Notes under the pieces: generated by a model
What the model was told of the DNA's origin: nothing
Databases searched by the model: none
The model's input: only the letters and a program-made list of their open reading frames with translations
DNA from: Acidimicrobiaceae bacterium
GTDB taxonomy: Bacteria; Actinomycetota; Acidimicrobiia; Acidimicrobiales; UBA8592
DNA length: 64,000 nucleotides
Assembly (NCBI GenBank): GCA_024641655.1
Contig: JAHECR010000006.1
Location: 1-64,000, forward strand
Direction: 5' to 3'
Part shown: positions 1 through 64,000 of the stretch, piece by piece
Layout: every line of letters begins with the position of its first letter
Numbering within the stretch: position 1 is the stretch's first letter
Position numbers and translations under genes: made by a program

Positions 1-897
1 CAGGACCATCGGAGTGAAGTAGTCGTAGATCATCGCGACGTCGATGTCGGACGGGCCCATACCTGCGTTGGCGTAGACGTCTTCCGCGATCGTGCGCTGA
101 CCGGCGGAGACATAGTCCTCCTCGGACATGTTGTAGTGCCCGAACGCGCCACTGCCCCACCGTCGCGGCGCGCCCATCGACACACCCGCGATCAAGACAG
201 GCGGCTGACGGAGGTCCCGGGCCCGTTCGGTGGAGGTGATCAGCACGCAGCAGGCACCGTCGGACTCCATGCAGCAGTCGAGCAGCCGGAGCGGATCGGC
301 GATCTTGCGGGAGTTCTCGTGGTCCTCGAGCGTGATCGGGGTACGGAAGCGGGCGTCAGGGTTGTTGACCGCGTAAGCCCGGGTGCTGACTGCGACCTCG
401 CCGAGGTGCTCGGTGGTCGTGCCGTAGAGATGCATGTGTCGTCGTGCCTGCATCGCAAAGGACTGCGCGGGGGTGCGTGCGGCCGGGTACTTCAGTGCGC
501 GGCCGCGTCCCATGCCGCCGAAACGGGCGCTCGGTGGTTGCACGATGCCGCGCACCACCGCGACGACGTTGGCCTGCCCGGTCGCGACGGCCATCGCCGC
601 GTACATGTACGCGCCTCCCATGGCGCCGCCACCGCCGCCCCAGCCCATGCCCGTGAACCGCACCCGCTCGGCGTTGAACCCCGACGCCAGTGACCCCGGA
701 TCCGCTGCGTCGCCCGAATACGAGGTGTACCCGTCGATGTCCGCCGGCGAGATGCCGGCGTCCGCGCAGGCGTTCTGTACCGCCTCGACCACCAGCGGCC
801 CCGTCCCACGATCGGCGAACTCCCCCCGCTTGCCATAGGCGGTGTGCCCGAACCCCACGATCGCGGCCTTGTCACGCAACCAACTTGCTTCGCTCAC
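1..897 (-). CDS. Thiolase-like / lipid-transfer protein (partial, C-terminus off the left edge)
   Basis: The reverse strand is open for 299 codons from a GTG at 897 and runs off the window. An SD-like GGAG lies about 8 bases upstream. The product starts like a non-condensing thiolase homologue (early motif AAIVGFGHTAYGKRGEF, then ADIDGYTSYSGD and MGWGGGGGAMGGAYMYAAMA) and carries a Cys-Cys near residue 207 (DCCMESDGACC). Such proteins act in acyl-CoA or sterol side-chain degradation, often with a DUF35 OB-fold partner that would lie outside the window. It is divergent from the MFS transporter gene. The catalytic histidine region is not visible, so the exact subfamily is open. Confidence 0.85.
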   Translation of the reverse strand, partial: MSEASWLRDKAAIVGFGHTAYGKRGEFADRGTGPLVVEAVQNACADAGISPADIDGYTSYSGDAADPGSLASGFNAERVRFTGMGWGGGGGAMGGAYMYAAMAVATGQANVVAVVRGIVQPPSARFGGMGRGRALKYPAARTPAQSFAMQARRHMHLYGTTTEHLGEVAVSTRAYAVNNPDARFRTPITLEDHENSRKIADPLRLLDCCMESDGACCVLITSTERARDLRQPPVLIAGVSMGAPRRWGSGAFGHYNMSEEDYVSAGQRTIAEDVYANAGMGPSDIDVAMIYDYFTPMVL

Positions 898-1015
898 ATC
901 ATCTCCTCGGAACCGGTGAACATCTGTCCCGGAGACTATGTTGTGGCCCAACAGTAGTCGAACCGCGTCTGGGAAAACCCGGGGCAGACGCTCGACCTGT
1001 CGGAGGTTCGTTGCG

Positions 1016-2629
1016 TTGAAGAGATTCTCCAGGGCTCCAGGCGCTGCAGCATCGGTCGCCGACAGATCTGTGTGGGTCGTCATCAGCGGCTTGTTGCTGG
1101 GGCAGTTCCTCTCGGCCATGGACACCTTGTTGGTGGTGACCGCGCTGCCAACGATCATTGGCGACCTCGGTGGCGCCGACAGGGTCTCGTGGGTCATCAC
1201 CGCGTACATGCTGGCATCGACAGCCCTATCGCCATTGATCGGCAAGCTCGGTGACCTCTACGGCCGTCGACGCCTCTACCAGATGGGGATCGTCGCCTTC
1301 GTCGCCGGTTCGATGCTGGCGGGGGCGGTCACCAGCATGAACCAGCTGATCGCGGCCAGGGCAGTCCAGGGCCTCGGCGCTGCCGCGTTGATGACCTTGC
1401 CGATGGCGATCATCGGCGACGTGGCCGCACCGCGCGACCGGCCGAAATACCAAGGAGTGATGGGGGTCTCGATGCTCACCGCCTCCATCGGCGGCCCTGT
1501 GGTCGGCGGATTCTTCGTCGATCACGCGACGTGGCGGTACGCCTTCTGGATCAACCTCCCTCTTGGCCTGCTTGCGCTTCTGGCGTCGCGTCGACTCCCG
1601 CCGCCTCGTCGCAGTGGAGCCACACCACAGCTCGATCTTGCAGGGGCCGCGTTGGTAGTGCCCACCGCTGCGAGCGCGCTCCTCATCGTCGAGTGGGGTG
1701 GGCGCACCTACGACTGGGGGTCACCCCAGATCATGTTCCTTGCCGTCGCGGTCGTCGTGTTCGGGTTGCTGCTGGTCACGGTTGAACGCCGTGCAGTCGA
1801 GCCCGTGTTGCCGGGACGGATCTTCCGGCAACGCGCCGTGATGATCATCATCGCCGGGGGCGTTGCGAGCGCCGTGGCCATGTGGATTCCCTGGGTGTTG
1901 ATGCCGACGTTCCTCCAGGTCGTGACGGGCGCGTCAGCGACCAATTCCGGCTTGAACCTCGCGCCCATGATCCTCGCCCTCACTGCGACCTCGGCGCTCG
2001 TTGGTCGCTACATCACCACCACCGGCAAGTACGTTTCCCTGCCTCCTCTGGGGTCTGCCATCGCCGTAGTTGGGCTATTCCTGTACACGACGATGGGCGC
2101 GGACACGACCCGATTCGAGGCCAGCACCTACATGGTGATCGTCGGCGTAGGCCTCGGCATGTCCATGCAGGTTCTGGTGATTGCGGCGCAAGCGAACGCT
2201 GCCCAACGCGACATCGGCGTGGCGACCGCCGCGGTTGGGTTCACCCGCCAGCTCGGAGGAGCGTTGGGCGCGACCATCGCTGTGAGCGTCTACAACTCCG
2301 CCTTCGCCGACAACCTCGCCAGAGTGTTCTCCCCAGCCGAGCGGGAGGCACTTGGCGACGGCGTGCTGCGCGGCAGCCCCGAAGCCATCCGAGCGCTGGA
2401 GCCGGCCCAGTCGGCGCTGGTTGTCGACGCGCTCGCCGATGCGCTCCACAAGGCGTTCCTCTTCGCGGTGCCCGCGATGCTCGCCGCTGGCGTGATCCTG
2501 CTGTTCGTCGGCCATCGGGACCTCCGGGTCACCGACGAGGAGACCATCGATGGGCCGCCAGCCAAAGGTGCTGAAGATGTGCTGACTGCGGCCGGTAACC
2601 CGCCTCAGCCTGACCACACCGTTCAATAG
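1016..2629 (+). CDS. MFS multidrug efflux transporter, DHA2 (EmrB/QacA, 14-TM) type
   Basis: This is an integral membrane drug:proton antiporter of 537 residues. I chose the TTG at 1016 because CGGAGG sits 9 bases upstream; the frame stays open back to 938 but the extra residues are arginine-rich and atypical. The sequence shows the family's first-helix motif (LGQFLSAMDTLLVVTALPTI), the loop 2-3 motif A (GKLGDLYGRRRLYQ) and many hydrophobic segments, and has the length usual for 14-helix members. The next gene is a PPOX protein 8 bases downstream, then a MarR regulator, which is a common efflux-regulator arrangement. Substrates cannot be predicted. Confidence 0.9.
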   Translation: MKRFSRAPGAAASVADRSVWVVISGLLLGQFLSAMDTLLVVTALPTIIGDLGGADRVSWVITAYMLASTALSPLIGKLGDLYGRRRLYQMGIVAFVAGSMLAGAVTSMNQLIAARAVQGLGAAALMTLPMAIIGDVAAPRDRPKYQGVMGVSMLTASIGGPVVGGFFVDHATWRYAFWINLPLGLLALLASRRLPPPRRSGATPQLDLAGAALVVPTAASALLIVEWGGRTYDWGSPQIMFLAVAVVVFGLLLVTVERRAVEPVLPGRIFRQRAVMIIIAGGVASAVAMWIPWVLMPTFLQVVTGASATNSGLNLAPMILALTATSALVGRYITTTGKYVSLPPLGSAIAVVGLFLYTTMGADTTRFEASTYMVIVGVGLGMSMQVLVIAAQANAAQRDIGVATAAVGFTRQLGGALGATIAVSVYNSAFADNLARVFSPAEREALGDGVLRGSPEAIRALEPAQSALVVDALADALHKAFLFAVPAMLAAGVILLFVGHRDLRVTDEETIDGPPAKGAEDVLTAAGNPPQPDHTVQ

Positions 2630-2637
2630 GAGAACGC

Positions 2638-3075
2638 ATGCACATCCCCGAAAGTCACGCCGATCTCCTCTCGGCAGCACCGGCGGTGATTCTGGCTACC
2701 GTCGGTCCGGACGGATTCCCGCAGGTGACGGCGGTGGGCTTCGCCCAGGACGGTGAGCGAATCATCATGAGCGTCACCGCCGACAAGCACAAGGCCAAGA
2801 ACCTGTGGCGACATCCAGCGTGCTCGTTGATGTTCGTCCAGGCTGGCAACCTGAGCCGAACCCTCGAGATGCGGGGACTGGCGGAGGTCATCGAGGACCC
2901 AGAGTTCGTCTGGGCTGCGAAGGTGGCAGAAGCCAACGGCACCGATGGCGCCTCCCGTTCGTCTGCTCCTCATACGATCTCGGGAGCGCCCGCTGCGAAA
3001 CTGATTTCGTGCTCGCAGCGGCTCGTAGGGTCGGCCCTTTCTGCTTGTTCGGGGAGCGTCGCCGATAACTGGTAG
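2638..3075 (+). CDS. Pyridoxamine 5'-phosphate oxidase-fold (PPOX) flavin/F420-binding protein, C-terminus altered
   Basis: Residues 1-100 match the split-barrel PPOX family: ILATVGPDGFPQVTAVGF near the N-terminus, a K-A-K-N-L motif (KHKAKNLWRHPACSLMF) and LEMRGLAEVIEDPEFVW. Members bind FMN or F420 and reduce small substrates. The last 45 or so residues do not resemble the usual closing strand of the family and are rich in Ser and Ala, so a frameshift around 2940 is possible. It lies between the MFS gene (8-base gap, with GGAG before the ATG) and the MarR gene (10-base gap), which suggests a three-gene operon. The substrate is unknown. Confidence 0.75.
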   Translation: MHIPESHADLLSAAPAVILATVGPDGFPQVTAVGFAQDGERIIMSVTADKHKAKNLWRHPACSLMFVQAGNLSRTLEMRGLAEVIEDPEFVWAAKVAEANGTDGASRSSAPHTISGAPAAKLISCSQRLVGSALSACSGSVADNW

Positions 3076-3085
3076 CCTCTGAGAG

Positions 3086-3571
3086 ATGGTTAGTCGACCG
3101 CCGGGGATCCCCCGCGATTGCCCGCCGGAGTTGGAACCGGACCTCGGTTGGGGTCTGGGCCTGGTCTTTCGGACGTATCGGCATGCAACGACGGACCTCC
3201 TCGAACGCCTTCCAGGCGGTATGCGTGGCTTCCACGTTCTGTTGGTTTCAGTGCAAGGCGAGCCTGGGAGCCAGGTCAGACTGGCGCAGAAGACTGGCTC
3301 GGATCGGACGGTCATGACCTACCTCCTCGATGATCTCGAAGAGGCCGGGCTCGTGATCCGTGAGCCTGACGTGGACGATCGCCGCGTGAAACGTGTTACC
3401 TCGACCCCCAAGGGCGAGCGCGAACTCGCTCGGCTCCAGGAAGCGCTTAGCGTCATCGAAGAGGACCTCCTCGATGCGCTCGACGCCCAAGAACGCGTCC
3501 AATTCAGGTCCATGGTCTCGAGGCTTGCTGCCTCCGTGCTGACGAGACCAGATCCAGAGGACTGCCCCTAG
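3086..3571 (+). CDS. MarR family transcriptional regulator
   Basis: The 161-residue protein has the MarR winged helix-turn-helix: a recognition-helix region SDRTVMTYLLDDLEEAGLV around residues 72-90 followed by the wing motif REPDVDDRRVKRVTSTPKG. Family members dimerise and repress efflux or oxidative-stress genes until they bind a small ligand. It is the last gene of the MFS-PPOX-MarR set and probably controls that transporter, although I see no clear palindrome in the 118 bases upstream of the MFS gene. Start at ATG 3086; no strong ribosome binding site is visible. Confidence 0.88.
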   Translation: MVSRPPGIPRDCPPELEPDLGWGLGLVFRTYRHATTDLLERLPGGMRGFHVLLVSVQGEPGSQVRLAQKTGSDRTVMTYLLDDLEEAGLVIREPDVDDRRVKRVTSTPKGERELARLQEALSVIEEDLLDALDAQERVQFRSMVSRLAASVLTRPDPEDCP

Positions 3572-3903
3572 GCGACGATTGTCAGCCGATCAACCGTTGC
3601 AGGAGTTCCCCCGTCCCTCCTGGCCTAGGCCGTTTCCGACGGGGATGACGCTGAATCGACGACGGCCCTCCTCGACGTGCGGTACAACCGGCGTGATCAC
3701 CACGTCCTGCGCAGTGAGATGTCGTCCTGAGTAACTCGCGGGTTCAGGCATCGGGTGGCGAGCACGCCACGCCGCTGTGGCGAGGGAGAGAGGCCACCAG
3801 CGACGTCGCTGTCGGAGAAGAGGCGTGCCCAGGGCGCGCCAGCCAACCCGCTCTTGGCACCGCGTCATAGGCCAGCGACGCGGTGCCTGCCCGAGTCGAG
3901 GAA
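3572..3903. other. Intergenic stretch between convergent MarR and amidohydrolase genes
   Basis: I see no convincing gene here. Open frames on both strands in this stretch read as shadows with arginine- and proline-rich products. Its only clear structure is the long hairpin listed separately near the amidohydrolase stop. Confidence 0.5.
3856..3887 (-). terminator. Hairpin downstream of the amidohydrolase gene
   Basis: A perfect 11-bp inverted repeat (GGCACCGCGTC at 3856-3866 and GACGCGGTGCC at 3877-3887) with a 10-base loop lies 16 bases beyond the stop of the gene at 3904-5133. There is no U-tract, which is common for actinobacterial terminators. It could stop transcription from either convergent gene. 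Confidence 0.5.
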
Positions 3904-5133
3904 TCAGGACTGGGGTGGGAGTGACGTGTGTGGGAACAGTTCGTGGAATGCGCCGATGCGGACGCGGTGGCTGGTCTGGGCGTCGACGTCGTCGAACAGT
4001 TCGTGCAGGGTCTTCTGGGTGTGTCCGAAGGTGCCTTCCCAGTGGGGGTAGTCCGAGCCCCACATGACGTTCTTCCAACCCATGGCCGAGCTGGCAAGGA
4101 CGGCTGAGGCGTCGTGTTGGAACGATGCGTAGACCTGTTCGTAGAGGTACTCGCTCGGGAGCTTCGACAGTGTCGGTCGTACGGCTGCGCCGTGTTGGCG
4201 GTAGCCCTCGTCCATGCGGTCAGCGATGAACGGGCCCCATGTTGCGCCGCCTTCGGACACCAGGATTTTGAGGTCGGGGTGGCGATCGAGGGCGCCGCTG
4301 GCGATCATCTGCATCACGGCGCGCTGGCCACCGAAGGTGGTCTCGGCGTAGTTCAAGACGGCTCCGCCTGGGCCGCGGTGGTAGACGCCTTGGCGCTGGG
4401 TCGGATCCCAGGGTTCGGTCCCGATGTGGAAGCCGAGCACCATCCCGGTTTCTTCGAGTGCGGCCCAGACCGGGTTCCATTCCTCGTACTGCCAGTCGCG
4501 CTTGACCCGCGGCGGTTTCACGGGGAAGAACCCCAGCGTGAATCCCATCTCGGCGCATCGCTTGATCTCCGCGACCGTGTCGTCGATGTCGAGCAGCGGG
4601 ATCGTGGCGGCGACGACGAAGCGGTCGGGGGCGATGTTTTGGGCTTCGAGGAAGAAGTCGTTGGAGGCTTGGGCGCCGATCTTGGCGATCTCGGGTGTTT
4701 GGATGTTGAACTGCCAGGTTCCCAGCGACGGGTAGATCGCTTCGGCCCAGATGCCTTCGCCGTCGAGGTCCGCGATCCGTTTCGTGGGATCCATCGCGCC
4801 TGGGGCGCGCTCCATCATGTTGCCGCTGTGGCCGTCGCGGTCGCCTTCTTTGGGCATGGGGAGGTTGCGGAGCTGGGGCCGGACCGGGCTGGCCGCGAGA
4901 TTCCCGGCGTTGCGTGCCGGTACACCGCCGGGCATCTCCTCGGGTGTCAGCGGCCTCGGGATCGGGCGCTCGAAGGTCTGACCGTCGACGGTGATGATCT
5001 CGATACCGCGGGCCTCGTCCTTCACCGACTTCGGCAGCCGGTCCTTCAGGTGATCGGGAAGGTCGGCGAACAGGTGCGGCGGCTCCATGTAGTGGGAATC
5101 ACCCGAATTGGCCCACAGCTTCGTCTCACTCAT
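3904..5133 (-). CDS. Amidohydrolase family metal-dependent hydrolase (Amidohydro_2 type)
   Basis: This 409-residue TIM-barrel hydrolase belongs to the amidohydrolase-2 / ACMSD-like superfamily of hydrolases and decarboxylases. The N-terminal metal motif reads SGDSHYMEPPHLF (D-x-H), a barrel histidine lies in VLGFHIGTEPWD, and the C-terminal WGSDYPHWEGTF supplies the conserved Asp. I placed the start at ATG 5133 because AGGAG lies 8 bases upstream; the frame runs on to 5214 but the added residues look non-coding. Two paralogues occur at 8730-10121 and 10121-11389, so the region is enriched in this fold. The substrate is unknown. Confidence 0.88.
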   Translation of the reverse strand: MSETKLWANSGDSHYMEPPHLFADLPDHLKDRLPKSVKDEARGIEIITVDGQTFERPIPRPLTPEEMPGGVPARNAGNLAASPVRPQLRNLPMPKEGDRDGHSGNMMERAPGAMDPTKRIADLDGEGIWAEAIYPSLGTWQFNIQTPEIAKIGAQASNDFFLEAQNIAPDRFVVAATIPLLDIDDTVAEIKRCAEMGFTLGFFPVKPPRVKRDWQYEEWNPVWAALEETGMVLGFHIGTEPWDPTQRQGVYHRGPGGAVLNYAETTFGGQRAVMQMIASGALDRHPDLKILVSEGGATWGPFIADRMDEGYRQHGAAVRPTLSKLPSEYLYEQVYASFQHDASAVLASSAMGWKNVMWGSDYPHWEGTFGHTQKTLHELFDDVDAQTSHRVRIGAFHELFPHTSLPPQS

Positions 5134-5308
5134 CGCGTTCTCCTGAGGTTTCGATGTCTTCGATCTGCGCGGGTTCAAGATAGTCTGCTCAGCAAAGCAT
5201 CTCAAGAGCTCCACCTGGAATGAGGTCCTCGTTGATCAGCCGATGGACCGCACCGAGCCAGAACTACCCTGAGCCGACACGAGCCCAAAGCCTGAAGGGC
5301 GCAAGACG

Positions 5309-5542
5309 ATGCCGCTTCGCCAAATAATTGTCGGGTCGACCCGCGAGACCCGCGCCGCGGACCTCGTTATTCCATGGGTGCGGCGCAGTGCCGAGAAGCA
5401 TGGGGGGTTCGAGGTCGAGGTCCTCGACCTGCGTGACTGGCCGTTGCCGATGTTCCAAGAGCACGCAGGCACGAGCAAGTCCCGGTTCATCGCGGCAAGA
5501 ATGCGACTTGCCCAGCGCGATGGCAGCGAGCGACCGCGGTGA
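5309..5542 (+). pseudogene. N-terminal fragment of an NAD(P)H-dependent FMN reductase
   Basis: About 55 residues from ATG 5309 match the start of the NADPH-dependent FMN reductase (flavodoxin-fold) family: QIIVGSTRETRAADLVIPWV, then GGFEVEVLDLRDWPLPMF. After FQEHAG the similarity ends, and the frame stops at 5542 after unrelated, arginine-rich residues. Complete family members are about 180-200 residues, so two thirds of the gene is missing. The break falls just before the selenocysteine-type redoxin gene, whose GTG start overlaps the fragment's stop, so a deletion or insertion joined the two. The fragment is unlikely to be functional. Confidence 0.7.
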
Positions 5543-6600
5543 TTCTCGATCGGCTCGAGATCGACGCCGAACGGTTCACCGAGGCGACGGGCTGGGTGAT
5601 CAAGCCCGATGGTGCGTGCAGAGGGGAGGTGTGCGTACCTCTGGGAGGCGCGTGGGGTGGACTGGTCGACGTTGCAGTCGTCGCCGAGCGCCTCGGGATG
5701 GGCCTGGTGCGCGACGATGAGCTGGCCCTGTGGGCACTCGGGCCAGAGTCACTGAGCGGACGCGGACTCAGCACTGCTGTGGCTCCCGAGCTCGTTCTGC
5801 CCGATCTCGTGTCGGGGACGGACTTCAGGTTGTCGACGCTGCGCGGTGAAAAGGTCGTCCTTGCCTGCTGGGCGCCGTATTGAGGCTGTCGGATGGATCT
5901 GCCAGGGTGGCAGGCACTGCGCAAGGAACTCAACACGCTGGGTGTCGAGATCGTCACGGTGGGCCTCGAAATGGCCGGGGAGGAGGTACTTCGTGGCTAC
6001 ATCGACGACGCGAAGGCCGAGCATCCCTCCCTGGTTGACTCGACACATCAGATGGACGTCTTGTTCGGGGTGACCAACATCCCAAGCGTTGTCTGGATAG
6101 ACGAGAACGGGATGATCGTGCGGCCGCCCCAGATCGGGATGCCCCCGCCCGTGCCACGTCCCGGTCCCGAAGGGACGCTTGCCCCGTACGGGGGAGCTGC
6201 TGCCTCTCCTGATCCCGAGTGGTATGCGAGGCGGCTCCGCGACTGGGCACACAATGGCTCGCGCAGCCGGTATGCCTTGGCTGCGGACGAGGTGATCGCG
6301 TTGTCGAAACCGCGGTCGCTCGACACTTCACGCGCTGCAGCGCACTTCGAGCTGGCGCAACACCTCTGGCGGCGGGAGGGCTTCACGAGCCGGACCTTCG
6401 CGCACTTCGATGCCGCACATGCTCTTCACCCCGAGAACATCACCTACAAGCGCCAGGCGTACTCGGCATACAGTTTCGGGCGAGGCGACGGAGATGAGCT
6501 CACCCGATTCGTCCAGGATCCGGGCGAAGGTCAGGAGTGGCCTTTCAGATCGAGCTACACACCGGACATGCGCCTTCTCCGAGCACACCTCGACCAATAG
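5539..6600 (+). CDS. Thioredoxin-fold redoxin with in-frame UGA at the redox motif; candidate selenoprotein
   Basis: One frame from GTG 5539 to TAG 6600 is interrupted only by TGA 5881-5883; decoding it as selenocysteine gives 353 residues. Residues 1-90 form an N-terminal domain (ATGWVIKPDGACRGEVCVPL). Residues 90-220 are a TlpA/redoxin thioredoxin fold: LPDLVSGTDFRLSTLRGEKV, then W-A-P-Y-U-G-C-R with the UGA at residue 115 and Cys at 117, and a cis-proline loop TNIPSVVWIDENG. The C-terminal 110 residues look helical and TPR-like. Relatives, as I recall them, carry C-G-C-R at this site, so UGA replaces the first redox Cys. A hairpin suitable as a bacterial SECIS follows. The alternative is a recent nonsense mutation; the clean downstream frame and the hairpin argue against it. 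Start codon support is weak. No selA, selB, selD or tRNA-Sec is in the window. Confidence 0.75.
5899..5913 (+). promoter_or_regulatory. Candidate bacterial SECIS hairpin
   Basis: CTGCCA (5899-5904) and TGGCAG (5908-5913) pair perfectly around a GGG loop (5905-5907). The loop begins 21 bases after the TGA at 5881-5883. From published bacterial SECIS models, the apical loop lies roughly 16-37 bases from the UGA and has a G among its first two bases; both hold here. The hairpin is inside the coding sequence, as in all bacterial SECIS elements. Confidence 0.6.
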
Positions 6601-6902
6601 GCTTGCCGGCACCAAAGGGCTCGCAAGGGCAGTGGAAGCGCGTTCGCCACGCTGCAGGAGTCAGCGGAGAGCTCGCAAATAGAAGGACTCACACCACTGA
6701 AGGACATCATCGTGACGGGGACGGCTTGTCACTGAGCGGCAACGAGCTCGGCGGTGCGTGCATCTGCCGGAGGAGCGACGTCGCGGCGCACGCCGCGGTC
6801 GCTTCTGAACTGACGCCAGGTAGGTTCCTTCGCTTGTCATTGGCCTTTGCCGTGTCGTGTTTGGCGACCGAGGTTGACTAGCTCAAGTTGGAGCGGAGTT
6901 CG
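6601..6902. other. Intergenic stretch with no recognisable gene
   Basis: This lies between the redoxin stop and the TetR stop, which face each other. Short frames on both strands give no family motifs. I see no clear terminator hairpin. Confidence 0.4.
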
Positions 6903-7529
6903 TCAGGCGGGCGTGGTGGTGGCGAACACTCGGGCGATGGCCGCTCGTGCTCGGGAGATGATGGCTGGGTCATCGTGGAGGATGAAGCCGGTGTTGGCGG
7001 CGATCACGATCGCGTTGAGCTCGAAAACGAGGATCTCCACATCGGTGTCCGCAAGGAGCTGTCTTCTCGCCTTGGCTTCTTCGGCCGCTGCGGTGAGAAG
7101 GGCGATCCAGTCGGTCTGGTTCTCTGCGACGCGCGCTTTCAGCGGTCCCGGCCGTCCGCCGAGCTCGGCAGCGGCGGCGGCGAAGAAACAACCGCCCGGC
7201 AGCGTGCGGTGCTCGACATAGGACAGGAACGACTCGCACAACGCCCCGAGTCGCTCGAGTCCCTCCGCTTCGAGGGCAGGGACCACCACGACATCGATGA
7301 AGAGGGTGCGTGCGGTCTCGACGGTGGCCAGTTGTAGGTCTTCCTTCGAATCGAAGTGGGCGTAGACGCCGCTCTTGCTCACGCCGATGGCGCTGGCGAG
7401 GTTTCCGATGCTGAGTCCGTCGAGGCCTTCGATGGTTGCGAGGCGGACGGCGGTTTCGAGGATCAGCTGTCTCGTGCGTTCACCGTCGGCTCTGGTTCGC
7501 CGTCTGGATTCCTTCGTGTTCTGCGGCAT
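6903..7529 (-). CDS. TetR/AcrR family transcriptional repressor
   Basis: The 208-residue protein begins with a TetR DNA-binding domain (helix-turn-helix around IGNLASAIGVSKSGVYAHFD) and has a larger ligand-binding half with a glycine/phenylalanine segment (TLPGGCFFAAAAAELGGRPG) typical of TetR_C_6-like proteins. I chose ATG 7529; the frame is open to 7574 but that would put the start inside the operator. It is divergent from a SAM methyltransferase gene, and two related palindromes lie between them, so it very probably represses itself and the neighbour. The inducer is unknown. Confidence 0.88.
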   Translation of the reverse strand: MPQNTKESRRRTRADGERTRQLILETAVRLATIEGLDGLSIGNLASAIGVSKSGVYAHFDSKEDLQLATVETARTLFIDVVVVPALEAEGLERLGALCESFLSYVEHRTLPGGCFFAAAAAELGGRPGPLKARVAENQTDWIALLTAAAEEAKARRQLLADTDVEILVFELNAIVIAANTGFILHDDPAIISRARAAIARVFATTTPA

Positions 7530-7532
7530 CGG

Positions 7533-7593
7533 TTGACAAGATAGCACGATCGATCGTACTGTGTTAGTTAGCACGACCGATCGTGCGAACTAA
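7533..7593 (+). promoter_or_regulatory. Promoter with two overlapping TetR-type operators
   Basis: A TTGACA box (7533-7538) and a TACTGT box (7557-7562) are 18 bases apart and face the methyltransferase gene. Palindrome 1 (7543-7560, core ACGATCGATCGT) fills the spacer and reaches the -10. Palindrome 2 (7564-7593, 13 of 15 base pairs match) covers the expected transcription start. Both contain GCACGA, so they look like two sites for one dimeric repressor, most likely the TetR protein encoded next door. Confidence 0.7.
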
Positions 7594-7606
7594 TGGAGGG
7601 CATCGG

Positions 7607-8428
7607 ATGACCGGCAGCAGTTTGGCCACATCGACTGACGCCGAGGCGCGTCGCAGGGTTTGGACGGAAGCGGGACGTGGCTGGGGAGCGCGGCCCAAGG
7701 AGTGGGCGTACCAGTTCGAGCCCTACGCCCTTCCTGCGAACCATCTGCTCTTCGATCGGCTCGGTGTGGGCGAGAGGACGCGTCTGTTGGATGTGGCGTG
7801 CGGCTCGGGGTTGGCAGCGAATGTCGCGGCCCGCCGTGGGGCGTCAGTGAGCGGGCTCGACGCGTCGGATGCCCTGATCGACATTGCGCGGGCCCGCACC
7901 CCCGGGGGCGACTTCGGGGTGGGCGATATGTTCGCCCTGCCATTCGGGGACGGGTGCTTCGACGTGGTGACGAGTTTCAATGGAATCTGGAACGGCTGCG
8001 ACGACGCACTCCGGGAGGCTCGCCGAGTGCTCACCGACGACGGGCAGTTCGGGATGACGTTCTGGGGGGCGTTTGACCGCATGGGGCTCCTGCCCTATTT
8101 CATGAAGATCATCGAGCTGTCGCCCGAGAGTCACCAGTCCGCGACGATGGTGGTGGGCGAGACCGGCGACGTCGTCGACGGCATGCTCAGGTTGACCCAA
8201 TTCGAGGTCCAAGAGCGCGGAACCGTCGAAGTGACGAACGAGTGGCCCGATGTCGATACTGCCGTCCGTTCCCTGGCATCCGCCGGCCCAGCGGTCCCCG
8301 CGATCGAAGCGGTCGGCTATGACGCGTTCTGTGAAGCCCTGCGCGACATCATCACCCCGCTGCACGACCCAGTGACCGGAGTGCGAATCTCCTCCGACCT
8401 CGGATGGGTTACCGCCCGACCAACCTGA
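7607..8428 (+). CDS. Class I SAM-dependent methyltransferase
   Basis: The 273-residue protein has a Rossmann methyltransferase core: motif I LLDVACGSGLAANVA around residue 60, the acidic SAM-ribose position in VSGLDASDALIDIARAR, and a later FDVVTSFNGIWN strand. It resembles UbiE/Methyltransf_11 proteins. ATG 7607 is preceded by GGAGG with 7-base spacing; an upstream in-frame GTG at 7583 lies inside the operator and is unlikely. It is controlled by a promoter buried in TetR operators, so it is probably induced by the small molecule it modifies, which is unknown. It has no obvious operon partner. Confidence 0.85.
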   Translation: MTGSSLATSTDAEARRRVWTEAGRGWGARPKEWAYQFEPYALPANHLLFDRLGVGERTRLLDVACGSGLAANVAARRGASVSGLDASDALIDIARARTPGGDFGVGDMFALPFGDGCFDVVTSFNGIWNGCDDALREARRVLTDDGQFGMTFWGAFDRMGLLPYFMKIIELSPESHQSATMVVGETGDVVDGMLRLTQFEVQERGTVEVTNEWPDVDTAVRSLASAGPAVPAIEAVGYDAFCEALRDIITPLHDPVTGVRISSDLGWVTARPT

Positions 8429-8729
8429 CACGGACGGAGAGCGGTGGACCGCTTGTCTCACGACCAGCCGGTCTCGGTGATGGCCGAGTCTCGATCGGCT
8501 TCCCGGTCCGTGGAAGATCCCTCAGCTCGATCTCGATGAGCCCGAACCACGGCGTCAAGGAGCTTCGGCCCGGCCGCGGTGAAGTTGCCCGCCGTCGCCG
8601 CCCCCCTGGGCAACTGCCATGACCCGGTAGTCGGGGCGCCCTTCAGGGCCGGGGCTTGTTGGGGCGTTGTTGGCGCGTTAGTTTCACGGCGTGACCCGCG
8701 TCACGCGGATCCGGCGAGGGGTATTGGCT
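8429..8729. other. Intergenic stretch with no recognisable gene
   Basis: About 300 bases separate the methyltransferase from the next amidohydrolase. No frame shows family motifs. The last part carries GAGGGG, the ribosome binding site of the next gene. Confidence 0.4.
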
Positions 8730-10121
8730 ATGGACCGTTTGACCAAATCGTTCTCGGTTTTCGACTGTGACGCGCACATCAATGACCCTTTGGAGATCTG
8801 GGATCACGTTCCGGAGTCCAAGAAGGAGTTGGTGCGCAACACCTACTGGCGCGGCGACAGCGAGGCGTGGCTGAACGGCACGCAGCCGGTCATGGGCGGC
8901 GGCAACGGTCACTTCCCGGGCTACAACCCGATCTGCATTGCCGGGCCACAGATGAACAAGCGCATCATGCGCAAGCTCAACAGCATGCAGCTGACGCCTG
9001 AGCAGAAGGCCTACGTGCACCACGACGGTGCCATCGATCCGAAGGCACGCCTGATCGAAATGGATCTGATGGGAATCGACCAGGTGCTGGTCATCCCCAC
9101 GATGATGATCATGCATCTGCCGTTCGCCACCAACGTCGCGGGCGTCGCGGCGTTCTGCGAGGCCTACAACGATTTCCTGACCGCTTGGTGCGGGGAGGTG
9201 CCGGACCGGCTGTTCGGTGCGGCGATGCTGCCTATCCAGGACCCGCAGCTGGCAGCCACCGAGATTCATCGGGCCTCCGAGCTCGGTCATCGCGTCGGCC
9301 TGATACGGCCCATCGATGCCAACGCGCTCTATCCGAACGACGACGCACCGTCGCTGCTGTCGGGCGGAGGCCCCTTCGACGCCGTGTTCAAGGCGTTCGA
9401 GGACACGGGGATGGTGCTCGGGATGCACACCTTCCCCGCACCCAACTATGCCCATCCGCTCGGCAGCGACTACTTGGCTTCCCCCGGCGAGCTCTTCAGC
9501 CGCGCCCGGACCGATTCGCAGACGTTCTCGTTCATTCACGAGATGCAGGTGTGGATGGCGCAGGTTCTCATGACCGGATTTCTCGATCGGTACCCGAACC
9601 TGCGCATGGCCATCTTCGAGTCCAACGCGGAGTGGGTGCCCTACACCCTGGACACCTGCGATCGGTTGTTCAAGTTGTATGCCCGCGAGCGCGGAAACCT
9701 CAAGAACCGGCTGCCGTCGGAGGCGTTCTACGACCAGTGTGTCATCTCGTTCGAGTCCGACGAGGAGGGTGTGTTCGCTCAGCACGAGCAGTACGAGAAC
9801 ATCGGGATCTGGGCATCGGACGCCTATCACCACGACGGCGCCGACGTGTGGAGCGCGATGCGTCGCATGACCAGGGCAGGCGTGCCAGCGGGCGTACAGG
9901 AGAAGCTGTTGGGCGGGAATGCTCGTCGGTTCTATGGCATCGAACCCAAAGTGTTCGTCACCGAGGAGGCGCCGCCGATCGAACGGCCCGACTGGTTCCC
10001 CCAAGGTCCCGAGCTGGAGGCATGGGCGGACCTCGTCGCCCGACCACGCGAGAACGCCGAGGCTCTGGCAGCGATGCACTCCGACGCGACCGCCGCTTCC
10101 GGAGCAGGGGGGTCGTACTGA
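8730..10121 (+). CDS. Amidohydrolase family metal-dependent hydrolase
   Basis: This 463-residue protein is an amidohydrolase-2 TIM barrel with the N-terminal metal motif FDCDAHINDPLEIWD (D-x-H), a central VLGMHTFPAPNYAHP histidine, and the C-terminal IWASDAYHHDGADV carrying the conserved Asp. ATG 8730 has GGCGAGGGG upstream; the frame is open to 8691 but the extra residues are arginine-rich. The stop TGA overlaps the ATG of the next amidohydrolase, so the two are translationally coupled and may form a hetero-oligomer or act in sequence. The substrate is unknown; relatives include decarboxylases and hydrolases of aromatic acids. Confidence 0.88.
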   Translation: MDRLTKSFSVFDCDAHINDPLEIWDHVPESKKELVRNTYWRGDSEAWLNGTQPVMGGGNGHFPGYNPICIAGPQMNKRIMRKLNSMQLTPEQKAYVHHDGAIDPKARLIEMDLMGIDQVLVIPTMMIMHLPFATNVAGVAAFCEAYNDFLTAWCGEVPDRLFGAAMLPIQDPQLAATEIHRASELGHRVGLIRPIDANALYPNDDAPSLLSGGGPFDAVFKAFEDTGMVLGMHTFPAPNYAHPLGSDYLASPGELFSRARTDSQTFSFIHEMQVWMAQVLMTGFLDRYPNLRMAIFESNAEWVPYTLDTCDRLFKLYARERGNLKNRLPSEAFYDQCVISFESDEEGVFAQHEQYENIGIWASDAYHHDGADVWSAMRRMTRAGVPAGVQEKLLGGNARRFYGIEPKVFVTEEAPPIERPDWFPQGPELEAWADLVARPRENAEALAAMHSDATAASGAGGSY

Positions 10122-11389
10122 TGTCGGCGGTGGTCGACGTTGACGGGCACGTGTATGAGCCGACCGCGATCTGGGATCGCTACGTGCCCACCGAGCTGCG
10201 GGCGATGGCTCGCACCGCGTTCTTCCACGAGATCGACGACGAGGGAAACCGGCTCACGGTCCTCAACGGCCGCGCCGGGATCGACCTGAATCGGTCGCGT
10301 CTCGTGAGGCAGGCGATCTGGCGACCGGGGATGACCATCGACGACATCGGCGAGCTCGATCCCGATGTGTTCGTGCCGCTCAACCCCGGCGCATGGGACC
10401 CCGCGGCTCGGGTGGCCGACCTCGACGCGCTCGGGATCGATCTCCAGGTGGTCTACCCGACCCTGTTCAACGAGTACCTGCCGCTGGTGGAGAACCCCGA
10501 TGCCGCCGCGGTTCTGGCACGTGCCTACAACGACTGGATCTGGGACTTCGCCAAGGAATGCCGGGGCAGGGTCCACCCCGTCGCCATGATCGCGATGCAC
10601 TCGCCCCTCATCGCTCGCCGTGAGATCCAGCGTGTCGCCGAGCTCGGTTTCACCGCGGTGGTCATCCGGCCGGCGTTCTATCCTGCCACGATCCCTGAGC
10701 TCCACGACCCCGTCAGCCAGGCGCGTTCTGCAATGGCGCGGATGATGAGTGGCAGTGGCGGTTCCAGCCGGGTGTTCGTAGAGGACGTCCCGTACCGGGG
10801 TATCTGGCGCCTCCTCGAGGAGCTCGATCTCGTCACCTGCATCCACCCGAGTCTCGGAATCGCCGGAGCCGACGCGATCTCCAGCGGCGGGTTCGCGGAA
10901 CGCGTGTCAGCCCGCCTGGGTGCTCGACACACGATCGCCGAACCCATCGCCTACATGCAGGACGCCGATCTGTTCATGACCGCAGCGTTCTACCATGGGC
11001 TGCTCGAAGACCACCCGCGGTTGCGCTTGGCGATCGCACACGCGGGCTCGACGTGGATACCGCTGGTCCTGGAGAAGTGCGAAACTTACCTGTGGCTCGG
11101 TGGAGGACAGTTCGCCGATGTCGTGTCCCTCGAACCCGAGGAAGTATTCGAGCGCCACCCGATCCTGGTGAGCTTCGATGGTTGGGAGCAGCCGGTCGCG
11201 CGCATGCCCGGCCGCATCGGGACGAAGTCCGCGTGGGGATCGCGGTACCCCCATCACGATGCGAGCACCCCCGCAGAAGCGCGCCAGATGCTCGAAGCCC
11301 AAGGCGTCGACCCCGCCACGATCGACGCGATGATGGGCGAGCGCGCTATCGAGCTCTTCCGATTGAACGTGCCAGCGTCCAGCAAATGA
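10121..11389 (+). CDS. Amidohydrolase family metal-dependent hydrolase, coupled to the preceding paralogue
   Basis: The 422-residue protein starts with VDVDGHVYEPTAIWDRYVP (D-x-H metal motif) and ends with GSRYPHHDASTPAEARQML, the family's C-terminal Asp region with Asp changed to Arg (GSRYPH where relatives have GSDYPH). That substitution may alter metal binding. A histidine motif (CIHPSLGIAG) lies mid-barrel. Its ATG at 10121 overlaps the upstream TGA, with a GGAGCAGGGGGG ribosome binding site inside the upstream gene. It shares the fold with the neighbour but has clearly diverged. The two are probably co-expressed. Confidence 0.88.
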   Translation: MSAVVDVDGHVYEPTAIWDRYVPTELRAMARTAFFHEIDDEGNRLTVLNGRAGIDLNRSRLVRQAIWRPGMTIDDIGELDPDVFVPLNPGAWDPAARVADLDALGIDLQVVYPTLFNEYLPLVENPDAAAVLARAYNDWIWDFAKECRGRVHPVAMIAMHSPLIARREIQRVAELGFTAVVIRPAFYPATIPELHDPVSQARSAMARMMSGSGGSSRVFVEDVPYRGIWRLLEELDLVTCIHPSLGIAGADAISSGGFAERVSARLGARHTIAEPIAYMQDADLFMTAAFYHGLLEDHPRLRLAIAHAGSTWIPLVLEKCETYLWLGGGQFADVVSLEPEEVFERHPILVSFDGWEQPVARMPGRIGTKSAWGSRYPHHDASTPAEARQMLEAQGVDPATIDAMMGERAIELFRLNVPASSK

Positions 11390-11912
11390 GTGTCACAGGG
11401 GTGGTCCGCATCTCGACGCGTAGCCGAACGGGTGAGAGAACCGGACCTGCGCAGAGGGGCCGACGACGTGGCGGTGCGCGTCGCGCGCGGATCGAGTGGC
11501 TCAGTGGTGATCGTCGCCTCCGTCACCTGCGGCTGCGAGATCGATCAGAGCGTCGAAACCATCACCTGTGAGCCCTCCGGTGGCACGCCTCATCACGCCG
11601 TCGCATGGCGCGACTCAGACCGCTGCCGCCGCCGGTCACGATGGCAACCTGTTCGGCAATTTCCATTGTGTCTCCTCGGGAGTTTCGCGTGGCCAGTCGG
11701 TACGATCGCCCCACTATTTCCAGGCAGCCGACGCAACTTCGCGCGCTGGGAAAGCCCGACAATGGCGGTGCAGATGGCTGGCCGCGAGTGGTAACCGTCC
11801 TGGCAGTCTGTACGGAGCGTACCCATCGATCAACTGCGGGGTCCCAGGGCGCACGCCGACCAGGACCTGCAGCCGCCGGGTCCGCTCAGGATCTCGGACG
11901 TCCTTCGGAGTG
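11390..11912. other. Intergenic stretch holding an SDR remnant
   Basis: This lies between convergent genes. The only recognisable content is the short SDR remnant at 11562-11666 on the minus strand. The rest reads as decayed or non-coding sequence on both strands. Confidence 0.45.
11562..11666 (-). pseudogene. N-terminal remnant of a short-chain dehydrogenase
   Basis: From an ATG at 11666, with GAGGAG about 5 bases upstream, the frame reads MEIAEQVAIVTGGGSGLSRA, which is the typical start of an SDR Rossmann fold with its TGxxxGxG nucleotide loop. After about 21 residues the sequence becomes charged and unrelated and stops at 11562. Complete SDRs are about 250 residues. The intact start signals show a recent loss of the rest of the gene. 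Confidence 0.65.
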
Positions 11913-12854
11913 CTATCGGCGACGGTGCCGGTCGAGGAACCGGCGGACCTCGACGCGGACCTCGCTGTCTTCGGGTGCTCCGCCGAAGCCGCCGTGGGGC
12001 ATGGCCTCCCACACGTGGAGCTCGGCGTCGACGCCCGAGTCGCGGAGCTTGCGGTGCATGCGGACCGTGTTCGACAGGAACAGGTCGCGGGTGCCGGCTT
12101 GCAGGAACGTTGGCGGGAACCCGGTCAGGTCGCCGAACAACGGCGACACGTACGGGTGCGCCAGATCGTGGCCACCCGCATACAGGAGGTTGGTCTGCAT
12201 GAGCAGCCCGAGCACATTGTCGATCCCGAGGTTGGTGGTGAACGTGTCGCCCGATTCGGTGAGGTCGACCTCTGGGGTCATCAGCACGACTCCGGCGGGG
12301 AGGGGGAGCCCTTCGTCGCGGGCACGCAGGATCAGCGCCGCGGCGAGGTTGCCGCCGGCAGACCCCCCGCCCACGAAGATGTCCTCGGGTGAGCGGTGGT
12401 CGAGCAACGAGCGATACACGGCGATGCAGTCGTCGAGCGGGGTGGGGTAGGGGTGCAGCGGCGGCATCCGGTAGTCCACGGCCCAGTGGATCATGCCGGT
12501 CGTGAGCGCCCCCACGCCGGACATGAGGCGAGCGGCTTCGCCGGCACCAGAGACGAGCGCCCCGCCGTGGATGTCGAGGTAGACCGGCGTCGCCGGCTCA
12601 TCGGCGACGTCATGTGCGCGCAAGATATAGGTGTGCACGCCTGCGACGACTGTGTCCACGGCGTCCAGGGGGAGCTCTATTCCCCCGAAGCGCTCGAGGA
12701 TGTAGGTATTCGACTCTTCGATGCGCCGCAACCACCCCTCGGTGTCGTCGAGCGCAGGGTCCAGACGATCGGCGCTCGCGAGCGGGTTGGCAAGAAAGCG
12801 TTGGGCCCGTTCGCTGACCGATCTCGGCACTGGCGGGTTCGGTCGTGGTGTCAT
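11913..12854 (-). CDS. Alpha/beta hydrolase, hormone-sensitive-lipase (HSL) family esterase
   Basis: The 313-residue enzyme has the HSL oxyanion motif HGGA (VYLDIHGGALVSG, about residue 104), the nucleophile elbow GGGSAGGN, and the acid and histidine in TRDLFLSNTVR and EAMPHGGFG. It should hydrolyse short acyl esters or lactones in the cytoplasm. I chose ATG 12854, preceded by GAGGA; the longer frame to 13070 encodes atypical sequence. It is divergent from the TusA-DsrE gene. The natural substrate is unknown. Confidence 0.9.
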   Translation of the reverse strand: MTPRPNPPVPRSVSERAQRFLANPLASADRLDPALDDTEGWLRRIEESNTYILERFGGIELPLDAVDTVVAGVHTYILRAHDVADEPATPVYLDIHGGALVSGAGEAARLMSGVGALTTGMIHWAVDYRMPPLHPYPTPLDDCIAVYRSLLDHRSPEDIFVGGGSAGGNLAAALILRARDEGLPLPAGVVLMTPEVDLTESGDTFTTNLGIDNVLGLLMQTNLLYAGGHDLAHPYVSPLFGDLTGFPPTFLQAGTRDLFLSNTVRMHRKLRDSGVDAELHVWEAMPHGGFGGAPEDSEVRVEVRRFLDRHRRR

Positions 12855-13248
12855 GGCTGTGTCCTCGTTGTCGAGCGATCGCCTGGCCGTGTCGGCCTCG
12901 GTCGTCGGTCGGTGGCCGCCTCGCGGGCCCGTCGCTGGCCGTAGTGGTATCCAGCAGCGTGCCCATCTTCGAGGCAGAGCATGCCACAGCGCGCAGAGGT
13001 ATCCCAGCACGTCCGCGGTCGTGCACGTCGCCCCGGCGAAAAGGGCCTGGATACAGCGCGCGTGGCACACGCTCCAACGTGCCGATGACGTGGGACCTCC
13101 TGCTCTGGCTCACCACCGTCAACGAAGGACAATTGGATCGCGTGGGTTTCGCCGTCGCCTCGTTGCACGGACGGCGATCGCTCCGTCGTTGATGGGTAGT
13201 GCCCCGCGCAAGCAGTTCCGGCGTCAGAGTTCGAACGGAGGTACAGCA
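12855..13248. other. Divergent intergenic region
   Basis: About 390 bases separate the divergent esterase and TusA-DsrE genes. It presumably holds both promoters, but I cannot assign -35 and -10 boxes with confidence, and the open frames in it give no recognisable protein. Confidence 0.4.
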
Positions 13249-13908
13249 ATGGTCACGGATCTCGAAACTCGAAACCCGCTCGATCTGCGTGGTCGCACGA
13301 TCACGACATTCATCGCCTATGAGGTGCACGAAGCCATGTCCCCGCTGGACGAAGGGGACCGTGTCGAGGTTGTCACCGACGCGTTCACCGCGATCGACAC
13401 CGATCTCCGGGCATGGTGCCGCGCCACCGGGAATGCTCTCGTCGACTCGGACATCACCGGCGCCACCTGGCGGTTCACCATCGAAAAGGGAGCCACGCGA
13501 CGATCAACGCGCGCGTTCGCCGCGGTCATCGAAGACGACGGCCTGTTCGAGTTGCTCGCCCCGCTCGGCTTCGCGCTCGCCGCCGCGCTCGAGGGCCACG
13601 ACGTCTCGCTGTACTTCCAAGGACCCGCGGTCAAGGTGCTCGCCAACGGGTATGTGGCGAAGATGCACGGTCTCGGCCGTCCGTTCAGTCGCTTTCCCCG
13701 TGTCGGTCTCGACAAGGTCGGTCACATCCCGCCTCACGCGAAGCTCGGCCAACTCCAGCGGCTCGGCGCGCACATCTATGCCTGCGGCCCGTCGATGGAC
13801 CACTACAAGGTCGCGGAAGCGGATCTGGCGTTCGAAGACGTCATCGTTGCCGAATACCTCACCTTCATGGAACAGATGGACCAGGCAGACATCCACGTCT
13901 ACGCCTAG
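13249..13908 (+). CDS. TusA-like / DsrE-like fusion protein
   Basis: The 219-residue product joins two sulfur-relay folds. Residues 8-85 look like TusA/SirA (LDLRGRTITTFIAYEVHEAM, then EGDRVEVVTDAFTAIDTDLR), and residues 88-219 like DsrE (GHDVSLYFQGPAVKVLANGY, and YACGPSMDHYKV near the C-terminus). TusA passes persulfide through a Cys in a C-P-x-P motif; here that stretch reads R-T-I-T-T-F, so the TusA Cys is missing, while the DsrE-type Cys in ACGPSM is kept. ATG 13249 has CGGAGG 7 bases upstream. The longer frame to 12721 is not supported. The role is unknown; handling of sulfane sulfur is inferred from the fold. Confidence 0.75.
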   Translation: MVTDLETRNPLDLRGRTITTFIAYEVHEAMSPLDEGDRVEVVTDAFTAIDTDLRAWCRATGNALVDSDITGATWRFTIEKGATRRSTRAFAAVIEDDGLFELLAPLGFALAAALEGHDVSLYFQGPAVKVLANGYVAKMHGLGRPFSRFPRVGLDKVGHIPPHAKLGQLQRLGAHIYACGPSMDHYKVAEADLAFEDVIVAEYLTFMEQMDQADIHVYA

Positions 13909-13950
13909 ACCGAGCGAAAGGGTGCGCCGGGAGGACCGGTTCGGACTCGA

Positions 13951-14418
13951 TCAGTCGGGTCGGTGGGGGTGCACCACGAGGATCGACCGGGGCGAGTGGT
14001 GCACGACCTTGGTCGAGACCGACCCCAGCATGCGGCTCAGCCCGTGCAGGCCACGGCTACCAACCACGATCAGGTCGGCGCCGACCTGATCGGCTACCTG
14101 GAGCAGGGCCTCGGTCGCGTCGCCGTCGATCCGATGGCGGGTGACCGCCACCCCGTACTCCTCGCCGATGCGGACGGCTGAGGCCAACGTGTCGTCCACC
14201 CGCCCGACAGCATCGATGACATCGCTGAACTCCGGGGGCAGCGACTTCCTGACGCTCAGGACGTCCGCCGCGCTCAGCGGCCGGTAGGCCGCCACCACAT
14301 GGAGTTCGCCCCTGCCGGTCGCTGCCAGCTCGGCGTCCGGTTCGCCGCTCTCGGCTCGGGGGAGGGGACGCGTGTCGGGCCGCGCCGCTGGCCGAGGCCT
14401 ACGCCTACCGCCTGCCAC
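13951..14418 (-). pseudogene. Universal stress protein missing its N-terminal strand
   Basis: Residues 38-155 are a clear UspA domain: GELHVVAAYRPL, then GADLIVVGSRGLHGLSRM and the closing STKVVHHSPRSILVVHPH with the G-S-R-G-x9-G-S ATP loop region. The usual first strand and its nucleotide-binding Asp (V-V-G-T-D-G-S-type start) are absent and replaced by arginine/proline-rich residues that overlap the end of the SDR gene. A deletion at the SDR junction probably removed about 25-30 codons. A GTG at 14418 could start translation, but the product would lack part of the ATP site. Confidence 0.6.
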
Positions 14419-15298
14419 CGTGGTCGAGGATGGATTCGGCTACCCAGGTGGGTGCGCCGTTCAGGTAGCCGTGTTCTGGCCAATTGAGCCAGCCGGCTGA
14501 CGCAGTGACGCCGCCGTCGGGGTGGAAGCTGAGGCCTGTCATGTAGCTGGAGAGGTCTGATGCCAGGTACAGCACGGTATTGCCGAAGTCCTCGAGCGTT
14601 CCGAGGCGACCCAATGGTCGTGCGATCTGGTCGAGGATCTGCCGGACCTGGTGGTCGTGTTCGGACGTCTCGCCGCGCGAGGCGATGATTGCGTCGAGGT
14701 TGTCGGTGGGGATGTTGTCCGGCGCGATCGTGTTGACCCTGATCCCCTCGGGCGCAAGTTCGAGCGCGAGTGTGCGCGAGTAGTTCGTGACGGCGGCCTT
14801 CATGCCGGCATACACGGCGAATCCTGGCGCGGCCCGGTGCCCTTCGATCGAGGTGACGTTGATGATGCTGCCGCCGCCCGCGGCTCGAAGGAGCGGGATG
14901 ACGGCGTGCGTGGCGTGCAACAGCCACGTGAAGTTCGCCCGGATGAGCGCGTCCCAGCCTTTGGGGACGGACTCGGTGAACTGGGCGCGGAAGGTCCCGC
15001 CGACGACGTTCACCAGGATGTCCACCGTCGATGTGCTGCGTGCGTCGGCGACATGGTCGAGGAATGCCATCACCGCGTCCGCGTCTCGCACGTCGACGGG
15101 CGCGGCTACCGGCGCGCCGCCCAGCGACGCGGCGTCTTGCTCGGTCGCCCGCAGGGCTGTCTCGTCGCGGTCGCAGAACGACACCTGGACCCCGGCGCGA
15201 GCCAGATCGAGTACCGCAGCACGACCCAAGCCGCCACCGCCGCCCATCACGACGGCATGCTTACCGGCGAGGTCGGCTCTCTCGTCTAAGAACCCCAT
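14405..15298 (-). CDS. SDR family NAD(P)-dependent oxidoreductase
   Basis: The 297-residue protein is a classical short-chain dehydrogenase. The cofactor loop is HAVVMGGGGGLGRAAVLDLA, an N-V-V-G motif follows at DILVNVVGGTF, the active site shows S (NVTSIEGH) then Y-A-G-M-K (FAVYAGMKAAV), and VNTIAPDNIPTDN is the usual post-active-site loop. ATG 15298 has GGGAGG 5 bases upstream. A TetR gene lies upstream on the same strand and may regulate it. Its 3' end overlaps the decayed universal stress protein. The substrate is unknown; the closing region is longer than in minimal SDRs. Confidence 0.9.
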   Translation of the reverse strand: MGFLDERADLAGKHAVVMGGGGGLGRAAVLDLARAGVQVSFCDRDETALRATEQDAASLGGAPVAAPVDVRDADAVMAFLDHVADARSTSTVDILVNVVGGTFRAQFTESVPKGWDALIRANFTWLLHATHAVIPLLRAAGGGSIINVTSIEGHRAAPGFAVYAGMKAAVTNYSRTLALELAPEGIRVNTIAPDNIPTDNLDAIIASRGETSEHDHQVRQILDQIARPLGRLGTLEDFGNTVLYLASDLSSYMTGLSFHPDGGVTASAGWLNWPEHGYLNGAPTWVAESILDHGGRR

Positions 15299-15450
15299 CG
15301 CTGCCTCCCGTCACTGTCGGGGGACAGCTCGCCACGAGTCTATGCGTCGCCTGCGGCCCGGGCTGCCGGGAGAGTCGTCCGGCCCGAAGACCGCTCGATC
15401 GGGGAGCCGCATCTCGGCGATCTCCACCATCCGCGGGGTCAGCGCAGCGG

Positions 15451-16041
15451 TCAACCAGGAAGATGCCTGAGGTCGTTGCGACGCGGGTCCGGCGGGCGAA
15501 GACCGGCAAAGGCACGGAGCGCCGTGATCAGTTCCTCCGCGTTGGCGTTCGGCACCAAGTAGTGGGAATACGCCACCCGCAACAGGATCTCGGCGCCTTG
15601 CTGTGGAGCGAGTCGTCCCGATCGCACGCTCGGAAGCTCATCGAGGGCATCGCCGAGCACCGTAGCGACCGACTGGCAGTGCGGTGTGAGTGAGTCGGCG
15701 AGCGACTGGAGCGCGAACGCAGGGTCGGCGCTGATCGAGTTCGGTCCGATTGTCTCGTCGAGGTAGGTGACCAGGTAGCGCAGGCAGGCGTCGAAGCGAG
15801 CCGCTGGGTCGTCATGGGCGCTGGCAAGCGCCTCGAGGCCGAGATCGAACTGCTCCACCTCATAGGCGGAAATCGCCGCGAGCAGCAGCGTCTTGGTCGG
15901 GAACCATCGGTACAGCGTCGGTCGCGAGAGGCCCGCGGCCGCGGCGACCGCGGACATCGTGAGCTTCTCGGGCCCGCGTTCGCGGATTATCCACTGCGCA
16001 GCCGACAGGATGAGATCGGGCGTCGACGGACGTTCGGTCAT
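15451..16041 (-). CDS. TetR/AcrR family transcriptional regulator
   Basis: The 196-residue protein carries the TetR helix-turn-helix (LTMSAVAAAAGLSRPTLYRW, residues 28-47) and an alpha-helical C-terminal half. I prefer ATG 16041, with AAGGTGG upstream, over GTG 16050. It lies between the SDR gene (same strand, downstream) and the divergent CmcJ-sulfotransferase operon, so either may be its target. No clean palindrome is visible in the 154-base divergent gap. Confidence 0.85.
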   Translation of the reverse strand: MTERPSTPDLILSAAQWIIRERGPEKLTMSAVAAAAGLSRPTLYRWFPTKTLLLAAISAYEVEQFDLGLEALASAHDDPAARFDACLRYLVTYLDETIGPNSISADPAFALQSLADSLTPHCQSVATVLGDALDELPSVRSGRLAPQQGAEILLRVAYSHYLVPNANAEELITALRAFAGLRPPDPRRNDLRHLPG

Positions 16042-16195
16042 CGCCGCCACCTTACAGTTTGGTGCCTAGTTGTCAGGCCGGTGCCCCCCGGCGGCTCGAG
16101 CGCTGGTGGTCCGACGCGCGCGACGGGGCTGCTTTACGTTCTTCTCGCGAGGTGTAACGTGGGCGTCCTTGCAAGAGGTGTCCGAGGGGGTTGGT

Positions 16196-17059
16196 GTGAG
16201 CGACGATGTTTCGGTGGCCGAGCGACGCGTCCAGGGGACGGTGAACTACATCCGCAATGCGCCCGATGACGGGGGAGATGTCCTCGAGTTCGTCACCGAG
16301 GACGAGTCGCAGTCCACCATGGTGACGTTGCCGGGCCAGCCGGTGTGGGTGCACGATGCCCGCGGGTCGACGACCGACCTCGACCGGGAGGGCTTTCTGC
16401 TCGTGGCGCACCGCAGTGAGGTTGCCGACTTCGAGGCGATCGAGGAGGACCCTGCCGTCGATCAGGCCTACGGCGAGGAGATTGCCGCACTGCTCGAACG
16501 GGTGACCGGTGCGGCGCGGGTGCTGATGCTCGGTGGCGGTAAGAAGCGCTTCGGTGAGCGGGCGACCGACAAGTTGGCCCCGTTGGCGAACGCGAAGCCG
16601 GCCCGCTATCCCCATGCGGACAACACCAACGAGTCGTCGGCGGGGCAGGCCGCCATGATCGCGGCCTTCCTGCCCGACCTCGACGTCGACGAGTTCCCGC
16701 GTTGGGCGCTCTACAACATCTGGCGTTGCGTGACGCCACCTCCCCAGGACATCCCGCTCGCCGTGTGCGATGCGCGCACGCTGTCGCCTGCCGACGAGGT
16801 GACCGTGACGGCGGTGACAACCACCCGGCAGACCGGCGACATGCGCCACGACACCACGAGCTACCGGTACTCGCCGGAGCATCGATGGAACTACTTCCCC
16901 GACATGACACGCGACGAGGTGATCATCTTCAAGACCCACGACAGCGATCCGGCACGAGCCCGGCGGGTCGCGCACACCGCGTTCGACGACCCGACCTGCC
17001 CGGCGGGAACGCCAACTCGGGCCAGCGTCGAGATGCGGGCCCTGGCGGTGTTCACGTGA
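16196..17059 (+). CDS. CmcJ/NvfI family (cephamycin P8-chain-like) oxidoreductase
   Basis: The 287-residue protein resembles CmcJ/NvfI proteins, which include the hydroxylase partner in cephamycin C 7-methoxylation and fungal isomerases or oxygenases. Marker stretches are YPHADNTNESSAGQAA and the near-C-terminal RWNYFPDMTRDEVIIFKTHD followed by AHTAFDDP. GTG 16196 is used because GAGGGGG lies 5 bases upstream; the frame extends to 16070 with atypical residues. It is the first gene of a three-gene operon; its TGA overlaps the GTG of the sulfotransferase. The substrate is unknown. No beta-lactam genes are near, so the cephem reaction itself is unlikely. Confidence 0.8.
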   Translation: MSDDVSVAERRVQGTVNYIRNAPDDGGDVLEFVTEDESQSTMVTLPGQPVWVHDARGSTTDLDREGFLLVAHRSEVADFEAIEEDPAVDQAYGEEIAALLERVTGAARVLMLGGGKKRFGERATDKLAPLANAKPARYPHADNTNESSAGQAAMIAAFLPDLDVDEFPRWALYNIWRCVTPPPQDIPLAVCDARTLSPADEVTVTAVTTTRQTGDMRHDTTSYRYSPEHRWNYFPDMTRDEVIIFKTHDSDPARARRVAHTAFDDPTCPAGTPTRASVEMRALAVFT

Positions 17060-18237
17060 GCAGTGGTGTCGGCGTCGAGGCCATCGTGGAGACGGCCACC
17101 GCCTGGGCGGCGGTGGCCGATCCCGATCAAAGCCTGTTCAGGTCGAACCTCGAGGTCCTCGTCGATGCGATCAACGACGAGGCCAGGCTCCTGCCGGCTG
17201 GGGTGGCGCAGACCACCGGAATGCTCGCTGATGCGCTGCGGAACCGGATCGAGGTGTCGCACTGGTCGACCGAGCACCCCGAGATCAGGTCCGAGCCGAT
17301 CGAGGACCCGTTGTTCCTCACCGGCCTCCCTCGGTCGGGTACGACGTACTTCCAGTACCTGTTCGATTCCGATCCGTCGATGCGGATGTTGCGCACGTGG
17401 GAAGGCCGCCGCCCCTGTCCGCCCCCAGGCTTCGACCCCGACGACGGAGCTCGGCGCCGTGACGAAGCTGCCGAGGCGATGCGGCAGATACGAGCGAGCA
17501 ACGCGGTGAGCGCCGAGATCGCGAAGATCCACCTGTCTGATGCCGATGGTCCCCAGGAGTGTCTGGCGATGCTGGATCAGACGTTCGCCAACCCGGGGAT
17601 GTATTGGACACACCGGATCCCCACTTGGTTCGACCGGGTGTTCGACTCGCTCGATCTGCGGGCGGCCTATGCCCACCACAAGCTCGTGCTCCAGTTGCTG
17701 CAGTGGCGGACCGAACCCCGCCGGTGGGTCCTGAAGTGGCCGTGTCACCTGATGGCGTTGCCCGAGATCGTCGACGTGTACCCCGATGCCCGTTTCGTGG
17801 TGACCCATCGCGACCCGGTCCAGGTGCTGGCTTCGAACTGCAGCCTCTCGCACCTGCTGCGCGCCGGAACCTCCGACGCCGACCCCCACGAGATCGGTCA
17901 GCAGATGAAGTACATGATCGGCCGCTACATACGGCGGCTGGTCGACTTCGATGTCGCCCACCCCGGCGAGGGTGGTCTCGTCCATGTCGACTACGAGCGC
18001 GTCGTGGACGATCCGGAAGCCGTCATGAGCGAGGTGTTCGATGCCCTCGACATGGAGATGACTCCTGCGGTGCGCGATCAAATCGGCGAGTGGCGGCGCG
18101 ACAACCCTCCCGGCAAGCGTGGTGTGCACGAGTACGCGCTCGGCGACTACGGCCTCGACGCCGACGAGGTGGCCGAGGAGTACGCGTTCTACATCGATCG
18201 CTACGATCTTCCGACCGCCGGTGGCCGAGGGTCGTGA
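17056..18237 (+). CDS. PAPS-dependent sulfotransferase family protein
   Basis: The 393-residue protein has the 5'-phosphosulfate loop LTGLPRSGTTYFQYLFDSDP (PRSGTT near residue 92) and the 3'-phosphate region ARFVVTHRDPVQVLASNCSL, both standard for sulfotransferases using 3'-phosphoadenosine-5'-phosphosulfate. GTG 17056 overlaps the stop of the CmcJ-like gene, and its own TGA overlaps the GTG of the next gene, so all three are coupled. Mycobacterial relatives sulfate lipids and sterols. The acceptor here is unknown. Confidence 0.9.
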   Translation: MSSGVGVEAIVETATAWAAVADPDQSLFRSNLEVLVDAINDEARLLPAGVAQTTGMLADALRNRIEVSHWSTEHPEIRSEPIEDPLFLTGLPRSGTTYFQYLFDSDPSMRMLRTWEGRRPCPPPGFDPDDGARRRDEAAEAMRQIRASNAVSAEIAKIHLSDADGPQECLAMLDQTFANPGMYWTHRIPTWFDRVFDSLDLRAAYAHHKLVLQLLQWRTEPRRWVLKWPCHLMALPEIVDVYPDARFVVTHRDPVQVLASNCSLSHLLRAGTSDADPHEIGQQMKYMIGRYIRRLVDFDVAHPGEGGLVHVDYERVVDDPEAVMSEVFDALDMEMTPAVRDQIGEWRRDNPPGKRGVHEYALGDYGLDADEVAEEYAFYIDRYDLPTAGGRGS

Positions 18238-19400
18238 TCGACCCGTCGGCCTTCGCGCGGGCGATGCACCGCATCGGCGACGCCGGCGACCGGCTCGCGG
18301 CAGACCTCCGGCATCGTGGCTGCATGGACGCGGAGGTCGATGCGGCGGTCGCGTCGCTCGGCGTGCTCATGTACGCGTACCTCACTCAGGTCTGGGCCGA
18401 CGTGAACCATCCGAGATTCATGCCCGGAGCCGGGTTCTACACCCATATCGGGTTCCCGAACCCCGACACCTTCTACCGCACTGCCGCCGTTGACGGTTCG
18501 GGGACCTACCGCCTCACCGGCGAGCGCGGTACTGCGCCGGAGGTGTCGCTCATGCCCTTCGGTGGCCCGACCGCCACCGGTCTCCGCACGTTTCCACCCC
18601 GTGATCTCGGCGGGCTCCAGGTCGGCGCTGACGGTCGATTCGATGTCCTCCTGAGTGCCGAGCGACCGGCCGGACACCAGGGCGACTGGTGGCAGATCGA
18701 CCCTGACGTCCGAAGCATCATGTTGCGCAGCGTGTCCGCCGACTGGGGCGAGCACCGTGAACCGCTGGTCGCGATCGTGCGTGTCGACACGCCGGCGCGG
18801 CGTCGGCAGAGCGCGCCCGAAGAAGTCATGCCCAGGCTCGAGGCCCTTGCCGCTGTCGTCGAGCGGGCCCTGACCAACGGGCTCGGCAAGTTCGACCGGC
18901 TCCGCGCCGATGGTGTTGTCAACCGGCTCGTCACCACCGACTATTCGGCCAACGGTGGGCTTCCGGGCCAGTGGTATTTCGAGGGCGTGTTCGATCTGAC
19001 CGACGACGTGGTGCTCGTCATGGAGGTGAACCTCCCGCTCGATGCGAGGTTCTCGTTGTCGCTGACCAACCTGCTCTTCTGCACCCTCGACTGGACCCAT
19101 GCCCAGAGCAGTCTCAATCATCGCCAGGCGCAGGTCGACGACGACGGCATGCTGCGAGTGGTCCTCGCGCCAAGCGATCCGGGCGTGCCCAATTGGCTCG
19201 ACACGACCGGGCGGGAGATGGGGGCGCTCCAGTGCCGTTTCATGGGTTGCGACCAGGTGCCCGAGCCTCTGCTCCGAGTGATCCCACGACTCGAGATGCG
19301 CCGCCACCTCCCCGCCGCCACGCCCGCCATTGGACCCGCACAGCGAGACGAGGCGCTCCGGGCAAGGTCGGCGGCTGCGCAGCTGCGGGCGCTCTGGTGA
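18234..19400 (+). CDS. Uncharacterised protein (DUF1214-like C-terminus) of the sulfotransferase operon
   Basis: I do not recognise a proven function. The 388-residue product begins with helices, has a beta-rich middle (YRLTGERGTAPEVSLMPFGG) and a C-terminal stretch (SDPGVPNWLDTTGREMGALQ) of the kind seen in DUF1214-type proteins and in uncharacterised actinobacterial proteins found beside sulfotransferases. No signal peptide or membrane segment is seen. GTG 18234 overlaps the TGA of the sulfotransferase. The strict coupling suggests that it works with the sulfotransferase or its product. Confidence 0.7.
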   Translation: MIDPSAFARAMHRIGDAGDRLAADLRHRGCMDAEVDAAVASLGVLMYAYLTQVWADVNHPRFMPGAGFYTHIGFPNPDTFYRTAAVDGSGTYRLTGERGTAPEVSLMPFGGPTATGLRTFPPRDLGGLQVGADGRFDVLLSAERPAGHQGDWWQIDPDVRSIMLRSVSADWGEHREPLVAIVRVDTPARRRQSAPEEVMPRLEALAAVVERALTNGLGKFDRLRADGVVNRLVTTDYSANGGLPGQWYFEGVFDLTDDVVLVMEVNLPLDARFSLSLTNLLFCTLDWTHAQSSLNHRQAQVDDDGMLRVVLAPSDPGVPNWLDTTGREMGALQCRFMGCDQVPEPLLRVIPRLEMRRHLPAATPAIGPAQRDEALRARSAAAQLRALW

Positions 19401-20274
19401 GGTTTGCGATGAGGCCTCGGGGCGGCCCGCCGCGACAGGGCACTCGGTCAACTGCCGACCCCGGTCCACGCGCGCGGTGGACCCAGCACAAGGAAGCAGT
19501 GGTTTGACGAGGGGCCCTTGCGATTCGCGGTCGGTGCCTGCAATACGTCGGCGATGACGGTCCCGTCGGTCCGAGTCGCCGGGGCAGCACCTGCTCGCGT
19601 GGACTGGCCGCTCAAGCAGCGGAGACGACCTCGAGCAAGAGGCTGCGATGGCGTCGGTCAAGCGTTGTACTCGTCCCTCCGACACCACAGGTCCCGCACC
19701 AGGGTCCCGCAGGCCCCCCAGGAGATCGATGCCGAGCTTGGCTGCTCGATCCAGATCCGCAGCCGACCGGCGGGATCGCACAGCCCTTGCCTCGATGCCG
19801 GCAGCGGTAGATGGGCTGTCCGCGCCCGTTGGACACCTGGGCGACACCATCACCAAAGTCACACGAGGCAGAGCCGCCGTCATGTGCCCAGGCGCTCGCG
19901 TGGTCGACCAGGAGGGTGAGATCGACGGCTACTTCGAGCGGTTCGACGACTGGCGACGGCTCGCATCGGAGGCAAGAGCCATGCTCAACATCGCCGCCCA
20001 GCTACATACCGGCAACAGAGGAAGGCCCAACGACTGGGGGGCGCTTCGCCTGCACTGGCCCCGAGACGTGACCCCAGCACCGACCGACCCGACGCACCAT
20101 GCTCGTGCGAAGGCGAGCGCCAAAGAACGACTCACCTTGGGCGGCTACCTCGACACATGGCTGCAGTGGGGACTCACCCGTCATGCGTTCGACTGGCGCA
20201 ACGGTGACCCCTGGACGAGAGAACGGGACGATGCAGCGACAACAGAAGCGCCGACAACGAGCCAAGGGAGCGTC
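19401..20274 (+). other. Region upstream of the integrase; open frame that may hold a small or decayed gene
   Basis: About 870 bases lie between the operon end and the integrase start. The integrase frame has no stop back to 19648. Its last 130 codons (from an ATG at 19882) read like real protein: DDWRRLASEARAMLNIAAQL, then LTLGGYLDTWLQWGLTRHAF. They could be a small upstream gene whose stop was lost, an N-terminal extension of the integrase, or chance in GC-rich DNA. No good ribosome binding site precedes 19882. The first 250 bases show nothing. Confidence 0.35.
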
Positions 20275-21414
20275 ATGAGCAAGCGACGACGACACGGCGA
20301 AGGGAGCGTTCATCAGCGGGGCGATGGGCGGTGGGCAGGGACCGTCGAGCTTGGTTGGCAGGACGGCAGGCGTAGGCGCAAGACGGTTTACGGCAGTACC
20401 CGCAGAGAAGCTGCCGACAAGATGCGGAAGGTCCTGCAAGACCGAGACCATGGGCTCCCGGTCACCGATGAGCGACGGGAGGTGGGGGACTTCCTTGACG
20501 CATGGCTGCGGCAGGTGGTCAGACCCACCGTCAGACCGAGGACGTACGAGAGCTACGAAATGGTCGTGCGGGTCCACCTCTCGCCAGCATTCGGGAAGGT
20601 CAAACTCAACCGACTCGGCGCCAATCACGTTCAGGGACTAATCGCAGACAAACTCGACGCCGGGTTGTCGCCCCGCACCGTCGAGTACCTGTGGCAAGTG
20701 CTCCGACGGGCGCTGAAGGTGGCAATGACGTGGGGTCTCGTATCACGCAACGTGGCCGAACTCGCGTCCCCACCCCGACCACGCCACACCGAAGTTGTCC
20801 CGATGACCGTGGACGAGATGAAGGTAGTGCTCGCCGCAGCCCGCTCGCACAGGCTAGAAGCTGCCTTCTCGATGGCGTTGAGCTGCGGGTTGCGACGAGG
20901 CGAGATCCTCGCTCTCAGGTGGAGCGATCTGGTACTCGACGCCACACCACCACAGCTACGTGTTGCGGGATCGCTACAGAGGGTGAATGGCGCTTTGTCG
21001 GTCGATGACCCGAAGTCGGCCAAGAGCCGGCGCACGATTGCCGTTCCTCACATCACCGTGGATGCACTTCGTCGCCAGAGAGTCCGCCAAGCAGAGGAGC
21101 GGCTCCTCGCCGGTGACGAGTGGCATGCGAACGATCTGGTCTTCACAACCCCGCTCGGCACACCCGTAGACCCCAGAAACTTCCTGCGCCAGTGGCACCG
21201 TTTGTTGGATGATGCGGGCGTGCCCCGGCGTGCACTGCATGAAGCCCGCCACGCGGCCGCCTCGTTGATGTTGTCGGAAGGCGTGCCGCTCAAGGTCGTG
21301 CAGGAGGTTCTGGGCCACAGCACGTTCCAGCTCACCGCGGACCGATACGGGCACCTGATGCCGCAGGACGGCTCACGGGCGGCGGAGGCGGTTGAAAGAG
21401 CGCTGAGCGCCTAG
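20275..21414 (+). CDS. Tyrosine site-specific integrase (phage/ICE type)
   Basis: The 379-residue recombinase has an N-terminal arm-binding segment (SKRRRHGEGSVHQRGDGRWA), a SAM-like core-binding domain at residues 65-160, and a catalytic domain with Arg in LSCGLRRGEILALRWSD, H-E-A-R-H in ALHEARHAAASLM, the histidine of LGHS and the nucleophile Tyr in LTADRYGHL. ATG 20275 follows AAGGGAG. It ends 88 bases from the 3' end of tRNA-Pro(UGG), a classic attachment site. No excisionase, relaxase or phage genes are near, so this is probably the last functional gene of a decayed element. Confidence 0.92.
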   Translation: MSKRRRHGEGSVHQRGDGRWAGTVELGWQDGRRRRKTVYGSTRREAADKMRKVLQDRDHGLPVTDERREVGDFLDAWLRQVVRPTVRPRTYESYEMVVRVHLSPAFGKVKLNRLGANHVQGLIADKLDAGLSPRTVEYLWQVLRRALKVAMTWGLVSRNVAELASPPRPRHTEVVPMTVDEMKVVLAAARSHRLEAAFSMALSCGLRRGEILALRWSDLVLDATPPQLRVAGSLQRVNGALSVDDPKSAKSRRTIAVPHITVDALRRQRVRQAEERLLAGDEWHANDLVFTTPLGTPVDPRNFLRQWHRLLDDAGVPRRALHEARHAAASLMLSEGVPLKVVQEVLGHSTFQLTADRYGHLMPQDGSRAAEAVERALSA

Positions 21415-21502
21415 CCGGAGGACTTTGGCCGTCAGATTGGCTGTCAACGGCCGCCGCTCTCGGTCGACTGTGAATGGCCTGGTGCTCTGAACTGGGGTTT
21501 TA

Positions 21503-21579
21503 TGGTCGGGACGACTGGATTTGAACCAGCGACCCCCTGCTCCCAAAGCAGGTGCGCTACCGAGCTGCGCCACGTCCCG
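21503..21579 (-). tRNA. tRNA-Pro (anticodon UGG), with encoded CCA
   Basis: On the minus strand the acceptor stem CGGGACG pairs with CGTCCCG, followed by discriminator A and CCA. The D arm (GCGCAGCTCGGTAGCGC), the anticodon stem CCTGC/GCAGG with loop TTTGGGA (anticodon TGG) and the T arm with GTTCAAATC are all present. The gene's 3' end faces the integrase, and the T arm and 3' end of tRNA genes are usual integrase targets. Confidence 0.95.
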
Positions 21580-21747
21580 TAGGTGCAGAGCGTAGCTGTT
21601 CGCCAGCGTGCTTCCCCGCCCTCCCATGGGGTCGCAGTGGGCCGTCTGAATCAGCACCGTCGCACGAACACCGTGGGCCGTAGGCCGATGGGCACTAAAG
21701 GCGGTCCGCCGCCTTAGGTCGATACCCCAGGGTCCGATCCACCCAGT

Positions 21748-24090
21748 GTGAAGCGCGGAGTAGGCCTTCCACCGGTGCGGCGAAAGCTTGCCCCGGTTGC
21801 GGTGACGTGTGCCCTCATCGGGGGGCTGGTGACCGCGGCCGGGGGCCGCGCCGTGGCGACCGGGCCCATCATCGGCGACTTCGACGGCGATGGGTACGGC
21901 GATCTCGTGATCGGGATGGCCGGCGACGATCTGCGAGGCGTCGATGCCGGCGCAGTTGCGATGATCAGCGGCGATCCGACCAGAGTGAACCTCGCGAAGT
22001 CCTTCGTCGTTCGCCAGCCAGTGGTTCGGGGTGCGGCCTCGTCCACCGGCGCACAGTTCGGTCGTGCCGTCGCGTTCGGTGACATCAACGGCGACGGTCG
22101 TGCCGATCTCGTCGTGGGTGCACCAGGGGAGCGTGTGGGGCCTGCCGTTGCCGCCGGCGGGATCAATGTGCTGTTCGGCACCACAGCCGGCCTGACTGCC
22201 GCGCCGTCACAGCACGTCACTCAGGGCAACGGCACCGAAGGACTGGCCGAGACGGGTGACCTGTTCGGCGCCGCGATCGCTGTCGGCGATGTCGACGGCG
22301 ACGGTTGGGCCGACGTCGTGGTCGGGGCGCCGGGTGAGGATGCGGGCGCGATCGTCGACTCGGGCGTCGTCCATCTGCTCAGAGGCTCTGCGTCGGGGCT
22401 GTCCGCGACCGGCGACCAAGTCTTCAGCCAGGCGGGACCGGTGCCGGGCAACGTCGAAGCCGACGACCGCTTCGGGAGTGCGGTTGCGCTTGCAGACTTC
22501 GACGGCGACGGTCACCTCGATCTCGCCGTCGGTGCTCCGGGCGAAGACGTCGGTGCCGAGGTCGATGCCGGAACCGTCGTCGTCTTCTACGGGACCGCTG
22601 CGGGGCTGAGGGTGCAACGCGCCATCTCGATCACCCAGGGAGCCCGCCTCAGCGGCGCCCCCGAGGTCGGCGACCGATTCGGGTCGACGGTCGCAGTGGG
22701 TGACTTCGACGGCGACGGGTACGACGATCTGGCGATGGGCGCTCCAGGTGAGACCGTCGAAGGACAGCAGTCGGCGGGCTCGGTGCATGTCGTCTACGGA
22801 TCGCCGTCGGGTCTGTCGTCGGCGCGTCACCAGGCGTTCGTCGAGCCGGCCGGGATGCAGGCCGGCGGTCCCGCTGCGGGCGATTCCTTCGCTGCGGCGC
22901 TCGCTGCTGACGACTTCGACGCCGATGGGCGCAGCGACCTCGCTGTGGGCGTTCCCGGTCACGACGTTGGCGGCAGCTCCGACGCCGGCGCGGTGGTCGT
23001 CTACCGCGGCACCCCAGATGGTCTCGGCCTGTCTGCGCCGCTGATGTTGACGCAGGACGGCTCCGGTGGTGCCACCGCAGAGCCCGACGATCGTTTCGGC
23101 GCCTGGCTCTCCACGGGCGACTCGAACGCCGATGGATACCCCGAGCTCGTCGTCGCCGCGCCCGGCGAAGACCTGGGTTCGGTGATCGACGCAGGCGTGG
23201 TCTCGGTCTTCGCCGGTGGTCGCGATGGGCTCCGTGGCGACGCGGAGGTGGTCGGAGAGTTCGGCATCCGCGGCGCTGCCGCCGAAGCCTTCGATGGCTT
23301 CGGAAGCGGCGGGGTGACGCCGCCGTGGCTCGACCGGCTCAACGTGCATCGTCGCCAGGCCGGCCTCGATCCCGTCACCGAGTCCCCCGTCCTCAGCGCG
23401 TCCGCCGGCCGCCACGCCGACTACATGGTCCACAACGAGGTCGTCACCCACGCCGAAGAGCGAGGGAAGGCGCGGTATTCGGCCGAAGGGGACCGCTCAG
23501 GCCGCAACAGCAACGTGTACGGGACCGTGGCGGCAGCCACCCCCGACGTCGACGCGATCGACGGCTGGATGACCGGGCCGTTCCACGCGGTCGGCCTGCT
23601 CGCACCGTCGCTTCGCGTCGTGGGCTACGGTGCCAGCCGCTCGGCGAACGGGAAGGTCCAGATGGCTGCGTCGCTCGACGTGTGGAGCGCGCCTCGTGTG
23701 AGCACCACGACGACGCGTCCCTCTCTCTGGCCTGGCGACGGCTCGGTGGTGGCTCTGAATCGCCACGTTGCGGAGTACCCCTCGCCGGCGAGCGAGTGCC
23801 CGGGCCATTCGGGCCTCCCGATCCTCGCGTTCTTCCCTGCAGGGGTCGGAGAGGGGAGTGCGTCGTTGACCTTCGAGGGCGCCCCGGTCGACGTGTGCGT
23901 CTTCGACGCCGACACCTACCGCAACAGCGACGCAACCGCCGAGCGGCTCGGCCGTCGGGCCCTGTTTGCCGCGCACGCTGTCGTGGTGATGGCGCGCTCG
24001 CCGCTGGAGCCCGGAGGTCGGTACTGCGTGGACGTCTCGTCAGGCGACGCGGTGGTGCACTCGTGTTTCCGCGTCGACCCCAACGCCTGA
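21748..24090 (+). CDS. Secreted FG-GAP beta-propeller protein with C-terminal CAP/SCP domain
   Basis: The 780-residue protein has a signal peptide (basic start, hydrophobic residues 15-32, cleavage near A-V-A-T). Seven FG-GAP repeats follow, each with a calcium-type D-x-D/N-x-D-G loop (such as GDFDGDGYGDLVIG at 43, GDINGDGRADLVVG at 111, VGDVDGDGWADVVVG at 179), forming an integrin-like propeller to about residue 500. Residues 525-650 are a CAP domain (LNVHRRQAGL, then GRHADYMVHNEVVTHAEERG). The last 120 residues are another extracellular region with cysteines. It is probably surface-exposed or secreted and may bind ligands or the cell envelope. The start is GTG; no strong ribosome binding site is seen. 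Confidence 0.85.
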   Translation: MKRGVGLPPVRRKLAPVAVTCALIGGLVTAAGGRAVATGPIIGDFDGDGYGDLVIGMAGDDLRGVDAGAVAMISGDPTRVNLAKSFVVRQPVVRGAASSTGAQFGRAVAFGDINGDGRADLVVGAPGERVGPAVAAGGINVLFGTTAGLTAAPSQHVTQGNGTEGLAETGDLFGAAIAVGDVDGDGWADVVVGAPGEDAGAIVDSGVVHLLRGSASGLSATGDQVFSQAGPVPGNVEADDRFGSAVALADFDGDGHLDLAVGAPGEDVGAEVDAGTVVVFYGTAAGLRVQRAISITQGARLSGAPEVGDRFGSTVAVGDFDGDGYDDLAMGAPGETVEGQQSAGSVHVVYGSPSGLSSARHQAFVEPAGMQAGGPAAGDSFAAALAADDFDADGRSDLAVGVPGHDVGGSSDAGAVVVYRGTPDGLGLSAPLMLTQDGSGGATAEPDDRFGAWLSTGDSNADGYPELVVAAPGEDLGSVIDAGVVSVFAGGRDGLRGDAEVVGEFGIRGAAAEAFDGFGSGGVTPPWLDRLNVHRRQAGLDPVTESPVLSASAGRHADYMVHNEVVTHAEERGKARYSAEGDRSGRNSNVYGTVAAATPDVDAIDGWMTGPFHAVGLLAPSLRVVGYGASRSANGKVQMAASLDVWSAPRVSTTTTRPSLWPGDGSVVALNRHVAEYPSPASECPGHSGLPILAFFPAGVGEGSASLTFEGAPVDVCVFDADTYRNSDATAERLGRRALFAAHAVVVMARSPLEPGGRYCVDVSSGDAVVHSCFRVDPNA

Positions 24091-24119
24091 GCTCTCCTGC
24101 CCGGGCCGTCGACAGGAGG

Positions 24120-24599
24120 TCACACGAGGGCGGCGTCCACCTTGTCGGTGGCCTCTTCTTCGGGTACGTCGAGGGCGAAGCTCAGCTCCGACACCAGGAC
24201 ACTACGGGCCTTGTTGTAGAGCGTCTTCTCACCGGCGGAGAGGCCCTTGTCGCGGTCGCGCAGTGCGAGGTTCCGGACCACCTCGGCGACCTGGTAGACG
24301 TCGCCGGACTTGAGCTTTTCCTGATGATTCTTGAACCGGCGGCTCCAGTTCGCCGGCTCGCGCACGTCGCGACGCTGGAGGACTTCGAAGAGATCCTCCA
24401 CGTCTTCGCCGCTGATCGGCCAGCGCATGCCGACCTCCTCGGCCTTGTCGACGGGTACCGACAACGTCATCTCACCGTGGGCCATCCGGAGGACGAGGTA
24501 CTCGGTCTGCTGACCGAACACCTCCTTGGTTTCCGTCTTCTCGATGATCGCGGCCCCGTGATGGGGGTACACGACGCGATCGCCGGCTTTGAAGGTCAT
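24120..24599 (-). CDS. carD: CarD-family RNA polymerase-binding transcription factor
   Basis: CarD binds RNA polymerase beta and stabilises open complexes at housekeeping promoters, including rRNA, in actinobacteria. The 159-residue length is typical. The N-terminal Tudor-like RID domain reads FKAGDRVVYPHHGAAIIEKT, and the C-terminal helical domain includes ANWSRRFKNHQEKLKSGDVY and SAGEKTLYNKARSVLVSELS. The mycobacterial tryptophan that wedges into the bubble has a candidate match in the W of PANWSRR. GGGAGAG precedes ATG 24599. It is convergent with the FG-GAP gene. Confidence 0.95.
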   Translation of the reverse strand: MTFKAGDRVVYPHHGAAIIEKTETKEVFGQQTEYLVLRMAHGEMTLSVPVDKAEEVGMRWPISGEDVEDLFEVLQRRDVREPANWSRRFKNHQEKLKSGDVYQVAEVVRNLALRDRDKGLSAGEKTLYNKARSVLVSELSFALDVPEEEATDKVDAALV

Positions 24600-24684
24600 T
24601 GCTCTCCCTGGTCGCAGGCCTCAGCGCTCGCGCGAGGCATCTGACAAGCATGCCACCAGTGCGCCGCGATCGCACCCTGGTCTG

Positions 24685-25506
24685 CTAACGCGTCTGGGCG
24701 AGTCGGCCCACGCGTCGGGCGGTTTCAGCCGTTGTGCAGACCGCGAGCCACACCGCGGGTTCGAGAAGCTCGGCGAGGTCGACGAGCAGGTCGTCGGGTT
24801 CGGCCACGGTTGCCAGGATCCATCGGCTGAACGACCCGACGTCGAACCACGGCGTGACCGCCCCGTTGAGACCGGAGGTCTGGGGGGTCAGCACCTCGTG
24901 GAGCTCGGGCCAGGTCATCGCCGTCGCTCTGGCAGCGAGTGCAGCGGGCAGCGTCGAGTCGCCCGCGGCCCAGGCCGGGTGCAACGACGCCAGGTGCTCC
25001 CAGGCGAGTCGGCGGGGAGTAGCCGAAGCCGTGGCGAGGGTGAACACGGCGTCGAGCCACGTGGCGTGGGCGACCTCGTGCGGCGAGACGGTCGGGGGGG
25101 CCGTGCCGCGCCCGAGCACGCGCGCCAGCAGGTCGGCGGTGATGTCGTTGCCGCCATCGCGAGCAAGGTGCTCCTGATGGTGGCCGCTGACGAACAGCAC
25201 TGGCGGTGAGCCATCGCGATCGACGACGAGGGCTCGACGGCCCTGGCCGTCGTCGGGGGGTCGCACCAGCACGACGGCGCGCCAGTGCGCCGGCGCCCGC
25301 CAACCGATGAGCGACCTGTCGTGTGGCCCGGCGACCGGATGGACCTGCACCGGCGCTCCATCGGAGCTGTCGTCGCCGAGCCCGACGAGCACCACCGTGG
25401 CGAGGTCGACCGCGTCGGCGGCGTCGAGGAGCCGGAGCGCGACCGCTTCGACGGAAGCGTCGAGCGCAGGTGGGGGAGTGTGGCGTGGACGGGTGGACGT
25501 GGCCAT
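24685..25506 (-). CDS. Hypothetical actinobacterial protein
   Basis: I do not recognise this 273-residue protein. It is Ala/Leu/Val-rich without membrane segments, with a proline-rich start (TRPRHTPPPALDAS), a strand-like SLIGWRAPAHWRAVVLVRPPD, and a helical second half (SPHEVAHATWLDAVFTLATA). The overall pattern recalls the actinobacterial DUF4192 type, which I mention only as a possibility. ATG 25506 has GAGGTG about 6 bases upstream. It is divergent from the DNA methyltransferase gene, with 183 bases between them, and sits beside carD. Confidence 0.7.
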   Translation of the reverse strand: MATSTRPRHTPPPALDASVEAVALRLLDAADAVDLATVVLVGLGDDSSDGAPVQVHPVAGPHDRSLIGWRAPAHWRAVVLVRPPDDGQGRRALVVDRDGSPPVLFVSGHHQEHLARDGGNDITADLLARVLGRGTAPPTVSPHEVAHATWLDAVFTLATASATPRRLAWEHLASLHPAWAAGDSTLPAALAARATAMTWPELHEVLTPQTSGLNGAVTPWFDVGSFSRWILATVAEPDDLLVDLAELLEPAVWLAVCTTAETARRVGRLAQTR

Positions 25507-25689
25507 GGGGCACCTCGTGGCGGTGGTTGCCTTGGGGCGTCCATGTCGTGGCCGCGAACCGTGGTCGTGGGGGTGCAGCTGCGATGTTTGCACGACGCTG
25601 TGACAAGACCGTGGGCCGAGACGGTGTGCGTGCGCCGGTGGGAGTCACGATCGTCGGTCTTGTCACAGGGGGTGATTAGGGTGACGGCC

Positions 25690-27252
25690 ATGAGTGACGA
25701 AGTGGCAGCGAGCACCGATCGAACCCGGGGCACGTCGACATCGGCCTTCGGGGCCGGCCGGCGCGAGAGCCACGACGCCACGGCGTTCTACGCCCGGTTC
25801 ACGCCGCCGGAGATCTCCGACGACGACACGGTCAATCCCATCGACGACTCGGTGTTCGCCGATCCCATCCGCGTGATGGACAGCGCCCGGATCCACGAGG
25901 TCCTTCCACAGAACAGCGTCGCCCTGGTGGTCACCTCCCCCCCGTATTTCGTGGGGAAGGAGTACGAGCTCGCCGTCACCGGCGATCCCAACACGCGCGG
26001 GGCGGCGCCGTCGGTACCCACCACCTATCTCGAGTACCTCGAGATGCTGCACGGGGTGTTCAAGAGTTGCCTGCGCGTGCTCGAACCGGGCGGTCGTATG
26101 GCCATCAATGTCGCGAACCTCGGCCGCAAGCCCTATCGCAGCCTCTCGGCCGACATCATCGGCATCCTCCAGGATGACCTCGGCATGCTCCTGCGTGGCG
26201 AGATCATCTGGCAGAAGGCCGAGGGAGCCACAGGGTCGGTGGCCTGGGGTTCCTACAAGAAGGCCACCAACCCGGTGCTGCGCGACCTCACCGAGCGGGT
26301 CATCGTCGCGAGCAAGGGCCGGTTCGATCGAGCAATGCCCAAGGGCCGTCAAGAGCGCGGTCTGCCTCACGCCAGCACCCTCAGTGCCGACGACTTCATG
26401 GAAGCCACCCTCGATGTCTGGAGGATCAGCCCGGAGTCGGCCCGGCGGGTCCAGCATCCGGCGCCCTTCCCGCTCGAGCTTCCCCGCCGGCTGATCGATC
26501 TGTACACCTACCGCGGTGATGTGGTGATCGATCCATTCCTCGGCAGCGGCACCACGCTCGTCGCCGCCGAACGGACCCAACGACGCGGCATCGGCTTCGA
26601 CCTCGACCCCCAGTACGCCGAGATCGCTCGGGCACGACTCGATCACGAGCGCCAGCGGCCCAAGGTCTCCTATGTTCATGTCGACGGTGCCGACCCCCTG
26701 CCGCTCGAGCTTCCCGCGAATGCCGAGGAACGCCTGGAACACTTCCAGGCACGTGCCACCCGGGAAGGCAAGAAAGCCGCCGACATCGCTGAAAACGTTC
26801 TGCGCGACGCCGGTTTCGAGATCATCGAGGAGAAACCCAAGGTTGCCCGGCTCGGCCTCCAGTTCAACTTCACCGTTGCGGCCGAAGACGGCACCCGGTG
26901 GTACGTCGACGTGTCGGGGGCCTTCACCACCGTGCGCCCCGGACTCATGCGCACCGACACGGTGTGGAAGCTCCTCGGTCGGGTACACGCGCTCAAGGCT
27001 GCCGAAGACCCCCGCAACCCCGAGCAGGTGCTGGTCCTCACCTCCAACCTGCCCAAGGCGAACAGCGAGGGCGACAAGGCGCTGCGCGCCGTCGGGCCCA
27101 ACGGTCTGTTCGACGCGGTCGAAATGTACGACGCCGCCGGTGTGGCCCGCCTGGCCGAGTACGCGTCAGGACGCAGCGTCCAGCCCCTGCCGGGCTTCTG
27201 GTCCGTCGATGACATCGAGTCGCGTTTCGAGCCCGCCGGGGGTGCTGGTTGA
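25690..27252 (+). CDS. Site-specific DNA methyltransferase (beta class) with C-terminal extension
   Basis: The catalytic motif IV VTSPPYFVGKEYE (residues 81-93) precedes the SAM motif I VIDPFLGSGTTLVAAERT (279-296), the order of beta-class amino-methyltransferases. S-P-P-Y favours N4-cytosine methylation, although N6-adenine enzymes share it. Residues 345-520 form an extension not needed for methylation (AENVLRDAGFEIIEEKPKVA, then GTRWYVDVSGAFTTVRPGLM), possibly for target recognition or a nuclease-like fold. I chose ATG 25690; GTG 25681 is an alternative. Its TGA overlaps the next gene, and three genes in all form a cassette that may be a restriction-modification system. Confidence 0.85.
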   Translation: MSDEVAASTDRTRGTSTSAFGAGRRESHDATAFYARFTPPEISDDDTVNPIDDSVFADPIRVMDSARIHEVLPQNSVALVVTSPPYFVGKEYELAVTGDPNTRGAAPSVPTTYLEYLEMLHGVFKSCLRVLEPGGRMAINVANLGRKPYRSLSADIIGILQDDLGMLLRGEIIWQKAEGATGSVAWGSYKKATNPVLRDLTERVIVASKGRFDRAMPKGRQERGLPHASTLSADDFMEATLDVWRISPESARRVQHPAPFPLELPRRLIDLYTYRGDVVIDPFLGSGTTLVAAERTQRRGIGFDLDPQYAEIARARLDHERQRPKVSYVHVDGADPLPLELPANAEERLEHFQARATREGKKAADIAENVLRDAGFEIIEEKPKVARLGLQFNFTVAAEDGTRWYVDVSGAFTTVRPGLMRTDTVWKLLGRVHALKAAEDPRNPEQVLVLTSNLPKANSEGDKALRAVGPNGLFDAVEMYDAAGVARLAEYASGRSVQPLPGFWSVDDIESRFEPAGGAG

Positions 27253-27572
27253 TCGCCGCGGTCGCGACTGCGGTGGTGCACACCGAACCTGCTTCGGTCT
27301 ACCTCGCCGACGACATCGACACCCTGCACCGGTTGCTCGCCCTCGAGGTGGTGGCTCGCACCGACGCCGGGCTCCTCAACGGGCGCGCCGCCGAGATCCG
27401 AACCGCGCTGCTCGACGAGCGGTGGGGCGATGCCGTCGTGACTTGGATCCGCGAAACGGGCACCGGCATCGACGTGTACACCAACAACAGCGTGTACACC
27501 GCCGATGACCTCCCACCCGATCTCATCGGCGCGCAACTCCAGTTCGCTCGCCTGTTCCGCCAGGCTCGCTGA
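27249..27572 (+). CDS. Small protein of the methyltransferase cassette
   Basis: I do not recognise this 107-residue protein. It is mixed alpha/beta with a central TWIRETGTGIDVYTNNSVYT stretch and a helical end. A TTG at 27249 overlaps the methyltransferase TGA (TTGA), so it is translated by coupling, and the nuclease-like gene starts 9 bases after its stop. Its size and position would suit a small subunit or a regulator of the two larger proteins. Confidence 0.6.
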   Translation: MIAAVATAVVHTEPASVYLADDIDTLHRLLALEVVARTDAGLLNGRAAEIRTALLDERWGDAVVTWIRETGTGIDVYTNNSVYTADDLPPDLIGAQLQFARLFRQAR

Positions 27573-27581
27573 GCGCCGGTC

Positions 27582-28589
27582 GTGGCCGCCGTCCGCACCG
27601 AGATCACCGAGATCGTCACCGGCCTCGCGATGCTCGGCTACCGCGACCTGGCCCAAGCGCTCGAGGTTCGCCCCGGACACATCCTCAACGTCACCGGCGC
27701 GCACTTCGATCGTCTGGCCGAGGTGTACCGCGCCGGCAGTCACCCCGACGACTTCGCGGTTGCCTGGGCCAACGGCGCCACCTTCGCTCGTGCCAACGAC
27801 GGTCTGCGGGGTCGGCCCCCTTGGTCGATCGAGTGGAAGGGCCCGCACAGGCCGCCTGGCTACGAGCAGATCCCTGCCGACCTGCGGATCGACCACGTGT
27901 ATCTGGTGAGCTGCAAGTACGGCTCCACCATCTTGCACAACGCCAGCCCGACGCACCTGTTCGACCGGCACCTCGCCGAGCGACGCGTCGAGCGCGGCGC
28001 CGACTGGTTCGCCGACGTCGCACCCGAGGCCTATCAAGCCCTTTGGGAGACCATGCGGGCCGAGCTCGACCTGCGGGCGCTGCCGGTGGTCGTCGGCGAG
28101 CTCACTCCCCAGCACCGCAAGGCCATCAAGTCGGCGTCGCCCCGGGGCCCGTGGCCCGGCGCCGCGGCCGAGGCCTACCAGGACTTCGTCCTCGCCGTCG
28201 CCCAGGTTTCCGCCGAGCGTTGGCGGTCGGGGTTGTCGACTCCAGCGAGACGTGAGGAGATGCTGTGGCGCCTCATCCGTCTGCAGGCAGCCCCGTATTT
28301 CGTGCTCGGCGCGTCCCACGGCGGTGAACCCCTGCGCTACCGGGTCGGAACCCCCTGGGATTTCCGGGAGCGATACACGCTCCAGTCCTTCGATGTCTGG
28401 TCCGACCCCGCAGGTCAACCCATCGTGCGTTGGCGGGCCGACGCCGTCGACCGTGCAGGCGACCGTCATCATGTCGACGGTCACGTGGAGGTGCGCTGGA
28501 GTCATGGCCGTTTCTCAGGCGCACCCGAAGCCAAGGTCCATCTCGACACCGATCCGCTCCGAGTAGCAGGCTACGTTCCTCTCACGTGA
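27582..28589 (+). CDS. Uncharacterised protein with PD-(D/E)XK-like motifs; candidate restriction endonuclease
   Basis: No named family is certain. The 335-residue protein has two adjacent motif stretches: WSIEWKGPHRPPG (E-x-K at residues 84-86) and DLRIDHVYLVSCKYGS (Asp 104, Lys 112), followed by LHNASPTHLFDRHLAERRVE. A strand with Asp followed by a strand ending in x-K is how PD-(D/E)XK nucleases look, and a conserved S-C-K-Y is what one would expect at such a site. The N-terminal LGYRDLAQALEVRPGHILN suggests a helical DNA-binding start. It follows the DNA methyltransferase and small gene directly, hence the restriction proposal. The start is GTG 27582. Confidence 0.6.
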   Translation: MAAVRTEITEIVTGLAMLGYRDLAQALEVRPGHILNVTGAHFDRLAEVYRAGSHPDDFAVAWANGATFARANDGLRGRPPWSIEWKGPHRPPGYEQIPADLRIDHVYLVSCKYGSTILHNASPTHLFDRHLAERRVERGADWFADVAPEAYQALWETMRAELDLRALPVVVGELTPQHRKAIKSASPRGPWPGAAAEAYQDFVLAVAQVSAERWRSGLSTPARREEMLWRLIRLQAAPYFVLGASHGGEPLRYRVGTPWDFRERYTLQSFDVWSDPAGQPIVRWRADAVDRAGDRHHVDGHVEVRWSHGRFSGAPEAKVHLDTDPLRVAGYVPLT

Positions 28590-29029
28590 GCCCCGCGTCG
28601 GACGCCGAGTGCATCTTCTGCCGCATCGTGTCGCGCTCGGAGCCTGCCGATGTCGTCGTCGACGATGACGTCGCGGTCGGGTTCCTCGACCGGCGCCCGC
28701 TTTTCGTCGGGCATACATTGCTGGTCCCGCGTGTCCACCACGAGACCCTGCCCGATCTGCCTCCGGACGTTGTCGGCCCACTCTTCGCGCGGGCTCGTCG
28801 CCTGGCGGCGGTGATGACCACCGCACTCGGCGCCGGGGGCTCCTTCGTGGCCGTGAACAACACGGTCAGTCAATCGGTGCCGCACCTGCACGTCCATGTC
28901 GTTCCCCGCACCCGTGGCGATGGGTTGCGCGGCTTCTTCTGGCCCCGTACGAGCTACGACGACCCCACCCATGCCGCGCGGGTTGCGTCGGTGCTGCGTG
29001 CCGCGTACGACACCGAGCCGGTCGAATGA
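28586..29029 (+). CDS. HIT family nucleotide hydrolase/transferase
   Basis: The 147-residue protein has a metal-type start (CIFCRIVSRSEPADVVVDD) and the histidine triad QSVPHLHVHVVPRTRGDG, in which H-x-H-x-H makes the nucleotidyl intermediate. Such proteins hydrolyse AMP-lysine, dinucleoside polyphosphates or similar compounds. GTG 28586 overlaps the stop of the candidate nuclease, and its TGA overlaps the ATG of the DUF429 gene, so translation is coupled across the cassette boundary. Whether this ties it functionally to the methyltransferase cassette is unclear. Confidence 0.92.
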   Translation: MSPASDAECIFCRIVSRSEPADVVVDDDVAVGFLDRRPLFVGHTLLVPRVHHETLPDLPPDVVGPLFARARRLAAVMTTALGAGGSFVAVNNTVSQSVPHLHVHVVPRTRGDGLRGFFWPRTSYDDPTHAARVASVLRAAYDTEPVE

Positions 29030-29730
29030 GCCGCGCCGCTCCCCGCGTCGTCGCGGGGGTCGACGGCGCTCGCCGGGCGTGGGTCGTCGGGTATCTCCCC
29101 CTCGACCCGCAGGCACGGGGTTGGCTCGAATGCCACGACACCTTCGCCTCGGTGCGTCGGGCAGTGGACGCGGCGCATGCCGAAGCGGTGGGCATCGACA
29201 TGCCGATCGGCCTCGCCACGGGGGCCCAGCGTGCCTCCGACGCCGCCGCGCGGGCACGCCTCGCCGGCCGCCGGTCCACGCTGTTCCCCACCCCGGCAGC
29301 TGCGGTGTTGCACGCGGCCAGTCACGCGGAGGCCGTACGCGTCAACCGCGACGCCGTCGGGGTCGGCATCTCGATCCAGGCTTGGAACCTCGTGCCCCAG
29401 ATCCGCGAGGTTCGCGCCGCGATCGCGCCCGGCGAGTGCGACCGCTTCGTCGAGTGTCACCCCGAGACCAGCTTCGTTGCCATGGCCGGTCGGGCCTTGG
29501 CGCCGAAGAGGTCCGCCGCCGGTGTCGGGCAGCGGCTCGCCGCGCTTCGCCCGGAGGTCGCCGAGCTCGACGAGTTGCTGAGCGCCGCACCGCAGGCATG
29601 TGCAATCGACGACGTCCTCGACGCGTTGGCGGCCGCATGGTCGGCGCGTCGGCTGGCCCTGGGCGTTGCCGAACACCTCGGCGACGAGGTCACCGATGTC
29701 GACGGGTACCCGCAGACCATCATTGTGTGA
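29026..29730 (+). CDS. DUF429 domain protein (predicted RNase H-like fold)
   Basis: The 234-residue protein matches DUF429: VVAGVDGARRAWVVGYLPL at the start, AVGIDMPIGLATGAQRASD in the middle, then RSTLFPTPAAAV and FVECHPETSFVAMAGR. The conserved acidic residues (D in GVDG, D in GIDMP, E in VECHPE) fit a nuclease-like active site, but the function of the family is not established. ATG 29026 overlaps the HIT stop (ATGA). It is convergent with the glutaminyl cyclase gene. Confidence 0.85.
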   Translation: MSRAAPRVVAGVDGARRAWVVGYLPLDPQARGWLECHDTFASVRRAVDAAHAEAVGIDMPIGLATGAQRASDAAARARLAGRRSTLFPTPAAAVLHAASHAEAVRVNRDAVGVGISIQAWNLVPQIREVRAAIAPGECDRFVECHPETSFVAMAGRALAPKRSAAGVGQRLAALRPEVAELDELLSAAPQACAIDDVLDALAAAWSARRLALGVAEHLGDEVTDVDGYPQTIIV

Positions 29731-29767
29731 CTCAGGTGGGTCTGCTGTTGCGCGTGGCGTCGCAGGG

Positions 29768-30688
29768 TCAGGGCGATGGCTCGAAGACGACGTCGAACAT
29801 CACCGGCCAGTACTTCCCGGTGATCAGGAACGTGCCCGAAACCGGGTCGTAGGCGACCCCGTTCAGGACGTCGGCGCCGGTCGCGTCGATGCCGTCGAGC
29901 AGGCCTGACGCGTCGATCACGTCGGTGACAATCCCCGTGTCTGAGATCACCACGATCGCGTCGGTCTTCCAGACGTTCGCCAGAACCTGGGTACCGACAC
30001 ACTCGAGCTCGTTGAGGGAGGTCAGGGGCACGCCGGCGTTCGTGACGGTGACGGTGCGCAGAGGCGTGAACGTCGTCGGATCGCGGTAGGTGAGGGTCGA
30101 CGACCCGTCCGACATCACCAGCTGACGACCGTCGAAGCACAGGCCCCAGCCCTCGCCCTCGTAGCGGAACGTGTCCACGATCTCGAAGGTTGCGAGGTCG
30201 TAGACGAAGGCGAGACCTGCCTGCCAGGTCAGCTGGATGGCGCGGTCGCCGACGATCGCCAGTCCTTCAGCGAAGTACGTGGCGGCGACGGGGGCGGACC
30301 GAACAACGGCACCGGTTTCCGGGTCGATCTCGGTGATGGCGGACTCGCCGCGCATGCCTCGGCTCTCGTAGAGCCGTCCCCCGTCGAACTGGAGCCCCTG
30401 GGTGAACGCGGTGGTGTCGTGGGGGAGGACCTCGAGTACGTTCGGGACGAGTCGCCGCGGCGCGGAACCTGCAACCGGTGTGGGGAGCCCCGGCACCGGT
30501 GTCGTGGGCAACGCTGTCGCGGTGCCGGCTGGGTCAGTGGAGCCGGCCGTCGCCGTTGGCCCGGCCGGCGTGCCCCCGTCGGCTGAAGGGACGGTTGCAT
30601 GGGTGCCGCAGCCGTTGGCGATCGCAGCGATGGCCAACGCAGCGAGAGCCGCCATGAACCGGCGCGGGGCCAGGCGGGTTGGCGTCAT
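29768..30688 (-). CDS. Glutaminyl-peptide cyclotransferase (plant-type), lipoprotein
   Basis: The 306-residue protein has a lipoprotein signal (ALAALAIAAIANGC, Cys at about residue 27), a Thr/Pro/Ala-rich linker, and from residue 80 the five-bladed propeller glutamine cyclotransferase domain: LPHDTTAFTQGLQFDGGRLY, ESRGMRGESAITEIDPETG and LNELECVGTQVLANVW. The enzyme class converts N-terminal glutamine to pyroglutamate. Here it would act outside the membrane. A small coiled-coil gene and a metalloprotease gene lie upstream on the same strand, so an envelope-protein group is likely. Confidence 0.88.
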   Translation of the reverse strand: MTPTRLAPRRFMAALAALAIAAIANGCGTHATVPSADGGTPAGPTATAGSTDPAGTATALPTTPVPGLPTPVAGSAPRRLVPNVLEVLPHDTTAFTQGLQFDGGRLYESRGMRGESAITEIDPETGAVVRSAPVAATYFAEGLAIVGDRAIQLTWQAGLAFVYDLATFEIVDTFRYEGEGWGLCFDGRQLVMSDGSSTLTYRDPTTFTPLRTVTVTNAGVPLTSLNELECVGTQVLANVWKTDAIVVISDTGIVTDVIDASGLLDGIDATGADVLNGVAYDPVSGTFLITGKYWPVMFDVVFEPSP

Positions 30689-30697
30689 CGCGGGGGC

Positions 30698-31126
30698 TCA
30701 GCGTGCGTGTTCGTCGGCCGAGGTCCGCAGGTCGATCACCGCCATCGATTCGAGCTCCGCGATGCGTGCCTCGAGGCTTCGAGTCCGGGCCGCGACGACG
30801 CGTAGCGTGGCGAGCTCCGCCTCCAGTCCCAGGACCTCTTGGACACTGAGCATGTCGGGCGCAGTCGCCCCCGTCCGGTCGGTCTCGGTCGCCGCCGGCC
30901 GCTCGGCCAGCTCGTTGTGGAGGCGGTCGATCGTTTCGGACTGCGCCTTCACCTCGGCCAAGGCTTCGTCGCGCGCCGCGCCGGCGGTCGCCAGCTCGGC
31001 ATGCAGGGAAGCGAGCGTTCGAGCCTGACGGCGGGAGCGTCGCGCTCGCACCGCCCAGCCCAAGGCGAACGCAACTGCGGCGCCGCCGCAGACGACCGGA
31101 ATCCAGACTTCTGGGGAAAGCTCCAC
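30698..31126 (-). CDS. Membrane-anchored coiled-coil protein
   Basis: This 142-residue protein is of unknown function. An N-terminal membrane segment (VWIPVVCGGAAVAFALGWAV) is followed by a basic stretch and long heptad-type helices (LASLHAELATAGAARDEALA and LEAELATLRVVAARTRSLEA). I take GTG 31126 as the start, because the frame further upstream to 31396 is arginine/proline-rich and lies over the intergenic region. It ends 9 bases before the glutaminyl cyclase gene, so the two are probably co-transcribed. Confidence 0.65.
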   Translation of the reverse strand: MELSPEVWIPVVCGGAAVAFALGWAVRARRSRRQARTLASLHAELATAGAARDEALAEVKAQSETIDRLHNELAERPAATETDRTGATAPDMLSVQEVLGLEAELATLRVVAARTRSLEARIAELESMAVIDLRTSADEHAR

Positions 31127-31199
31127 GCGCTCACAGTAGTGCTGACCCCGAGGGCTTCGGGGCGACCCCAGCGACCGCGCCGGCAGTCGCCTCTGTGCG

Positions 31200-32042
31200 T
31201 CAGGACATGGAGGCGAGCACCGCCAAATCGTCAGGGCTGCAGGGGCCGAACACCGACAGCGAATTCGAACCGGTCTGCCAGGTGGCGAAGCACTCGGCGA
31301 AGTCGCCGGCGCCGCTCGCGAAGTCCGAACCTCCTGTCGGCCACCAGGGGACGTCGTCGCCGATTTCACGCTGGATCTCCCAGGCACGTCGATCACTCGT
31401 GTGGTTGCGGGTCACATCGACGCCATGGCCGAGCTCGTGGGCAACGACCCGAGCGATGGCCGCGGGTGAGGCAGTTGCAGCGATGTGCACTTCGATGGTT
31501 CGAGTGGCGGCGCTCGTGACGCCCCAGGTGCCACGAGCGCTGTCGGCGAAGGAAATGACCCAACCCGGTAGCGTCTGTGTCCACGGGTACGAGAGACGCG
31601 CCAGCGCTTCGTTCCCGCGCTCGGCTGCCGAACGAGTGGGTGCCGCCGGGGACCGCGTCGGGGTGGTCGACGGCGACGTGATGGAGCTCTGGACCGCCGC
31701 CGATCGTGCCGGCGTCGTGGGTTCCGTGGTCGGGGCGGGTTCCGTGGTCGGGGTGGGTTCCGGGGTCGGGGTGGGTTCCGGGGTCGGTGTCGGGTCGGGT
31801 GTGGGCGCGATCGACACCAGCGCCAGATCCGCCGGTGATGTGTTTCCGCCGGCGGTGACGCCGTCCACGTCTGGGTCCGGGTCGGCAGCAGGGGCTGGTG
31901 CGACCGGTGCCGAACGCAGCGCATCAGCGGGGGGAACGTCACGCCACAGCGCCCAGTCGAGGGCGGCGCCGGTCAGTGCCACCACGCCCAGGGCGCAGAG
32001 CGTGACGCGGTGCCTCTTGGGCTGATGGCGCGGTTGGGACAC
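31200..32042 (-). CDS. Membrane-anchored HELGH zinc metalloprotease-like protein
   Basis: The 280-residue protein has an N-terminal signal anchor (VTLCALGVVALTGAALDWAL), a long Pro/Thr/Glu linker made of six-residue repeats, and a C-terminal domain with ARVVAHELGHGVDVTRNHTS (H-E-x-x-H) and a downstream acidic GAGDFAECFATWQTG that may supply the third zinc ligand. The catalytic part should face outward. The pattern is like small secreted actinobacterial proteases of unknown substrate. The ATG at 32042 has no strong ribosome binding site (CCTCCAGTGTCCCA precedes it). Confidence 0.75.
   Translation of the reverse strand: MSQPRHQPKRHRVTLCALGVVALTGAALDWALWRDVPPADALRSAPVAPAPAADPDPDVDGVTAGGNTSPADLALVSIAPTPDPTPTPEPTPTPEPTPTTEPAPTTEPTTPARSAAVQSSITSPSTTPTRSPAAPTRSAAERGNEALARLSYPWTQTLPGWVISFADSARGTWGVTSAATRTIEVHIAATASPAAIARVVAHELGHGVDVTRNHTSDRRAWEIQREIGDDVPWWPTGGSDFASGAGDFAECFATWQTGSNSLSVFGPCSPDDLAVLASMS
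31719..31790 (-). repeat. Four 18-bp tandem repeats coding for the protease linker
   Basis: Four consecutive 18-base units (consensus GGGTTCCGKGGTCGGGGT on the plus strand) at 31719, 31737, 31755 and 31773 encode T-P-T-P-E-P and T-P-T-T-E-P type hexapeptides on the minus strand. The unit length keeps the frame, so copy number can vary without breaking the gene. Confidence 0.8.
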
Positions 32043-32171
32043 TGGAGGAGCCTCCAGGGCTGCTCAGCTGTCCCAACGGTTGTGGCCGGTCCATCGGACC
32101 ACGAGTCCTCGCCGTGAGCGCACCGGGTCATATGGCCCCGGGGCTTCGTCCTGCGGGCGACCCGCGCAAGG

Positions 32172-32597
32172 TCAGTCTCCGGTTGCCGCTTCGTCGGGCT
32201 CGGCCTCGAGCGCGGCAGCGACGGCATCGATGGCCTCGTCAGGCGTCGCGCCGAGTTGGTGGGCTTCGGAGGCGAACTGGCGGGCGGCTGCGGCGAGATG
32301 ACGACGCCGCTCGATCGTGGTGAATGCGTTCGGGGGGGCGGAGGTCACGAACGTTCCCTGCCTGCCGCGCCCGACGACGATGCCGGCGTATTCGAGCTCG
32401 CGGTATGCCCGTGCGACGGTGCCCGCCGAGAGATCGAGCTGGCGGGCCAACGCACGGACCGTCGGAAGACGGCTCCCCGGGCGGAGCCGGCCCGACGACA
32501 CCTGCAGCGCGATCTGAGCGCGGAGTTGTTCGAACGGGGGAATGGGTGCCCGGTCGTCGATGCGCACCTGTAGACGCGTCGTTGGCGCTGTACTCAT
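32172..32597 (-). CDS. GntR family transcriptional regulator (YtrA-like, short)
   Basis: The 141-residue protein has a GntR winged helix (PPFEQLRAQIALQVSSGRLR, then SRLPTVRALARQLDLSAGTV and the wing VVGRGRQGTFVTS) and only a short helical tail, as in the YtrA subfamily. The start is ATG 32597; the frame runs to 33314 but overlaps the P-II gene. A TACTAT box only 12 bases upstream suggests a nearly leaderless transcript. It is divergent from the P-II gene, and TGTACTATT occurs in both promoter regions, so it may regulate both. Confidence 0.85.
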   Translation of the reverse strand: MSTAPTTRLQVRIDDRAPIPPFEQLRAQIALQVSSGRLRPGSRLPTVRALARQLDLSAGTVARAYRELEYAGIVVGRGRQGTFVTSAPPNAFTTIERRRHLAAAARQFASEAHQLGATPDEAIDAVAAALEAEPDEAATGD

Positions 32598-32607
32598 GTA
32601 TTGAAAC

Positions 32608-32739
32608 AATAGTACAAAGTGATGGAGATCCATCATCGGGGGAGAGGGGCGTCGAGCGAAAATATCGGCGACATCTCTGCGAAATATCGAGTGACGGTTC
32701 GTTGTCGGGTTCCTACACTGTGCTATCTGTACTATTACA
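32608..32739. promoter_or_regulatory. Divergent promoter region with repeated TGTACTATT element
   Basis: TGTACTATT occurs on the minus strand at 32616-32608, facing gntR, and on the plus strand at 32728-32736, facing the P-II gene. On the P-II side it extends to TGTActatTACA, a perfect short palindrome. TACTAT also makes a plausible -10 box in both, so the shared word may be part promoter and part operator for the GntR protein. Confidence 0.5.
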
Positions 32740-32816
32740 ACAAAGCTGCGAGGTCGCGGCGTGGAGCGCGCTCCGTGCCAGTGGGCCTCGGCGGTACCAA
32801 CCGAGGTCCGCGCTGA

Positions 32817-33179
<363 letters not shown>

Positions 33180-33209
33180 GGTCCGGCGGACCCCTCTCCT
33201 CGTTCCACC

Positions 33210-33235
33210 AGTGGCGGGCCTTCGGGTCCGCCACT
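33210..33235 (+). terminator. Hairpin terminator after the P-II gene
   Basis: AGTGGCGGGCC (33210-33220), TTCG loop (33221-33224) and GGTCCGCCACT (33225-33235) form an 11-bp stem with one G-T pair and a stable TTCG tetraloop. A smaller hairpin GGGTCC-GGC-GGACCC (33179-33193) precedes it, directly after the stop. There is no U-tract. Confidence 0.65.
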
Positions 33236-33312
33236 GCGCGTCAGGGTCGTGGTCGGCATCGGTCGCGGTGGAGCGGCCTCGCAGTACGTTGCACGTTCGG
33301 TAGTGTTCGGCC

Positions 33313-33855
33313 ATGAGTGAGAACCTGCGGCGCTACACCCGTTCCCTGTACACGCTCGACGCCGTGGCCCGCAGGGTGCCACCGGAGGCCTGGGACAACC
33401 CGTCGTGCTGCGAGGGGTGGACGGCGCGCGACGTCTTGGATCATGCGATCGGGGTGGTGGGCTACATGGGTTCGCTTGCCGGTGGCGACGCGCCACAAGT
33501 GCTCGGGGAACCGCAGGAGCGCGCCGCTGCCGCCATCGAAGCCACCCTCGACGCACTCGATCATCACGGTGTGCTCCATCGCGAGGTCTCCACCTTCATG
33601 GGCGACCAGACCATCGATCGTCTCCTCGGCGTGATGTACGTCGATGCGATGGTCCATGCCTGGGACGTCGCCGACGCTGCCGGTATCGAACACGGGATCG
33701 ACGCCGCGTTGGCTGAAGTGGCGCTCGCCTCGCTCGCCGGCCGGGGTGATGCCCTTCGCAGCCCGGGCCGGTACGGGGCTGAGGTCGATGCCGAGGGGCC
33801 CGGTGCGGTGGACCGACTCATCGCCTTCTCGGGGCGTCGGCCGGTCGCGCGTTGA
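33313..33855 (+). CDS. TIGR03086-type metal-binding protein (maleylpyruvate isomerase/DinB-like)
   Basis: The 180-residue protein has the four-helix DinB/MDMPI fold signature: NPSCCEGWTARDVLDHAIGV with the first metal histidine, and VDAMVHAWDVADAAGIEHGI with the second H-x3-D. Members with known activity use mycothiol, for example in maleylpyruvate isomerisation; most are uncharacterised. ATG 33313 has no clear ribosome binding site. It stands alone between the P-II terminator and a lipoprotein gene. Confidence 0.85.
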   Translation: MSENLRRYTRSLYTLDAVARRVPPEAWDNPSCCEGWTARDVLDHAIGVVGYMGSLAGGDAPQVLGEPQERAAAAIEATLDALDHHGVLHREVSTFMGDQTIDRLLGVMYVDAMVHAWDVADAAGIEHGIDAALAEVALASLAGRGDALRSPGRYGAEVDAEGPGAVDRLIAFSGRRPVAR

Positions 33856-33929
33856 TGTCCGAGCGCACCATCCTCGCGGCGCGAGGTCGGCGTTGAGCAT
33901 GGGGTCGAAACCGTGAATGCCATTCGGCC

Positions 33930-34595
33930 ATGACTGCGGTTGCGAAAGGGGCGCTCGCCTGTCTCGTGGTGCTGGTGCTTCTCCCCTCCTGCGGTGGCAA
34001 CGACGACGGCGACATCGAGACGTTCTGTTCGCTCATCGACCAGGGGGCCGGTGACCTCACCGGTGGGCTCGCCGACTCGGCGCCGCTCGACGACCTCTTG
34101 GCCGTCTCACCGAAGGAGATCCGCCCGGCAGTGGAACAACTGCGCAATCTCGCGCGGGACTTCAACGACATCGACCCGGCCGCGCTCGATCAGCTCTTCG
34201 CTGCCGCTTTCGACGCTGATGCGAAGTCGGCTCGGCAGAGTTTCGACGCCTTCGTGGCCGATGCCTGCGGCGTCGACAACGCCACCTCCGGCGGGGCCGA
34301 GCGCGTCGATCCCGATCAGCTGGCTCGTCAGCTCCAGGACTTCGTCCAAGCGAACTTCAGGGACGATTCGTGGGTCGGGAAGGTCCACTACGAGGTCACA
34401 GCCGAAACCGATCTCCCGTGGGCCGTGCGCGTCGTGTTCGACGAGGCCGCAACCCCGGAGGAGCCGGCAACCGCGTGTCGCCGGGTGAGTGTCTGGCTCT
34501 ACGAGGTGGAGCGGCAGCCTGGGGCCATCGAGGTCATCGACGACGATCTCGTTGCCGCTCGCGCCGGGCCACAGGGAAGCTGCGCAGAGCGCTGA
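33930..34595 (+). CDS. Hypothetical lipoprotein
   Basis: This 221-residue exported protein has no recognised family. A signal peptide (ALACLVVLVLLPSCGG) ends in a lipobox L-P-S-C with Cys at about residue 21, then an acidic mature part with helical segments (LDDLLAVSPKEIRPAVEQLR) and two later Cys (ADACGVDN and ATACRRVSVW) that may form a disulfide. It probably sits on the outer face of the membrane. The downstream ferredoxin gene is 57 bases away and not obviously related. Confidence 0.7.
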   Translation: MTAVAKGALACLVVLVLLPSCGGNDDGDIETFCSLIDQGAGDLTGGLADSAPLDDLLAVSPKEIRPAVEQLRNLARDFNDIDPAALDQLFAAAFDADAKSARQSFDAFVADACGVDNATSGGAERVDPDQLARQLQDFVQANFRDDSWVGKVHYEVTAETDLPWAVRVVFDEAATPEEPATACRRVSVWLYEVERQPGAIEVIDDDLVAARAGPQGSCAER

Positions 34596-34652
34596 CCCGG
34601 GGACATGCACTACCCTGGCGCAGTCGCCAGACCAGCACAGGGGAGGACCACA

Positions 34653-34853
34653 GTGGGATACCGGGTAGTCGTGGATTTCGACAGCTGCGAGAGCAACGCG
34701 ATCTGCATGCAGGCCGCGCCCGAGGTGTTCGAAGTACGCGATGACGACTTCCTCTACGTCCTCGACGAGACGCCGAGCGAGAACCTGCGTGCCAAGGTCC
34801 TCGATGCGGTGCAGCGCTGCCCCAAGCAGGCAATCTCCATCGTCGAGGAGTGA
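34653..34853 (+). CDS. Small [3Fe-4S]/[4Fe-4S] ferredoxin, P450-partner type
   Basis: The 66-residue protein carries Cys in VDFDSCESNAICMQAAPEVF and RCPKQAISIVEE, the C-x5-C ... C-P pattern of single-cluster actinobacterial ferredoxins that feed electrons to cytochromes P450. The position usually holding the fourth Cys or His is Ala/Asn, as in [3Fe-4S] types. GTG 34653 is preceded by GGGGAGG at 7-base spacing; an upstream in-frame ATG at 34605 would add unrelated residues. The ferredoxin reductase gene follows 64 bases later. No P450 is in the window. Confidence 0.88.
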   Translation: MGYRVVVDFDSCESNAICMQAAPEVFEVRDDDFLYVLDETPSENLRAKVLDAVQRCPKQAISIVEE

Positions 34854-34917
34854 CGTCGCGCACCTTCGCAGCGCGGCGGTCACCGTGATCGTCCTCGAAC
34901 TCTGAGGCGGGAGCGCC

Positions 34918-36132
34918 ATGCAACGAATCGTGGTTGTCGGGGCGTCGCTCGCTGGGCTCCGCGCGGCCGAGATGCTCCGCCGTGAGGGCTACGGCGGCGA
35001 GCTCCACATCGTCGGCGAGGAGCCCCACCTGCCGTACGACCGGCCGCCGCTGTCGAAGCAGGTCCTCACCGGTGCCTGGGAGCGCGACCGGACCTTCCTC
35101 CTCGACAGCGACACTGAGCGTCTGCTCGGCGCAACCTGGCACCTCGATACGCGAGCGATCGGTCTCGACCTCGACGCGCGACAGGTCCGCCTCGAACGCG
35201 ACTCGACGCTCGAGTACGACGGGTTGATCATCGCGACCGGTGCCCGCCCTCGCCGACTGCCTGGCACCGAGGGCCTCGGGGGGGTGCACGCGCTGCGCAC
35301 CATCGACGACGCGACCGCGCTGCGAGCCGACATCGACGCAGGCGCCCGCGCCGCGGTCGTGGTCGGCGCCGGCTTCATCGGCGCCGAGGTCACGGCGTCG
35401 CTGCGGACGCTCGGTCTCGACGTCGCGATGGTCGAGGCGCTCCCCGCACCGTTCGAGCGGGTCCTCGGCGTCGAAATGGGTTCGGTGATCATCGACGCAC
35501 ATCGCGAGCAGGGGGTCGACGTCCGCGTCGGCGTCGGTGTCCAAGAGCTCATCGGCAGCGAGCGGGTGGAACAGGTCGTGCTCGCCGATGGCACGGTCCT
35601 TGCGGCGGACCTCGTGGTCGTCGGGGTGGGCGTGATCCCCAACACCGAGTGGCTCGAAGGCAGTGGCCTGACCCTCGACAACGGGGTGGTGTGCGACGAG
35701 ACCTGCCTTGCGGCGCCCGGTGTCGTCGCGGCCGGAGACGTCGCCCGCTGGCTCAACCGTCGCTTCGACGAAGTCATGCGCGTCGAGCACTGGGACAACG
35801 CCGTCGATCAGGGCGGTCACGCAGCGCGCCGCCTGCTCGCCGGCGACGACGCCGATCTCGACGAATTCGCCTACGAGCCGATCCCCTGGTTCTGGACCGA
35901 CCAATACGCCATGAAGATCCAGCTCGCCGGCCGCAGCGGACCCGGCCAACGCATCGAGGTCGTCTCGGGTTCGGTGGCGGAACGGAAGTTCGCCGCCATC
36001 TACGGTCGCGACGACCGCCTTGTCGCCGTGCTCGGCTTCAATCGCCCCCGCCAGGTCATGCAGTATCGCCAGCTCATTGCCGATGGCGCATCGTTCGACG
36101 ATGCGCTCACGTTCGCTGCCGGCAGCGCCTGA
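34918..36132 (+). CDS. FAD-dependent ferredoxin reductase
   Basis: The 404-residue flavoprotein has the N-terminal FAD site IVVVGASLAGLRAAEMLRRE, the P-Y-D-R-P-P-L-S-K signature of oxygenase-coupled ferredoxin reductases, the second Rossmann motif AVVVGAGFIGAEVTASLR for NAD(P)H, and the VVAAGDVARWLN motif. It should move electrons from NAD(P)H to the small ferredoxin encoded just upstream. ATG 34918 has GGCGGGAG before it. The terminal oxygenase is unknown and must be elsewhere. It is convergent with the aminopeptidase gene. Confidence 0.92.
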   Translation: MQRIVVVGASLAGLRAAEMLRREGYGGELHIVGEEPHLPYDRPPLSKQVLTGAWERDRTFLLDSDTERLLGATWHLDTRAIGLDLDARQVRLERDSTLEYDGLIIATGARPRRLPGTEGLGGVHALRTIDDATALRADIDAGARAAVVVGAGFIGAEVTASLRTLGLDVAMVEALPAPFERVLGVEMGSVIIDAHREQGVDVRVGVGVQELIGSERVEQVVLADGTVLAADLVVVGVGVIPNTEWLEGSGLTLDNGVVCDETCLAAPGVVAAGDVARWLNRRFDEVMRVEHWDNAVDQGGHAARRLLAGDDADLDEFAYEPIPWFWTDQYAMKIQLAGRSGPGQRIEVVSGSVAERKFAAIYGRDDRLVAVLGFNRPRQVMQYRQLIADGASFDDALTFAAGSA

Positions 36133-36139
36133 GGCCCGG

Positions 36140-38650
36140 TCAGCCCAGCTGGCTTCGCACCCGACGACGAACGCCGACGTTGACGTCCAACCGCTCGAGG
36201 TACTGCTGCAGGGTTTTGCCGGCCTGTGGTAGGGGGTGGTCGCCGAAGAACGTACGGATCTGCGCTGCGAGTGTCTCCTCGGCGAGTGCAGTGATGCCCG
36301 AGACCATGCGGGGCAACGCGTTCGAGGGAAGCCGGTCGTTCAGCTGGTCCCACGTGGCTACTACGTGGCGCCAGACCTGTTCCCCGGTGGCCCCGTTGGC
36401 CAGACCGTGCCCGAGTACGAACGCCGCGTCCTGGGTGCGTACCCGCCCGTCGTCGATCATCGCCAACAACGCGGACGTCTCCTCGACGCCGGGGAACTCG
36501 GCCAACGCAAACAGGTATCGGCGCTCGTCCTGGGGCGTCGGCGCCGACTCGTAGGCCACCACGTAGCGCTCGAAGTCTGCACGCCCGCCGTTCGTGGCGA
36601 CGATGTTCACCGCAGCGGCGAGCATCTCGGGATCCGCTTCGCGGTCGTCGAGCAGGGCCCGTGCAGCTGCGACCGCGTCGGGGTCGCCGAGCAGGCCCGT
36701 GATCTTGAACAGCGTGGCGCGGACCTGGGCGCCCATGGGGAGCACCTCGGCGCTCGAGTCGATGCGGGCGAGCGCAGCATTGGCGATGGCAATGGCGTGT
36801 TGCGCGAACGACCGCTTCGCGCCTGCGTCGAGGTGGTGATGCACGCCGTCGATCACCCCGGCAATGCGCCGCCACACCGCCAGGTCGGTCTCGTTGGTCG
36901 CGAGTCGCTCGATGATGTCGAGAACCTGCGAGAGCGGTGTTCGATCCGCGACGAAGGCGGCCCAGGCATCGTCGACGAGGCCATAGCGCTCTATCGCGGC
37001 CATGGCCGCGTGATTCGTGACCAGGGCCTCGTGCAGCGCGCCTTCATAGCGCACGCGATAGAAGCCGCTGCCTTCGGCATTGGCCACCACGAAGTCGTAC
37101 GAGCCGACCTCGACGGTGGTCTCGGCGCTGCTCAACAGCACCGACTGCCGCCTGACGTCGCCGCCGGTATGGATGCCCAGTACTAGCGGCACATCCCATT
37201 GCGCGTCGCTGTCGCTGTTGGTGAAACCGAACGGCTCCTGCCGCAGCGCGACATGGGTGGCGTCGACCCGGGCGACGGTGACGAGGGGGTGGCCTCCTTT
37301 GAAGATCCATCCGTCCATGACGCGACGGACGGGCTCGCCGCTCGTGGCTTCGATCGCGTCCCACAGATCATGGGTCTCGGTGTTCGCGTAGCTGTGGGTC
37401 AGCAGGTAGTGCCGGATGCCGGCGCGGAACTCGGGCTCGCCGAGATACTGCTCGAGCATGCGGACGACCGCGCCTCCCTTCTCGTAGGTGAGCACGTCAT
37501 ACATGGCTTCGGCGTCGGCCGGAGAGACGACTTCGAATTCGATCGGTCGGGTGTTCAGCAAGGCATCGATGTCGAAAGCGGCGCTACGCGCGAGTCCGAA
37601 ATTGGTCCACGGCTCCCAGTCGGGTCGGTACGCGGCACAGGCGTGGGTTTCGCAGAACGTCGCGAACGCCTCCTTCAACCAGATGCCGTTCCACCAGCCC
37701 ATGGTCACGAGGTTGCCGAACCACATGTGGGCGATCTCGTGGGCGATCACGTCGACGGCGCGCTGCTGTTCGGGTTGGGTGCTGCTGTCGGGGTCGATCA
37801 GGAGCAGGATCTCGCGAAAGGTCGCGCACCCTTGGTTCTCCATCGCGCCGAAGGCGAAGTCGGGAATGGCGACCAGGTCGAGTTTCTTGTCAGGGTAGGC
37901 GATGGCGAAGTAGTCGCTGAAGTGGCGCAGCGCGAACTCCCCGGCTGCCAGAGCGAAGGACGTGAGGTGACCCTTGCCGCGCGGGTGGACGATACGCAGC
38001 GCCACACCGTCGACGTCGACTACCGGCGTTGCCTCGAGGGGGCCCACCACGAACGCCAGTAGGTAGGTCGACATCACCATCGTGCGGCCGAACGTGACCC
38101 GCTCCAGGCCGTCGCCGAGCGGCACCCGCGAGGTCTCCGGTCCGCTCGACACCGCGAACAGGTCCTCGGGGATCACGAGCTCGACGTCGAAGGTGGCCTT
38201 GCGATCGGGCTCATCCCAACACGGGAACGCGCGGCGGGCGTTGGTCGACTCGAACTGGGTGGTCGCGATGGTGTGCCGGGCCCCGTCGCCGTCGGTGAAG
38301 GTGCTCCTGTAGAACCCCCGGAGCTTGTCGTTGAGGGTGCCGGTGAAGGTGATCGACACGTGGCATGCGCCGGTGGGAAGGTCGGCGTCGAGCTCGAGAA
38401 CGAGGCGCTCGCGCAGTTCGTCGAGCGAGAACGCGACCGCTAGGCTCGCGCCCTCGACGGTCACGGTCACCTCTTGGACCGCGAGCTCGGCAGCGTTGAG
38501 GATGACGCGCCGCGTCGGTTCGACCACGTCGACATCGATGTCCACCCGACCGGTGAAGCAGAACGACTCGAGGTCGGGCTGCAGGGCCAGCGAATAGTGA
38601 CGGGGAGCCACCGCCCTCGGCAGGCGGTGCTCGTTGATCGTGGCGGTCAC
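36140..38650 (-). CDS. pepN: M1 family aminopeptidase N
   Basis: This 836-residue zinc aminopeptidase removes N-terminal residues from peptides in the cytoplasm. It shows the exopeptidase motif G-A-M-E-N at 268-272, zinc site H-E-I-A-H at 304-308, and the third ligand Glu in WLKEAFATFCE at about 327. Residues 1-200 form the beta-saddle domain (PRHYSLALQPDLESFCFTGR) and the last 300 an ERAP1-like helical domain. I chose GTG 38650 because AGGAG lies 6 bases upstream; the frame is open to 38695. No signal peptide is seen. It is divergent from adenosine kinase. Confidence 0.93.
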   Translation of the reverse strand: MTATINEHRLPRAVAPRHYSLALQPDLESFCFTGRVDIDVDVVEPTRRVILNAAELAVQEVTVTVEGASLAVAFSLDELRERLVLELDADLPTGACHVSITFTGTLNDKLRGFYRSTFTDGDGARHTIATTQFESTNARRAFPCWDEPDRKATFDVELVIPEDLFAVSSGPETSRVPLGDGLERVTFGRTMVMSTYLLAFVVGPLEATPVVDVDGVALRIVHPRGKGHLTSFALAAGEFALRHFSDYFAIAYPDKKLDLVAIPDFAFGAMENQGCATFREILLLIDPDSSTQPEQQRAVDVIAHEIAHMWFGNLVTMGWWNGIWLKEAFATFCETHACAAYRPDWEPWTNFGLARSAAFDIDALLNTRPIEFEVVSPADAEAMYDVLTYEKGGAVVRMLEQYLGEPEFRAGIRHYLLTHSYANTETHDLWDAIEATSGEPVRRVMDGWIFKGGHPLVTVARVDATHVALRQEPFGFTNSDSDAQWDVPLVLGIHTGGDVRRQSVLLSSAETTVEVGSYDFVVANAEGSGFYRVRYEGALHEALVTNHAAMAAIERYGLVDDAWAAFVADRTPLSQVLDIIERLATNETDLAVWRRIAGVIDGVHHHLDAGAKRSFAQHAIAIANAALARIDSSAEVLPMGAQVRATLFKITGLLGDPDAVAAARALLDDREADPEMLAAAVNIVATNGGRADFERYVVAYESAPTPQDERRYLFALAEFPGVEETSALLAMIDDGRVRTQDAAFVLGHGLANGATGEQVWRHVVATWDQLNDRLPSNALPRMVSGITALAEETLAAQIRTFFGDHPLPQAGKTLQQYLERLDVNVGVRRRVRSQLG

Positions 38651-38813
38651 GGTCGCTCCTGATCGCTCGTTGTGGGGGTGGGCTGGATGGTACAACCCCG
38701 ACCGCCCGCTCCAGGACCGAAGCCCGGTGATCGGCCCCGACGGGGGAGCCGGTAGCGTGGCAGGCCGTGGCGGGCGCTTCCCGTTCGAATCAGCTCACGA
38801 ACGGAGGACCTCC

Positions 38814-39803
38814 ATGACCCACCACCGGTACGACGTCGTCGGCATCGGCAATGCCATCGTCGATGTGATCAGCCAAGAGCGTGAGGACTTCCTCGACCGG
38901 TTCGAGCTGGTCAAGGGATCGATGACGCTGATCGATGCCGAACGTGCCATCGAGCTGTATGGCGCGATGAACCCGGCCATCGAGTTGTCCGGTGGTTCTG
39001 CCGCGAACACCGTGGCCGGGCTGGCCTCCTTCGGTGGGAAAGCGGCCTACATCGGGAAGGTCCGCAACGATCAACTCGGCGACGTGTTCGCGCACGATGT
39101 GCGGGCCGTGGGCGTCCACTACGACGTGGCTCCCGGCACGGAGGGCTTGCCGACGGCGCGCTCGCTCATCGTGGTGACGCCCGACGCGGCGCGCACGATG
39201 AACACCTTCCTCGGCATCAGCGCCATCTTGGACCCCGTCGATGTCGACGTCGATCTCGTCGCCGCGGCCGACGTCTTGTACTGCGAGGGCTACATCTGGG
39301 ACATGGAGGTCTCCAAGCGGGCGATCCGCAAGGCGGTGGAGGCATCGAAGGGCGCGGGCAGGAAGGTCTCGTTCACCTTGTCGGACACGTTCTGCGTCGA
39401 GCGGCACCACAGCGAATGGCTCGAGCTCGTCGATGGTCCGATCGACGTGTTGTTCGGCAACGAACACGAGCTCGAGACGCTCTATGGCTGCGACCTCGAA
39501 GCTGCGCTCGACATGCTCCAGGGACGGGTGGAGGTGGGCTGCATCACCCGCGGCGCCCTGGGCTCGATTCTCGTCACCCCCGACGACCGCATCGAGGTTG
39601 CCCCAGCGCCCGTCGATCAAGTTGTCGACACCACTGGCGCCGGTGATCTCTACGCGTCGGGATTCCTGTTCGGGTACACCCGCGGTCTCGACCTGCCCAC
39701 TTGTGGGGCGCTCGCGTCCCTCGCGGCATCAGAGGCGATCAGCCACGTCGGCGCGCGCCCGCAGGTGTCGCTCGCCGAAGTCGCTGCGGACCTGCTCGGC
39801 TGA
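38814..39803 (+). CDS. Adenosine kinase (PfkB family)
   Basis: The 329-residue kinase phosphorylates adenosine or a related nucleoside to the monophosphate. It has the N-terminal VGIGNAIVDVISQ strand, the substrate motif LSGGSAANTVAGLASFGGKA, and the catalytic anion-hole motif VVDTTGAGDLYASGFLFG. The overall look matches the alphaproteobacterial/actinobacterial adenosine kinase group rather than sugar kinases. ATG 38814 has GGAGG at 6-7 base spacing. The neighbourhood (upp, 5'-nucleotidase-like, psuG, add) supports a nucleoside role. A hairpin follows the stop. Confidence 0.88.
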   Translation: MTHHRYDVVGIGNAIVDVISQEREDFLDRFELVKGSMTLIDAERAIELYGAMNPAIELSGGSAANTVAGLASFGGKAAYIGKVRNDQLGDVFAHDVRAVGVHYDVAPGTEGLPTARSLIVVTPDAARTMNTFLGISAILDPVDVDVDLVAAADVLYCEGYIWDMEVSKRAIRKAVEASKGAGRKVSFTLSDTFCVERHHSEWLELVDGPIDVLFGNEHELETLYGCDLEAALDMLQGRVEVGCITRGALGSILVTPDDRIEVAPAPVDQVVDTTGAGDLYASGFLFGYTRGLDLPTCGALASLAASEAISHVGARPQVSLAEVAADLLG

Positions 39804-39809
39804 CTCCCG

Positions 39810-39828
39810 CCGGCCCTGCGGGGGCCGG
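39810..39828 (+). terminator. Hairpin after the adenosine kinase gene
   Basis: CCGGCCC (39810-39816) and GGGCCGG (39822-39828) pair around TGCGG, six bases after the TGA. It is GC-rich with no U-tract. Confidence 0.5.
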
Positions 39829-39885
39829 TCGAGTTCTGTGGCGGGTGCATGGTGTGCAGAGGTGGGGGTCGGGCACCGTCGGGTG

Positions 39886-40512
39886 CTAGGCGAGACCGAA
39901 CTGGCGATCGCCGGCATCGCCGAGACCGGGCACGATGAACGCGACATCGTTGAGGCCCCGGTCGACCGCAGCGGTGAAGATCGTGAGATCGCGTCCGAGG
40001 GCTTCGGTCGCGGCGACACCCTCGGGAGCGGCGAGCACGCACACGACGGTGATGTGCCCCACGTTCGCCTGCTCGAGCAGGGCGCACGTGTGCGCCAGCG
40101 ACCCACCGGTCGCCAACATCGGATCGATCACCAGCGCGCGCCGGCCACCGAGATCATCGGGAATCGTGTTGAGATAGGCGTCGGGTAGCAGGGTCTGCTC
40201 GTTTCGTCGCGCTCCCACGAAGGCAACGCGAGCGTTCGGGAGCAGCTCGAGGGCTGCGTCGAGCATTCCGAGACCGGCCCGCAGGATCGGCACGATGATC
40301 GGTGGGTCGGCGATCTGAACACCATGCGCCGGCCCCATCGGCGTGTCGATGTCGACCGCGACAGCGGCCTGGTCGCGCAGTGCTTCATAGAGCAGGAACC
40401 GCGACAACTCCTGGAGGTTGCGGCGGAACTCGGCCCGTTTCGTGGTCCGGTCGCGCAGGCAGGTGAGCCGCTCGGCTACGACGGGATGATCGACGACGGT
40501 GATCGGCACCAC
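39886..40512 (-). CDS. upp: Uracil phosphoribosyltransferase
   Basis: This enzyme joins uracil and PRPP to give UMP. From GTG 40512 it is 208 residues, the standard length. The PRPP loop reads ALVIDPMLATGGSLAHTC and the uracil site is IVPGLGDAGDRQFG near the C-terminus; PIIVPILRAGLGMLDAAL is the conserved mid region. GTG 40509 is equally possible. The frame extends to 40620 but the added segment overlaps the divergent 5'-nucleotidase gene and has no homologue that I know. It probably shares a divergent promoter with that gene. Confidence 0.93.
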   Translation of the reverse strand: MVPITVVDHPVVAERLTCLRDRTTKRAEFRRNLQELSRFLLYEALRDQAAVAVDIDTPMGPAHGVQIADPPIIVPILRAGLGMLDAALELLPNARVAFVGARRNEQTLLPDAYLNTIPDDLGGRRALVIDPMLATGGSLAHTCALLEQANVGHITVVCVLAAPEGVAATEALGRDLTIFTAAVDRGLNDVAFIVPGLGDAGDRQFGLA

Positions 40513-40547
40513 CCCAGCATGCCCCAAACGGCGGTACCCGGCAGCCA

Positions 40548-41264
40548 ATGGGTGCTCGGCTATCGTCCCGCAGTGCCGGCACAGGATGCGCACGAGGAGG
40601 CCAGGCAATCGACCGACCATTCGTTCTCGGAGTCGATCTCGATGGCGTGTGCGGTGACCACAATCTGATCTTTCGTCAGATCGTTGCCGCTGAGCGGGGC
40701 GTCGAGCCCGAGTCGCTCCCGCTCGAGCGCAGCTGGGGATTCGCCGAGTGGGACCTCACCAGTGACGACTTCGATCGTCTCCACGAAAAGGCCGTCGTCG
40801 AGTACCGCATGTTCCGCGACATGGCCGTCATCGACGGCGCGGCGGAGACCCTTTGGCGACTCTCCGACGAGGGCGTGTGGATTCGCATCATCAGTCACCG
40901 GCTCTACGTGAACTGGGGGCACGCGATTGCCGCCGGCGACACTGCTGCGTGGCTGGACCGGGCGAAGATTCCCTACCGTGACCTGTGTTTCATCGGCGCC
41001 AAGGGTGCAATCGACGCCGACCTGTACGTCGACGACGGCCCGCACAACATCGAGGCCTTCCAGGCCGACGGGCGCGATGTCGTGATCTTCGACCAGCCTT
41101 ACAATCGCGGGATGTCGGGCAAGCGAGCAAGGGACTGGAGCGAAGTCGAGAACTATGCGCTCGATGCGTTGGCCCGCTTTCGGGGGGTCGCCCAGCCGCA
41201 GCTCCCCGGGGTCGACGCCGGCGCCGACCGTCTCGACCGACGCAAGGGTGCTGCGGGCGCCTGA
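40548..41264 (+). CDS. HAD-fold 5'(3')-deoxyribonucleotidase-like protein
   Basis: The protein (238 residues from ATG 40548) has the D-x-D-G HAD nucleophile motif FVLGVDLDGVCGDHNLIFRQ, later ISHRLYVNWGHAIAAGDTAA and the acidic motif DLYVDDGPHNIEAF, as in the NT5C nucleotidase family. It should dephosphorylate a nucleoside monophosphate. The start is odd: a strong GAGGAGG (40594-40600) sits 7 bases before an ATC at 40608, and no ATG, GTG or TTG lies between ATG 40548 and the conserved core. Either ATG 40548 is used or translation begins at ATC. It is divergent from upp. Confidence 0.8.
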   Translation: MGARLSSRSAGTGCARGGQAIDRPFVLGVDLDGVCGDHNLIFRQIVAAERGVEPESLPLERSWGFAEWDLTSDDFDRLHEKAVVEYRMFRDMAVIDGAAETLWRLSDEGVWIRIISHRLYVNWGHAIAAGDTAAWLDRAKIPYRDLCFIGAKGAIDADLYVDDGPHNIEAFQADGRDVVIFDQPYNRGMSGKRARDWSEVENYALDALARFRGVAQPQLPGVDAGADRLDRRKGAAGA

Positions 41265-41279
41265 TCAGTTGGCCGCGCT

Positions 41280-42194
41280 TCAGCCGACAGCGGCGAGCGC
41301 GACGGCGATGGCCGCCCCGACGGACGCGTTGTGTTCGGCAAGGGCGAGATTCGCCGGGATGCTCTGTCCGTCGGTCGCTGCCGAGATGTGATCGAGGATG
41401 AACGGCGTCACTGCCGGACCGGTGGCCCCGGCCGCTCTGGCCTCGCGGTGCGCCTCGTCGATCGCCGCCCGGACGAGGGCGTCGTCGAGCGCATCGGCTT
41501 CGGGGAGCGGGGGTGTCACCAGCACCCCCTGCGGGCGTCCCAGCGCGCGTGAAGCCCGCATCGCCCGCGCCACGGTCGCCGCGTCATCGACACGACGTAC
41601 GGGAAGGCCGCTGGTGCGGAGGTAGAAGGCGGGGAACTCGTCGGTGTGCCATCCGAGCACCGGCACACCGAGGGTTTCGAGCAGCTCCAGCGTCCGGGCG
41701 AGATCGAGAAAGGCCTTTGCCCCGGCGCTCACGCACACGACGGGATGCGCTGCGAGCGCCGGCAGGTCGGCCGACACATCGCCGGTCGCCTCGGCTCCCC
41801 GGTGTACGCCACCGATACCGCCGGTTGCGAAGACCTCGACGCCTCCTGCATGGGCGATGGCCAGGGAAGCCGAAACGGTCGTCACCCCGACCGGGAGTCG
41901 TTCGGCAACCGCAAGCGGCAGATCGCGCGAGGCCGTCTTGGCGGTGCAGGTGAGGATGCTCTGGTACTCGTGCTCGTCGAGGCCCAGACGCGGCGTCCCG
42001 TCGACGATCGCGGTGACCGCTGGGATCGCACCCCCAGAACGCACTGCGGCAAGGCAGCGCCAGAGTGCCTCGGCGTTCGCTGGGCTGGGGAGCCCGAGGT
42101 TGGAGAAGACCGTCGATTCGAGCGCCACGACGGGCGTGCCAGTCGCGAGCGCGTCGGCGACCTCGGTCGAGGGAATGACCATCGGGTCGGTCAT
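41280..42194 (-). CDS. psuG: Pseudouridine-5'-phosphate glycosidase
   Basis: PsuG cleaves pseudouridine 5'-phosphate to uracil and ribose 5-phosphate. The 304-residue protein shows the family motifs VVALESTVFSNLGLP, ATGGIGGVHRGAEATGDVSA, VVCVSAGAKAFLDLARTLE and PANLALAEHNASVGAAIAVA. ATG 42194 overlaps the stop of the HAD gene (ATGA). No psuK-type kinase is immediately adjacent; the PfkB gene at 38814 looks like adenosine kinase. The uracil released could be used by the nearby Upp. It is convergent with the 5'-nucleotidase gene. Confidence 0.93.
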   Translation of the reverse strand: MTDPMVIPSTEVADALATGTPVVALESTVFSNLGLPSPANAEALWRCLAAVRSGGAIPAVTAIVDGTPRLGLDEHEYQSILTCTAKTASRDLPLAVAERLPVGVTTVSASLAIAHAGGVEVFATGGIGGVHRGAEATGDVSADLPALAAHPVVCVSAGAKAFLDLARTLELLETLGVPVLGWHTDEFPAFYLRTSGLPVRRVDDAATVARAMRASRALGRPQGVLVTPPLPEADALDDALVRAAIDEAHREARAAGATGPAVTPFILDHISAATDGQSIPANLALAEHNASVGAAIAVALAAVG

Positions 42195-42892
42195 GACCAC
42201 TGCGACAGCATGCGGGGCAGTTCGGTGATGTTGTCGAGTGTCTCGTAGCCGTGGGTTTCTGGCGTCCCGTGGTGGTCGAGCTCGTACTGCCAGGTGCTCC
42301 CGGCAGGAATGTGGATGGCCCGGCCACCGATCTCGAGCACTGGCAACACGTCACTGCGCACGCTGTTGCCCACCATGACGAACTGCTGCGCGTCGACGTC
42401 GTGGCGTTGCAGCACGCGGCGGTACGAGCTCGCGTCCTTCTCGGAGACGACCTCGACGCCGTCGACGAGATCGGCGAGCCCTGACTGCGCCACTTTCGCT
42501 TCCTGGTGCAGGAGGTCGCCCTTGGTGATGATCACGAGCTGGTACTCGTCGCGTAGCGCATCGACGGTGTCTCGGACCCCGGGGAGAAGCGCGACAGGAT
42601 GATGCATCATCTCCTTGCCCCATTCGACGATGCGGTGGACGTCGTCGGCATGAACGGCGCCGTCGGTGAGTTGGATCGCGGTCTCGATCATCGACAAGGT
42701 GAACGACTTCACCCCGTAGCCGAACACCTCGAGGTTGCGCTGTTCGACGGCGAGCAGATGTTCCTGGATGTCCCGCGACGGGTCATAGCGCGCGATCAGC
42801 GCCCTGAACCGATCCTCCACATCGACGAAGTGCACCTCCGACTCCCAAAGAGTGTCGTCGGCGTCCAACCCGATCGTGCTGATCGTGGTCAT
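42191..42892 (-). CDS. HAD family hydrolase
   Basis: The 233-residue protein has HAD motif I in [17 protein letters not shown] (D-x-D), motif II in [19 protein letters not shown], and motifs III and IV in [14 protein letters not shown] and [21 protein letters not shown] 42892 overlaps the adenosine deaminase stop and its own TGA overlaps psuG, so add-HAD-psuG form a coupled operon. A nucleotide or sugar phosphatase acting in nucleoside breakdown is likely, but the substrate is not evident. Confidence 0.9.
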
Positions 42893-43971
42893 GGCGTGGC
42901 GGCGGCGATGCGCTGCGCGTACCAGGGCTTGATGATGTTCTCGATGATCTCGAGGCGTTCGTCGAACGCGATGAACGCGCTCTTCATCGCGTTGATCGTG
43001 AGCAGACGGATCTCGGTCCAGTCCCAATCGAAGGCCTCGCAGCACAGCGCGATCTCCCGGCTGAGCGAAGTCTGCGACATGAGCCGATTGTCGGTGTTGA
43101 CCGTGACGCGGAACCGGAGGTCGGCGAGCGCTCCGATCGGGTGTTCGGCGATGGAGGGAGCGGCGCCGGTGTGCACGTTGGAGCTCGGGCACACCTCGAG
43201 GGGAATGCGGCGGTCGCGTATGTACGCCGCGAGCAGTCCTAGCTCGACGGTGCCATCAGGCGCCGTCGAGATGTCATCGACGATGCGGACGCCGTGCCCC
43301 AGTCGTTCGGCGCCGCAGTACTGGATCGCTTCCCAGATCGAGGGGGGCCCGTAGGCCTCGCCGGCGTGGATGGTGAAGTGAAAGTTCTGACGCTGGATGT
43401 ACTGGAACGCGTCGAGATGGCGTGTGGGCGGGTTCCCGGCCTCGGCCCCGGCGATGTCGAAGCCCACCACGCCGCGATAGCGATGCCGGACGGCCAGCTC
43501 GGCAACCTCGAGGCTCCGCGCCGCCGTGCGCATCGCGGTGAGGAGCGCTCCGATTCGTATGCCGCGCCCGCGGCTGCCTTCGTCGAAGCCGGCCACGATC
43601 GCCTCGACGACCTCGTCGAGCGAGAGCCCACGTTCGACCGACAACTCTGGCGCGAAACGCACCTCGGCGTAGACGACACCATCAGCGGCAAGGTCCTCGG
43701 CGCACTCGCGGGCCACCCGGTGCAACGCGTCTGCGGTCTGCATCACCCCGACGGTGTGGGCGAACGTCTCCAGATACAGCTCCAGATCGAGCCGGTTTGC
43801 GCCCCGTGCCATCCACGCGGCGAGTTCGTCGGGGTCGGTCGTGGGGAGGCCGTCGTAGCCCGTTTCCTCTGCCAGCTCGATGATGGTGGTCGGCCGCAAT
43901 CCGCCATCGAGGTGGTCGTGGAGCAACACCTTGGGGGCTTCGCGGATCTCGTCGATCGTGGGCACGCTCAT
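42889..43971 (-). CDS. add: Adenosine deaminase
   Basis: The enzyme deaminates (deoxy)adenosine to (deoxy)inosine using zinc. The 360-residue protein has the metal and substrate motif [20 protein letters not shown], the T-I-H-A-G-E motif ([16 protein letters not shown]), [22 protein letters not shown], and the catalytic Asp pair in [16 protein letters not shown]. The length is typical. It starts the add-HAD-psuG operon. Confidence 0.94.
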
Positions 43972-44046
43972 GGCGGAATGCTAGTGCCCTGACCGGCAAC
44001 CTTCGGTGGGGTGGCGGCGCCTCGGTGAAGCTGACCCGTGCGTTGC

Positions 44047-44442
44047 TCAGTGCGCCCGGGTCGCGGTCACCGAGATTGCGATGCCGCCGCGGATGTTCTG
44101 GTCGAGCGTGACCGAGATGCGCGCTCCGGCGTCGCCGAGGGCGGCGGCGAGGTCGTCGGCGATGCTGTTCGCGAGGTCCTCGGCGAGGATGCGCTCCTCG
44201 TCCCACGACGCCAGGTAGAGCTTGAGTGATTTCGACTCCAGCGTCGCCGTGCCGGTGATGGCGAACGTCGCCTCGTACAGATCGCGCTGGTGGGTGACCG
44301 GGCAGTGCGCCATGAGCTCACTCGTGGTGAAGCAGATGTCGATGGCTGCTGGGGTATCGAGGTGGATGACCTCGAGTTTGCGCTGGGGCGGCAAGGGTCC
44401 CGCGCCGAGTGCTTCGAGCTGGGAGAGATCGCTGGATCGCAT
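44047..44442 (-). CDS. queF: QueF family protein (NADPH-dependent preQ0 reductase-like)
   Basis: QueF reduces 7-cyano-7-deazaguanine to preQ1 in queuosine synthesis. The 131-residue protein keeps the signature ATLESKSLKLYLASW and a catalytic-type Cys 47 and Asp 54 seven residues apart (MAHCPVTHQRDLYE), as in the enzyme. The usual substrate-binding H-E further on reads A-E here, and T-G-Q-P-D is T-H-Q-R-D, so activity may be altered. No other queuosine genes are nearby. The start is ATG 44442; the ribosome binding site is weak. A QueF-like or related T-fold function is the alternative. Confidence 0.75.
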   Translation of the reverse strand: MRSSDLSQLEALGAGPLPPQRKLEVIHLDTPAAIDICFTTSELMAHCPVTHQRDLYEATFAITGTATLESKSLKLYLASWDEERILAEDLANSIADDLAAALGDAGARISVTLDQNIRGGIAISVTATRAH

Positions 44443-44581
44443 GGGGGATCACCCTACCGCCGCGGTCGGAGTGGGTCCGCCGTGGCCGGTCTCGGAAGCA
44501 CCGGCCGCTCGGCGCATTTCCGCGTCGCTGTGGCTTCCGGTTTCCCCGGGGAGTTGCTGGCTTCCTACTACGCTCGCGCTG

Positions 44582-45520
44582 GTGGGCAACGGTGACGATC
44601 GCATTCTGCTGAGCCTCGACGCCGTGATCGTTGCGGTGACCAACGACGTACCCCGGTTGCTGCTCGTCGATGCGGTCGCGGACCACGATGGAGGGCTCGG
44701 CAAAGCGCAGGGCGCTGCGGTCCAGCCGTCGATTCCCTCGGCTCCGCTCGATGTCGCGGGTGACCAGACTCTCGATCGTGGCATGCGACGCGCCATCAAC
44801 GAGCTCACGGGTATCGAGGTCCGCTACGTCGAGCAGTTGTACACGTTCGGCGATGCGGGTCGGCGTCCGTCGGCTGCGGGCGCCAGAGCGGTCTCGGTCG
44901 CCTACCTGGCGCTGGTGCAGGAGACGGCCCCCTTTCCCGAAGCCCGCTGGATCGACTGGTACGGACTGTTGCCGTGGGAGGACCACCGGGACGGACCGCC
45001 GCCGGTATTGGCGGAAATCACCGCGCCGCTCGCTTCGTGGGCTGCCGCTGCGCCGGGACGTCCTGAGCGCGTAGCCATCGCGTTCGGCGATCCTTGGGAC
45101 GGCATTCGTGTGCTCGAGCGTTACGAGTTGCTCTACGAGGCCGGGCTGATCGCCGAGCACTACCAGGACTTCGGCAATCCAGTCCCCGAGCAGGTGGTGG
45201 GCCAGGCCATGCCGTTCGACCACCGACGCGTGGCGGCGACGGCTCTGGGTCGTATCCGGGGGAAGTTCACGTACCGTCCGGTTGTCTTCGAACTCCTGGC
45301 CGAGACCTTCACCCTCCTCGAGCTTCAGCGTTGTGTGGAAGCCCTGGCCGGAGTGCGACTGCACAAGCAGAACTTCCGGCGTCTCGTCGAGCGGTCGGGG
45401 CTCGTCGAGGGCACGGGGGAGCGCGCCGCCCGTGGCGGTCGTCCGGCCGAGTTGTTCCGGTACCGGCCCGAGGTGCAGCTCGAGCGCTCGCGACCCGGGC
45501 TGGGCCAGCCGTACCGCTGA
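44582..45520 (+). CDS. NadQ/NrtR-like Nudix-related regulator of NAD synthesis
   Basis: The 312-residue protein has a Nudix-like N-terminal half without an intact Nudix catalytic box (LERGM-type region TLDRGMRRAINELTGIEVRY, then VEQLYTFGDAGRR and AVSVAYLALVQE) and a winged-helix C-terminal half (FELLAETFTLLELQRCVEAL, then LHKQNFRRLVERSGLVEGTG). This is the layout of NadQ/NrtR repressors of NAD biosynthesis. It lies directly upstream of nadA-nadB, and a perfect palindrome sits before nadA. GTG 44582 is my best start; the longer frame overlaps the QueF gene. The effector is unknown. Confidence 0.8.
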   Translation: MGNGDDRILLSLDAVIVAVTNDVPRLLLVDAVADHDGGLGKAQGAAVQPSIPSAPLDVAGDQTLDRGMRRAINELTGIEVRYVEQLYTFGDAGRRPSAAGARAVSVAYLALVQETAPFPEARWIDWYGLLPWEDHRDGPPPVLAEITAPLASWAAAAPGRPERVAIAFGDPWDGIRVLERYELLYEAGLIAEHYQDFGNPVPEQVVGQAMPFDHRRVAATALGRIRGKFTYRPVVFELLAETFTLLELQRCVEALAGVRLHKQNFRRLVERSGLVEGTGERAARGGRPAELFRYRPEVQLERSRPGLGQPYR

Positions 45521-45620
45521 GGGCTCCCACCGCACCGGAATCTCGTCGTCGTCAGCGGTGCCCTGCGCCATCGCGGCGCGAATGCGCAGGCGATGGACAC
45601 GGTGGGTAGGCTTGGGACTA

Positions 45621-45641
45621 ATATGCTCACACAGAGCATAT
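45621..45641 (+). promoter_or_regulatory. Palindromic operator upstream of nadA
   Basis: ATATGCTC (45621-45628) and GAGCATAT (45634-45641) are a perfect inverted repeat with a 5-base spacer, 43 bases before the nadA start. TAATAT (45619-45624) makes a likely -10 box that it overlaps, so binding would block transcription. The adjacent NadQ-like regulator is the obvious candidate ligand. Confidence 0.75.
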
Positions 45642-45683
45642 GGGTCGGCCTGGATCGACCCCGACAGCAGGAGCTCGGTGCCC

Positions 45684-46667
45684 ATGCCCGCCACCGCCAC
45701 ACCCCGTTCGCTGATCCCCGTCGGGGTTCGACTCGAGGGAATCGTGCCCGACATCGAACGGACGATCCTCGAACCGATCATCGCCGAGATAGAGGAACTC
45801 AAACAGGCGCGCAACGCCGTCGTCCTCGCACACAACTACATGACGCCGGACATCTTCCACGGAGTTGCCGACCTCCGCGGGGACTCCCTGCAGCTTGCTC
45901 GCCTCGCCGCGCAGACCGATGCCGACGTCATTGTCATGGCTGGGGTGCACTTCATGGCAGAGACCGCGAAGATCCTGAGCCCCGACAAGACCGTGCTCAT
46001 CCCCGATGCGCGCGCGGGCTGCTCGCTCGCCGAATCCATCACGCCCGCTGACATCGCCGTGTTGCGTGCCCAGTACCCCGACGCACCGGTCGTCACCTAC
46101 GTGAACACCTCGGCTGCGGTCAAGGCTGCCTCCGACATCACCGTGACCTCGTCGAACGCGCTCGCCGTGGTCGAATCCCTCGATGCCGATCGCGTCATCT
46201 TCACCCCGGATCGATTCCTCGGCGCGTGGGTCGCCGGGCAGACGACCAAGCAGATCGTCCTTTGGGAGGGCGCCTGCGAGGTCCACGAGCGGTTCACGGG
46301 TGCGGAGCTGGCCGCGCTGCGTCAGGGTCACCCCGGGCTGAAGATCATCGCCCACCCGGAATGCCCCGGTGATGTGCTCGCCGAGGCCGACTACGTGGGC
46401 TCCACCTCCGGTATGAGCAACTGGCTCCGTGACGAGCAGCCCGCCAAGGTGGCCATGGTGACGGAGTGTTCGATGGCCGACAACGTCGCCGAACTGGCGC
46501 CGGCGACCGAGTTCATCCGGCCGTGCAACATGTGCCCCCACATGAAGCGGATCACGGTCCACAACATCCGCACCGCCCTCGAGAATCTCGAGGTGGAGGT
46601 GCACGTGGAGGCCGACGTTGCGGCCGGCGCGCGGGCGGCGCTCGAGGCGATGTTGGCCGTCGGGTGA
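45684..46667 (+). CDS. nadA: Quinolinate synthase NadA
   Basis: NadA condenses iminoaspartate with dihydroxyacetone phosphate to quinolinate, using a [4Fe-4S] cluster. The 327-residue protein has NAVVLAHNYMTPDIFHGVAD, then VIVMAGVHFMAETAKILSPD, PDARAGCSLAESITPADIAV, the A-H-P-E-C motif (KIIAHPECPGDVLAEADYVG) and PCNMCPHMKRITVHNIRTAL, supplying the cluster cysteines. ATG 45684 has AGGAG 10 bases upstream. Its TGA overlaps the nadB GTG. The operon is preceded by a palindrome and a NadQ-like regulator gene. Confidence 0.96.
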   Translation: MPATATPRSLIPVGVRLEGIVPDIERTILEPIIAEIEELKQARNAVVLAHNYMTPDIFHGVADLRGDSLQLARLAAQTDADVIVMAGVHFMAETAKILSPDKTVLIPDARAGCSLAESITPADIAVLRAQYPDAPVVTYVNTSAAVKAASDITVTSSNALAVVESLDADRVIFTPDRFLGAWVAGQTTKQIVLWEGACEVHERFTGAELAALRQGHPGLKIIAHPECPGDVLAEADYVGSTSGMSNWLRDEQPAKVAMVTECSMADNVAELAPATEFIRPCNMCPHMKRITVHNIRTALENLEVEVHVEADVAAGARAALEAMLAVG

Positions 46668-48241
46668 ACGTCAGGTCGCCAATCTTGGTCCGGCACCACC
46701 GTGTCGTGGTGATCGGGTCCGGCATCGCCGGGCTCACCGCAGCGCTGCGCGTCGGCGACTGCGCCGTCGTCACCAAGACCTCCCTCGGAGAGGGCTCGAG
46801 CCGTTGGGCCCAAGGCGGCGTCGCCGCCGCGATCGCGCCAAACGATGCGGCAGCTGCGCACGGCGCCGACACCCTGGTCGCGGGGCGAGGCCTCTCCGAC
46901 CCCGTCGCCGTCGAGGCTGCAACGACCGGGGGACCGGCGATGATCGCCTGGTTGCGGAACCTGGGAGCGGATTTCGACACCGATGCCGATGGGAACCTCC
47001 TGCTCGGCCGTGAGGCCGGCCATTCCGTGCATCGCATCGTGCACGCCAATGGAGACGCAACGGGTGCGGAGATCATGCGCGCCCTCCGGTCCGCCGTGCT
47101 TGCCCGTGCTGACATCGCTCTCTACGAGGACACCGTTGCCGTCGACCTCGTTCGTCGCGACGACCGAGTCTGCGGCGTGCTCGTGCTCGACATCGACCGA
47201 CGGCCGGTGGTCATCGGCGCTGAGTGCGTCGTGCTCGCCACGGGTGGGATGGGAAGGCTGTACGCAGCGACCACGAACCCACCGGAGGCCACCGGGGACG
47301 GTCTGGCCATGGCGCTGCGGGCGGGAGCCGTGATCCGTGATCCCGAGCTCGTGCAGTTCCACCCCACCGCGCTCGACACCGACCTCGATCCCCGCCCGCT
47401 GCTCACCGAGGCCTTGCGAGGCGCCGGGGCCCACCTGCTCGACAGCAACGGGTACCGCTACATGACCGACGTGCATCCGGATGCAGAGCTAGCCCCGCGC
47501 GACGTCGTCGCCCGCGCGAACTGGCGCGTCCTTCGATCGGGTCCGGCGTTGCTCGACCTGCGCCACATCGCCGATCTGGCCGAGCGGTTCCCCACCGCGG
47601 TCGCATCGGCGCGACGAGCCGGTCTCGATCCGGCCCGGGAGCCGTTGCCGATCACGCCCGCGCAGCATTACCACATGGGCGGCGTGAGAACCGACGGCGA
47701 CGGACGCACCTCGCTCGGCGGGTTGTACGCGTGCGGCGAGGTCGCGTCGACCGGTCTCCATGGGGCGAATCGGTTGGCCAGCAACTCCCTGCTGGAGGGC
47801 TTGGTCTTCGGCGCCCGGGTGGCCGCAGCCATTGCCCGCGACGCGAACACCGCCAGGTCGGAGGGACAAGTGGTGATGCCGCGAGGCGCGTTGGAGGTTC
47901 GCGACGACGACCCCGCCGAGATGGATGCGCTCCGCCGCGTGATGTGGGACGTCGCCGGGCTGGTCCGCGACGAGGCCGGCCTGCGAGCGGGGTTGGCGAC
48001 GGTCGCATCGATGGCACCTGCTCTCGGGCGGAGCCTGATCGGTCGCAACATGATCGTGGTGGCGTCGGCGGTCCTCAGCGGCGCGCTCGAGCGCGAGGAG
48101 TCCCGGGGGAGCCATTACCGGGTCGACCATCCCGTCATCGATCCGGGTGAGCCACGTTCGACGATGCTGCGGTGGGAGCCGGTCGACGATGTGCTCACGC
48201 TCGACCCCTCGCCAATGATCGCGCGCGGTCACGCCGTCTGA
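46664..48241 (+). CDS. nadB: L-aspartate oxidase NadB
   Basis: NadB oxidises L-aspartate to iminoaspartate for NadA. The 525-residue flavoprotein has the FAD Rossmann motif VVVIGSGIAGLTAALRV, the SRWAQGGVAAAI motif, H-x-T-x-E-type active-site stretches (VQFHPTALDTD), the QHYHMGGVRTDGDGRTS region and YACGEVASTGLHGANRLASN. GTG 46664 overlaps the nadA stop (GTGA). The third gene of the usual operon, nadC, is not here: the next gene, larB, faces the other way 16 bases on. Confidence 0.96.
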   Translation: MNVRSPILVRHHRVVVIGSGIAGLTAALRVGDCAVVTKTSLGEGSSRWAQGGVAAAIAPNDAAAAHGADTLVAGRGLSDPVAVEAATTGGPAMIAWLRNLGADFDTDADGNLLLGREAGHSVHRIVHANGDATGAEIMRALRSAVLARADIALYEDTVAVDLVRRDDRVCGVLVLDIDRRPVVIGAECVVLATGGMGRLYAATTNPPEATGDGLAMALRAGAVIRDPELVQFHPTALDTDLDPRPLLTEALRGAGAHLLDSNGYRYMTDVHPDAELAPRDVVARANWRVLRSGPALLDLRHIADLAERFPTAVASARRAGLDPAREPLPITPAQHYHMGGVRTDGDGRTSLGGLYACGEVASTGLHGANRLASNSLLEGLVFGARVAAAIARDANTARSEGQVVMPRGALEVRDDDPAEMDALRRVMWDVAGLVRDEAGLRAGLATVASMAPALGRSLIGRNMIVVASAVLSGALEREESRGSHYRVDHPVIDPGEPRSTMLRWEPVDDVLTLDPSPMIARGHAV

Positions 48242-48257
48242 GGAGGCCCGGCCCGAC

Positions 48258-48917
48258 TCAGTTGCTCAGGCGCAATGCCCGAAGCGCAGCGCATGCGGCG
48301 CCGTACCCGTTGTCGATGTTGCAGGCAACGACGCCGGGAGCGCAGCTCGACAACGCTGCATGCAACGCCAGGCGTCCATGCTCGGCGACGCCGTACCCAT
48401 GCGAAGTGGGCACGGCGATCATGACTCCAGGCACGAGGCCGGCGAGAACGCTGAAGAGCGCGCCCTCCATGCCGGCCACGGCGATCACCACCGGGAACCG
48501 GGCGATCTCGTCGGCTCGATCGAGCAGCCGCCAGATTCCGGCGACGCCGACGTCCGCGACGAGCCGGGAGCCGACGCCATGGAAGGCGAGGGTCCGAGTG
48601 GCCTCGCGGGCGGTGCGCAGATCGACCGTACCTGCGGACACCACGGCAACGCGTTCGGGTCCCGGCGGCGGCGGCGCGTTGACGAACGCCGTGCCCGACA
48701 GCGGGTCGAAGTCCAGGTGGACGCGGACCTCGGGCCCCAGCGCTTCGTGCGCGGTGGCCTCGAGGCGGGTGATGAGCAGCGGTGTGGCCCGTTCGGCTGC
48801 GCCCAGTACCAGTGAGCGGAGCTGGTCGGTGGACTTGCCCTCGGCGTAGACCGCCTCGGGCAGCCCGATCCGATCGGCACGCGCGTGGTCGAACTGGATG
48901 TCGTCGTCGGGGCTCAC
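48258..48917 (-). CDS. larB: Nickel-pincer cofactor biosynthesis protein LarB
   Basis: LarB carboxylates and hydrolyses nicotinic acid adenine dinucleotide to pyridinium-3,5-biscarboxylic acid mononucleotide, the first step of the nickel-pincer nucleotide cofactor. The 219-residue protein has the PurE/AIRC-like domain with VAVVSAGTVDLRTAREATRT, FPVVIAVAGMEGALFSVLAG, PGVMIAVPTSHGYGVAEHGR and VVACNIDNGYGAACAALRAL. Its ATG at 48917 overlaps the larE stop. It ends the larC-larE-larB operon and is convergent with nadB, whose pathway supplies its NaAD substrate. Confidence 0.93.
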   Translation of the reverse strand: MSPDDDIQFDHARADRIGLPEAVYAEGKSTDQLRSLVLGAAERATPLLITRLEATAHEALGPEVRVHLDFDPLSGTAFVNAPPPPGPERVAVVSAGTVDLRTAREATRTLAFHGVGSRLVADVGVAGIWRLLDRADEIARFPVVIAVAGMEGALFSVLAGLVPGVMIAVPTSHGYGVAEHGRLALHAALSSCAPGVVACNIDNGYGAACAALRALRLSN

Positions 48918-49720
48918 GTCTCGACGACCCTGAGGAACGCGCTGCCCTTCCGGTACGGCTCGAAGGAGACCTCGTCGTGACGGTCCAGCTCGGCGAGCAG
49001 CGCCCGGACCGCAGGCCCGTGGCGGGTTGCGGCGTCGGCGACCAACGCGCGGTCGAGCTCGATGACGACCCCGCTCGCCCGAATGCGGCAGCGCACGTCG
49101 TACCGGTCACCGACACGGTCGTGCAAGAGCTGTTCGACACGTTCGACGGTCGACAGCCGGTGCGGCGTGACCCTTATCCCGGTCTCGATGCGGCTGGACA
49201 AGCAGGGCGCTGCGGGCAGCTCGGAGAGGTCGTCGAGGCCGAGCTCGCGGGCGATTGCGCGCACCCCTGACTTGTCGACGCCGGCGTCGACGTACGGATG
49301 GCGGACCTTGTGGTCGTCTGCAGCGCGGAGTCCCGGCCGGTAGTCGCCGAGATCGTCGATGTTGGTGCCCGACACGATCACCGCATCGGTGGCTCGGGCG
49401 ATGCGGTCGTAGAGATCGGTCTTGCACCAGAAGCAACGATCCACCGGGTTGGCGAGATAGCGCTCGTCGCGCATCTCGCCGGCGTCGAGCTCCTCGAGGT
49501 TCCAGCCGGCGTGCTCGGCATGACGCCGAACCCGCAGCGTCGCCTCGCCGGGCACCGCAGCCGACACGGCGTGGTACATCACGGCGTGGTGTCCGATGGT
49601 CCGGTGGGCCACGTGGGCGAGGGTCATACTGTCGACCCCGCCACTGACGGCCACCGCGACCGAGCCGAGCGAGGTCAGCGCGTCGGCGACCTGCCGGATC
49701 GGGTCGGACGTGTCGGTCAT
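48914..49720 (-). CDS. larE: Sulfur transferase LarE, three-cysteine (probable [4Fe-4S]) type
   Basis: LarE converts the two carboxylates of the LarB product to thiocarboxylates. The 268-residue protein has the PP-loop VAVAVSGGVDSMTLAHVA (26-31 S-G-G-V-D-S) and three cysteines: DRCFWCKTDLYD (96 and 99) and APCLSSRIETG (173). Lactobacillus LarE has only the last one and sacrifices its sulfur; three-Cys homologues such as that of Thermotoga bind a [4Fe-4S] cluster, so this is probably the catalytic type. ATG 49720 overlaps the larC stop. Confidence 0.93.
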   Translation of the reverse strand: MTDTSDPIRQVADALTSLGSVAVAVSGGVDSMTLAHVAHRTIGHHAVMYHAVSAAVPGEATLRVRRHAEHAGWNLEELDAGEMRDERYLANPVDRCFWCKTDLYDRIARATDAVIVSGTNIDDLGDYRPGLRAADDHKVRHPYVDAGVDKSGVRAIARELGLDDLSELPAAPCLSSRIETGIRVTPHRLSTVERVEQLLHDRVGDRYDVRCRIRASGVVIELDRALVADAATRHGPAVRALLAELDRHDEVSFEPYRKGSAFLRVVET

Positions 49721-50910
49721 GGCGTCTCGGTCCCTGCGTCGTCGAACGTGCGCCGGGCGGCGTTGCGCTCGGCTTGGCTTGCGGTGACTGCGGCAATGCT
49801 ATCGAGTTCGGGTTTGGCCGTGATCGTCCCGTCGGGCCGGACAGCGGTCTTCCCGGCGATGTCGTTGCGTTCGACGACTCCACGCACGAGCTCGGCGCGT
49901 TGTTCGTCGTGCCAGCGCAAGCCGATGGTCGTGGTCTGCTCGAAAGCGGCCCTGATCGCGTCGTCGCGCCGGTCCGGTCGGCACAGCACCTGGACCCGTA
50001 CGCCGAGTCGCCCCTTCTTGGCATGGACGGAACTCTGCGTGACGTCGAGCACGCCGTCGATCAGGCGGAGCAGGTCGAGACCCGCAGCGAGGTCCTCGGG
50101 GCTCTGATCGTCGATCTCGAAGGTGAGGACGCTGACGGTACCGGTGGTCCACCCGGTGCCCGGCGCCGTGTCGTCGTACGCGATGAGCCGAAGGAGGTTC
50201 GGTCGGTCCGGGAGCTGGCGTGTGCCGAGGCCGTGCCCGCTGGCAACGACGGTGCCGCCGCTCGGCCCCGTGGTCTGCGGCTGGAGATGCGCGACGATCG
50301 CCGCGCCCGTCGGGGTCACCCGTTCGCCGCCGATCCCGTCGTCGACGACCGCCATACCGGTGATGAGCCGGGCCACCGCGGGTGCCGGAATCGGCAGCAT
50401 GCCGTGCGCGGTGCGTACCGTGCCCGCCCCGAGGGGAAGCGGCGACACCGACCATTCGGTCGCCCCGCACTGCTCGATGCACCAGGCGGCCCCGACGATG
50501 TCGGCCACGGAGTCCCAGTCGGCGAGCTCGTGGAAGTGCACCTCGTCGATGTCGACGCCGTGGACGGCCGCTTCCGCTGCGGCGAGGCGCCCGAAGATGT
50601 CGATGGCGCGCGCTCGCACGCCGTTGGGCAGGTCGGCCGCCTGCAGCCGCGTGCGCAGCTCGCGCCAGACGCCGGTGTGATCACCGTGGTGGAGGTGTTC
50701 CTCCTCGGGGTACGGACCGACGACGGCGACCCGCATGCCGGCGATGCCGTGGGAGTGGCCGGGGAGCAGGCGTACCTGCCAGTCGCCGGGCAGCCCCGCG
50801 GACCGCATGACCGACTCGAGGCCGTCGGCAAGCTCGGGCCAGGTGTCGAGACACCCGGCCAGGAACATGTCGCCCGCGATACCGCCGACAGTGTCGAGGT
50901 GGACGTGCAT
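49717..50910 (-). CDS. larC: Nickel insertion protein LarC
   Basis: LarC inserts nickel into the dithiolated pincer nucleotide using CTP. The 397-residue protein starts with HVHLDTVGGIAGDMFLAGCL, and continues with VHGVDIDEVHFHELADWDSV, LPLGAGTVRTAHGMLPIPAP and the C-terminal cyclometallase part QSSVHAKKGRLGVRVQVLCR. It is one uninterrupted frame, unlike lactobacilli where larC is split by a programmed frameshift. It begins 6 bases after the PhyH stop and overlaps larE. No larA lies in the window, so the enzyme that uses the cofactor is unknown. Confidence 0.94.
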   Translation of the reverse strand: MHVHLDTVGGIAGDMFLAGCLDTWPELADGLESVMRSAGLPGDWQVRLLPGHSHGIAGMRVAVVGPYPEEEHLHHGDHTGVWRELRTRLQAADLPNGVRARAIDIFGRLAAAEAAVHGVDIDEVHFHELADWDSVADIVGAAWCIEQCGATEWSVSPLPLGAGTVRTAHGMLPIPAPAVARLITGMAVVDDGIGGERVTPTGAAIVAHLQPQTTGPSGGTVVASGHGLGTRQLPDRPNLLRLIAYDDTAPGTGWTTGTVSVLTFEIDDQSPEDLAAGLDLLRLIDGVLDVTQSSVHAKKGRLGVRVQVLCRPDRRDDAIRAAFEQTTTIGLRWHDEQRAELVRGVVERNDIAGKTAVRPDGTITAKPELDSIAAVTASQAERNAARRTFDDAGTETP

Positions 50911-50916
50911 CGAGCC

Positions 50917-51756
50917 TCAGTGGAAGCCGCGGAGCGGGAGGTCGGGGGCCCGCTGCAGCCAGTTGTCGTCGGGATAGTGCGCGGTGCCGTCGATGACGTG
51001 CAGGGCGTAGGCGTGACGGGACCGCTCCGAGCGGTTCGGCGCCGACCAGTGGGGGAGCAGCCCGTGGAGCACCACGAGGGTGCCCTTCGCTGCCTCGAGG
51101 GGGACACCCTCTTCGACCGGGAACGGTGTCGGGTCGAGCACCTCGTTCCACGCCGAGCAGCCGTCGGACGCTCGCCGGAAGCGCTCCTTGGGCGGCAGGT
51201 GGTGAAGGCCGGGAAGCGCCCAGAGGCAGCCGTTGTCGACCGTGGCATCCTCGAGCGCGACCCAGAAGCCGGTGACGGTGCAGGGTTCGGTCCACAGGTA
51301 GGGGTGGTCGGTGTGCCACACGACCTCACCACCGATGCGCGGGGACTTGAGGATGTACATCGACTGCAGCAGTTTCGGGTCGACGAACCCTACGTCCGAT
51401 GCGATCTCGGCGACTGCCGGCTTGCGGGAGAACGCCGAGAAGACGGGGTCGAGGTCGTGCATGGCGTGGCCGATCTTGTTGACCGCCTCGCCCTTGGGGG
51501 CGGTGAGGTGGCCGTCGTCGTCGAATGCGTCGTCCTCGAAGAAGAACCGGATCTTGTCGCCCGAGCTCAGGAAGTACTCGTCGTCGTTCTGGATTCGCTC
51601 GGTGGTCGAGAACACCGACACGTCGGCGGGTTCGAACCCTTCGATCAGCTCCCCGGCGCGCCGCCGCAGCGCGTCACACTCATCGTCGGTGTAGACGCCG
51701 GGGACGACCAGCACGCCGTCGTCGGCGAAGGCCTGGCGCTGCGGGTCGGTCAACAT
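50917..51756 (-). CDS. Phytanoyl-CoA dioxygenase (PhyH) family protein
   Basis: The 279-residue protein belongs to the Fe(II)/2-oxoglutarate PhyH family. The iron motif is VVWHTDHPYLWTEP (H-x-D), and the distal histidine and arginine lie in LLPHWSAPNRSERSRHAYAL; a typical N-terminal GVLVVPGVYTDDECDALRRR is present. It should hydroxylate a small molecule. It lies only 6 bases before larC on the same strand and 44 bases after the ABC permease gene, so it is probably co-transcribed with the nickel-pincer cofactor genes. The substrate is unknown. Confidence 0.9.
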   Translation of the reverse strand: MLTDPQRQAFADDGVLVVPGVYTDDECDALRRRAGELIEGFEPADVSVFSTTERIQNDDEYFLSSGDKIRFFFEDDAFDDDGHLTAPKGEAVNKIGHAMHDLDPVFSAFSRKPAVAEIASDVGFVDPKLLQSMYILKSPRIGGEVVWHTDHPYLWTEPCTVTGFWVALEDATVDNGCLWALPGLHHLPPKERFRRASDGCSAWNEVLDPTPFPVEEGVPLEAAKGTLVVLHGLLPHWSAPNRSERSRHAYALHVIDGTAHYPDDNWLQRAPDLPLRGFH

Positions 51757-51800
51757 GTCCTCAGCCTAGGAGCCCACTGGTCGATCGAACCAGGTGCGGC

Positions 51801-53069
51801 TCAGGTCTCGCCCTTGCGGTACACCTGGCCATCGGCGGCAGGCATCCGGAGCCGCTGCCGGGCGAACACCAACACGAGCAGCACGACAACGTAGGGCATG
51901 GCGTTGGGCAGCCAGTCAGGGGCGGTGTCCGAGAGCACGTACCAGAGCACCATCGCCGCGAACAGTCCGACGGCCAGGCTCGTGTCGATCCTGGCGCGGC
52001 GCCGCCAGGCCCAGATCGCGACCGCCCCGAGAGCGACGGCAACGACCAGCAGCAACGCGTGGGTCGACGATCCGTCGAGGTCCCGCAAGGCGATGCCGAA
52101 CGGGTACCCGAACAACAGCGCGGCAACGAGGATGCCACCGGGTCTCCAGTTGCCGAAGATCAGTGCTGCGAGCCCTATGTAGCCCCGGCCCTGGGTCTGT
52201 CCCTCCTGGTAGAAATCCGCCAGCTCGAGGGAGATGAACGCCCCGGCCATGCCGGCGAAGCCGCCGGAGATCATGACGCCGACGTACTTCTGCCGGATGA
52301 TGTCCACGCCGAGGGATTCACCGGCCATCGGGTGTTCGCCGGCGATACGCAGGCGCAACCCGAATCGGGTCCGCCACACGATCCATGCGGTGAGCGGAAC
52401 CAACGCCAGCGCGAGCAGGGCCATCAACGAAAGGCCGCTCATGAATCCCCGCGCGAAGCCGGCGACATCGGAGACGAAGAACAGGTCCCAGTCGCGCATC
52501 GACCCCAACACGTCGGGCGTCGATGCCCCGAAGAGGTCTCCCCCCGCGAGGACCGGCATCGTGAAGGTGCCGACGCCGGGGACGCTCGGCGACTGGGTCC
52601 GGTTGCCGAAGACCTCGCTGGAAAGGAACGTTGTGGTCCCGGGAGCGATGATGTTGATGGCTACGCCCGAGATGATGTGGTCGACGCCGAACGACACCGT
52701 GGCGACAGCGTGGAGGAGGCCCCCGAGCGAGCCGCCGGCGATGCCCACGAGCACGCCCGCCCACGGGCCCCATTCGAGCGCGCCCCAGGCGCCGAACCAG
52801 GTGCCGAGGATCATCATCCCCTCGAGCCCGATGTTCACGACGCCGGCGCGCTCGGAGTACAGGCCACCCAGACCGGCCAACAGGATCGGAATGCTCCAGC
52901 GCAGCATGGCGCGAGACGCATTGTCGGCGGTCAACCGGGAGACGTCACCGCCTTCGACCGACTCTACGAGCGCGAGGACGAACACGCCGATGGCGGCATA
53001 GAGGGCGTAGCGCGCCCAGGCCGGCAGGGATTGCATCTTCGCTTGGATTGCGAAGGTAGGGGCGCTCAT
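51801..53069 (-). CDS. ABC transporter permease, BMP/nucleoside-type (second permease)
   Basis: The 422-residue membrane protein is a BPD_transp_2 permease: SERAGVVNIGLEGMMILGTW, MAGESLGVDIIRQKYVGVMI and GFAGMAGAFISLELADFYQE, with about ten hydrophobic segments and an unusually long C-terminal hydrophobic tail ending in a basic stretch. Together with the permease at 53066 it forms the channel of a nucleoside or simple-sugar importer. ATG 53069 overlaps the stop of that permease (ATGA). Confidence 0.92.
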   Translation of the reverse strand: MSAPTFAIQAKMQSLPAWARYALYAAIGVFVLALVESVEGGDVSRLTADNASRAMLRWSIPILLAGLGGLYSERAGVVNIGLEGMMILGTWFGAWGALEWGPWAGVLVGIAGGSLGGLLHAVATVSFGVDHIISGVAINIIAPGTTTFLSSEVFGNRTQSPSVPGVGTFTMPVLAGGDLFGASTPDVLGSMRDWDLFFVSDVAGFARGFMSGLSLMALLALALVPLTAWIVWRTRFGLRLRIAGEHPMAGESLGVDIIRQKYVGVMISGGFAGMAGAFISLELADFYQEGQTQGRGYIGLAALIFGNWRPGGILVAALLFGYPFGIALRDLDGSSTHALLLVVAVALGAVAIWAWRRRARIDTSLAVGLFAAMVLWYVLSDTAPDWLPNAMPYVVVLLVLVFARQRLRMPAADGQVYRKGET

Positions 53070-54178
53070 TCGTCGCCTCCCGCGATGGCCAAGGAGGCCA
53101 ATCGGACCTCTTCGCGTTCGCGTATGCGGCGCACGTACTCGTAGGACACGACCGCGGTGAGCAGGATCACGCCCTGCATGATCACCACGATCTCCGGGGC
53201 TGCAGAGCCCGTCACCTGCAGGATGCTCGACGAGCTGTCCATGAACGCGAACAGCATGGCTGCGAACGCCATGCCGGCGGCGTTGTTGCGACCGAGGAGG
53301 GCGACCGCAATGCCCGCGAAGCCGAGACCCGGCGGGAAGTTCTGGTCGTAGCGGTGGCTGCGGCTGAGGATCTCGACCATGCCGACGAGTCCGGCGACTG
53401 CTCCGCCGGCGGTCATCGCCAGCATCACCATGCGCTTGGGTGGAACCCCTCCGGCCCGGGCGGCGAGCGGGTTGATCCCGCTGGCGCGCAGGTCGTAGCC
53501 CAGACGCGACCGGTTGAGGAACAGGTGGTAGGCGACGCCGACGAGGATCGCGAGCACCAGGACGCCGCTGAGGCGGCGTCCCTGGCGGATCTCGCGGGTG
53601 AAGAGCTCGACGAACCCGTTGAGGTCGGGCATCTGTCCGGACTCCTCGATGAGCTTGGTGCCCGAGTTGGTCTGGAGTGCGCCGTCGCGCCACTCGACGA
53701 TGAGCCAGGCGATGATGCCGCCGGTCGCGATGAAGTTCAGCATGATCGTGCTGATCACCTCGTTGACCCCTCGCGTGACCTTGAGCAGGCCCGCCAGCCC
53801 CGACCAGGCCGCGCCCACTGCCATCGCCACGACGACGATGAACAGGAGGTGCAGGACGCCCGGCAGCACGATGGCCCCACCGGCCGCGGCGGCGAAGAAG
53901 GCCGCCAGCTGGTACTGGCCCTCGACACCGATGTTGAACAGGTTCATGCGGAACCCGATCGCGGCAGCGACGCCCGACAGATACAGCGGCGTTGCCCGAT
54001 TGAGCATCTCGACGATGATCTCCAGGCGGGTTCCGTACCGGATCATGTCGCCGTAGGCCGTCACCGGGTTGCTGCCCGCGATCAGCAGCACCCCCGACGA
54101 CAGGAGGACCGCAAAGACGACTGCGGTGACCGGTGCGGCAACCGTGAGAAGGATTGGGCGTAGGCGATCGTTGGTCAC
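53066..54178 (-). CDS. ABC transporter permease, BMP/nucleoside-type (first permease)
   Basis: The 370-residue protein has the matching permease signature (GFRMNLFNIGVEGQYQLAAF, then SRLGYDLRASGINPLAARAG and FPPGLGFAGIAVALLGRNNA) and about nine membrane segments. I chose GTG 54178 because GGAG lies about 7 bases upstream; the frame extends to 54658 over the ATPase gene and is not real there. It follows the ATPase gene by 11 bases and overlaps the second permease. Confidence 0.92.
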   Translation of the reverse strand: MTNDRLRPILLTVAAPVTAVVFAVLLSSGVLLIAGSNPVTAYGDMIRYGTRLEIIVEMLNRATPLYLSGVAAAIGFRMNLFNIGVEGQYQLAAFFAAAAGGAIVLPGVLHLLFIVVVAMAVGAAWSGLAGLLKVTRGVNEVISTIMLNFIATGGIIAWLIVEWRDGALQTNSGTKLIEESGQMPDLNGFVELFTREIRQGRRLSGVLVLAILVGVAYHLFLNRSRLGYDLRASGINPLAARAGGVPPKRMVMLAMTAGGAVAGLVGMVEILSRSHRYDQNFPPGLGFAGIAVALLGRNNAAGMAFAAMLFAFMDSSSSILQVTGSAAPEIVVIMQGVILLTAVVSYEYVRRIREREEVRLASLAIAGGDE

Positions 54179-54189
54179 GACTTCTCCGA

Positions 54190-55716
54190 TCAGCGTTGGC
54201 CCTGGGCCAGCGCGGCGCCGGTCATGTAGGACCCGAGGTCTCGTGGGGTGACCGTCGCCGGGTCGAGCCGAGCCACGAGACGACCGCGCAGCATCACGAC
54301 GATCACATCGGACAGCCCGATCAGCTCGTCGAGATCGGCCGACACCAGCAGCGTGGCGAGGCCCGCGGCCCGGGCGTCGCGGATCGACTGCCACACGGCG
54401 GCCTGGGCACCGACATCGATGCCTCGGGTCGGATGGGCGGCGACCAGGACCTTCGGTTGGGCCTCCATCTCGCGACCAACGATGAGCTTCTGCTGGTTGC
54501 CGCCTGACAGCGCGTGCGCCGAGACGTCCGCACTCGGGCTCTTGACGTCGAAGTCGCGGCGAATCTCGTCGGTTCGGGCGTGGGCGCCCGCGCGGTCGAT
54601 CCACATCCCTCTGGAATAGGGACGACGGGTCTGATGCCCGAGCGCCGCGTTCTCCCACAACGGTGCGCTGAGCAGGAGGCCCTCCTCGTGGCGATCCTGG
54701 GGCACGTAGCCCACGCCGGCCTCCCGACGGTTGCGCACGGACCAGCGGGTGATGTCGGCGTCGGCGAGGCTGATGGTGCCTGCGGCCGGCTCGGCGGTTC
54801 CGATGATGGCGTCGATCAGCTCGGCCTGGCCGTTGCCTTCGACGCCGGCGATGCCGACGATCTCGCCACGATGCACCACGATGCTGACGTCGTCGACCAC
54901 CGGGCGGGCATCGTCGAGCACGGTGAGGTGCTCGATCGACAGCGCTACGACGTCGGTGACGGTGGACTCGGTGGTATCGGGCGAGGGCAGCTCGCTTCCG
55001 ACCATCAGCTCGGCAAGGTCGCCGGCGGTCACCGTCGAGGGATCGTCGACGCGTGCGACGGTGCGGCCCTGGCGCAAGACGGTGATCGCGTCGGCGATCT
55101 CCAGCACCTCGAGCAGCTTGTGGTTGATGACGATGATGGTCGTGCCCTGGGACTTGAGCTCACGCAGGTTGCGGTGGAGCTCCTCGACCTCCTGGGGCAC
55201 GAGCACCGCGGTGGGTTCGTCGAGGATGAGGATGTTGGCGCCGCGGTAGAGCACCTTGATGATCTCGACACGTTGGCGCTCACCGACCTCGAGCGATTCG
55301 ACGAGGTCGTCCGCGTCGACGGTCAGCCCGTAGGCCGCGGCGACTTCTGCCAGGTGCGCTCGCGCCGCGCCGAAGTCGATGCGACCCAGCGATTTGGTGG
55401 GTTCGGAGCCCAAGATGACGTTCTCGAGCACCGAGAGGTTCTCGGCGAGCATGAAGTGCTGGTGCACCATGCCGATGCCTGCCTCGATGGCGTCGCTGGG
55501 GGAGCGGAAGTGCACGACCTCCCCACGCACCTTCATCACGCCTTCGTCGGCGTTCTGCATGCCGTAGAGGATCTTCATCAAGGTCGACTTGCCGGCGCCG
55601 TTCTCGCCGACGATGGCGTGGATCTCCCCGGCGTCGACTCGCAGGTTGACGCCGTCGTTGGCGAGAACCCCTGGGAACCGCTTCGTGATGTCGATGAGCT
55701 CGATGGCCGGCGCCAC
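54190..55716 (-). CDS. ABC transporter ATPase, two-domain sugar/nucleoside type
   Basis: The 508-residue protein has two nucleotide-binding domains. The first has Walker A GENGAGKSTLMK, a signature region LEVGERQRVEIIKVLYR and Walker B ANILILDEPTAV. The second has a degenerate Walker A (GVEGNGQAE) and the signature ALSGGNQQKLIVGRE, as usual for the MglA/NupO group. GTG 55716 is chosen because GGAGGAA lies 4 bases upstream; a TTG six codons earlier is less likely. It lies downstream of the binding-protein gene, separated by a strong hairpin. Confidence 0.94.
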   Translation of the reverse strand: MAPAIELIDITKRFPGVLANDGVNLRVDAGEIHAIVGENGAGKSTLMKILYGMQNADEGVMKVRGEVVHFRSPSDAIEAGIGMVHQHFMLAENLSVLENVILGSEPTKSLGRIDFGAARAHLAEVAAAYGLTVDADDLVESLEVGERQRVEIIKVLYRGANILILDEPTAVLVPQEVEELHRNLRELKSQGTTIIVINHKLLEVLEIADAITVLRQGRTVARVDDPSTVTAGDLAELMVGSELPSPDTTESTVTDVVALSIEHLTVLDDARPVVDDVSIVVHRGEIVGIAGVEGNGQAELIDAIIGTAEPAAGTISLADADITRWSVRNRREAGVGYVPQDRHEEGLLLSAPLWENAALGHQTRRPYSRGMWIDRAGAHARTDEIRRDFDVKSPSADVSAHALSGGNQQKLIVGREMEAQPKVLVAAHPTRGIDVGAQAAVWQSIRDARAAGLATLLVSADLDELIGLSDVIVVMLRGRLVARLDPATVTPRDLGSYMTGAALAQGQR

Positions 55717-55735
55717 GCTTCCTCCAAAACGCAAA

Positions 55736-55767
55736 GAGCGGGAACGGACCCTAGCCCGTTCCCGCTC
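55736..55767 (-). terminator. Intra-operon terminator/attenuator between binding-protein and ATPase genes
   Basis: A perfect 12-bp stem (GAGCGGGAACGG at 55736-55747 and CCGTTCCCGCTC at 55756-55767) with an 8-base loop is followed, in the direction of transcription, by TTTGCGTTTT. It lies 57 bases after the binding-protein stop and 20 bases before the ATPase start, so partial termination would give more binding protein than transporter. Confidence 0.8.
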
Positions 55768-55823
55768 CTTGCATGAAATGAGGGCGGGCCGACGATGGTG
55801 TCAGCCCGAGACCCGATCAGACA

Positions 55824-56894
55824 TCACCCCGGGGTGGTGGGAACCACGACCTCGCCGGAGATGATCGCGGCCTTGGCGGCCTCGAGCTGATCGACGATGT
55901 CGTCGACGAAGCCGCCTGAGGTCGAGTAGCCGACACCGTCAGCAGCGAGGTCGTACCGCACCTCGCCAGGCGTGAAGTTCCCGTCGACGACGGACTTGAT
56001 CAGGTTGTACACGGCGACGTCGACGCGCTTGATCATCGAGGTCAGCACGTACTCCTTCACGGCGGAATCGACGGTGTTGTACTGGTCGGAGTCGACACCG
56101 ATGCCCCACACCTTGGTGCCGGTCGCCGTGGTGGTGTCGGCGGCGGCCTGGAACATGCCGGAGCCCGACAGACCGGCAGCGGCGTAGACGATGTCGGCGC
56201 CTTCGCCGTACATGGCGCTCGCGATCTCCTTGGCACGGTCGGGGGACTCGTAGCCGGTGAAGTCGGGGAACTCGCTGATGTACGCAACGACGACGGTGAT
56301 GGACGGGTCGACCGAGTGCACGCCGGCGGTGAAGCCGGCTTCGAACTTCTCGATCAGGCCCGCACCGCTCTGGCCGCCGATGAAGCCGACCTTCTTCGTG
56401 GTGGTCTTCAGCGCGGCGGCGACGCCGACGAGATAGGAACCCTGCTCTTCGGAGAACACGAGGCCTGCGACGTTGGGGGCGACGGGTTCGCCCGTGACGT
56501 AGTCGAGCATGGAGTCGTCGATGATGCCGAAGGTCACGTCGGGGTTCTCCGGCGCGACGGCGATCGCTCCGTCACGGAAGGAGTAGCCGATGCCGAGCAC
56601 GACGTCGGACGATTCGGCCTGGAGCTGGAGATCCGATGCTCGTGACGAGGCGTCGACGGGGGTCACCTCGGTGGCGGTGATGCCGAAGTCGGTCTTGGCC
56701 TTGTCGACGCCGGCGTAGGCGGCATCGTTGAACGACTGGTCGCCGCGACCGAGCAGGTCGTAGGTCACGCCCACGGTGAGATCGCTTCCGGCGCCGTCGT
56801 CGGCGCTCGTGGTGTCATCGTCGCCGCACGCGGCGGCGATCAGGCTGAAGATCGCCACCAACGCGAGCAGCAGCGTCCACTTCTTCGTACGCAT
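55824..56894 (-). CDS. BMP family substrate-binding lipoprotein of an ABC importer
   Basis: The 356-residue protein has a lipoprotein signal (LLLALVAIFSLIAAACGDDD, Cys at about residue 23) and the BMP/PnrA periplasmic-binding fold: GVTYDLLGRGDQSFNDAAYA, VVLGIGYSFRDGAIAVAPEN, KKVGFIGGQSGAGLIEKFEA and GVDSDQYNTV. Family members bind purine nucleosides or simple sugars outside the membrane. ATG 56894 has GGAGGGAA upstream. The nucleoside-salvage genes elsewhere in the window would suit a nucleoside ligand, but that is inference. Confidence 0.93.
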   Translation of the reverse strand: MRTKKWTLLLALVAIFSLIAAACGDDDTTSADDGAGSDLTVGVTYDLLGRGDQSFNDAAYAGVDKAKTDFGITATEVTPVDASSRASDLQLQAESSDVVLGIGYSFRDGAIAVAPENPDVTFGIIDDSMLDYVTGEPVAPNVAGLVFSEEQGSYLVGVAAALKTTTKKVGFIGGQSGAGLIEKFEAGFTAGVHSVDPSITVVVAYISEFPDFTGYESPDRAKEIASAMYGEGADIVYAAAGLSGSGMFQAAADTTTATGTKVWGIGVDSDQYNTVDSAVKEYVLTSMIKRVDVAVYNLIKSVVDGNFTPGEVRYDLAADGVGYSTSGGFVDDIVDQLEAAKAAIISGEVVVPTTPG

Positions 56895-57145
56895 ATCCGT
56901 TCCCTCCACAGGTCGGGCTCTAGACCGGAGCGCTCCGGTCGATTCGCTCACGTTATCCGGCCCGCGTCGCAGCGACGCCGCTGCGGGCGGGTGGCTCTCC
57001 GTCGCCGCCACCGCGCCCGGTGGGGCGCCGCCTCTGACCGGCCCTTCTGCCTCCTCCGTCGCGGGTAGGGTTCGGGTGTGAAATCGAGCACCTGGCTCCG
57101 CCCAAGCGGTCTCGGAGGACAACGGCGCTCGGGTCCACGGTCGTC

Positions 57146-58252
57146 GTGATCCCCGAGCAGGCGGTCCCCGCGGACGTCGTCCCCGTCGTGCCGACGCGGA
57201 CGCGCGATGTGGACGCCATCGTCGCGGTGGCACCGGTCGATCCCGACGAGGTGCTGCACGCCGTCGCCAGTCATGCCGACAGTATCTTCACGTGGGACTA
57301 CACCAAGGCAGCCCGGCCCCGTCTCGACGTGCTCTACGAGAAGGCCAAGCGGGCCCAGTGGAACGCGCAGGATCTGGACTGGTCGATCGAGGTCGACCCG
57401 CTGCATGCGGGCGGGTTCCTCCCTCTCGACCGCGCGGCAACCCATGGGAGTCGACGCCGTTCGCCCACCGAGCACTGGGGTGCCCGGGAGTGGGACGAAT
57501 TCACGCTGCACTCGTTCGCGTGGCGCATCTCCCAGTTCGTGCACGGCGAGCAGGGCGCGCTGCTGTGTACGGCAAAGATCGTCCAGACGGTGCCGTGGAT
57601 CGATGCCAAGTATTACGCCGCGACGCAGGTCGTCGACGAAGCCCGCCACGTCGAAGTGTTCACCCGGTACCTCGACGACAAGATCGGCATCCGGTATCCG
57701 ATCAACCCCCACCTTCGGATCCTGCTCGACGACATCATGGCCGACGACCGGTGGGACATGACCTACCTCGGGATGCAGATCATGGTCGAAGGACTCGCGC
57801 TCGCGGCCTTCGGACTGATGCGTCAGCTCACCCCGGACCCATTGTTGGCCGACCTGTTGCGCCTGGTGATGAGCGACGAGGCCCGCCACGTTGCCTTCGG
57901 CGTGCTCAGCCTGCAGGAGGTCTACGACGCCATGACGGCCGCCGAGATCCGCGAGCGTCAGGAGTTCGCGTTCGAGGCGGCGATCTCGATGCGTGACCGG
58001 TTCCTCCAGCAGGAGGTGTGGGAGCACATGGGCGTCGACCTACGGACGGCGGTCGAGCACGTCATCGATGCCGCTCCCGAGGAGGACCTCCTCTTCCAGC
58101 GGCTCCTGTTCTCGAAGATCGTCCCGAACTGTCGCAAGCTCGGCCTGCTCGACGCGGGCGACGGCTGGCTGCGCGATCGATTCAACGACATCGGGGTGAT
58201 CGAATTCGCCGATCTCGACGACACCGCCACCGAGTACACCGCCACGCCGTGA
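57146..58252 (+). CDS. Ferritin-like di-iron protein
   Basis: The 368-residue helical protein shows two metal-type motifs, AATQVVDEARHVEVFTRYLD and RLVMSDEARHVAFGVLSLQE (D-E-x-R-H), with partner glutamates in VHGEQGALL and IMVEGLALAAFG. This is the E-x2-H pattern of ferritin-like di-iron carboxylate proteins such as R2-like oxidases and AurF-type oxygenases. GTG 57146 begins the open frame, but the first 40 residues look weak and the true start may be further in (similarity begins near SIFTWDYTKAARPRL). No partner reductase is adjacent. The substrate is unknown. Confidence 0.8.
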   Translation: MIPEQAVPADVVPVVPTRTRDVDAIVAVAPVDPDEVLHAVASHADSIFTWDYTKAARPRLDVLYEKAKRAQWNAQDLDWSIEVDPLHAGGFLPLDRAATHGSRRRSPTEHWGAREWDEFTLHSFAWRISQFVHGEQGALLCTAKIVQTVPWIDAKYYAATQVVDEARHVEVFTRYLDDKIGIRYPINPHLRILLDDIMADDRWDMTYLGMQIMVEGLALAAFGLMRQLTPDPLLADLLRLVMSDEARHVAFGVLSLQEVYDAMTAAEIRERQEFAFEAAISMRDRFLQQEVWEHMGVDLRTAVEHVIDAAPEEDLLFQRLLFSKIVPNCRKLGLLDAGDGWLRDRFNDIGVIEFADLDDTATEYTATP

Positions 58253-58288
58253 CCCGGGCGCCCGGCCGCTGCGCCCGGCGCGTCGGGG

Positions 58289-58894
58289 TCAGAGATCTTC
58301 GGCGATGTCGTCGGGGATGAAGGACAGGGGCACGTCGTTGAGCTTCACGAGCGACGCCGCGATCCACCCGCCGAGCTGCGCGAAGTGGGTGTCGAGCCTG
58401 CTGCCGTCCTCGAGGGTCGCCTCGTCGAGCTCGCACGTGCCCGCGTACGCGATCTCGAACGCGCAGGCGACGTCGGCGAGATCGACGTCGTAGGAGCGCT
58501 CGACGGTGGGGCCGGCTCGGTAGAGCTCCGCGCCCGCAACTTCAGGGCCCGTCGCCGGGGCTGCCGCCAGGAGGGCGGCGATGTCGGGTTCCTCGGCGAG
58601 GCGTTGGATGCGCAGGGTCACCTCGATGTCGATGTGCGGTGGCTCCGAGAACCCGTCGCCGATGTACCAGTCGCGAAAAGCCGACTGGGACCACGTGGTC
58701 CACAGCATCGAGATGTCGGCGCGGACCTTGGGTGGGGCGGACTCGCCCAGCAACCCGTAGCTCGTCTCCCACGACAGATCACCGAGCAGGATGTCGACGT
58801 GGAGGTGATCCTCAACCGCGAGTCGTTCGAGCAGCGACTGCTCCAACGACTGCGACAATGCGTCGATGGCATCGGTGAACACGTGGTCGAGCAC
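58289..58894 (-). CDS. Hypothetical protein
   Basis: I do not recognise this 201-residue acidic protein. It starts with amphipathic helices (MLDHVFTDAIDALSQSLEQS), continues with a W-rich stretch (DISMLWTTWSQSAFRDWYIG) and a beta-type section (HIDIEVTLRIQRLAEEPDIA), and has no signal peptide or membrane segment. Codon use looks like that of neighbouring genes. It is convergent with the ferritin-like gene. Confidence 0.7.
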   Translation of the reverse strand: MLDHVFTDAIDALSQSLEQSLLERLAVEDHLHVDILLGDLSWETSYGLLGESAPPKVRADISMLWTTWSQSAFRDWYIGDGFSEPPHIDIEVTLRIQRLAEEPDIAALLAAAPATGPEVAGAELYRAGPTVERSYDVDLADVACAFEIAYAGTCELDEATLEDGSRLDTHFAQLGGWIAASLVKLNDVPLSFIPDDIAEDL

Positions 58895-59007
58895 GAGTCG
58901 AAGCGTACGAGGCGACTCGGCTGTCGCGGCAATCGCCTCCCCGGGTGGCGATCACTCCGGCTCGCACCGCGGCGACCGGTGGCACACCGCGCCGGCTGGG
59001 TCGGTGC

Positions 59008-59097
59008 TCAGGAGTTGCGGCCCGCGTTCGGCTTCTGGCCGTGGTTGGCCTTCTTGCGTCGGGCGTTCGCCTTCTTCTTCTGTGTGCGCTTGGACAT
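59008..59097 (-). CDS. 50S ribosomal protein bL37 (29 residues)
   Basis: An ATG at 59097, with GGAGG 4 bases upstream, opens a 29-codon gene ending TGA at 59008. The product is almost entirely basic: MSKRTQKKKANARRKKANHG followed by Q-K-P-N-A-G-R-N-S. The K-A-N-H-G-x-x-P-N-A end matches the actinobacterial ribosomal protein bL37, first seen in mycobacterial ribosome structures, as I remember it. It is too short for common gene callers. It lies in the divergent gap upstream of ychF. Confidence 0.8.
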   Translation of the reverse strand: MSKRTQKKKANARRKKANHGQKPNAGRNS

Positions 59098-59212
59098 GAT
59101 GCCTCCGTGAACAGACCGGCAAGCCTAGCGGGCGCTGCGTCGTGCCCCTACTCCGGGGCGCGGTCACGGACACGGCGGTCGGGCGAGCTCGGAGCGGTAC
59201 CCTTCGCACGCT

Positions 59213-60289
59213 ATGGAGAAATTCGGATTCGTCGGGCTCCCCAACGCGGGGAAGTCATCGCTCTACAACGCCCTCACCGGCGGGTCCGCTCTCGCGGCGC
59301 CGTACGCGTTCGCCACCACCGACCCCAACGTCGGGGTGGCACGAGTGCCCGACCATCGCCTCGACCAGCTCGCCGCGATGAGCAAGTCGCGCAACGTCGT
59401 GCACGCCAGCGTGCAGTTCACCGACATCGGCGGTCTCGTCGAAGGAGCCAGCCACGGCGAAGGCCTCGGCAACCGCTTCCTCGCGAACATCCGTGAAGTC
59501 GACGCGATCGTGTACGTGCTGCGCGCCTTCGAGGACGACGATGTCCCTGGATCCCCCGATCCGGTCGACCAGCTCCGGGTGCTCGAGATCGAGCTGACGC
59601 TCGCCGACCTCGACGCTGTCGAGAAGCAGGCGTCGAAGCGGATCAAGGCGGCGCGCGTCGACAAATCCCTCGCCGCGGAGGCGGCCTCCCTGGAGAACGC
59701 CATGGCGGTGCTCGCCGAGGGCACGCCGCTGTATCGCAGCACACTGTCCGAGGCCGATCGAGCGTTGCTGCGGCCGTACTTCCTGCTCACCAACAAGCCG
59801 GTGATGGCGATCGTCAACATCGGCGAGGACCAGCTCGACGGCGTCGACGACGTGATCGCTCCGGTGCAGGCCGAGGTGGGTGAGGGCGCCGACGTGGTCG
59901 GCGTGTGCATCCAGCTCGAAGCCGAGGCCGCGCAGCTGCCAGCGGACGAACGCGAGGAGATGCTCGAGGGTCTCGGTCTGGGCGAAGGCGCGTTGCCGCG
60001 CTTCATCCGCACCGCCTACCACATCCTCGGTCTGCGCACCTTCTTGACCACTGGTGAGAAGGAGAGCCGGGCGTGGACCTTCCGCGAAGGCTCGACCGCG
60101 CCCGAGGCCGCCGGGCGGATCCACACCGACTTCCAGCGCGGCTTCATCCGTGCCGAGACGATCCAGTGGGACGTCCTGCTCGCCGCCGGGAGCTGGGCCG
60201 CTGCCCGCGACGCCGGCAAGATCCGCGTGGAGGGCAAGGACTACGTGGTCCAAGACGGCGACGTCATGGACTTCCGCTTCAACGTGTGA
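59213..60289 (+). CDS. ychF: Redox-regulated ATPase YchF (OLA1 family)
   Basis: YchF is a ribosome-associated P-loop protein of the Obg family that prefers ATP to GTP. The 358-residue protein has the P-loop GFVGLPNAGKSSLYNALTGG, switch region FTDIGGLVEGASHGEGLGNR, a coiled-coil insertion (LADLDAVEKQASKRIKAARV), a degenerate NxxE in place of N-K-x-D, and a C-terminal TGS-like domain (ARDAGKIRVEGKDYVVQDGD). The length is standard. ATG 59213 has no strong ribosome binding site. Confidence 0.96.
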   Translation: MEKFGFVGLPNAGKSSLYNALTGGSALAAPYAFATTDPNVGVARVPDHRLDQLAAMSKSRNVVHASVQFTDIGGLVEGASHGEGLGNRFLANIREVDAIVYVLRAFEDDDVPGSPDPVDQLRVLEIELTLADLDAVEKQASKRIKAARVDKSLAAEAASLENAMAVLAEGTPLYRSTLSEADRALLRPYFLLTNKPVMAIVNIGEDQLDGVDDVIAPVQAEVGEGADVVGVCIQLEAEAAQLPADEREEMLEGLGLGEGALPRFIRTAYHILGLRTFLTTGEKESRAWTFREGSTAPEAAGRIHTDFQRGFIRAETIQWDVLLAAGSWAAARDAGKIRVEGKDYVVQDGDVMDFRFNV

Positions 60290-60344
60290 TCATTGCTCCT
60301 TCGACTTTCGCCGAGGAAGACGTCGCACTCACCGTGGCGGCGAA

Positions 60345-60837
60345 TCAGCGGTGGAAGAAGGAGATGACCTCGTCGCCGAAGCGCTTCACATCGCCGACGC
60401 AGTCCTTGGTGGTCCACGGCACCACGAGCACTCGGTCGACGCCGATCTCCTCGTAGCGGCGCAGGCCGTCGACGGAGATGTCGCGGACGCCGAACACCGA
60501 CACGGTGCACTTCCCCTCGCGGCCGGCTTCCTCGCGGATCCGCTGGAGTGTCGCGATGTTGCCCGGCAACGTCTCGAGGGTCTGAGCCATCGGGATCCAA
60601 CCGTCGGCGAGCGTCGCGGCACGGCGGAGCGCCGCAGGGAAGTCGCCGCCGATGTGCATCGGTGGCCACGGTTTCTGGACGGGTTTCGGTTCGAACCCGA
60701 CCGGCTGGAAGTCGAAGAACTCGCCGTGGTGTTCGATGACGTCCTCGCTGAACAGCCGTTGGACGATTCGGATCGATTCGTCGACCCTGCGGCCGCGGGT
60801 CTCGAAGGGGAGTTGCAAGGTGCATGGCGATCTCCAT
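60345..60837 (-). pseudogene. Luciferase-like (LLM, F420-type) oxidoreductase with internal deletion
   Basis: From ATG 60837 (AGGAG 6 bases upstream) the frame gives M-E-I-A-M-H-L-A, an ordinary start for this family. It then jumps, in another frame, to LPFETRGRRVDESIRIVQRL, which is the second half of an LLM protein (WPPMHIGGDFPAALRRAATL, then LADGWIPMAQTLETLPG) and runs to the normal end at 60345. About 130 codons of the N-terminal half are missing and the frame is broken. A TTG at 60818 could express the C-terminal half, but that would lack part of the flavin barrel. It is next to a tandem repeat. Confidence 0.8.
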
Positions 60838-60865
60838 GGCAGCTCCTGACTTTCTCGTGGCGGCC

Positions 60866-60965
60866 GGCGAGGCCTTGGTCCGTGTCGGCCCGCGAGGCCT
60901 TGGTCCGTGTCGGCCGGCGAGGCCTTGGTCCGTGTCGGCCGGCGAGGCCTTGGTCCGTGTCGGCC
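60866..60965. repeat. Four 25-bp tandem repeats
   Basis: The unit GGCGAGGCCTTGGTCCGTGT plus CGGCC occurs at 60866, 60891, 60916 and 60941; the copies are identical except for the first base of copy 2. A degenerate fifth copy follows (60966 onwards). It lies between the LLM pseudogene start and the DUF192 gene, 28 bases upstream of the pseudogene's ATG. No spacers are present, so it is not a CRISPR array. Confidence 0.9.
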
Positions 60966-61057
60966 GGCGCGCGTTCATCCGTGTCGACACTCGGCCAGTA
61001 GCGTTCGCTCGAGCTGCGCTGTGGGGCCCGGGGGGTAGAGCCCTACGCTGTGTTGGC

Positions 61058-61429
61058 ATGGACACGAGCGGGTTCCGGTTGGTCGTAGGGGCCGAACCGA
61101 TCCCGTTGGCCATCGCCGAGACCCGAGCCGCCCGTCGAAAGGGACTGCTCGGCATGCCCGCGCTCGAGGGCGCCCTGCTGCTTCGCCGCACGTCGTCGGT
61201 GCACACGTTCGCCATGCGGTTCCCGATCGACGTCGCCCACCTCGATCGCGACCTGCGGGTGCTTCGGACCACGACGATGGTGCCCAACCGCCTCGGCCGG
61301 CCCGTGCGCGGGGCGCGCAACGTGCTCGAGGCAACCGCAGGTGCCTTCGCTCGGTGGGGTCTCCAGCCCGGTGCCGTCGTCGAGATCGCCTCGGTGGCGC
61401 CAGAAAGCTCCGACGGCAGGGTCCGATGA
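61058..61429 (+). CDS. DUF192 family protein
   Basis: The 123-residue protein is a cytoplasmic DUF192 member: IAETRAARRKGLLGMPALEG, then the family's conserved SVHTFAMRFPIDVAHLDRDL and a hydrophobic closing part RNVLEATAGAFARWGLQPGA. The function of the family is unknown. Many homologues are exported, but this one has no signal peptide. Start ATG 61058. Its TGA overlaps the ATG of rsmI (ATGA). Confidence 0.85.
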   Translation: MDTSGFRLVVGAEPIPLAIAETRAARRKGLLGMPALEGALLLRRTSSVHTFAMRFPIDVAHLDRDLRVLRTTTMVPNRLGRPVRGARNVLEATAGAFARWGLQPGAVVEIASVAPESSDGRVR

Positions 61430-62262
61430 GGGCCGCGCTCGTGCTCGTCGGGACACCCATCGGCAATCTGGGCGACCTCTCCCCGCGGGCATTCGAGGAG
61501 CTCTCCGGCGCCGACGTCATCTGCTGCGAGGACAGCCGCCGGACCGGCAAGCTGTTGGAGCTCGCCGGGGTCGTCAACCGGCCGCGGCTGCTCGTCGTGA
61601 ACGATCACACCGAGGTGGCCCGTCGACGTGAGGTGGTCGACCGACTCGACCGAGGTGAGCGGGTCGTCGTCGTCAGCGACGCCGGGATGCCCGGGATATC
61701 CGACCCGGGGGAACGCCTGGTGGCGGCCGCAGTGCGTGCGGGACACCGCATCGAGGTCGTTCCGGGACCCTCTGCGGGTGTGGCCGCGTTGGTGGGCAGC
61801 GGGCTGCCGACGGGGCGCTACGTCTTTGAGGGGTTCCTTCCCCGCAAGGGGCGTGCTCGCACCGAGCGGCTTGCCGCGCTGGCGGTCGAGGAGCGCACGA
61901 TCGTGGTCTACGAGTCGCCGCACCGCGTCGCCGACACGCTCGCCGATCTCGGCGCCGCCTTCGGCCCTAATCGCCGCGTCGTGGTCGCGCGTGAGATCAC
62001 CAAGCTCCACGAGGAGTTCTGGCGAGGGTCCCTCGAGGGTGCGGTGCAATGGGCGATGTCGGAGAACCCCCGTGGGGAGATCGTCCTCGTGGTCGACGGA
62101 GCCCCACGCCGCGTGGGGGCAACCGATGCCGAACTGGTCGAAGCCCTGACCGCCGCGGTGGCTGCGGGCGACAGTACCCGCGACGCCGCGGCCGGCGTCG
62201 CAGCGAACTTCGGCGTGCCCAAGCGGCGCGTCTACGACCTGGCCCTCGGCCTGGGTTCGTAG
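61426..62262 (+). CDS. rsmI: 16S rRNA (cytidine-1402-2'-O)-methyltransferase RsmI
   Basis: RsmI methylates the ribose of C1402 in the ribosomal P-site. The 278-residue protein has the tetrapyrrole-methylase-type core LVLVGTPIGNLGDLSPRAFE, DVICCEDSRRTGKLLELAGV, VVVVSDAGMPGISDPGERLV, VPGPSAGVAALVGSGLPTGR and YESPHRVADTLADLG. ATG 61426 overlaps the DUF192 stop. The extra helical C-terminal region is usual for the family. In many actinobacteria metG follows; here a hypothetical gene does. Confidence 0.95.
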   Translation: MRAALVLVGTPIGNLGDLSPRAFEELSGADVICCEDSRRTGKLLELAGVVNRPRLLVVNDHTEVARRREVVDRLDRGERVVVVSDAGMPGISDPGERLVAAAVRAGHRIEVVPGPSAGVAALVGSGLPTGRYVFEGFLPRKGRARTERLAALAVEERTIVVYESPHRVADTLADLGAAFGPNRRVVVAREITKLHEEFWRGSLEGAVQWAMSENPRGEIVLVVDGAPRRVGATDAELVEALTAAVAAGDSTRDAAAGVAANFGVPKRRVYDLALGLGS

Positions 62263-62435
62263 AACCTTCGCCGGCGGGTCAGGTTCCGCGGGCCTCATTG
62301 GAAGGCCAGGGAGCCTGCTGTCTCGTTTGGTCGGCGCTCGGGTCGGCTCGCTCGGCGTCGCCCACCTGCTCAGTACGGTGGTTGCCGGGCCGGTAGCCGG
62401 CCACATCGCGGCAGGGATCGCCTAACCTTCATCGC

Positions 62436-62780
62436 ATGTCAGCGCTGGATCGCTACGACGAGTGGGCGGAGTCGTTGGACCGCTTGCTCGGCCCCGCCGT
62501 CGACGACGATCCGCTCGTTGATGTGTACGACCCCGAGACGCTCGCCGCGATCGACGAAGGCCGCACTCGACCCCATACGTCGCGTTGGCGGGGCCGTGCC
62601 GCTGCAGGAGCGGTAGTCGCCGGTCTCGTGACCGGCATGCGCGAGGTGTTCGAGCCCGAGGGCGAAGCCGTGGTCGAGCTGCAGGAATCCACCCGGCGGC
62701 GGCCCGAGGCGGTAACGGTGCACCTGGCCTGGGGCAATCCGGCCGCGAGCGTCGCCGTCGTCCGGCGCTGGCTGCTCTGA
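62436..62780 (+). CDS. Hypothetical actinobacterial protein
   Basis: I do not recognise this 114-residue protein by name. It starts ALDRYDEWAESLDRLLGPAV, has a glycine/alanine helix that could touch a membrane (GRAAAGAVVAGLVTGMREVF), and ends with a strand TVHLAWGNPAASVAVVRRWL. The start is ATG 62436. It stands between rsmI and rmuC. Confidence 0.7.
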   Translation: MSALDRYDEWAESLDRLLGPAVDDDPLVDVYDPETLAAIDEGRTRPHTSRWRGRAAAGAVVAGLVTGMREVFEPEGEAVVELQESTRRRPEAVTVHLAWGNPAASVAVVRRWLL

Positions 62781-62880
62781 CACGCGGCGGCCCCGCTCCC
62801 CGAGCGCTCCCTCGACGGCGCGCCGGAGTTGGTTGGGGAGGATCCCCGACACTGTCACACCCTGTCCTCACAATGGAAGC

Positions 62881-64000
62881 ATGACCTTGGTACTGGTTCT
62901 CGTATCCGTTCTCGCCGGTCTCGGTGCAGGCGCGCTGCTCGTCGCGGGCATCGCCCGTGATCAGCGGCGCCGCCTCGACGCCGCCCACGAGCAGCACCTG
63001 GCTCGGGCGACGGCCCTCTACGCCGAACAGCAGCGTCAGGTGGCCGCAGCCCAGCAGCACGCCGTGCAGGCAGCGGTACGGCAGGTCCTCAACGAGCGTG
63101 AGGCAACAGCGTCGCACACCGCCGCCGCGGTCACCGCCGACCGTGAGAAGACCGTGGCCTCCGCCGTCGAGAACGCGGTGCGGGTGGCTGCGGCGCAGCT
63201 CGACGCCCGCCTCCAGCAAGGGTCGCAGGAGCTCGACGCCCGCACGACCGCCTTCAACGTGCACGTCCAGAACATCACCGGACAACTCGACAAGGTGCAC
63301 GGGCTCATGACCTCCTTACAGAAGGAGAAGGCACAGCAACACGGCCAGCTCGTGAGCCAGCTCCAGGCCGCCACGAACCAGACCCAGGCGCTGCACCACA
63401 CGACCTCGGCGCTGCGCGAGGTGCTCGCCAGCCCCAAGTCCCGCGGTCAGTGGGGTGAGCGGATGGCCGAAGACGTCCTCCAGGCAGCCGGGTTCAGCGA
63501 GGGCATCAACTACCGGAAGCAGCAGACGGTCGCGGGTGGCGGGGTGCCCGACTTCACGTTCCTGCTCCCACGGGGACTGCATCTGCACATGGACGTGAAG
63601 TTCCCGATCGACAACTACGTCCGGTTCCTCGAAGCCGGCGACGATCTCGAACGCGACCGCTGCCGGTCTGCGTTCGCGCGCGATGTGAGGGCTCGCATTC
63701 GAGAGGTCCGTGATCGCGGGTACATCGACCCCGAGACCACCGTCGACACCCTGTTGATGTTCATCCCCAACGAGAGCGTGTACGCGTTCGTGCATGAGAA
63801 CGACGCCGACGTGATCGACCTCGCGCTCAAGCAGAAGGTGGTGCTCTGCTCACCGCTGACCTTGTTCTCGGTTCTGGCCATCGTGCGGCAGTCCGTCGAC
63901 AACTTCCGTCTCGAGCGCCGCTCGAGCGAAATCCTCGACTACCTCGTCGAATTCCGCTCCGAATGGGACAAGTTCTCCGAACACCTCGACAAGACGGGTC
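62881..64000 (+). CDS. rmuC: DNA recombination protein RmuC (partial, runs off the right edge)
   Basis: RmuC limits recombination at inverted repeats and has a restriction-endonuclease-like fold. The visible 373 residues start with a membrane anchor (LVLVLVSVLAGLGAGALLVA), then a long coiled coil (residues 25-190), and the conserved core: LREVLASPKSRGQWGERMAE, VPDFTFLLPRGLHLHMDVKF with the D-x-K nuclease-like site, FIPNESVYAFVHENDADVID and LCSPLTLFSVLAIVRQSV. The start is ATG 62881 with a weak GGAAG before it. The C-terminus lies outside the window. Confidence 0.95.
   Translation, partial: MTLVLVLVSVLAGLGAGALLVAGIARDQRRRLDAAHEQHLARATALYAEQQRQVAAAQQHAVQAAVRQVLNEREATASHTAAAVTADREKTVASAVENAVRVAAAQLDARLQQGSQELDARTTAFNVHVQNITGQLDKVHGLMTSLQKEKAQQHGQLVSQLQAATNQTQALHHTTSALREVLASPKSRGQWGERMAEDVLQAAGFSEGINYRKQQTVAGGGVPDFTFLLPRGLHLHMDVKFPIDNYVRFLEAGDDLERDRCRSAFARDVRARIREVRDRGYIDPETTVDTLLMFIPNESVYAFVHENDADVIDLALKQKVVLCSPLTLFSVLAIVRQSVDNFRLERRSSEILDYLVEFRSEWDKFSEHLDKTG

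What the first reader, a model, noticed from the sequence alone, without database searches (positions are those of the whole stretch)
5539..6600. Candidate selenocysteine redoxin with U-G-C-R motif and SECIS-like hairpin
Two same-frame open stretches are separated by one TGA (5881-5883) that falls exactly on the first redox residue of a TlpA-like thioredoxin fold: W-A-P-Y-[UGA]-G-C-R. The frame continues for 238 codons with clear redoxin features. A 6-bp stem with a GGG loop lies 15-30 bases after the UGA, matching the geometry of bacterial SECIS elements. The domain order (N-terminal W-x-x-K-P-x-G-x-C domain, redoxin, helical tail) is not one of the commonly listed selenoprotein families that I can name.
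Basis: partly seen in the sequence, partly recalled or inferred. Interest (0 to 1): 0.88.

Follow-up and report, generated by a model that had tools for sequence, protein, structure and literature searches.

The report
Selenocysteine redoxin, known WAxxUGC family
The interrupted gene is a real selenium-containing redox protein in a bacterium that has the full selenocysteine machinery; it belongs to a family already catalogued by NCBI, so it is a solid but expected find whose cellular job is still unknown.

Summary
Observation confirmed. The in-frame TGA at 5881-5883 splits a 353-codon frame (GTG 5539 to stop 6598-6600). It sits where an oxidoreductase active-site Cys belongs: WAPY-U-G-C-R.

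Selenocysteine reading strongly supported. The same genome holds selA, selB, selD (itself with one TGA) and tRNA-Sec with anticodon TCA. Of 72 distinct homologous sites in relatives, 67 have TGA and 5 have Cys, with no other residue. A Cys-directed scan gave 83 Cys sites elsewhere. The hairpin after the UGA is intact in 66/67 UGA genes (synonymous-codon expectation 25.5, maximum 39 in 2000 shuffles) and keeps pairing through compensatory changes. Cys genes have it in 0/5 and 28/83.

The protein matches NCBIfam equivalog NF041054, 'ResA-like WAxxUGC motif-containing protein', at 390.6 bits (cut-off 300). UGC-containing Prx/TlpA-like selenoproteins have been in published lists since 2008.

Likely mechanism: a probably cytosolic ResA/TlpA-fold thiol-selenol oxidoreductase; U115 attacks and C117 resolves. 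An uncharacterised N-terminal domain has an invariant C-x4-C pair, and the tail is TPR-like. Substrate and electron donor are unknown.

The parts
5539..6600 (+). Selenoprotein CDS, 353 aa with Sec at residue 115; WAxxUGC redoxin (NF041054)
5881..5883 (+). UGA codon read as selenocysteine (U115), first residue of the U-G-C motif
   Evidence: only U or Cys at this place in homologues
5887..5889 (+). Cys117, proposed resolving partner in U-G-C
   Evidence: invariant in 151 of 151 homologues
5898..5914 (+). SECIS-type hairpin: 7-bp stem, GGG apical loop 5905-5907, loop starts 21 nt after the UGA
5539..5784 (+). N-terminal domain (residues 1-82), GW-x-x-KP-x-G-x-C-x4-C-V-P; no Pfam match and no fold match in the PDB
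5617..5634 (+). Invariant C27-x4-C32 pair of the N-terminal domain
5782..6180 (+). AhpC-TSA/redoxin (ResA/TlpA-type thioredoxin fold) domain, invariant cis-Pro position P182 at 6082-6084
6214..6597 (+). C-terminal helical, TPR-like tail
   Evidence: AlphaFold2 helices 226-352; weak TPR-type matches to designed TPR proteins

Best explanation
The gene encodes a member of the known WAxxUGC (NF041054) selenoprotein family. SelB and tRNA-Sec(UCA) decode UGA 5881-5883 as selenocysteine with help from the hairpin at 5898-5914 (shown by comparative evidence, not by experiment). The product is a ResA/TlpA-fold thiol-selenol oxidoreductase (fold shown by prediction). It is probably cytosolic, since no signal or membrane segment was found (inference). 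Sec115 replaces the nucleophilic Cys of the usual CxxC and attacks a disulfide or a peroxide-type substrate; Cys117, one residue shorter in spacing than CxxC, resolves the intermediate as a selenenylsulfide (inference from family chemistry). The invariant C27-x4-C32 pair in the N-terminal domain is the best candidate for a second redox pair or metal site that serves the active site (inference). The confidence given is for a functional selenoprotein of this family; for disulfide reductase as the activity it is about 0.6.
For: Machinery in the same genome: tRNA-Sec at C4:213-304, 63.5 bits and anticodon TCA; selB next to selA on C50; selD with one TGA. NF041054 hit of 390.6 bits against a cut-off of 300; all 68 aligned relatives match the model at E <= 1e-5. 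U or Cys only: 67 U and 5 Cys distinct sites, plus 83 Cys sites from a Cys-directed scan. Hairpin: 66/67 UGA genes against a synonymous-codon mean of 25.5 and maximum of 39; 0/5 and 28/83 in Cys genes. Compensatory pairs CG to UA and GC to CG; 7 cells changed on both sides against a shuffle mean of 0.5. selA in 54 of 59 genomes with the UGA form against 36 of 89 others. Fold: best PDB matches are ResA-type, TM 0.74-0.78 on the target side; AlphaFold2 mean pLDDT 93.7. At least 10 U/Cys changes on the tree.
Against: No experiment. The genome is an assembly of 121 contigs with 5.7% estimated contamination, and the Sec genes lie on other contigs than the window. Five relatives with the UGA form lack selA in their 67-83% complete assemblies. 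The single hairpin is not unusually stable. Relatives are not independent, so the shuffle figures overstate significance. No conserved neighbour gene points to a substrate.
Confidence: 0.95

Rival explanations
1. Pseudogene: a nonsense mutation in a Cys-type redoxin, with UGA acting as a stop.
For: UGA is a normal stop in the bacterial code, and stop-codon gene calling splits the gene into two ORFs.
Against: The same TGA is kept in 67 distinct homologous sites, including two further copies in this genome. The downstream 238 codons stay open and conserved, the machinery is present, and the hairpin tracks the UGA.
Confidence: 0.01
2. UGA is read as an ordinary amino acid (genome-wide code change or leaky readthrough) rather than as Sec.
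For: The frame continues after the TGA without a frameshift.
Against: tRNA-Sec, selA, selB and selD are all present; only Cys replaces the UGA in homologues; the hairpin is coupled to the UGA.
Confidence: 0.01
3. Function rival, same selenoprotein: a selenoperoxidase (peroxiredoxin-like) rather than a disulfide reductase, with U115 as peroxidatic and C117 as resolving residue.
For: Pfam AhpC-TSA and Redoxin match above their cut-offs; earlier lists call the UGC family 'Prx-like'.
Against: The best sequence and fold matches are ResA, DsbE and StoA; the motif W-A-x-x-U-G-C follows the ResA/TlpA W-A-x-x-C-x-x-C pattern and not the Prx T-x-x-C (seen in the sequence; interpretation from general knowledge).
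Confidence: 0.35

Closest known systems
NCBIfam NF041054 WAxxUGC_long, 'ResA-like WAxxUGC motif-containing protein'
   Same: Full-length match, 390.6 bits over a cut-off of 300, profile 1-328 of 354; same motif and same length.
   Different: Nothing essential; the last 26 model positions are not aligned.
UGC-containing Prx-like / TlpA disulfide reductase family selenoprotein (GOS survey 2008 and later reviews; PMC2398784, PMC9312934, PMC13188914)
   Same: Redoxin domain (pfam00578 / cd02966) with a UGC motif, Sec first.
   Different: Those papers give no sequences that could be compared here; PMC13188914 does not name NF041054, so identity with that entry is likely but not tested.
ResA / StoA / TlpA thiol-disulfide oxidoreductases
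   Same: Same fold (TM 0.74-0.78 on the ResA side over about 125 residues), W-A-x-x-nucleophile, cis-Pro position.
   Different: ResA is a membrane-anchored extracytoplasmic CxxC protein without Sec (general knowledge); here U-x-C, no signal or membrane segment found, an extra N-terminal domain and a TPR-like tail.

Membership tests
NCBIfam NF041054 WAxxUGC_long | Score above the curated cut-off of 300 bits | tested here: met
   390.6 bits
NCBIfam NF041054 WAxxUGC_long | WAxxUGC motif with UGA or Cys at U | tested here: met
   WAPYUGCR at residues 111-118
NCBIfam NF041054 WAxxUGC_long | Equivalog-level, near full-length match | tested here: met
   protein 1-328 to profile 1-328 of 354
Bacterial selenoprotein | Sec machinery (tRNA-Sec, SelA, SelB, SelD) in the genome | tested here: met
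Bacterial selenoprotein | SECIS hairpin just after the UGA, conserved and with compensatory changes | tested here: met
   no Rfam family matches it
Bacterial selenoprotein | Cys in place of Sec in homologues | tested here: met
Bacterial selenoprotein | Sec actually incorporated | not testable with these tools
   needs 75Se labelling or mass spectrometry
ResA (PRK03147, NF002854) | Score above the curated cut-off of 170 bits | tested here: not met
   48 bits: ResA-like fold, not a ResA
ResA (PRK03147, NF002854) | N-terminal membrane anchor | tested here: not met
   no hydrophobic N-terminal segment; highest 19-residue hydropathy mean 1.74 at residues 31-49, inside a folded domain
Peroxiredoxin | Peroxidase activity with a T-x-x-C/U active site | tested here: not met
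   the site is W-A-P-Y-U-G-C, no T-x-x-U; activity itself not testable here

The most novel reading that the evidence does not exclude
The N-terminal domain is an undescribed redox or metal module. Its invariant C-x4-C pair works with the U-G-C site, so that the family is a self-contained two-centre selenoenzyme with its own electron relay, or a metal(loid)-handling protein, rather than a plain ResA-like reductase.
Probability: 0.3. Interest if true: 0.5.

Novelty: new member of a known kind. Interest (0 to 1): 0.25.

Why it matters
It adds a well-supported, complete member to a selenoprotein family with no known function. It gives the family a comparative SECIS model (a fixed register tied to UGA and relaxed in Cys forms) and points to an invariant C-x4-C pair as the part to test. 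It also shows that ordinary stop-codon gene calling would cut this gene into two ORFs (5539-5883 and 5893-6600).

Tried and rejected
Single-sequence folding of the hairpin: no more stable than shuffles. Rfam search of the gene: no match. Conserved gene neighbourhood across 20 loci: the only widely shared clusters are the gene itself and its shadow frames. N-terminal domain alone: no Pfam family and no PDB fold match better than E = 2.2; the isolated model has mean pLDDT 78. Plasmid search: only redoxin-domain hits and a C-terminal fragment. Other same-frame TGA junctions with coding-like composition in the window (27570, 34593, 50919) were not followed beyond a short translation; two show a Met just after the junction and look like ordinary gene ends. 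Literature: no paper in the held library names NF041054.

Full report
Observation. The window has a GTG at 5539, a TGA at 5881-5883 and a stop at 6598-6600 in one frame. Read with TGA as Sec it gives 353 residues with U115 in W-A-P-Y-U-G-C-R. Codon-position base composition is alike before and after the TGA. Homologues start at the same residue, so the GTG start is right.

Genome. The window lies in an assembly of 3.9 Mb in 121 contigs, about 93% complete. The genome has a tRNA-Sec over the family cut-off, with anticodon TCA. selB and selA lie side by side on contig C50, and selD carries one TGA of its own. Order-level relatives appear to be Acidimicrobiia: contigs of G064 and G128 have the lengths of records titled Acidimicrobiia bacterium MGR_bin303 and Actinomycetota bacterium Bin_57_4. 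This placement is an inference.

Homologues. The genome has two further copies with the same TGA, 64% and 56% identical. Of 148 genomes searched, 95 have a match (many of the weak ones are plain redoxins), and the strong ones nearly all carry one TGA. Fetched and aligned, they give 72 distinct sites: 67 TGA and 5 Cys, nothing else. A scan of named genomes used a pattern with Cys at the site, so it is biased to Cys by design. It gave 83 Cys sites in Frankia, Nocardioides, Myxococcus, Patulibacter, Acidimicrobiia and others, up to 52% identical. On a FastTree tree of 151 sequences U and C change at least 10 times. selA is found in 54 of 59 genomes with the UGA form against 36 of 89 without it; the five exceptions are 67-83% complete. 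Of five genomes with only the Cys form, one has selA. These counts are not corrected for relatedness.

SECIS. In the window the hairpin is 5898-5904 paired with 5908-5914, loop GGG. One sequence alone is no more stable than its shuffles. In the family it sits at a fixed register over the codons L-P-x-W-Q: 66 of 67 UGA genes form all five register pairs, where synonymous recoding with each gene's local codon use gives a mean of 25.5 and a maximum of 39 in 2000 trials. Changes are compensated: CTG..CAG becomes TTG..CAA in four genes and CTC..GAG in two, the latter with Gln changed to Glu. Cys genes keep it in 0 of 5 and 28 of 83, against an expected 17; the small excess may be ancestry. The hairpin therefore follows the UGA and not the protein sequence. 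Its geometry fits the bacterial SECIS pattern known to me (short G-containing apical loop some 16-37 nt after the UGA; from memory).

Protein. The protein matches NCBIfam NF041054 at 390.6 bits, cut-off 300, and all 68 aligned relatives match that model. Pfam gives AhpC-TSA. AlphaFold2 gives mean pLDDT 93.7, and the redoxin part matches ResA, DsbE and StoA structures. The tail is helical with weak TPR-type matches. The N-terminal 82 residues match no Pfam family or PDB fold. Invariant residues over 151 sequences include U/C115, G116, C117, L121, W124, D167 and P182; C27 and C32 are Cys in every sequence that has the position. No membrane or signal segment was found, so the protein is probably cytosolic, unlike ResA.

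Mechanism. Shown by comparison: Sec coding and its RNA signal. Shown by prediction: a ResA-type fold. Inferred: U115 is the nucleophile and C117 the resolving residue, in a U-x-C in place of C-x-x-C. Also inferred: C27-x4-C32 is a second redox pair or metal site. Disulfide reductase is preferred over peroxidase on fold and motif grounds, but this is open.

Known status. The family is curated at NCBI. Prx-like or TlpA-like UGC selenoproteins are listed in the 2008 ocean survey (PMC2398784), a 2022 review (PMC9312934) and a 2026 review (PMC13188914). The 2026 review says that the functions of such Prx/Trx-like selenoproteins remain largely uncharacterised. The finding is a correct recognition of a new member, and the claim that it lies outside listed families is not supported.

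Noticed in passing
window 5309-5542 (+): A 77-residue ORF holding only the first half of an NADPH-dependent FMN reductase (PF03358, profile 5-71 of 152) overlaps the selenoprotein start by four bases (GTGA), as in translational coupling; it looks like a truncated gene.
   Followed up: partly
window 3907-5145 (-), 8691-10121 (+), about 10100-11389 (+): An Amidohydro_2 (PF04909) gene lies just upstream on the other strand; two more ORFs downstream look like the same superfamily by sequence, not tested.
   Followed up: partly
G000 C82:54406-55452 and C106:298881-299959: Two further UGA-containing paralogues in the same genome, 64% and 56% identical, each with the same hairpin register.
   Followed up: yes
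G000 C113:16858-17781 (L106): selD of this genome carries one in-frame TGA, as in Sec-containing SelD proteins.
   Followed up: no
L185 2001-2291 (Rhodococcus qingshengii plasmid pLP4); same in R. erythropolis NZ_CP044283.1: A short 'hypothetical protein' region is 46% identical to part of the C-terminal tail alone (residues 213-314), without the redoxin part; probably a remnant.
   Followed up: partly

Follow-up and report, generated by a model that had tools for sequence, protein, structure and literature searches.

Type II restriction-modification (RM) systems with beta-class (N6/N4) DNA methyltransferases (MTases) comprise an MTase and a protein with a restriction endonuclease (REase) fold, which are usually encoded by adjacent, co-directional genes, and the nuclease does not occur without the MTase. 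Among the monomeric Type II REases, HinP1I and MspI are structurally alike, according to the title of a reference listed in PMC4081073. RM systems are patchy and move horizontally, vertical inheritance at a fixed site being unusual for restriction enzymes, and in Halobacteria conserved orphan MTases are found beside such patchy systems (PMC6471742).

The locus described here likewise encodes an MTase, designated MT, and a protein with a predicted REase fold, designated P3. It differs from Type II RM systems in the presence of a third gene, MID, in the extra C-terminal domain of the MTase, and in a putative nuclease that is inherited vertically and is often encoded away from the MTase. The predicted fold of P3 is similar to that of the HinP1I/MspI group over most of the protein and, as in that group, P3 exhibits a hairpin with an aspartate, an x-x-K-x-x-S arrangement and a non-acidic residue two positions before the lysine. 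In contrast to these enzymes, P3 comprises 335 residues instead of about 250, carries a signature of its own (RWSHG...PEAK) and has no Pfam match. As in the Halobacteria, the MTase is widespread in the class and the nuclease is patchy; here, however, the putative nuclease always occurs together with the widespread MTase, is mainly vertical and is often found at one site.

The window, that is, the whole stretch of 64,000 nucleotides analysed, lies on contig 47 of the draft genome (3.9 Mb) of an uncultured Acidimicrobiia bacterium. The genes of interest are the following.

24120-24599, reverse strand: CarD-like gene, conserved upstream flank of the site
24685-25593, reverse strand: 302-residue protein, conserved upstream flank
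25690-27252, forward strand: MT, beta-class DNA methyltransferase of 520 residues (PF01555, E 2.6e-38; structure-model fits)
27249-27572, forward strand: MID, 107-residue protein without a family, dispensable, directly 3' of MT
27582-28589, forward strand: P3, probable restriction endonuclease of 335 residues with a HinP1I/MspI-like predicted fold (alignment, model)
28586-29029, forward strand: HIT-domain protein, present here in few lineages only
29026-29730, forward strand: DUF429-like protein, recurrent downstream flank
29768-30688, reverse strand: glutaminyl-peptide cyclotransferase-like protein, conserved downstream flank

The initial annotation had reported a beta-class MTase, a 107-residue protein and a 335-residue protein packed with a TTGA overlap and a 9-base gap, all of which are present. 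The MT frame ends with the TGA at 27250-27252 and MID starts with the TTG at 27249; the stop codon of MID (27570-27572) is followed by the gap and by P3, which starts with the GTG at 27582 and stops at 28587-28589. Stop-to-start overlaps continue beyond P3, with GTGA between P3 and the HIT gene and ATGA between the HIT and DUF429-like genes, which indicates a longer operon (27582-29730). The HIT gene is found 3' of P3 in only six other loci.

The methyltransferase and the small middle protein

With regard to MT, PF01555 covers residues 77-313 in the Pfam profile search, and DPFxGSGT (residues 281-288) lies C-terminal to motif IV, which is the order of the beta class.

25933-25947, forward strand: motif IV of MT, T82-S-P-P-Y86, invariant (alignment of MT relatives)
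26530-26556, forward strand: SAM-binding motif of MT, DPFLGSGTT (alignment of MT relatives)
26710-27249, forward strand: C-terminal domain of MT, residues 341-520, alpha/beta, conserved, without family match

SPPY is typical of N4-cytosine MTases, and its presence suggests that MT probably makes N4-cytosine methylation. The structural model of MT aligns with TTHA0409, a putative modification methylase of Thermus thermophilus (Z 26), with CcrM (Z 23.6) and with the N4-cytosine MTase of A. vaga (Z 22.8). The catalytic domains are alike, whereas MT differs from all three by its added C-terminal domain and by TSPPY. The C-terminal domain has no match to a named family, and a PDB sequence search with it gave nothing meaningful. 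Against the NCBIfam equivalog of the CcrM-type cell-cycle MTases (NF050803), MT scores 54.2 bits, where the cut-off is 830.

MT is present in 241 of the 296 genomes of the class, and orthologues are also observed in streamlined genomes of about 1 Mb (L247-L252). Even the weakest MT matches examined, with E values of 1e-61 or better, are far above the next paralogue (1e-21, in the single genome having one). MT is therefore a distinct, near-core family of Acidimicrobiia, and a candidate core epigenetic enzyme of this class.

MID matches no Pfam or NCBIfam family, the PHROGs scan yielded no name for it, and the PDB sequence search nothing meaningful; its sole match in PADLOC is Csx19, at chance level. 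It was found in 31 of the 296 class genomes. Since MID lies directly behind MT in six genomes without P3 (G138, G084, G191, G100, G072 and G287, the last copy being partial), it is assigned to MT. The small middle gene, proposed earlier as an unusual third component, goes with MT rather than with P3, and many MT-P3 pairs lack it.

Motifs and predicted fold of P3

The initial annotation could name no family for the third protein, and indeed P3 matches none in Pfam or NCBIfam; the PHROGs scan gave no name and the PDB sequence search nothing meaningful. Three regions of P3 are of particular relevance.

27831-27839, forward strand: E84-W-K86, invariant, on a strand (residues 83-85; alignment, model)
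27879-27926, forward strand: D100...D104...S110-C-K112-x-x-S115, invariant, proposed catalytic hairpin (alignment, model)
28488-28535, forward strand: signature E303-x-RWSHG...PEAK318, PADLOC REase_II match, common to a phage-contig protein

The AlphaFold2 model of P3, built from 49 sequences, has a pLDDT of 91.3 and a pTM of 0.86. Foldseek alone found no match to this model in the PDB with E below 0.001. After realignment, the top PDB row was HinP1I 2fkc (Z 6.8, rmsd 4.4, 198 residues of the 247-residue chain, model residues 1-328), followed by HinP1I 1ynm (Z 6.6), MspI 1sa3 (Z 5.1) and a next row at Z 3.9; all these scores are below 8, a range in which Z may reflect a common fold arrangement. 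Only restriction endonucleases align over most of the length of the model, and the three top matches are mutually consistent because HinP1I and MspI resemble each other. As judged from the model, P3 probably folds like HinP1I and MspI. The predicted fold is nearest to restriction endonucleases, in line with the earlier proposal. Foldseek also recovered the fold of P3 in five functionally uncharacterised proteins from phages or viruses (E 1.2e-8 to 3.1e-5).

With regard to family profiles, none of the 49 members matches PF11463 (R-HINP1I) or PF09208 (Endonuc-MspI) at E up to 10, and an hhalign comparison of P3 with an MspI relative was not significant (probability 1.35%). PF11463 was found in 0 of 296 genomes of the phylum, but the controls were equally silent, so its absence is not established; a genome scan for the PADLOC REase_II model PDLC03456 was empty, with silent controls as well. 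In the direct comparison, PDLC03456 is matched by 47 of the 49 P3 members (best E 2.6e-4) over only about 25 residues, which in the P3 of the window correspond to the C-terminal RWSHG...PEAK region. One member matches DruL4 of PADLOC (E 0.0017), and neither MID nor P3 qualified as a signature protein of the named multi-gene defence systems of PADLOC (BREX, DISARM, Druantia etc.). The sequence support for an REase is independent of the fold, yet thin. A phage-contig protein with RWSHGKFxGxPE, encoded about 15 bases upstream of the gene for a cytosine-5 MTase, also matches PDLC03456.

The PD-(D/E)XK-like residues noted earlier in P3 are present, and E84-W-K86, D100, D104 and S110-C-K112 are invariant in all 49 aligned sequences; the likely catalytic lysine strand, however, is S110-C-K112 and not a canonical (D/E)-x-K. 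The proposed active site comprises the strand pair 101-103/107-113 with D100, D104, S110-C-K112 and S115, as mapped by motif and secondary structure rather than by residue-level superposition. The sequence of MspI reads KTD...NIKHSS, with a non-acidic residue two positions before the lysine, as in P3. The serine (S110) that replaces the acid of the catalytic strand could also point to a protein whose fold derives from a nuclease but which binds DNA without cutting it, for example to regulate or to read the MT mark, and purely regulatory proteins likewise tend to vertical inheritance. Nevertheless, the catalytic-type polar residues E84, K86, D100, D104, S110 and K112 never vary in the alignment, MspI itself exhibits an asparagine at that strand, and we consider a non-cutting P3 very unlikely.

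Two further loci with REase-like genes were observed. On a phage contig (L123:88-1680 and 2000-3103), a truncated P3-like REase lies adjacent to a cytosine-5 MTase, a second one being on the other strand. In another actinobacterial genome (L273:96-2661), an MspI-like REase of 391 residues, with 140 extra N-terminal residues, lies beside a cytosine-5 MTase.

Distribution, chromosomal site and inheritance of P3

In a scan of 84,980 species genomes, 246 P3 relatives were recovered, and nearly all of the best 80 carry the label Acidimicrobiia or Actinomycetota. Within the class, P3 is present in 50 of 296 genomes, corresponding to 40 of 149 genera; no convincing P3 relative was found in plasmid and annotated phage records. 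A bin labelled Armatimonadetes (L099) carries a short MT and a P3 at 56% identity, which reflects transfer or mis-binning.

Conservation of the trio holds in part. Among the best 80 loci, 46 retain the order and orientation seen here, with MID upstream of P3 and with MT preceding wherever the contig reaches, whereas MT stands directly before P3 without MID in 14, MT is near P3 but separated or downstream in 2, and P3 is alone in 18. Because the MID-P3 order recurs in this manner and purifying selection acts on each gene, the arrangement of the trio is not due to chance.

MT is present in all 50 P3-containing genomes of the class and, in agreement with the initial annotation, every P3 homologue checked has an MTase in the same genome. 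In the case of the 18 lone-P3 loci, MT was found elsewhere in the genome each time, at 51-63% identity; two of these genomes are also among the 50, which leaves 66 distinct genomes, barring further duplicates. P3 and MT are about 0.5 and 1.0 Mb apart in two single-chromosome records (L101 and L105). Conversely, 191 of the 241 MT genomes are without P3. The chance of 50 co-occurrences out of 50 is 1.2e-5 if genomes are independent, and the true significance is weaker because they are not. The putative nuclease gene is never found without the MTase, as would be expected of a restriction enzyme that depends on its methylase. A methylation-dependent nuclease (Type IV or IIM) directed against MT's own mark was rejected, since P3 always coexists with MT.

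The gene order CarD (reverse), 302-residue gene (reverse), MT, MID, P3, cyclotransferase (reverse) recurs in many loci. In others, P3 stands alone between CarD and the DUF429 or cyclotransferase gene, and in three genomes without P3 (L214-L216) MT alone adjoins the cyclotransferase gene. P3 distances correlate with those of CarD (r 0.93, 35 loci) and of the cyclotransferase (r 0.84, 45 loci), and MT distances with those of MID (r 0.94), while the correlation between MT and P3 is moderate (r 0.53); all of these values are inflated by the clustering of close relatives. Over the 19 loci with all four genes, r is 0.85 for P3-CarD and 0.47 for MT-P3. The median dN/dS is 0.12 for lone P3 and 0.22-0.27 for the trio genes, values that are good to an order of magnitude only, as dS is near saturation in this GC-rich DNA. 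P3 is inherited for the most part vertically, and MT and MID appear to form a module exchanged more freely.

The moderate correlation between MT and P3 would also be consistent with P3 being functionally unrelated to MT, adjacency and co-occurrence reflecting neighbourhood inheritance only, the more so as 81% of the genomes have MT anyway. This is most improbable: MT is never missing even when P3 is far away, and neighbouring MT and P3 genes are also observed repeatedly outside the CarD site.

For this lineage, the idea that the trio is a mobile defence cassette was discarded on account of the fixed synteny and of the divergence of P3 with neighbouring housekeeping genes. The description of the trio as a cassette does not hold, the trio being neither fixed nor mobile, with P3 often at a conserved site and sometimes far from MT.

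Several other arrangements were observed. In two genera of one family (L227 and L229), a lone P3 lies near an ABC-permease gene, with MT elsewhere, which constitutes a second conserved lone-P3 site. In L084:3229-6001, from the same genome as L235, an insert of lower third-position GC separates MT and P3; it comprises an HTH/Zn-peptidase (ImmA/IrrE-like) gene and a 176-residue gene, followed by a duplicated 93-codon 3' end of MT, and is an insertion with a long flanking duplication. In genome G004 (L246:7337-8608), a tyrosine-recombinase-like gene (423 residues) lies between P3 and MT.

Concerning site avoidance, no word was depleted only in genomes with P3 among the 1496 words tested (4- to 6-mers with enough counts and gapped palindromes; 8 P3-containing genomes and pooled P3 loci against 8 genomes without P3), and CTAG was low in both sets alike. 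This result carries little weight, since a chromosome whose sites are permanently methylated is under no need to avoid them.

The vertical pattern favours the main rival explanation, in which P3 would be a housekeeping nuclease or nickase whose role is tied to the MT mark, such as strand-directed repair, replication or recombination, and not defence. Vsr with Dcm and MutH with Dam are models for such a role. The fixed site, the divergence that tracks CarD and the cyclotransferase gene, the strong purifying selection on lone P3, the near-core status of MT and the lack of observed avoidance are all consistent with it, and HinP1I-type enzymes are monomeric and nick a single strand at a time (PMC4081073). 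However, P3 is confined to 50 genomes of the class, its nearest folds are restriction enzymes and its phage-contig relative adjoins a cytosine-5 MTase; a housekeeping role is therefore unlikely.

Proposed function and significance

Based on these observations, we consider it likely that the trio is a Type II-like RM system with a new nuclease family of HinP1I/MspI fold. The RM reading of the initial annotation is thus retained in outline, with the fold of P3 nearest to restriction endonucleases and MT in every P3 genome, while its details have changed. In this system, MT would methylate a short DNA site chromosome-wide, probably at N4-cytosine. P3 would be the cognate endonuclease and would likely share this target, which it would cut or nick only in the unmethylated state, thereby attacking incoming DNA that lacks the methylation. 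MID could be a small protein that assists MT, with a possible role in stability, specificity or timing. P3 would thereby be a patchy, largely vertical companion of the near-core MT, able to work from another chromosomal place. It is rather unlikely that P3 has been domesticated, acting in trans from its fixed site with the near-core methylase on repair, replication control or self/non-self quality control.

No paper on the MT-MID-P3 system was found in the literature searched, and REBASE may already list it. Systems of this kind are known; the libraries searched hold no name for the nuclease family, for the C-terminal domain of MT or for MID. With the RM assignment, a protein family that is unnamed in Pfam and NCBIfam acquires a testable function and may constitute a new family of REases, the predicted fold of which is HinP1I/MspI-like. 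The results further point to a DNA methyltransferase that spans the Acidimicrobiia, a large class with few cultivated members. Finally, a vertically inherited restriction nuclease located up to about 1 Mb from its methylase would contradict the usual picture of a mobile, tightly linked RM pair.
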